Assembly: GCA_943704525.1 (NCBI GenBank)
Contig: CALSCQ010001971.1
Coordinates: 1-42,995, forward strand
DNA length: 42,995 nt
Source of the DNA: Pigoraptor vietnamica
Taxonomy: Eukaryota > Opisthokonta > Filasterea
Direction of reading: 5' to 3'
Shown here: positions 1 to 42,995 of the stretch, one piece after another
How positions within the stretch are numbered: the first letter of the stretch is position 1
Layout of the letters: the number at the start of each line of letters is the position of its first letter
The notes under the pieces: model-generated
What the model was told of the DNA's origin: nothing
Databases searched by the model: none
The model's input: the letters and a program-made list of their open reading frames with translations, nothing else
Program-made: the position numbers and the translations under genes

Positions 1-510
1 GCGTGTGGCTATGGCACGGCCATAGTCAACGCGCGTCTTGCCAATGGGTCGCGCAAGCCCTCCCCATCCTCGCACTTCGCCCATCTGCGAGGATGCACAG
101 TTCGGTGGTTCGTGTAGTGCGTTCGCTGCGTGAAGATGCGTGCTGCGTGCGTGCTGCGTGTTCTTTTGCCTTTAAAATCTTCTCTCAAGACTCCGTTGCA
201 GTTCTCAGTTGTCCGCCGCTCTCGTACACGTACGGGGAGCGCGAGGATAGGGGAGCGCTGCGTGGTGTCCGCTGACAGGAGTTAGGCGACTGCGTTCTGT
301 GCTAGCAATCTGCGATTCGCGTTGTGATTGGTTGATTTGTATTGTTACTCGGGCGCTGTTCCTTCGCGCCTTAGCCCCTCGTAGAGCTCCGTTCTTTCCG
401 AGCGCCCGGCCGGTCTACCCGCGGCTCGGCCTGACTCGCAGGCGCGTCTCTACCGAGACCTCGCCTCGTCACATTGTTATTCATTATGTATTTATTTGGA
501 AATAAATACC

Positions 511-518
511 TATAAATA
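511..518 (+). promoter_or_regulatory. TATA-like box upstream of DNase II
   Basis: The sequence reads TATAAATA inside an AT-rich patch, 328 bp before the DNase II start codon. It matches the TATA consensus, but the distance would imply a long leader or a 5' UTR intron, so its use as a core promoter is inferred only. Confidence 0.3.
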
Positions 519-683
519 GTATACAACCGTAAGAAGGGTTTCTACGTGTGCCCATTGGTCGAAAGTGGTAAACACAGTAATAAATTTCATCCTCTATACA
601 TTTTCATAGTTAACAGAATGCGTAATAAAAAGATGGCCGGGCTAATTGCTGACGCGTGCATCGAGAGACGCTCACCATTCGTC

Positions 684-685
<2 letters not shown>

Positions 686-735
<50 letters not shown>
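686..735. repeat. (AC)25 microsatellite
   Basis: About 25 perfect AC units lie in the presumed promoter or leader of the DNase II gene, 110 bp before its start codon. Confidence 0.95.
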
Positions 736-738
<3 letters not shown>

Positions 739-845
739 CAACACGCCCGCACATGCTCCACTTTCGCATCCATTGAAGGACAAAAACACATGTTATGCCG
801 TCCCCGATAGCACAGAAACTGCGTTTTCGTGTCCTTCACACAAAA

Positions 846-2315
846 ATGGCGCGCGTTGCCATCGCGATCGTCGCCCTCCTGGCGGCCGCCGTAGTCCCCG
901 CCCTTGCGAGCAAGGGATGCCTCAACAACGAGGGCGAGGAGGTCGACTGGTGGTTCATGTACAAGCTCCCCAAGCTGTCCGACAGCTCGGATTCGGCCGT
1001 GTCGGGCGGCTACGGCTTTGCGTACCACGATGCCAAGACGAGCGGCGCGACGCTCAAGATCTTTGAGCGCGGCCTCGACGACAACAGCAACGCGGTGGCC
1101 CTCGTGCACACGCTCCGCCAGATTGCGACGAAGAAGTCGGAGGATTTCGTGCACATGTTTTCGTTTGCTGGCGAGGAGGAGCTTCTGAACGCGACGTACG
1201 CGGCGTCGGACTTTGGCTATCTCATCTACAACGACGAGCCTTACTCTGGGTCGTCGTCGGACACCTACGGGCACACCAAGGGCGTCGTGGGCTTTGACAG
1301 CGACGACGGCTTCTGGCTCGTGCACTCTACGCCGCGCTACCCCTCGAACACGGGCTCGTCGGCGTTTTACTTCCCGGAGAACGAGGTTATCTACGGCCAG
1401 ACGTTCCTCTGCGTGAGCTTCAGCCTCGCCGAGCTTGATTCGGTCGGCGAGCAGCTTCTCTACAACCGGCCCAACGTCTACGCCAAGCTGCTTCCGTCGA
1501 AGCTCGAGTCGAAGCTGCCCAACATTAAGAAGGTGTACGACGGCGAGTACATCAAGGAGGGCGACTCGAGCACCGTGACGCTCTCGTCCAAGGGCCGCAC
1601 GAAGTTCACGTCGTTTGCGAAGAACAAGCAGTGGAACCAGGACCTCTACATTACGCTCGTCGCCCCGTTCTACAAGACGGACTTCCAGGTCGAGACGTGG
1701 CAGCGCCAGGTGCGTTTGATTGCGGACGCCGTGGTTTGCTGTTCTGTGTGTGTGTGCTGCGAGCGCATGTGTGTGTGTGTGTGTGTGTGCTGCAAGTGCA
1801 TGTGTGTGTGTGTGTGTGCTGCGAGTGCATGTGTGTGTGCTGTGTGCTTAAGTGAAAAGAGTCCACTGTCGCACGATTGCTTGCTGACACGTGTCCTGTG
1901 GATGGTGCCCAGGGTACGCTTCCGTCGTACTGCCGCCCCGACTACGACTACGACATTGAGAACGTCGACTCGCTCAAGGTGGACGGCGAGGAGTTTGCCG
2001 AGACCCAGGACCACTCGAAGTGGGCCGCCTCGCTCAAGTCGTCGCCCGGCGTTGTTTGCGTGAGTGTCGGGTCTCTGTGTGACCGTACGTGGGATCGTGA
2101 ATGATACTATCGGCGTGTCTGACTTGTCACTTCATGGAATCCGGGACTGGTGTGCTAATCGGCGTGTGTGTGTGCGTTCTTCACGACAGGTCGGGGACAT
2201 CAACCGCATGTCGACGCAGCGCAAGCGCGGCGGTGGCACCGTGTGCTTCCAGAACGCCAGCCTGTGGAAGAGCCTCACGGCGTCGGTCGTCACGCGCGAG
2301 GAATGCAAGAAGTAG
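846..2315 (+). CDS. Deoxyribonuclease II, lysosomal acid DNase
   Basis: Three exons (846-1709, 1913-2059, 2190-2315) give 378 residues with all junctions in phase 0. Residues 1-20 form a signal peptide (charged start, then a run of Ala/Val/Leu), which is why I prefer the ATG at 846 over the in-frame ATG at 795. The protein aligns from memory with animal DNase II along its length: VDWW and YKLPKL near the N-terminus, GHTKG around H143, a GFWLVHS block, YGQTFLCVSF, and DHSKW around H322. The two HxK motifs (H143-K145 and H322-K324) make up the phospholipase-D-like active site of the family. DNase II cuts DNA at acidic pH to 3'-phosphate ends, normally in lysosomes or phagosomes, so it probably digests DNA of engulfed prey. 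Intron 1 is a GT-rich minisatellite. Confidence 0.95.
1742..1850. repeat. GT-rich minisatellite in DNase II intron 1
   Basis: Blocks of (GT)n are separated by a recurring GTGCTGCRAGTGCATGTG-like element, seen three times. The array fills most of the 203-bp intron 1. Confidence 0.85.
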
Positions 2316-2754
2316 ACGCGCCGCGCTGAAGTGGTCGCGTCGCGCGAAAGCGTCCGCGCTCACGGCACGCATTTTCTTATTCTTTTTTTCTTTTTTTTTT
2401 CACCCTCAATTGCATCTCTCTCCCCTCTTGGCGCTCTTGCGTTGTTGCAAGGAGACTGAGAGTGGTTTCAGAAAAACGCGAAAAAAAAAAAACGGGGATT
2501 TAAAAAACTGTGGTGACGCTACTGGGCTTTGATGCCGCAGTATGCGCACCCGAAAAAGCAAAGAAAAAAATTAAAAAACGAACTAAAAGATTGCGGTGGG
2601 CGTGCTCTCTTGGCAGCATGTCTTTACTTGGGGGAATACTTTACGCGAGAACGCGACATGGAACAAAAGCCAGCTTCCGCGGGGGGGAAGCAGGCAACGT
2701 TGTCACGCGATCGACTTAAGTTGCGCCGTCTTTACACCAAGAGGCGAACGACTC
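2316..2754. other. Convergent 3' region between DNase II and sulfite oxidase
   Basis: This 439-bp gap separates the two stop codons. It contains a T-rich tract near 2370-2402 and A-rich tracts near 2482-2493 and 2555-2590, as expected for facing 3' UTRs. I see no gene, and no AATAAA signal. Confidence 0.6.
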
Positions 2755-4998
2755 TCAGTTGCGCGCCGTCTTGAGGCTCTGCGACGCACGGGGAGCTGAT
2801 GCGACAGCCGCGGGCGTCGTCGACTGTGGCGCGGGAGTGGGCGTCGAGGAAGAAGGTGCAGGCGGCGTGGTCTTGTCGCCCTTGCTGGGAAGCGCGCACG
2901 TCGTCTCGGTGAGCTGCTTGCAGAGAGCCCGCTGCATGTCGTCGAGCATCTTGCGCTGCTCCGCGGAGCACTCGACGCTGACGGGGACGCGGTGCCAGGC
3001 GTTCGTGAGGATGCCGCGAAGGTTCCACTCGGGGGCGATGGTGTCCGGCTGCGTGTTGTACGACGAATCGACGGCCTTGCAGCAGATGTCAAACTAGGGC
3101 GGGGAGCACGGGCACGGAAAGGGAGTGAGTACGGCCGAGCCAACCGGACAGGCAACAAACACGTCCACTGTGCGCAGTGTCTATGTGTGTAGGTGCACGT
3201 GTGCGTGTGCATGTGATGATGTGCGTACGTGCGTACCGTCATGAGGGTACGGCACGCATGCGGCAGTACTACAGAACTAGCGGCAGCGCGCATGACGAGG
3301 AAAGTAACAGCGGCAAGGCAGGACAGTGCGAGTGGGGACTCAAGAGTCCACTGAGCGGCCGACACTTCAGCTAATTGCGCAGCGCCCACTCACATCTCCG
3401 CACGGGCGGTCCTTCGGCAGGGGCACGTCGGCCTCCCACAGCGCCCACGCCCACCCGCGGTTGTGCTTCTGCTCAATGCCGCCCTTGTTCAGGTTGGCCG
3501 TGAACCACGACTTGCCGCCGTCAAGCGACACGTCCACGCGGATAATGCCGCGACCGCCACCAGAGTACGCGTAGCCCTTCACGGTGATATATTCCGTGCC
3601 CTCCTCGAGGACCGTCTCGGGCGCGGGAACGCAGATGGCAGACTGCACGGGCAGCTCCTGCACGGCGGGTGCGTCGCGAATGAACTGCTCCACGTTGTCC
3701 CAGTCGACGCTCGGCGAGAAGCTCTTGTAGTCCTTCTGCTGCCAGAACGACTGGCTCTCCTCGTCGCTCGCGATGATCTTCGTCAGCCACTTGACGTTGC
3801 GCGCGCCAGACGTCCCGGGGACGAGCACGCGCACGGGGGAGCCGTGGTCGCGCGGCAGCGGCTGTCCATTCATCTCGTACGCAAGCAAGACGTCGCCGTC
3901 CACGCGCATCGCGGTCGATGCGGGGATCGACGCGCCGTAGGGTGCCTCGGCGTCCTTGTCCGCGCCCTCAAACTGAATGTGAAGAATGCCGATGCTCTCG
4001 TAGTCCTCGCCCACGCCCGCGTAACGCAGCACGTCGCGCAGCTTGGCCCCCGCCCACTCGGCGTTGCTCATGGCGCCAGACGTCCACTCGAGGCCCTTCG
4101 TCTTCTTGACCGAGTTCATGTCCTTGCGGCGGTTGCCAGTGCACTGCAGCGCGGCGACGACGTGGTGCTTCGGGAACTTGCGCTTGAGGTCGTCGAGCGT
4201 GAGGCGGATGGGGGGCTTGCCGTGGCCGGGCTGTATCTCGATGGCGTGCGTCTTGGGGTCGAGCACGGGGACGGGGAGGTGGTTGCGGACAAAGAAAAGG
4301 TCGTTCGGCGTGATGAAGTTGTCGACGAGCAGCTCGGCGGGCGTCTCTCCGTTGAAGGGCTGCCGCTGCATGACGTTGAGCGCGGGGTGGCGCGTGGGCT
4401 CGTTGGCGTAGGGGTCGTTCGCATCCGCCGTCGCGCTGCTCTGGTGCTTCGCCACGTCTTCGGGGTGGAGATTGCCGATGCGGAGCCCCTCGAGAATGTC
4501 GATAGTCTCCTCCGTCGCGTGCACCGTGTAAATCTTCCAGAAGGGCTCGATGGACCCGCCCGCGGCCATGAGGATCCTCTTCCCGCCGGGGTGCTGCTCC
4601 ACAAACTGCGTCACGTCGTACACGCCCTCCCTATAGACGACCCAGATGCCCGTCGCGGGCGTCTTGTGCTTCGCCACGTCGTCCATGCGCACCGTCGGGA
4701 GGTCCTTCCGGTGGGCACCGGCGCGCTTGAGTGCCGCCTGCGAGACAATCTCGTTGGCGGAGGCCACGCTCGCCTGGCCCCGGATGAACGACGCAACGCC
4801 GTACATAACCGCCGATGTCGCGACCACGGCGCCCGCACCGAACGCCGCGCGCGAGGCCCACGCGGAAATGGCGCGCCGAGAAGAGGACGCGAAGTTTCGT
4901 CGGACGGCGAATAGCGGCATTCGATGGGATGTGAAAGCAGCCTGTCGCACGCGCGTGGCGACGGCGCGCCCCACGGCGCTCACGATGGGCACGGTCAT
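2755..4998 (-). CDS. SUOX: Mitochondrial sulfite oxidase
   Basis: Two exons on the complement (4998-3394 and 3093-2755) with one 300-bp phase-0 intron give 647 residues. Sulfite oxidase converts sulfite to sulfate in the mitochondrial intermembrane space and passes electrons to cytochrome c. Residues 1-50 are rich in Arg, Ser and Ala like a mitochondrial targeting peptide, and 52-72 form a hydrophobic segment. A cytochrome b5 domain (about 101-176) carries the heme histidines H136 in HPGG and H160. The molybdopterin domain follows, with R238 in FVRNHLPVP and the molybdenum-ligand cysteine C286 in QCTGNRR, then the dimerisation domain ending in the conserved [15 protein letters not shown]. About 60 extra residues rich in Ser, Thr, Pro and Ala follow the usual end. 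The b5-plus-Moco layout is that of animal SUOX, not the plant peroxisomal form. The gene is divergent from METTL18. Confidence 0.96.
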
Positions 4999-5462
4999 GG
5001 TGAGTGTGCTTCGTGCGACAGAGTGTCAAGACGACGCCAAAAACAATACTGTGTTTTTTTGAAAGAAGGTATGCGTCGAGAGAGAGAGGTGAGTGTGTGT
5101 GTGTGTGTGTGTGTGTAGGGTTGGAGTGTGAGGCGCACCCTCAGGGGCTTCAAAAATAAACCCAACGAGTTCCGAAGAATAAAAACTGCGCCGCATATGG
5201 GAAAAGGTGGGGATTAACTGTCCCCACCCACGTGCCACGTTACTCGCCTTGTGTATGTCTGTGTGTGTGCCTGTGTGTGGTGTGTGTTGTGTGTGTGGTG
5301 TGTGTGTGTGGTGTGTGTGTGGTGTGTGTGTGCGTGTGCGTGCGTGTGCGTGCGTGCGCGTGTGTGTGTGCGTGCGTGTGTGTGAGCACAAAACGATCCC
5401 ACAGCAGCGCGTATGCCAACTGCGCGCGTGTTTGCGTGAACCCCCTCTCATAAGCAACGCAC
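4999..5462. other. Divergent promoter region SUOX / METTL18
   Basis: The 464 bp between the two start codons must hold both promoters. It contains a (GT)n run near 5093-5117, a CACGTG core at 5229-5234, and a long GT/GTGTGC-rich tract at about 5248-5392. No clear TATA box is visible, and no further gene. Confidence 0.6.
5248..5392. repeat. GT-rich low-complexity tract
   Basis: Imperfect GT repeats with GTGTGGT and GTGCGTGC variants run for about 145 bp directly upstream of the METTL18 start codon. Confidence 0.85.
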
Positions 5463-6406
5463 ATGGCTTTCAGATTCAATTTTGGCGATGACGCGCCGCC
5501 GGTGAGTTTGAGCGACGTTGCACGCTAGCGCTTTTTTTCACGGATCTTTTCATAGAGCGTGTTAATGTGTTGATGATGGTTTGTTGGCGTGTGCACCCTC
5601 AGAGACGCCGGCATTGTGTTGGCGTGTGAGTTGATGCCGTCAATCTTTTATAGGCACCTGTCGCTAATGCATCAACGGAGCTTCCTGCGCCACCTCGTGC
5701 GGCGAAGGCGATTGCGTTTGATATGGTGCGTTGGAGGTTGCGCTCTCGCACACACACCGATGTGTGTGTCTCACTTGGGTGTGTGTGTGTGTGTGACAGT
5801 GGATTGCTGTAACGTGAGCACATATTGTGTGACGATTTCCTAAGCTGATGCCGCTCTTTAGCCCTCCCACGTGTGTGTCTGTGCATTGAAGTACGCATAT
5901 ATGTCACTCACTGAGGCTGCACTTTCAGTCCGAGCGCTCGTGCGACTTTGATCCAGTCGTCCTCGGCGGCGAGTCCCTGCGCAAGGTCACCGCCGCGAGT
6001 GTCTCGGCTGCCGTTGCACGCGAATTCGGCGTCGATGAAGTGACACGAGTGCGTATTGAGGCCGAATCAGACCTCATCCCGCGCGTGTACGAAGGTGCGG
6101 TGGGAACCGACGGCTGACCTCCCGTGTCGTTATTAGTATACCAAGTGCTCTAGTGTGAGCGGTATGTTATTATCCACGCAAGTCCTTCAGAACTTCATGT
6201 CGCCCTCTTGCGGCCCAATTGCGCGCAGGCGGCCTCAAAGTGTGGGAGTGCACTTTGGATCTTGTCGAATTCCTGGCAAACAGCGGCGTCTCGTTTGCGG
6301 ACAAGGCGGTAATGGAGGTATCGGAATGTTTGATGAACAATGTTGTGCTTTCTTTGCGTGTGCGTAGGTGTGCGTCTGTTTGTGTGCGGTGTATGGAGTG
6401 TCTCTG

Positions 6407-6443
<37 letters not shown>

Positions 6444-6674
6444 GGTGTGCGGTGTATGGAGTGTCTCTGGTGCGTGTGCGTGTGTGTGGCTGTGGTGCAT
6501 GGTATGTCTGTGCTTCAGGCGTGTGCGTCGTTATTCCCACACACAAAGTACTTATGAGTATATTGATGCAGCTCGGATGCGGAGCCGCCCTTCCCGGCAT
6601 CTATGCCCACAAGAAAGGCGCGCGCATTGTCGGACTCCAGGATTATGTGGGTCGCCAATACATGTATTTCTGTC

Positions 6675-6705
<31 letters not shown>

Positions 6706-7507
6706 GTGCGTGTACGCGTGTGTGCGTATGTGCGTCGCGTGGAACTTTCTATCCGTGTCGAATGGCATGGCGCGCCGTCAGTGGCTGTCCCGTTCTTTAA
6801 AACTGACTTGCCTGTTACTCGTAGAATGAGGAGGTTATTCGCATTGTTACTGCGGTGAATGCGCGTCTCAACATGCGCTCCGACGCAACGGCCGACTCTT
6901 TTCGCCTCTACGCCGGCGACTGGGGAGAGCTGGCGGTGGGTCGATGTCCTGTGTCAGAGTGTGCGGAGGCATGCGCTTAAGAGGGAAGGAGTGTTTGGCG
7001 ATAGCATTGCCTCTGACGGTGCGTTTTGGGTCCCAGACGTTGATCGGTGACAAGTACGACGTCGTTCTCATGTCCGAGACGCTGTACAACGTGGACAACT
7101 ACGGGCGACTGCTCGCGATTGTCGCTGCGGCGCTCCATCCCGACGGCGTTGCGTGGGTATTCATAGTGAGCACGCTGTGTGTGTGTGTGTGTTCTTGCTG
7201 CGTTTCCGTGTTGCAGTGTCGCTATGTCTGTTTCATGGTCCGATTCGAAATGCTTTTCTTGCGCCGCATGCTCAACGGTTCCCTCATCCACATTGCTCCC
7301 TCTCTTGCCTGAATTGGCTTGTGTAAATAACCTCTTGCCATTTCCAGTTACATTGCATCGAAAACCTACTACTTTGGCGTCGGCGGCGGCACGCGCCTCT
7401 TCGAAGCCGCCGTGTCGCGGGACGGTCGCTTTGTGACGGCAGTGGAGAAGACGTTCGAGGACGGCGTGCACCGCGAAATTCTCTCTCTCCGGTGGAAGGA
7501 GCGCTGA
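5463..7507 (+). CDS. METTL18: METTL18/Hpm1-type protein-histidine methyltransferase
   Basis: Eight exons (5463-5501, 5654-5725, 5929-6094, 6229-6317, 6572-6646, 6825-6935, 7037-7152, 7348-7507) give 275 residues, and every phase agrees. The protein opens MAFRFNFGDD, like animal METTL18 (MTFQFNF). It continues with YEGGLKVWECTLDL, the SAM-binding ELGCGAALPG (about 122-131), GLQDYN, YAGDWGE, SETLYN (197-202) and the family hallmark SKTYYFGVGGG near the C-terminus. In human and yeast this family methylates one histidine of ribosomal protein RPL3 and tunes ribosome assembly and translation. Exon 1 encodes only 13 residues. The donor of exon 7 (GC|GTGGGT) was chosen over an in-frame GTGAGC because only it joins to the FGVGGG exon in phase. 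Confidence 0.95.
6382..6500. repeat. Tandem repeat in METTL18 intron 4
   Basis: An identical 28-base block occurs at 6382-6409 and 6445-6472, separated by a (GT)n run. The unit of about 63 bp looks like a local duplication inside the intron. Confidence 0.85.
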
Positions 7508-8378
7508 ACCGGCCATCCGAGGCAGCGAACGGTGTTCGCGTCTCCCTCGTTGCGGCAAGCGTACGCCACCTCCATGGGTCATTGATATTCTGACGTCGCG
7601 CAGAGGCATTTTGCAACCCTCTCACGCCAGCGCTGTGTCCGTTTTCCCTAGAGGGAACGTGGCGCAGATCGGACTAGTTGGAGCGGCCGGCGCTGAGCCC
7701 AAGTAGACACCGGTGTCCATTTCTCTGCCGCTGCGCACAGTCGCTCGTCTGATGAGCAGCTGCGTCTCGCTTTGCAGCACACTGAGACGGAGAGCGTTGC
7801 GCTTGCGACGGCTGTATAAAAGGAGGTTCCTACTTCGGCGGTAACAAGTCTGTTACGCCCTTGGCTGCGTGATGGGTGGAAGTTATTGTTGTATGCATGG
7901 TGGCGGTTTCGCACATGGTGTGTCGGCACAACCACAAACTCGCACTACAGCGAAACAACGATATGCATCCTCACCCGTGCGACCTTCCCTATAGTATGGG
8001 GCCAGCTCTCTCCGCTTGCTATCCTCCTCTCTCTTCCTCCTCTCTCTTATCATCTTTCGCGGCTGTGGGCGAACGCCGCTAGGTTTCACTGGGCTCTTTG
8101 TGGGTCACTCCTTCCGTTTGTGTGTGCCAAATTCCGCTGTGAGCGCTTGCATACACACACACTCTCTCTCCCTCTCGCTCTCTCTCTCGTTCACTTCGGC
8201 GCAGTGAATAACGTGACAGCGACTGTCATTCGCATCTGTTGATATCGAGAAAGGAAGGAAGGGAGAGAGAGGAGGGAGAGCGTCTTCTCTCACTACAGAG
8301 CGAGTCCTTGAATGGCGTTTCGTTTGTTCGCTCGTCGCTGATTTCGGCGTGGGCGAGCACGCTCGTGTGTGTGCGGAC
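7508..8378. other. Intergenic region METTL18 to membrane-protein gene
   Basis: No coding sequence is recognised in these 871 bp. They include a TATA-like box at 7815-7822 and a CT-rich tract at about 8157-8192 followed by CAG at 8203-8205. The last pair resembles a polypyrimidine tract and 3' splice site, so an intron in the 5' UTR of the next gene is possible. Confidence 0.5.
7815..7822 (+). promoter_or_regulatory. TATA-like box
   Basis: TATAAAAG fits the TATA consensus and faces the membrane-protein gene. It lies 564 bp from the start codon, compatible only with a long or spliced leader. Confidence 0.35.
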
Positions 8379-11305
8379 ATGTGGTCCCGGAATCCCTCCT
8401 TCGTCCTCTCCACGATCCAACGAGCTGAAGGGCGGGCGGAACAGAACGCCGCGGCGGACGGACATCTTCCCTCTCCCGCCCTCCGTCAGCGCACATCGCG
8501 CGGCTCTGCACAGTCGCAACAGGGTTCGGGCGTTTTCTCTCGCTTCGGTTTTCGTCGCGAGAGCACGTCCGCAGATGTGTCCGCGCGGGAAGTGAGTCTC
8601 GAACTCGGGGCGCTCAACAACAGCGGCAATGCATCGTCGTTCAAGGCGCCGCGCGCGCACTCGGAATGGTCCGCTCGCGGCAGCACCGAAGAGGGCGTGG
8701 GGCCGTTTGCGAGCGTCGAACTCCGTGCTGGGGACAACACCATCGTGGACGATCCCGACGAGCCCTCGAGAACGCCCGGCCGCACGCGCATCCAGGCTCC
8801 CGTGGCGTTCTCGACGCTCCTCTTCTTCCGCACGGCCTTCATCATCCTCGCGTTCCCCATCGGGCTTCTCTACGAGTGCTTTGCGTCCCTGCGCGCGCGG
8901 TCGTGTCGGCACTGCAATCCCCGCTCGAGAGAGCCGTCGGCGGAGTCGTCCGAAGTGCCGCGCCGACGGCTGTCCGTACAGAGCGGACAGGCGCCGCCGC
9001 TCAAGTGCCCGTGCGCGCTGAGGGCGGGCTTCAGGGCGTTTGCGGCCGAGTGGCGCCTTATGGTCATCTATGCCCTGTCGGTGACGTCGCTGGTGCTGTA
9101 CGGCCTCGACCGCTCGAAGCAGTTTCCAAAGTCGCGCTCGCTGTACGTGTTCTCTCCGATCGTCTTCTTCTTTGCGCTGCTCATCGCGCGGTGCCTGGAG
9201 GTCGCCATCCGCGCCGAACACAAGTTTCACATCGAGGGCCCGCTGTCGGGGCGTCTGCGGTGCGTTGCGTGTGTCGCATGGGAGCACATTGCACGCGTGC
9301 ACACCCAAGATTGCTATGTTCCTCTTCAAGGTTACGCTCACACGCGCACATTGCTAGTCTTTGTCAGTCTTGTTCAGCCGATATGAATGGAACGACCCAT
9401 TGTGCGAGTGCTTGTGTTACATGCACGTGACGCACGCGCACAACAAATTTCTCTCTATTGTTCACTTGCGTCCGTAACCCGTGCTCACAACATAATCCCC
9501 CTTCGCCCCCCTTCAGCCGCCGTGTGGAAACCCTCTCCGACAGATTCGAGTGGCTCAAAGAGGTCCCGCTCCCCTGCGAACCGTCCATTCGCGACGAACT
9601 TGGCCGCCTGAGCACCATCGTCCAGGTCCTTCGGAAAAAGAAGCCGACGCCCTCTGCCGCTCCCTCCCCAGTGCCCACACCGAAAGGGTCGCTGAGCGCG
9701 GAGAACCTCCGCAAGCACCCGCGCATCGCAGAGGAGTGCTGCGGGGACGTTGCGGACGACGAGGCGGACTTTGTAGGCGGCGAAGGGGAGATGCTGAGCG
9801 ACGAGGGCAGGCCGAAAGAAGAACCCGCGTCCCCTTCCACCTCTCGAGCAGCCGATGCGATTGCTGAAGTCGATCCGACCCCGGCGCGAGACAGCAATGC
9901 GCGTGCGACTGTGGCCGAGAGTGCGCGGCCGAACGGCGCTGCGGGCGTTGTCGCGGGTCCGAGGCGCAAGAGCACGGACGACAGCGATTATGTCTTGACG
10001 ATCGAGCAGCTTGACCTGGAGAACAACGTACTGCCCGGCTTCCGCACGACCGAGTATTGGATTCGAAACGCCCAGCGCACCCCCGCGGAGAAGGCGCTGT
10101 TCGAGAAGCGGCAGAGCCGGTCGCGGCTGTCCATCGACGCCATCGTGGGCGGCGCTGGTGCGTCGGGGGAGGGCGAGCGTCCGTCGCGCGCGGGCTCGGA
10201 GGACGCGCTGGACGAGCCCGTTATCGTCGGTTGGGATATGGCGTCCATTGCGCTGGGCATTGTGTGGCACTGCCGCATCGATCCGCCGGAGCGAGGGCAC
10301 CCCGATTTTCGCTTCGTATCGCGCGCGGTGACCGTTTTGTGCGGCGTACTGTTTGCGCTTGCGCCCCTGCTGTACGAGTACTCGGTCGGCACCGGCACGG
10401 GACATAGCGTGGTGAACCGGGACAGCTACGCGTCGACGTTCATAATGACAACATTCGTCGTGCTCGCGTTCTATCTCGTGTGCGAGGTTGGATGGTCGAT
10501 GGACTCTGCGATCCGCTACTACTACCAGCGGAACCTGCAGCACCACCTCCTCACGTCGCTTGCCGTGCGGCGCGGCGGCATCTCGCTGCTATCGACGCCG
10601 ACCCTTGAGAACAGGCACCCGGCGCCGCACTCGATGGACGCCGGCGACATGGCGCCCGTTATGATGTTCCGCATGACAGACGCCAACGACCTCTTCGCAT
10701 GGTTCCGCATTCGCCGCGTGCTCCTCGCGTGGGACATGGTCGAGAACGGCCGCGTGACCGACTCGAGCTTCGTGCTCGCCGTGGTGGCGGGGACGATGCT
10801 CACGGCCGTCGGCGTGTACGTCATCACGACGCTCCTGTTTGGCATCCGCACGATCTCGCCGGGGCCCAACGTTCCCTTTCTCTTCGTGTCCTTCTGCATC
10901 GGTACTATCGGCATGGCGCCGATTGCGCTGCTGGGGGCGCAGACGAACCGGAACCAGCTCATGCACTCGGAGCTCCTGAGAGAAGTGCGCCTGCACCTCC
11001 TGTGGCGGCGGCAGTTGCGAAAGCAGCGCAACGCAATGACGATGGACGACGACGAGGACGAGACGTCGATGGCCCCGCTCGGCGGCGGCGGCGAGGGCGG
11101 AGGGGAGGGCGGCGGCGGGAATGCGAACGAGCACGACGGCGATGAAGACGAGGAAATAGAGACGCTGCTCGGGGAGCTCGCCGAGTTTGTGTCGAACGAA
11201 GCGCCGGCCACGCGCATTTTGGGGATTCCAATCAACATTGAGCTCGCGACGAGCATCGGTGGCACGCTCCTTGCGGCGATTGCGGGCGCGGGTGCCAGTT
11301 TCTAG
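8379..11305 (+). CDS. Multipass membrane protein, possible gustatory-receptor-like channel
   Basis: Two exons (8379-9259 and 9517-11305, phase-2 junction inside an Arg codon) give 889 residues. Hydrophobic segments lie at about 144-167, 228-244, 256-276, 560-583, 599-620, 711-736, 746-767 and 861-886. A hydrophilic Ser/Pro/Glu-rich stretch of roughly 280 residues separates segments 3 and 4, and a Gly/Asp/Glu-rich stretch (about 802-845) precedes the last one. I recognise no named family with certainty. The C-terminal segment, ILGIPINIELATSIGG to the final Phe, resembles the last helix of insect gustatory/odorant receptors (G-x-x-x-hN-x-x-L-x-x-S-I-x-G, ending QF). The preceding helix-plus-charged-linker order also fits that superfamily, which has reported members in protists. 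The eight predicted segments and the long loop are atypical. The function is inferred at best. Confidence 0.6.
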
Positions 11306-11780
11306 CGGCAGTAAAGTGATGTTGAACTGTTTGCGCGGCGATTGCTCGCCGGGGCGGGCTTCTAATTTAGTGACACGGAAGCGCTCTTCGATTCTAACTT
11401 GTACTAACAGATTGGGTGTGGGGGGTGAAATGTTTGACAGTATGTATCGGGGTTGACAGTATGTATGTGTTTGATTTACGTATGGAATAACTTATAAAGA
11501 GTCGCGAAGGGGGGGATATTTCCACGTTAGCCCCCGTGGATATTTCCATAATTCGCGCGTATGTAGAGGAGATTCTCAAGAGATTGGTCATGTAGAGATT
11601 GTCCAAGTGGAAGTAGGTTAGGGTTAGGGGGTAAGGCTGGGTTGGGGTTTAGGAATCCATGACATTGTCTTCACGCGCAAAAGGGCACAATTGAGTAGTG
11701 AGTGCCAAACGAGTGTATTCGCCGCGTCGCACGGAACATTCAAGCAATCAGACAGAAAAAAAGAAGGCCGAGGGACGGGC
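11306..11780. other. Convergent AT-richer gap with short repeats
   Basis: No gene is visible in the 475 bp between two converging stop codons. The stretch is visibly less GC-rich than its flanks. It holds a 14-base direct repeat (11434-11447 and 11453-11466), an 11-base direct repeat GGATATTTCCA (11514-11524 and 11538-11548), an inverted repeat TCCACG/CGTGGA (11521-11526 and 11535-11540) and two and a half TTAGGG-type units (11616-11630). Confidence 0.7.
11616..11630 (+). repeat. Short interstitial telomere-type repeat
   Basis: The sequence GGTTAGGGTTAGGGG contains two complete TTAGGG units. It is too short to be a telomere. Confidence 0.7.
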
Positions 11781-14671
11781 TTATGAAGCCCCGTTCCGCG
11801 CAAACGCAATGGTCTCGGCATCGATCGAAGGGCGTCGCGCTCGGAGGCTCCCATCGCACAGGTGCGTTCGCACGGACTGCATGTCGAACACGCCGCCGCA
11901 CGCAGGACACACGACGCTGTAGTGCGGGCACACGGCCAGGTGCGCGGCGACGTCACCCACGAACGCACAACCCCTGTTGCGAAGAGGGCAGCGCGAACTC
12001 CGGCGAACACCGCTGGTGGAAGCGTCCTCGACCGTCGCCACCGCCGCGTCGCCGCCACTGCGTGAGTCATCGCACAAAAGCGCCTGGCGCACGCACACAG
12101 CGTCTGCCTCGGCGAAGTCGACGTCGACAATCGCAGAAGCGCCTTCCTCAAGTCGCTGCGAAACGACCTTGGCGCGCGCGCCGCAGTCCTGCAAGTGCGT
12201 TCCCAGGCGCTCCCGGGGGCCCTTGTGCGTGCAGCCGTACTGCGCGTTGGGGCAGAGTACGACGCGGCTTCGGCAAACTTCCGAGTGGTCCTATGAAGAG
12301 AGAGGTAGCTTGATATTGATATGCATTGGCCGGCATGTGGAATCGCGTGCTCAAAGTATGTGCAAGGGCTTCTTCACGACATAAAGATGTTCACAAATGA
12401 ACGGCGCTTACTTACATCGACAAGGCACCACGTGACGGCCGCGCCGCACCCGTCCTCGCACTCGCTGCGATTGCAGTTGCACGGCTCGTCCAGCCTGTGC
12501 GAGACAGTGCGCTGCGAAGTCGGGCCCTGTGCTAAAGTCGACACATTACGGGACACTTCCCCTTCGAGGCCGAGCATCCACGCTGGCATGCCGTGGGACG
12601 GCGAGGGAAAGTACGTAACGGAGACGCCGCGCTTCACGATTCGCAGCATGGCCTGCGAGTGCTGCGCGAGCTGGTGCAGGCCCATGATGCGGAGCGTCTG
12701 CGGGAGAGAGGCACAATGGAGTAGTTATGAGCACGAGGGATCACGAGTTTCACTTGATCTCCACCACACACAAATTCCTGAAAAAAAAAAACGTCGGTTC
12801 AGCTTAATCATAGCTGAAGAGAGATAGAAGAAAGTGTCACGGGGACACTACCAACTCCCGGCTCTACATACACGCGACGACTGCAAACGAGCACACATAC
12901 ACGCCAACACGTTCTACGTCCAAAGTGATGACGACAGCAGTGCGCCCCCGTTCGCCCACCTTGAGCTTCTTCATCCCGAGGAGAGAGTCGAGCGCGGGCG
13001 CCGTAATGTCCGAACAACCGGACACGTCCAAGTGCTTAATGTCTGACGCAGACGCAATGGCGCGGACGACGTCGTTGGTGACGCCGGCCATGTGGGGCAC
13101 CTCAAGGCTCTCGAGGCGAGGGCACCTGGCGGCAATGCAACGAGGCGATAATTGAGTCACTGTGTAGACGATACGGAGGGAGATGCGATTAAAGGGAAAG
13201 TCATATCGTAGACGTGTGTCCATCGACGTTCGAAGGGAGAGAGAGGGACAGTCGCACGCAAAGCGGTGCCAGAGATGCAGAACAGCAGTTGAGATTGGGG
13301 TGACTCGTGCAGTGTCACTCACAGTGCGAGAAGATGAACGAGGTCGCGTCCTGCGCAGGCCACGAGGGGACGATCGATAAGGGAACATAGGGAAGCCCAC
13401 ACGAAGACGAGCACACAGGAAGACGCACACACACGGCATCGACGGGCGGAACATCACAGACACGCAACCCCTCCCCCCCTCTCTGAAAACATGCGAATAC
13501 GTCCGCATACCCACCCTTGACCTTCGGGCAATGGTAGAGCTTGAGTGCCCTCAGCGACGTCCTGCTGCGCGCAAGCAAGTTTTCGAGCGCGAGTGCGTTG
13601 ACGCGTCCCGAGAAGAACACCTTGAGCGATTCTATCTCGCCAACGTACGGCAGCCACGTGAGCATCTCCCTCTCGCCAAAGGGGTCCGGCAACACGTAGT
13701 CGAGCACGATGTGCCTCGCATGGGGCGACCGCGAAAACACGCACGCCATGAACGTGGGCGCGCCGACGGCGTTGCGGCTGAACGCGTCCGTGCCCCACAC
13801 GTAGGCGCGGTGCATCTCAATCGTGTGCAGCGCGGGAAAGGTGTCGGCCATGTCGAGCGGCGAGTAGAGGGACACGTGACGCAGAACAAGGCGCTTCATG
13901 GTGCGCGAGATCGGCGCGGACCGAAGCACTTGCGTGGCGACGCTTCCCGTCACATCGACCGACTCGAGCGAGTGAAAGTTCGCAAAGTCCCACTCGACGA
14001 CGGCGCTGTGGTCGTACCGCCCCTTGCCAATAACGAGCGTCTTGAGCGTCGGAGCAAACGCCGTCGTGTGCCCGCCGAAAGTGCCTCCGCCAATCTCGAG
14101 ATGCTCGATGCGCGGGTTGGCGGCGACGTGGTCGTAGGCAAGCGGGCTGAGGCCGGGCTCGGCGACGGACAGGCTCGAGAGGCGCTCGCATTCCCGCATT
14201 ACGGCGCCAATGCCAGCCTCGGTCACATTGCGGCAGTCTGTGTGGGCACGCGGGGGTGTGTGAGTGTGGAGGCATGCGTGCAATGCATGGTGTGTGTGTG
14301 CGCGCATGTGTGGTGGGTGGGCGTGGTTGTGGGCGTACGCGTCCTGTGTCTAACGTGTGCGTGCGTGCATGCGTGCGAACAGGCCGATAGAATGCCAACG
14401 AAAGTTGCCACGCACCCTGAATCGAAATCGCCTTGGGATTGAGATTGCGCGCAATGAAAAAGAGAAAGTCATCGGTGGCCGATTCGCCCGCGAGCTCGAG
14501 CTGCTTGCGTCGACCCAATATGTCGAGTGCGCACCGTTCCCACCTCGTGCACACGTGCCGCGCAACAGCGAGGTCGATCGGCTCCAGCGACGAGAAGATA
14601 CGAATCGTCAGTTCGTCCGGAAGCGCGTCCCACCGCGCTTGCAGAGCCACTTCGTCGTCTTCGTAAGCCAT
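11781..14671 (-). CDS. F-box / leucine-rich-repeat / TRAF-type zinc-finger protein
   Basis: Five exons on the complement (14671-14416, 14237-13515, 13159-12960, 12697-12416, 12290-11781) give 656 residues in consistent phase. Residues about 14-50 form an F-box (WDALPDELTIRIFSSLEPID, then VCTRWERCALD), which should bind SKP1. Residues 86-430 are irregular leucine-rich repeats of the AMN1/FBXL type, for example LRALKLYHCP, CPRLESLEV and IKHLDVSGCSDIT. From about 464, Cys/His clusters follow the TRAF-type zinc-finger pattern: CNCNRSECEDGCG, then VCRSRVVLCPNAQYGC with a spaced H and C, and a third near 578-630 (CPLRNRGCAF to VCPACGGVF). By family knowledge this is a substrate-recognition subunit of an SCF ubiquitin ligase; the zinc fingers may be extra substrate or dimer contacts. 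The exon 2/3 junction was fixed by phase plus repeat length. Confidence 0.88.
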
Positions 14672-14739
14672 TTAAGCGAATGGTCGGACTAGTAAATAGT
14701 CATAAAGATCTATGTGGGCTTGCAATGTTGTCTTTGTGC

Positions 14740-15050
14740 GTGCGTGTGTGTGGGCCCGTGTATGTGTCTCTTAGGGTGTTGTGTGTGTGCGTGTGTGTGT
14801 GTGTGTGTCTTGACTGTTGTGTGTGTGTATCTCTTAGAGTGTTGTGTGTGTGTGTGTGTGTGTGTGTGTCTTGACTGTTGTGTGTGTGCCCGTGTATCTC
14901 TTAGAGTGTTGTGTGTGTGCGTGTGTGTGTGTGTGTGTGTCTTGAGTGTTGTGTGTGTGCCCGTGTGTGTGTGTCTTAGAGTGTTGTGTGTGTGCGTGTG
15001 TGTGTGTGTCTCTTAGAGGGCCCGTGTGTGTGTCTAGAGTGTTGTGTGTG
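14740..15050. repeat. GT minisatellite with CTTAG punctuation
   Basis: Runs of (GT)n are punctuated by CTTAGAGTGTTGTG-type elements at 14770, 14833, 14900, 14975 and 15012, alternating with CTTGACTGTTGTG or CTTGAGTGTTGTG. Spacings of 63, 67, 75 and 37 bp indicate tandem duplication with slippage in the (GT)n parts. Confidence 0.9.
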
Positions 15051-15250
15051 TGTGACTGGGACCGTTTGCGTCATCAATCGCATTTTGGGGCAGCACAGGT
15101 GGACTGTGAGGTGAGGGTTGCCCCTGGCAATCTTGCTGACGCGCTTTGGCCGTTCGTGGAAACGGCACACACGCGCACACACACAGAGTCATGCGCACAC
15201 TGCCCCGTAACGTCGCATTCGCCGGTCAGAGCCTGTGACACATCATGTGC

Positions 15251-15251
<1 letters not shown>

Positions 15252-15347
<96 letters not shown>

Positions 15348-15352
15348 TGTGT

Positions 15353-15399
<47 letters not shown>
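15252..15399. repeat. Long (GT)n microsatellite
   Basis: About 148 bp of nearly perfect GT repeat with two interruptions, a GG near 15340 and an A near 15358. It is the longest simple repeat in the window. Confidence 0.97.
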
Positions 15400-15401
<2 letters not shown>

Positions 15402-15577
15402 CGAGACGGCAATCGCCGGCGGCCACGCTCGGCGCTGATCATGAGTGCCCCGTGGTGACCAACGGGCCTGGCTTCCTCCAGTTGTGCGTGTGTTATTATC
15501 TCCACGCGCGACCCTTGCTAGGAATGGCTAGTGCGAATGTGTGTGCGTGTGCGATGTGCTGCAAATTTTGGCGCCAG

Positions 15578-15689
15578 TGTGCGTGCCGCGCGGAGATCTT
15601 GCACAGTCGGTTGCACTGGCTGAAGCGGCCAACAACGCGAGAGCCGACAACGACGCGTTGGAGAGTGGTCTTTGTCCTGTTACAGATTT

Positions 15690-15724
<35 letters not shown>

Positions 15725-16262
15725 CATTGAACAGCAGCTGAAAAGGGCAAAATCCCCCCTCCCTCGTTCTCTCTCGCAGGCGAGCGCCGAAACAATGGCT
15801 CTCAAGGGGGGTCGTATTGCATCCGCGTGGATGGGGATGTGCGCTCCCTGAGCGACGACGTGTTTGACCGTTACGAGTTTAAGCGCACAGTCCACAACTT
15901 GCGCCGTGTGTTCTCTCTCAGTGAGAAGATTGCCACGTTACGCGACGTGAAGGCGGAGACGAAAGACGGCAGTTTGTCGCCCGCCAACCCCGGGGGCGCG
16001 CTTGATGTTTCGCTCATATATCACCTGAGCACGACCGTGGAGCAAGGTGGATGCGACGCACACGACACGGACAGTCCCTTTGCTGACTTTATTGATGCCA
16101 TCGCAGACGAGAACGTCCCCCCGAATTCGAACGCGAACGACGCCGACGGCATACTTGCAGAGAGCAAGCGCCTTGGCAAGGCCGTGAGCGAGGCGAGGGA
16201 AGATGGAGGCCTGTGAGTGTTACATGGCCAGACAGCGACACAGCCGGTGTCTGATGCCAGCG

Positions 16263-16293
<31 letters not shown>

Positions 16294-16367
16294 CCCAGTT
16301 CGTGGCAGTCATAGAGGTTAAACCGCCATCGATTCTACAGAGAGAGAGAGAGAGAGTGTGTGTGTGT

Positions 16368-16399
<32 letters not shown>

Positions 16400-17363
16400 C
16401 TATATTCCAATTGATCCGACATATCTCTCCCCTTTCCCCAGGTACGAGCGATGCACAGAGTTTCTGGCGGACCACTGCATTGTGAGGGCATCCGCCTTCA
16501 AGAGCGCCCATTCCAACAAGTCTTTCAAGGACGTCGTGGACAAGGGTCGCGCGTCGTGCGCTCTCCCGCCAGAGCAGCGACTCTGCCTGCGCGAAGCAGT
16601 CGCAAGGGTCAAGAGTGCGAGCGGCGAAAAGCGGCGCGCCCGTCTCGATCGCCTCCTCCTACGCCGTGCATCGCAATCGGATGTCCCGACACTCGACGAG
16701 AAGTGGCTGCGTGCGACCGAGCAGGTGGTCGGTGCGCTTGCGGACTTTGCGCCATGGTGCGAAGTGGCCGCTGAGGAATTTCGCCTCCACGTGTTCTGGA
16801 TGGCAGCAATCCGGTCCTTCCTCATCGCCACAGGCGTCGACTGCGCTGTGGAGCCGCAGTGGAACCTGAAATTGTCCTTCCTCGATTCGCTGGAGGAGCA
16901 TTACACGGACTTCGCAGCGATGGACTACGGTGGGCGCTTCGCCCCCTGCGAGGTCACCCCGAACGCTCGTGGAGTGGGAGAGGATCATAAGGACGGCGAG
17001 AAGCTGGCGTGCTTGGGACGTCTGTGCCTTGTCTGCCGCCTCGCAAAGGCGCTGTCGACAGAGGAGCTTTCGTCCATTCGCCTGTTCGGCGTTCTCGTTG
17101 CGGGCCTCAGCACGGAGTTGGTTGTGCTTCTGCCGCACATTGCGGGCCACGACCGGGCGAACGGGACGATTGCGCGGCTGACGACCCTCTTTTACGAGAA
17201 CGTGGGCCGGATTGAGCTGCATGACCATTCCGGTTGGAGGACGTCGGAACTCGATGTCCTTGCGCAGTGGTGTGCGGCAATTGGGGCCGAGGGACGGCGG
17301 CTTGAGGAACACTACAAGAGGGCCGAAGAGGGCACGTTGCTGCTCGACGCACCCGACTCATGA
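15578..17363 (+). CDS. Unrecognised soluble protein, 5' end unresolved
   Basis: Two exons are firm: 15780-16212 and 16442-17363, joined in phase 2. A third upstream segment (about 15578 to 15668 or 15672) reads in compatible phase (LAQSVALAEAANNARADND) but has no ATG, so the first exon is missing. About 480 residues are visible. There is no signal peptide or membrane segment. The protein looks alpha-helical, with charged patches (SEKIATLRDVKAETKD) and a C-terminal half rich in Leu, Ala and Glu (ERCTEFLADHCIV, LVCRLAKALSTEELSSIRLF, EGRRLEEHYKRAEEG). I do not recognise the family. A trafficking-tether-like helical protein is one guess, without support. The introns hold a 30-A run and a 31-G run. 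The 3' end converges on LRMDA. Confidence 0.7.
15691..15720 (+). repeat. A30 homopolymer
   Basis: Thirty consecutive A residues lie in the presumed intron before the exon at 15780. There is no flanking target-site duplication or SINE-like body. Confidence 0.95.
16262..16398 (+). repeat. (AC)n, (AG)n, (GT)n and G31 tract in an intron
   Basis: Within the 229-bp intron 16213-16441 lie, in order, an (AC)n run (16262-16287), an (AG)n run (about 16339-16356), a short (GT)n run and 31 consecutive G residues (16368-16398). The G run could fold as a G-quadruplex in the pre-mRNA. Confidence 0.95.
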
Positions 17364-17585
17364 CGCGTAAGCTGACGCGCTGTCGGTCCGTTCGTGGAAA
17401 CGGCACACACACACACACGCGCGCACACACTCGTCATTCATGCGAGCTGCAAGTGTCGGGGCACCCCCCTACTGTACCATTTCGTTCTATCACGCACGTT
17501 GCGGGGCGACTCACTGAGGCACACGACGTTCCTGTCTTCTCTTTGGTCGCTTTGCGCTTTGCACTAAATTTATTTCAATGCATCG

Positions 17586-19241
17586 CTACAAGTCGTGGTT
17601 TCGGATAAACCGGTTGCCCTCCGAATTCTTCCCGTAGTAAATGTACTTCGACACGCCAAACGACGTCGAGTGCGTCCCAAACGACTCGTCCGTCTCCGGC
17701 AACGGCGTGTACGAAACAGGCTCCTCACCAAACGATGCAATCGACAACTGCAGCGTGAAATTGCATGACAAAAAACAGATAAGTTTTCGCCAAAGGGAGC
17801 AGTCCAGACGACAGCGACACGATACAACAGCCATCTCGATGAGCGCACGCAGGCAATCGGAGTTCAAGAGGGGTGGGGAGAGTGGGGCGTTACTTTGCGT
17901 GCGCCATGCCATACAAAGAATGAAGCGAGCCCCACCTGGTCCACTTCCTTGGGCCTTACGACGCGCATAAACTGGCCAACCCTCGCCGCCTCCTTGCGCT
18001 CCTCGGCCGACACCGCGCGTGAGTCGAGAAACTTGAGCGCGGGTAGGCGATAGAGCACGTAATATCTGCAATAGCGCGACACAGGCCGAAATGGATGGAG
18101 AGAGTGAATAAATCCACGTCCTACATCATGTGGGACATCATAGCTTCGGAGAGGGTTCAGACAAGGTGCGGTGGGTGTATGTGAGTGTGTGTGTATGTGC
18201 GCGTTGCAGCAAGCTGATACCCACCTGTAGCGCTTGTAGTCGTCCTCGTCCTTCTCGACGAGCTCGTTGGGACAAGCGGCGTTGCCGTGAAGGCTCAAGT
18301 ATGTGAGGCGCGGGAACTTCTTCGATACGGAGTCAAGCACGAACTCAAGGTCTCGCAGCTGCGCCAAAGCAACGGCCGACAACACCATTCAGCGACACCA
18401 TAACGTGCGCGCATCCCCACCAGAAAGCGACATCCAGTCTCACGCACAAGGTACAAAAGACGGCGAGGCAAATATAGCTACACGCAAGCATGCAGTAGCA
18501 CACGAGCGATATGAAGACGCGCCGCAACGCACACAATGGACGGCGCACCTCATTCTTGTTGAGCGAGAGCGTCTGCAGCGCGGGGAGTCCCGGGAAGTCG
18601 ACCTTGTCCCCGATGCAGTTGTTATCGAGAATGAGCTCCTTCAGCATGGGAAATTTGACGAGGTTGCGCACGTCCCTGCAACGCCATAGAAAAGGAGTGT
18701 GAGACAAAGAGCGAGAGCCGACTTTTAACCGTCAAGTTCTATTATTAAAATTTTTTCGAAGCATACAAAGTCTACAATATATCCGGCAATGACCGGCTAC
18801 ATTGGTTGAATGTGAGGGATACTGCAGCAGCAAGAGCAGTCGCACCTTATCGAATTGTAGCTGAGGTCGAGCCGCTCAATCGTCTTCCCGTAACGCGTGC
18901 CGAGCACCTCGGGAATTTCTTCGAGATCTTGCCCCGCGCACGACAGCTGAGAGGGGCTGAAGGGGTTAGGCAGGCAGCCCACGCACGGCAATTCAATAAT
19001 GGACGAACCCTCTTCAGCGACGCGATAAAACCAGCGGCCAATCAATGCTTTAGGAGTATGGAACAAACAGAGCACCACAATTACACACTGGGCAATGTGC
19101 CTTATAGGAGCATAGAGTGGTGGCGCACAAATACATGCGCTCTTATGCCTTCACTTTTGCTACAGCAAAGGGATGAGACAAGCGCACCTGCACACCGTCG
19201 AGCACTGCCGCCGACAGAATATCCGCCGGGCTGGGCGACAT
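17586..19241 (-). CDS. LRMDA: LRMDA orthologue, leucine-rich-repeat protein
   Basis: Six exons on the complement (19241-19188, 18946-18846, 18675-18549, 18358-18225, 18065-17936, 17747-17586) give 235 residues, all in phase. The match to human leucine-rich melanocyte differentiation-associated protein runs end to end: LKELILDNNCIGD, LQTLSLNKNE, RLTYLSLHGNAACPNELVEK, DYKRYRYYVLYRLPALKFLD, FMRVVRPKE and the nearly identical tail YIYYGKNSEGNRFIR. In humans, loss of LRMDA causes oculocutaneous albinism type 7. As I recall it, recent work describes the protein as a link between RAB32/38 and the Commander trafficking complex. A protist has no melanosome, so a more general endosomal role is inferred. 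It is divergent from COMMD3. Confidence 0.95.
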
Positions 19242-19924
19242 TCTCTTTGTGTGGGCGACTGCCGAAGCAGCGCAGCGAGGGAGGAAAGAAAGATGTTTGG
19301 GGAATGAAGGAGCACTATAAGAGAGTGCGACAGGGAAATGGAAGGTGTTGTGAGGATGAAAAAGCAGGGCAAGTGGACTCCGATAACTACAGCGCAAGTC
19401 GTTCGCCACAGTCTGCGCTATTGTGAAATTCGCATAAAGTGCTGACGTTGTGCTTTGAGTGCGCTTGGGTGCGCCTCGCAGTTTCAGCGCGTGTGCGTGC
19501 AGTGGCGTGCAGGTGTGTGCGTGCGTGTGTGCGTGCGCGTGTGTGTGCGTGTGTGGCTGTTCGAGTGTCGTGCCGTAGAATGGGCGCGTGACACACGAAG
19601 ATGGTTTCTGATTGGTGGAAAGTTCGAATTTAAGTGAGCGAGATCTCGGCAAATTTGGGTCACTCGGACGTTAGTCCCCTTTACACACAACACAATCGCC
19701 GCACAGTTTTTTGCAACACACGCGCAGTTCTCCCCGCACAGAGGCCGCTAGTCAAGTTTCTCTGCGTGTGTGACGGCAAAGAGCAGCAGGGACTGTATTC
19801 GTGTGGGAGCTTGAAGGGTTGTCTGGCCCGGAAATACGTCGTAGCGACACACCGGCACGCCCACACATACGCTGAGCTGTTGGCTTGTGGGCGACGTCGT
19901 CCTCGTGATCGGTCGCGTTGTGAA
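19242..19924. other. Divergent promoter region LRMDA / COMMD3
   Basis: The 683 bp between the two start codons hold no other recognisable gene. Visible elements are a purine-rich stretch (about 19270-19350), a GTGCGT-rich tract (19490-19560) and an inverted CCAAT box (ATTGG, 19611-19615). No TATA box is evident. Confidence 0.6.
19611..19615 (-). promoter_or_regulatory. Inverted CCAAT box
   Basis: ATTGG on the plus strand (CCAAT on the minus strand), within TGATTGGTGG, lies 310 bp before COMMD3 and 370 bp before LRMDA. NF-Y sites are common in bidirectional promoters of other eukaryotes; use here is inferred. Confidence 0.3.
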
Positions 19925-21040
19925 ATGGAGGTTCCGGCTGATGTATTGCAAGGCCTCGGTTTGTGTGCCGAGGCGAAGCACTTTAACGACGCTGCGTTTG
20001 GAGCGCTGGTCGATCTCGCGTTCGGGATTGTGTTGCGACGGGCACAAGAGAGCGCCATTGACGGTGAGTGCGACTGACATGGGCCGGCTTGGAGGCGCGA
20101 GAGGGAGAGTACGAATGGGTTGAAGATTCAGCTGTTGTACAGCCGACTGTTGTCGGTGTGCTGTGTGTGAGAACGACCTCACGACGACAAGGGGCTTAAT
20201 GCTCACACCGCACTGCAAGCGTTTTACTAATACTTGGTCATCGGCCCACCAGAGTCGAAGCACTTTGCCAACACCGACAAAAGCATCCTCAAGAAGGCCT
20301 ATTCGTCGCTTGTGGGCGCCATTCTCGAGGCGGCAAGGAAAAACGCCGGCGATGCCGAGTTTGCGTGAGTTTCCGTGTGCGCAATTCGTCCGCCATGCCG
20401 TGCACTTGCGTTGGGACAGTATGCATCTATGCAGCGTTGGACTGATTTGCATGGACACAGATCATTTCTTGACGACGCCAAGATTGTCGGGGCGCGGCAG
20501 CAACATTTTGTGGGGCGGTACACGTCCGCGCGGTCCGATCTGCGCGCGCTGCTGGCGACGTCGTCGTTTACGTTCCCGCACGTGGTCGATGTCGACTGGC
20601 GTCTCGACTATTATGTGAAGGTGCGCACCACTCCCAGTTCGTGCATGCCGGGGGGCGTCTGATAGAATGATAGAACCTTACATTGCGTAACAGCGCCGCA
20701 GCGGATTCATGCATGCTGGGGGTTGGACACGCAACATCAACAACGGCCCTTTCCGCGCACACACATGCATTGTATGCATATGGTCGTCACACACCGGCCC
20801 TCACCCAACGTGTCACTCTCGCACTGGCAGAACAACCAAGTGGAGAAGGTGGACCAGCCCATCTTTCTCGTGTCGCTCAAGACGGAGGGCAACAACGGCG
20901 CCGCGGGCAAGCCCGTGGAGTTTTCTTGCTCCGTGGACCAATTGCAGGACATTGTGAACAGGCTGAAGGAAGCGTGCAAGGTCGTGGAGCGCGCTGAGGG
21001 CGAGAAGCCGCAGGAGGAGAAGAAAGGCGCGCGGAAGTAA
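19925..21040 (+). CDS. COMMD3: COMM domain-containing protein 3
   Basis: Four exons (19925-20063, 20253-20364, 20461-20620, 20831-21040) give 206 residues with matching phases; human COMMD3 has 195. The N-terminal helical domain begins MEVPADVLQGLGLC and contains FNDAAFGALVDLAF. The COMM domain (about 124-195) shows FPHVVDVDWRLDYYVK, the Trp-containing strand of the family, then PIFLVSLKTE, VEFSCSVDQLQDIVNRLKEA and a helical end. A lysine- and glutamate-rich tail closes the protein. SFLDDAKI and the VDWRLDY block favour COMMD3 over the other nine paralogues. COMMD proteins form the heterodecameric ring of the CCC/Commander complex, which works with Retriever to recycle endosomal cargo. The gene shares its upstream region with LRMDA. 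Confidence 0.94.
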
Positions 21041-21515
21041 GACTGGTCTGATGCTCGTGAAAATACAATTCGTTTGCTGTGAATTCAGTCTATGCTATTC
21101 TGGCGTTGGCTTTAATTGCGCCATTGTTTGGAGTACCCCAGCTAGACAGGTGACAGGTACGTGTGTGACAGTCAGTGCTCTGCTGACGCCAGAGACGGGA
21201 TGAAGGAGGGTCAGTTCCAGCCAGAAGTCCGAAACATTGCTAACCGAGATCTCGCTACGATTTGAAACAAGTGGCAGATCACGTGCCGATCGCCGACTGG
21301 AATGTCCGCACTGTACTCTTCCTGCTGCAGATCTGCGCGTCTTGCGCCGTTTCGAGTCCAAAGCAACTACGAAGCAAACGCGTGTGCTCGGAACTTGTGT
21401 GTGCTAGTGCGCGTAATGTCAGCGCAGTGCGCGTGATGTAAGTCTGGTTTCGTTTATACTGAAATTGGACTGCAATCGCGCGTTGCCGGGCGCCGGTTGC
21501 CTGGGGGCTGTGAGA
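21041..21515. other. Intergenic region COMMD3 to PPP1R42
   Basis: These 475 bp separate two genes on the same strand. I see no open frame with good codon use, no TATA box and no long repeat. Confidence 0.55.
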
Positions 21516-23186
21516 ATGACACGCGTGACGGGAGAGCTCATCGCGGCGTCTTCGACCACAAAGAGACTCAAGACGGAGTCGCTCGAACAGTTCCTTGCGC
21601 GCATCACGCACGCGAACTTGTCCGCGAAGGGCGTCGAGCAAATTGTGGGTGCGGGTGTTCACGCTAGTATCGCTTATGGATCGCAGGAGATTAACTTTTT
21701 CTCCATCGCAGGAGAATTTCCGGCCGTGCAAGAGCCTCTCTGTGCTCTATTTGTACGAGAATGCGATCGAGTCGATGCAGAATATTGCGTGCCTGACGCA
21801 GCTGACCCACTTGTACCTCCACGACAACCGGATCGCCAAGATCGAAGGCCTCGCCCCCCTCACAAAACTGACAAAGCTGTGGGTGGTTCTCCAGACGACA
21901 GTGTGTGAGAATGGCCTCAATGGACTTGTATGACATGCTGTTGTTGCGGTAGTAGTCGCCGCATTTTCGCGATACTCATACTACGCATCTGTGCGCATGC
22001 TATTCCTCCACAGTTACCTCAACAACAATGCGATCGCGCACGTTGAGGGACTGGAGACGTTGATGCAGTTGAAGGAGCTTCACCTCCAAAACCAGCGCAT
22101 TCCGGCGCAGCTCACTTTTGCGCCTTCCGTTGTGCGCGCGCTCGCGGTGAGGGGGCTTGTACACTGCATGTCGAACGTCGCGTGCTGCGCTGTGTCCTAA
22201 CTGCTCCGTGAAACGAGAGTTGTCCGGCACCTACTGATCGGAAGCCCACCGGTCACGTGCACCGCAGGGCAACCTGCGCATTCTGAATGTGTCCGGGACG
22301 AACCTGGAATCGCTGGAGCCGCTTGTGGGCCTCGCTTCCCTCCAGACGCTCGTCGTCGCCAACAACAAACTCGCCGTCATCGAGGTACGCGCCTTAGCGA
22401 TGCGCTTGCGATCTCGCCATGTAAAGTGGTGCAGAGGCGTCGATGTAATCGCTAGTCGCCGCTGTGTACCGGTTGGATATTTTGCCCTTGCAGTCGTGCT
22501 TGTGTGTAATTGTATTGGAGCCCTCCATGGCCGATCGCCATGCAGGAGGTGTGCCTGCACGTATCCCAGATGAAGCGGCTATCGACCCTCGACCTCCGCG
22601 TGAACCCTGTCTGCGAACTCACAAAGTACCGGGAGCGCATTATCCTCGCCTCCGAGTCACTCGGTGGGTGTTCGCCTCCCTATGTCGCACGCACTTCCAA
22701 CTCAGGCACACACACACGCACGTGGAATGGGAATTTGGTATATCTCATATGTGTGTGTGTGTGTGGCTGCTAATCGCCCGAGTCCTTTCTGCAGCTGTGT
22801 TGGACGACAAAAAGGTCGCGGACAACGAGCGGCGCTTTCTCGTTAACCTCAAGGCCGTTCACGTCGCGAGGCAACGGAAGGCTTCGATGGAACAGCCCGA
22901 GCGTGTTGTGTTGAGGTGGGCGTTCGCTCACGATTTTCCAGTTGCGTGGCGTGCGGTTGTGGTGTGTGTTTATTGTGCGTGTGTGCGCGAATGTGTGCAT
23001 TGTGTTTGGCATCTGTGTGTGAGTGAGTGAGTGTTAAAGTGTGGAACTATCATTGAGCGCTTCTCTCGTCCACGCAGTTCGCCGCAAGCGATGTTTGAGG
23101 ATGACTTCGGAGACGTCCCACAAATCGCATACACAGCCGTGCCATCGAAGTCTCTTGGTGGGAAGACGGGAAGGACGCGCGTATGA
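21516..23186 (+). CDS. PPP1R42: PPP1R42 (LRRC67) orthologue
   Basis: Seven exons (21516-21644, 21712-21878, 22014-22146, 22268-22384, 22546-22663, 22795-22915, 23078-23186) give 297 residues; human PPP1R42 has 309. The protein begins MTRVTGELIA and continues FLARITHANLSAKGVEQI, where the human protein has CLKKITHINFSDKNIDAI. It then shows repeats LSVLYLYENAI, LTHLYLHDNRI, YLNNNAIAHVEGLE, the diagnostic LKELHLQNQRIP, LRILNVSGTNLESL and LRVNPVCELTKYRERIILAS. The family member in mammals is a protein-phosphatase-1 regulatory subunit found at centrosomes and flagellar structures. That supports a basal-body or flagellum function and suggests a flagellated lineage. Most junctions fall near leucine-repeat boundaries. 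Confidence 0.94.
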
Positions 23187-23323
23187 CTCGCGCGTGACCC
23201 GGTCTCCTCGTCTGTATAAAGTTCACCCCCGTTTTCAAACTGTCGCGCCATTTAGTCATTTCCCGGAAACCCCCACCGTAGACCTATGACTCTAGCGCCT
23301 GTTACCGTTCTTGAAATCTCTTC

Positions 23324-24711
23324 ATGCCATTAAGCGTCCAAAAAACCGAACGCACGCGTGCACTGGCAAACATGGCACTGCTCTCCACGCAGCGCTTGGG
23401 GCAAATCCAGGCCATCTCGGGCCTTGCTTTTGGGAGCTTTCTGTCGCTGCACTTGGCCAACACACTGGCGGCGAATGCTTCGCAGGAGGCGTACGACAAC
23501 GTCCTCCTCATGATGCGCGAGTACTACCAAACGCCCGCCGTCGGTGCGCGCCGTGCCCTGCGTGCGCATTGCGGTTGCCTGCTAGTGGAGGCTAGGCAGC
23601 TGCATGGAAGGGTCGGCATCCCCTCAAATCGGTGTTCGGAAGTTTGAATCGTGTGACGGCGACAGTGCCTCAGATGCCGTGAAGCCATCAGTCCTCTGGG
23701 GCTCCTGACGCTTTGCTTGTTTCGTTAACGTGCAGAGGCTTTGGTCGTGGGTGGCGCTGCCCTCGTTCATGTTGCCTCGAGTATTGCGATTGGTCGCCGG
23801 AGAGATGCGCTTGTGGCGAAGGGCGGAAGGCAATTGCAGGGCGAAAACTGGCGCGCACTACTGCACCGAATAACAGGGTGCGTGTGTGCGCGTGTTGCTC
23901 GCAGGCAGACACGGGACGACTGGAAACACCGTCCCGCTGTTGCGATTGGTGGCCGATTGACGCGTGTCCTGTCTGCATCCTTTTCCCTTGTCAATTACCC
24001 ATTCGTTTACTGAGAAGTGAGTTCATCTCTCCCATTACATGATCGCGTCGCAGGTATGTGCTCGTAGTGACCAGCGGCGTCCATGCGCTGCAGATGCGTC
24101 TGCCCGCAGTTCAGTGGGACATCAAGGCCGACTTTTCCTACGTGACGTACACGCTGGTGGGCGGCTGTGCCATTGGGGCGACGTTGGTCCTCACTTGTGA
24201 CTGCATCTTCTCTATGGCCTCCCTGTGGAATTCGATGGACACACGTCCATGACTTAAGCTGATCCGACATTGATGGCCTCCATGGCTGGTATTTTGTTCT
24301 TACTGTGCATGTGCATCTCGCGCTGACTGTCGCAGCACCGGTGGCCTGCCGTGTACTATCCCTTCTACGCGCTGCTCGCAATGAGCGGCGCCTACCACTT
24401 AACGTACGGCTCCATTGTGGCATCTCGCCGCCTTTTTACCAACAGCGGACCCGGGTGAGTGTGCGGCCGGATGTCAAGCGATTTGTACAACAACTCCACC
24501 TCCTCCCCCTATTCTGAGTCGCGATCCAACACGGACATCTCGCAGGAAGCGAGGTCGTTTGTTCGATGTCGTTGTCGCAGCCGCCTGTGGCGGTGTCGTG
24601 TGGGCCATCGCAAGCTTCGCAGGCCTCTGCTTCCCCGTCCAGTCACTGCGCTTTGCCGAGTTTCGTAACATGTACCACCGAAAGATCGGGCTCCCGGCGC
24701 GACTGTCGTGA
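23324..24711 (+). CDS. MCP1-type mitochondrial membrane protein
   Basis: Five exons (23324-23543, 23736-23877, 24054-24156, 24336-24454, 24546-24711) give 249 residues in consistent phase. A second in-frame ATG at 23372 is also possible as a start. Two related halves are visible. The first has QAISGLAFGSFLSLHLANTL, then a hydrophobic GGAALVHVASSIAIG. The second has HRITGYVLVVTSGVHALQMR, a DFSYVTYTL segment, YYPFYALLAMSGAYHLTYG and a final helix VVAAACGGVVWAIASFAG. This His-bearing pattern is that of the MCP1 transmembrane domain (Pfam MCP1_TM, formerly DUF1691), distantly like succinate dehydrogenase membrane anchors. Yeast Mcp1 sits in the mitochondrial outer membrane, recruits the lipid transporter Vps13 and rescues ERMES loss. 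The same role here is inferred. Confidence 0.8.
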
Positions 24712-24891
24712 TTGTATGTATGCGGCTGTGTATTAAACTGGCGAATGCGGCTACCTTTCGGCTGGACACAACCACCTTGACGTCCGTCCTCTCGGGTGCG
24801 TGCTGTGAATAGCCGGTGGTGCTGTCTTGTGCGTGTGCGTACGTCGCCAGTGAGAGATGCTGGCGAACACGTTAGAGGTGACTCTTCTATA

Positions 24892-24906
24892 TAGGGTTAG
24901 GGTTAG
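24892..24906 (+). repeat. Short interstitial telomere-type repeat
   Basis: TAGGGTTAGGGTTAG is followed by CCCC. It is the second such element in the window and, like the one at 11616, lies in an intergenic region. Confidence 0.7.
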
Positions 24907-25071
24907 CCCCTGAGACGTGTCGGATCCGATGCCGTGTGTAGAATTTGAGATTTCCTTAATTATGTGCAATAAATGGGGCATTGTTCAAATTAAATGCGCC
25001 GGTCAGTCTCGGTAAGTTGCCGTCTGGAACAAGCCGAGTGGAGTGCATGGCACTGTATGTGCCACGCACAC

Positions 25072-25095
25072 CACACACACACACACACACACACA
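25072..25095. repeat. (AC)n microsatellite
   Basis: About 12 AC units, roughly 330 bp before the WDFY3 start codon. Confidence 0.9.
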
Positions 25096-25425
25096 TGTGC
25101 ACGCAGACACAGTCCACAGCCACACAGACACGCGCACACATACGCCTTGCAGAGTGCAAGAACTGTCAAAGCGTCTCGGCCGAGACACAACGGCATACCC
25201 GCACGCCGTGTGTGCGAAGGGCCTCCTGGTTGTTGTGTGTATGCAGTTTGCTCCCTTCTCCACCAAGTGCTAATCCTCCGCGGGTCGAAAGAGAGAGACC
25301 ACACACGCACACCTGCATGCGCGCGACTCTCATTTGTGCGTGAGCGGCCCATTGCTTCGGCCCGCCACGCCGGGTGCATCGTCGCCCGTGCTGCTCTCTT
25401 CGCGCGTTGACGAGCGACCGCGACG

Positions 25426-39222
<13,797 letters not shown>

Positions 39223-39539
39223 GCGCGCGAACAAACACGCCAGTGTTGTCCATGGCACATTGTCGGAATTTCGTTTTTGTGTGTCTGTTTTTCTACCTTC
39301 TCTTTTTTCTGCTTTGGCGTTGCGCATTCTTTGCTGTGAGCTGCTGCGTTGCGTTGCGTGTGCCGCGTTTGCGCGCGCGTGGAACTTGTCGAGAACAAGG
39401 AGCTGAAACAAACGTGTTACCCTGTCCAGACTGCCGATGTCACCTGTCAGCTCTTGTCGTGTGTGAGTCCCTGGAAATCGTTTTTATTTGAACTTCAGCT
39501 CGCTTGAAGGCAGCGAAAGCGCGCGAGACAAACTGCAGA
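39223..39539. other. Gap between WDFY3 and ATG10
   Basis: The 317-bp gap separates two genes on the same strand. It contains a T-rich stretch (about 39268-39315) and no gene. It must hold the end of WDFY3 and the start of ATG10. Confidence 0.6.
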
Positions 39540-40773
39540 ATGAGCATCGCTTGGCCAGAATTCGAGCGCTGCTGCCGCGACATTGCAGAGAGGTCCTCAT
39601 CCCTTGGCGATGGGTGGACGTACGTCGTCACGAAGGCAGGTCGGCGCGCCACCTATTCGCTTTTGTTCGCCATGTGCGCGTATACCCACGTGTCGAGCAC
39701 GCGCGTGTGTGTGCGTCCTGTGACATTGATTGCGTCGCAACACTGGCAGCCACGTGTGGGCTTTGGGGTGCTGGAGAAGTCGGGCGTGGTGCGTCCCGCG
39801 GGCGGAGCTGCGTTTGAAAGTGGCGCCACTGTGCCCGTGAGCGACCGCGTGCACACTTCGGAGAAGGAAGTTGCCGAGAGAGTGTTGAGCGACCTTGAAG
39901 ACAGCGACGTCGAAGACATGGACGTCTCCGGTACTGGCGTGGTGAGTGGGAACATGAGATGCATTTGACCGTGTCGCGTCTGCGTGTGTGCGCGCGCGTG
40001 TTGTGTGTACTTGTGTGCTCTGTACGTGCGCGTACATGTGCGTCTGTGTGCATTCTAATGGTTGCATGACCGTCTGCCAATTGCAGAGTGGCGCAGTGGC
40101 CGTTCCACCCACCGACAACCTGCGGCGGTATGACTACAGCATCGCCTTCAGCGCAACGTACGGCGTCCCCGTGCTCTACTTCAACGGCGCGATGATGGGT
40201 GGGTCCGTCTGCGCACATGAGCGCTTCTCGCACGCACCGCTCGGCATACATGAGGCATTGGCGTTCACTCCATTATTGGGAAGGCATGTTTACTGCCCCT
40301 CACCGTGGTTGCTTCCCATGTGGCGGCAGACGGACGGCGACTCTCCGCGGAGGGCGTGTGGGCCGATGTGCCTGCGCAGTATCAGGCGACCATCGAGCAG
40401 AGCAAGTGGACGTTCATCACGCAGCAGGTGCGCGGGAGATGCCTGTTTGACAGTCTTTGTGCTAGAGTTTGGCTGGCATGAGTGATTCGCTTTGCGGCTC
40501 TTCTGGGCGCGTCATAGTCCTTGTGTTCATTTTGTCCCAGCGCCGTACGGGTTGTGCTACAGTCAATTGATAAAAGTGATGTATTCTATTCGCATCGTGC
40601 AGGAGCACCCCGTGCGCGGTCGCCCTTTCTACTACCTCCACCCGTGCGAGACAGCCGCCCTGATGAAGGACGTGCTTGCGTCTGCGCCGGCGCGCAACTA
40701 CGTCGCCTCGTGGCTGAACCTTGTCGGCCCCATCGTCGGTCTGTCGCTATCGAGGGAGTATTTCATTGCCTAG
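39540..40773 (+). CDS. ATG10: ATG10, E2-like enzyme for ATG12-ATG5 conjugation
   Basis: Exons 39540-39941, 40087-40198, 40330-40427 and 40603-40773 give 260 residues in consistent phase. If a 114-nt in-frame GC-AG intron (39636-39749) is also removed, the protein has 222, close to human (220) and Arabidopsis (225), so I favour that form. Family landmarks are RYDYSIAFSATYGVPVLYF, DGRRLSAEGVWADVP, KWTFITQQEHPVRGRPFYYL, the catalytic HPC with Cys219 (Cys181 in the short form), and YVASWLNLVGPIVGLSL. ATG10 accepts activated ATG12 from ATG7 and transfers it to a lysine of ATG5, making the conjugate needed for LC3/ATG8 lipidation. The HPC motif with the ITQQEHP context separates it from ATG3. It lies 317 bp after WDFY3, whose animal orthologue binds ATG5. 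Confidence 0.95.
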
Positions 40774-41059
40774 CACTTCGAATGGCCAACGTCCTTTCGA
40801 CTTCCCCGTCCTCCGCACTCTTGCGACTGTGCGATGTCAACGACCGCAAACTACTTGCTCGGCATGAGCGTCCAGACGGACCCTTAATGCTGCGAACAGG
40901 GTGAGAGCAGGGCTACCATGTCGACATTCGTTTGGAAGAGCGTTGTCGGCCACCGTGCTCAACGCGACACATCCCGAAAGACACCACAAACAAATACTAA
41001 AACTAATCCCTGAAGTGCAAAGCCGACAGCTTTTCAAACTCTTTGCTTTTTTTTTTCGG

Positions 41060-42644
41060 CTACGGGTGCCTCTGAAAAAATTCCGATATGAGCCTGTCCA
41101 GTTGCGTCGTCTCCACAAACAGGCCGTCGTGGCCGTCCCTTGCGTGGATTGCCGCGTACTCTCCCGCAGCGAGGGCCGCGCACACGGCGCGCTGCTCGCT
41201 CACAGGGTACAGCAGATCAGACTCGATGCCCACGACCAGCGCAGGCTGCGTGAGCGACCGCAGCGCCGCCTCAATCCCTCCGCGCCCTGCGCCGGCGTCA
41301 TGCACGTCCATCGTCTGCGTGAGCCGCACGTAGCAGTTGGCGTCAAAGCGATGCACCAGCTTGCGCCCTTGGTACCGCAGGTAATTCTGAATCGTAAACA
41401 GGTACGGGTCGTCGTCCCGCTCCGCGCGATACTTCTCGGGGACGGACGAGAGGTCTTGCGGCCGCACGCCGAACTTCTCCTCGAGTGACTCTTGCGAGCG
41501 GTAGGTGAGCATGGCAATCATGCGCGCGGTCCCCAGCCCCGCGAGCGGCTGCGCGTCGGGCTCGTAGCGGCCGCCCTTCCACGCCGGATCCGCAAAGATC
41601 GCCTGTCGCTGGCACTCGTTCCACCCGAGGCACCAGGCCGACTGGCGCGCGCACGCAGCGATGAGGAGCATGTGTCGCGTGTAGTCCGCCCCAAAGAAGC
41701 CCCACTCGATGGCCTGGATCACGTGGACAGGCGGCGTCAAGCTCACACGTTGGACACACAAGCGGCGGCGACGGCACGCGTACCTGCATGCCACCCAGGG
41801 ATGCGCCTATGACTGCGTGCACGTGACGTACGCGAAGTACGTCGTCCAGAACGCGCCTGTGCAGGCGGACGCTGTCGCGAACCTGGTGCGTGGGCGCGGC
41901 GACAGTAAGTTGCAATGCTCTCCACAATTACGGTGCGACAGCACGTCTAGGCAATCACTGTTGACCATCAGGCATTGTACGCGCGCATGTAGTGTGCGTG
42001 GGGACCCTTCACGTACCGTCACTTGCGGAAAGTCTGCGCCGTACGGTTTTCCCGTCTCCGGATTCAGAGTGACAGGGCTTGCCGTGCCATACGGCGACCC
42101 AAGCACATTTGCGCAGAAGATAAAGTACCTGCAAGAGACGCACGCACGTCAGGGAATACCGCGCAGGCACACACACACATGGGCGCGTGCAGTCGTCGAC
42201 ATTGAGGCCAGCCAGGGATGCTTCGTGGCGATTCGCATGACTCACTTGTTCGAGTCGAGCGTTTTTTCAGGGCCGACAATCGCCGTCCACCAATTTGAGA
42301 CGTCCGCGTGCCCCGTGAGTGCGTGACACACCTACACGCGAGAGCACCCATGAGTAATCATGCGACACAACCCTAAAGTTGAGCCAACGCCAAGAGCACA
42401 TGATGCAAAAAATGGCACGAAATGGACGTACCACGATCACGTTATCCGCCGTTTCGTTGAGCGTCCCCCACGTCTTAAAGCCCACTTCCACGTTCTTCAG
42501 TACAATGCCGGAGTCCAGCTTGTGCTCTGCGAACACGACCATGCTCTGCTCGAGGACGATGCCATCGCCAACGGAGAAGCGGTGCGGAAACGGCGTCAAC
42601 GTCGGCCCGTGCGCCGCCGCCAGGGGCGAAACTGGGTTCGTCAT
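41060..42644 (-). CDS. Homoserine O-acetyltransferase (MetX family)
   Basis: Five exons on the complement (42644-42432, 42331-42246, 42128-42017, 41882-41784, 41713-41060) give 387 residues, all in phase. The enzyme is an alpha/beta hydrolase that acetylates L-homoserine with acetyl-CoA, the first committed step towards methionine. Motifs seen: FKTWGTLNETADNVIV, CHALTGHADVSNWW, LGSPYGTASPVTLNPETGKP, the nucleophile elbow GASLGG with S165, IEWGFFG, ARQSAWCLGWNECQRQAIF, the acidic residue D336 in ESDLLYP and H365 in GHDG. Together these are the Ser-Asp-His triad. Some MetX-family enzymes use succinyl-CoA or act on serine, so the exact donor is inferred. The ATG at 42644 (MTNPVSPL) precedes the first conserved block by about 25 residues, and no targeting peptide is evident. 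Animals lack this gene. The 3' end converges on ATG10. Confidence 0.94.
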
Positions 42645-42818
42645 TCGATCACAGGCGCATGGAGCGGACACAGGACAAGTGCATGCGCGTGTGTGTGTGT
42701 GCGTGTGCAAGCCGTTTTCAGGGGTTGTCGTGGAGCGAAATAGCCGTTTGGCGTTTCGGCCTTCTCTGTTGTTTCAAACGATTCGCACATGAGTCCCAGC
42801 CAATCGGCGAGTGGACCA

Positions 42819-42826
42819 TCACGTGA
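42819..42826. promoter_or_regulatory. TCACGTGA palindrome upstream of MetX
   Basis: This perfect 8-base palindrome with an E-box core lies 175 bp before the MetX start. In yeasts TCACGTGA recruits Cbf1 with Met4 to methionine-pathway genes. CACGTG cores are frequent elsewhere in this window, so specificity is uncertain. Confidence 0.35.
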
Positions 42827-42839
42827 CTGCCTCATGACG

Positions 42840-42849
42840 CCATATAAGG
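42840..42849. promoter_or_regulatory. CArG-type box (MADS-domain site)
   Basis: CCATATAAGG fits the CC(A/T)6GG consensus of SRF-type MADS factors exactly and lies between the two TCACGTGA sites, 196 bp before the MetX start. It could alternatively serve as a TATA-like element. Confidence 0.35.
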
Positions 42850-42901
42850 TATACATTTTGTTGTGAAGTGCCGGTTTAGCCTTCACATACGGGGCGGGGC
42901 G

Positions 42902-42909
42902 TCACGTGA
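42902..42909. promoter_or_regulatory. Second TCACGTGA palindrome upstream of MetX
   Basis: Identical to the site at 42819-42826 and 83 bp further from the MetX start. Paired copies in one short region strengthen the case for a bHLH-type operator slightly. Confidence 0.35.
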
Positions 42910-42995
42910 TTGCACCCGCGGGGTTATTTGAATTCGAATGGCCTTGCGTGCGGTCACCTCTTCTCTTCTTCTTTCCCTTTCACCGTTTATTGGTG

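Follow-up and report, generated by a model that had tools for sequence, protein, structure and literature searches.

The genome analysed here likely encodes an ancient link between RAB32, LRMDA and the Commander complex. From its sequences, this would be the same circuit as in human cells and would predate animal melanosomes. Support for this link comes from the partner genes that are encoded and from the contact residues that are kept, and not from the adjacency of two of the genes, LRMDA (C10orf11/OCA7; 17586..19241, minus strand) and COMMD3 (19925..21040, plus strand), which lie head to head in the window, i.e. the whole 42,995-nucleotide stretch of DNA that was analysed. Both are orthologues of known genes; what is new is that the adaptor appears to be older than animals.

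The first-pass annotation had stated that LRMDA has been reported to connect RAB32/38 to Commander, and a connection of RAB32 is published for human cells: the leucine-rich-repeat (LRR) domain of human LRMDA binds active RAB32 and its tail binds Retriever via an SNX17-like C-terminal motif, thereby recruiting Commander (PMC12491506). As described there, the LRMDA substitutions Y106D, L119D and F145D abolish RAB32 binding, and L189D, I221A, D223A and L226G abolish Retriever binding. On the partner side, RAB32 D61L, F62D and L64D impair the binding of LRMDA, and VPS35L R248A, W280A and K283E weaken it (PMC12491506). The Retriever motif is given as [IL]x[DE]xx[IL]> at the extreme C-terminus, and L189, also in the tail, contacts VPS26C (PMC12491506). 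In SNX17, the D467A substitution removes nearly all Retriever binding (PMC11339278). Pigmentation requires COMMD3, a protein also found enriched in melanosomes (PMC10901463).

In the last eukaryotic common ancestor, CCC subunits are held to have been present already (PMC10187114), and Rab32 classes were also reported there (PMC4728774). Developmental defects upon depletion of the sea-squirt LRMDA homologue are cited in PMC9703636, a hint of a role beyond pigment. The age of LRMDA was not treated in the titles and abstract openings of the literature on LRMDA/C10orf11 with RAB32, Commander, conservation or phylogenetic profiling, among the matches listed, and we found no paper joining Rab32, Commander and Dictyostelium. 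The available part of the text of PMC12491506 contains no match for evolution, ortholog or phylogen. PMC4232348 was discarded as a source on C10orf11, its accessible passages being concerned with C10orf118.

Gene models and identity of LRMDA and COMMD3

We modelled LRMDA from the DNA as six exons separated by five GT-AG introns and coding for a protein of 235 aa (exons 1-3, 19241-19188, 18946-18846 and 18675-18549; exons 4-6, 18358-18225, 18065-17936 and 17747-17586), with a stop codon ending at 17586 on the minus strand. As human query we used a 198-aa sequence that we take to be a form of human LRMDA. BLASTP aligned residues 52-235 of the predicted protein with residues 16-198 of this form at 54.3% identity (E=4.2e-66), leaving the first 51 of the 235 residues outside the match. 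With an offset of 28, this query sequence agrees with all seven LRMDA residues of PMC12491506 (Y106, L119, F145, L189, I221, D223 and L226 in the 226-aa numbering).

Pfam returned generic LRR families only, and no LRMDA-named chain was present among the best 60 of the 124 PDB sequences matching the protein. The orthology is therefore based on the alignment with human LRMDA. All five matches obtained at E<=1e-5 upon searching the genome with LRMDA were exons of the LRMDA gene itself. The product was ruled out as merely another SDS22-like LRR protein, as its similarity to human LRMDA extends through the tail. Identity with the human protein amounted to 70 of 113 positions in the LRR and cap. Within the tail, the end (human 206-226, the last 21 residues; 15/21) is better kept than the middle (human 167-205; 14/39, as 7/19 plus 7/20), and 14 of 15 positions are identical over human 208-222, a segment picked after the alignment was seen. 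The excess of identity at the tail end compared to the rest of aligned LRMDA was not significant (P = 0.10). On these alignments, the gene at 17586..19241 is a true orthologue of human LRMDA.

COMMD3 was likewise modelled from the DNA, as four exons (19925-20063, 20253-20364, 20461-20620 and 20831-21040) with three GT-AG introns, coding for 206 aa. The best PDB chain for its product was human COMMD3 itself, a subunit of the CCC core of Commander (8f2r_C; E=4.3e-31, 111.8 bits, phmmer), aligned over residues 1-192 on 1-192, compared to E=7.5e-8 for the runner-up, COMMD4. Both the COMM_HN and COMM_domain models of Pfam passed their cut-offs, and this agreement over the HN and COMM domains identifies the gene as a true COMMD3 orthologue. 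It differs from human COMMD3 by fourteen mostly charged residues past the aligned part and by its genomic neighbour. The assignment of two clear orthologues made in the first-pass annotation thus holds for LRMDA, tail included, as well as for COMMD3.

Partner genes in the same genome

Partners were searched in one genome (32.5 Mb, 1395 contigs). RAB32 was found on contig C1136; with its exons joined by eye, the product matched Rab38 and Rab32 PDB chains at E=5.5e-85 to 9.1e-85 (top three), compared to 1.7e-62 for Rab7L1 and 6.7e-36 for Rab7. It carries DIAGQERFGNMTR, the switch II IAGQERFGNMTR and VDFALK, which holds the FALK stretch, and is closest to Rab32/38 (FALK and switch II consensus of Rab32 from PMC4728774). 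All 16 matches of a 786-aa piece of human VPS35L fell on C1274, and the two exons that form the docking pocket were identical to human at 22 of 25 and 21 of 32 positions. The Vps35 Pfam model had no match in the genome and was uninformative; VPS35L was found by sequence instead. VPS26C lies on C580 (E=1.3e-47 for human VPS26C vs 4e-4 for the next). CCDC22 (C1050) and CCDC93 (C1382) both scored above their profile cut-offs; in prokaryote controls, these coiled-coil models gave sub-cut-off matches in 5/14 and 3/14 cases, respectively. An exon-wise COMM search led to four places, COMMD3 and exons for which COMMD6, COMMD9 and COMMD1 were the best matches, and did not find the other six of the ten COMMDs. 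Of the Commander genes sought (VPS35L, VPS26C, CCDC22, CCDC93 and the COMMDs), the first four and COMMD1, 3, 6 and 9 were identified. A SNX17 gene on C889 ends in FEGGISDDDL, a canonical Retriever motif.

Conservation of contact residues and divergence at position -3

Twelve of the 13 human contact residues tested (seven in LRMDA, three in RAB32 and three in VPS35L) are kept. Exons 4-5 of LRMDA (17936..18358, minus strand) code for Y114, L127 and F151, which align with the RAB32-contacting Y106, L119 and F145 of human LRMDA. The last exon (17586..17747, minus strand) codes for the tail, which is disordered in human, and L198 aligns there with the VPS26C-contacting L189; on the Retriever side, I230 and L235 are also kept. 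RAB32 retains D61, F62 and L64 (VDFALK), and VPS35L retains R248, W280 and K283 of the docking pocket (VYDRI and NWFFK exons). Several of these residues could have been kept for folding alone.

Compared to the human RAB32-LRMDA-Commander system (PMC12491506), LRMDA is alike in its LRR and tail, its Tyr, Leu and Phe contacts, its equivalents of L189 and I221, its free terminal Leu and its near-identity over 208-222, and RAB32 and Retriever are likewise present with their contact residues. It is unlike human LRMDA in its Asn at position -3 in place of Asp, its probably non-animal host and its head-to-head arrangement with COMMD3. The type of C-terminal docking motif and the VPS35L pocket are the same for LRMDA as for SNX17, the latter being a PX-FERM cargo adaptor and LRMDA a RAB32 effector (PMC11339278).

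Read directly from the sequence, LRMDA ends in IRNHDL followed by the stop codon (17586..17606, minus strand). The -5 Ile and the terminal Leu fit the Retriever motif, whereas the Asn found at -3, where human LRMDA has Asp223, departs from it. Because this residue is neither Asp nor Glu, we lowered the claim of Retriever binding, the orthology of LRMDA standing on sequence; Retriever coupling in this species thus appears less certain than RAB32 coupling. A protein that keeps RAB32 binding and has lost or weakened its coupling to Retriever would be a RAB32 effector without Commander. Such a protein would account for an Asn at -3 while SNX17 of the same genome retains Asp (ISDDDL), and also agrees with the loss of Retriever binding by human LRMDA D223A (PMC12491506) and SNX17 D467A (PMC11339278). 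However, Asn is not Ala, and without a partner there would be little reason for the terminal Leu, the -5 Ile, L198 and the 208-222 stretch to be retained, so that we regard this alternative as unlikely. Asn at -3 may still serve Retriever docking and, given a single assembly, may also be a sequencing or assembly error. Very improbable, in our opinion, is that COMMD3 is tied to LRMDA by a Commander-independent role, ARF1 binding, instead of through Commander. In human cells, the N-terminal domain of COMMD3 does confer such an endosomal role (PMC12370252), but the abstract of that paper reports no link of it to LRMDA or RAB32, and the contact published for LRMDA is one with Retriever (PMC12491506).

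The divergent region and gene order

The start codons of LRMDA and COMMD3 are separated by exactly 683 bp (19242..19924, 55% GC), the length that had been given for their shared upstream region. A convergent frame lies 222 bp away on the LRMDA side and the next likely start lies 475 bp from COMMD3; since the genome is this compact here, a spacing of 683 bp is ordinary. We roughly estimated the chance of such a pairing by assuming about 21 network genes (about 20 possible neighbours) among 9,000 genes, the latter figure being assumed from a reading of about 12 genes in the window. The probability that the 5' neighbour of LRMDA is a network gene was 0.002, with 0.046 adjacent network pairs expected genome-wide. 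The adjacency is thus uncommon, but it was noticed post hoc and constitutes weak evidence only. Ten other network genes, counting COMMD3, were located on ten different contigs, although the contigs are short and wider clustering would escape notice. No relative of LRMDA was found in the collections genome_contigs (180 pattern-matching stretches) and viral_contigs (21), neither of which covers eukaryote relatives.

A perfect palindrome, CGAGATCTCG, lies inside the divergent region (19639..19648). A second copy is found at 21245-21254, before the next gene, presumably PPP1R42-like from its reading frame. The palindrome was expected 0.04 times in the window (shuffle mean), which scales up to about 30 in the genome. 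Since 9 of the 55 distinct palindromic 10-mers of the window occur there at least twice, two copies are unremarkable, and only the genome-wide count stands out, at 448 copies vs 6 for the reversed control. The flanks were unrelated at 15 sampled sites, and CGAGATCTCG is likely a cis element. Among 55 fetched loci, which extend no more than about 1.5 kb beyond the matched exons and may therefore miss promoters, 51 had no copy and the other four were all on the window's own contig. Of ten frames sampled near other copies, four had a Pfam match (dynamin, kinase, cyclase and tRNA synthetase pieces) and six had none, with no common theme. CGAGATCTCG was therefore ruled out, for now, as the mark of a Commander regulon; it seems to be a regulatory site in common use, with no special tie to Commander.

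Two explanations of the gene order have to be weighed against these data. LRMDA and COMMD3 are probably ordinary conserved genes that are neighbours by chance, their order being meaningless, an explanation that concerns adjacency only and is compatible with an ancient RAB32-LRMDA-Commander link. The compact surroundings, the dispersal of the network genes and the presence of the palindrome genome-wide, including before the PPP1R42-like gene, all agree with chance, and the low expected number of pairs has to be read knowing that many pairs were inspected by the reader who noticed this one. Against chance stand the low prior for this particular neighbour, the membership of both products in one published complex and the short contigs, which would hide wider clustering. 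The alternative, a functional bidirectional promoter from which the adaptor would be made in step with the complex, draws on the presence of a genome-enriched palindrome with unrelated flanks in a short common region. We find it doubtful, as the same palindrome precedes the neighbouring gene, is confined to the window's own contig among the fetched loci and lies near frames that share no theme. With ordinary spacing, scattered network genes and a palindrome found genome-wide, adjacency was ruled out as proof of function, and we treat the head-to-head order as incidental or, at most, as convenient for co-expression. The pairing had been taken to imply a partnership older than pigmentation; the ancient link remains likely, through the partners and the contact residues, and the pairing itself fell as evidence for it.

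Pigment-related genes and the nature of the host

The first-pass annotation had described an organism without melanosomes, which was not borne out: the genome contains three tyrosinase-family loci. An HxGPxFxxxHR stretch, which we take to be a copper-site kind of motif, is present in all three frames. Because of these loci, a pigment-related use may exist. At 41063-42644, the window contains pieces of MetX (homoserine O-acetyltransferase; E=1.1e-61 and 3.9e-6, neither reaching the full-length cut-off of the model), an enzyme not known from animals. Based on these pieces and on the small genome, the host is probably not an animal.

Discussion

These data are better read as placing the origin of the RAB32-LRMDA-Commander link before that of animal pigment cells. 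In such a circuit, LRMDA would use its LRR domain to bind GTP-loaded RAB32 on a membrane of endosomal or lysosome-related kind, and its C-terminal tail to dock between VPS26C and VPS35L of Retriever. Docking of the tail would bring in Commander, with COMMD3 as a subunit of its core ring, and the adaptor would be a general endolysosomal device older than animal melanosomes. Both the binding of these proteins in this organism and the membrane involved are what we infer from the conservation of partners and residues. A larger scheme, in which the complete module is co-regulated by the divergent LRMDA/COMMD3 promoter and acts on a non-animal lysosome-related organelle handling tyrosinase-family enzymes, is a long shot; if true, the sorting machinery at the core of animal melanosomes would antedate both animals and pigment cells.

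The link can be tested directly as a prediction, which includes the Asn at -3 of LRMDA, a naturally occurring replacement of an Asp that is essential in the human protein. In human, LRMDA is known from albinism; the conservation described here argues that its complex may be an endolysosomal adaptor of general use, taken up by pigment cells at a later stage.

The SNX17 orthologue of Pigoraptor vietnamica (locus L025, contig C889 of the same genome) ends in GISDDDL, a tail close to that of human SNX17 (IGDEDL). The C-terminal motif that docks SNX17 to the Retriever part of Commander is preserved over a great evolutionary distance. Three tyrosinase-family loci were found, L071, L072 and L073 (contigs C1298, C983 and C657, respectively), one of which is an open frame of 510 aa with a signal-like start. 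LRMDA, RAB32, Commander and these three loci co-occur in one genome.

The perfect palindrome CGAGATCTCG lies at 19639-19648, within the LRMDA/COMMD3 divergent region, and again at 21245-21254, ahead of the next gene. Genome-wide it occurs 448 times, compared to 6 for the reversed control, and the flanks of 15 sampled sites differ and are unrelated to one another; CGAGATCTCG is likely a common cis element.

Elsewhere in the window, the plus strand carries a DNase II gene (795-2060, Pfam E=1.1e-69) and Arm_4, Laminin_G_3, PH_BEACH, Beach and WD40 pieces (27339-38176), which probably belong to one large BEACH protein, the product of a trafficking gene of the neurobeachin/ALFY type. The minus strand carries a sulfite oxidase-type gene (3370-4998; Oxidored_molyb, Mo-co_dimer, Cyt-b5) and pieces of the homoserine O-acetyltransferase MetX (41063-42644; NCBIfam TIGR01392, E=1.1e-61 and 3.9e-6, both under the full-length cut-off), an enzyme that is not known from animals.

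Directly after COMMD3, a gene at 21516-23000 (end approximate) codes for a PPP1R42/LRRC67-like leucine-rich repeat (LRR) protein, which would suggest that the organism is ciliated.
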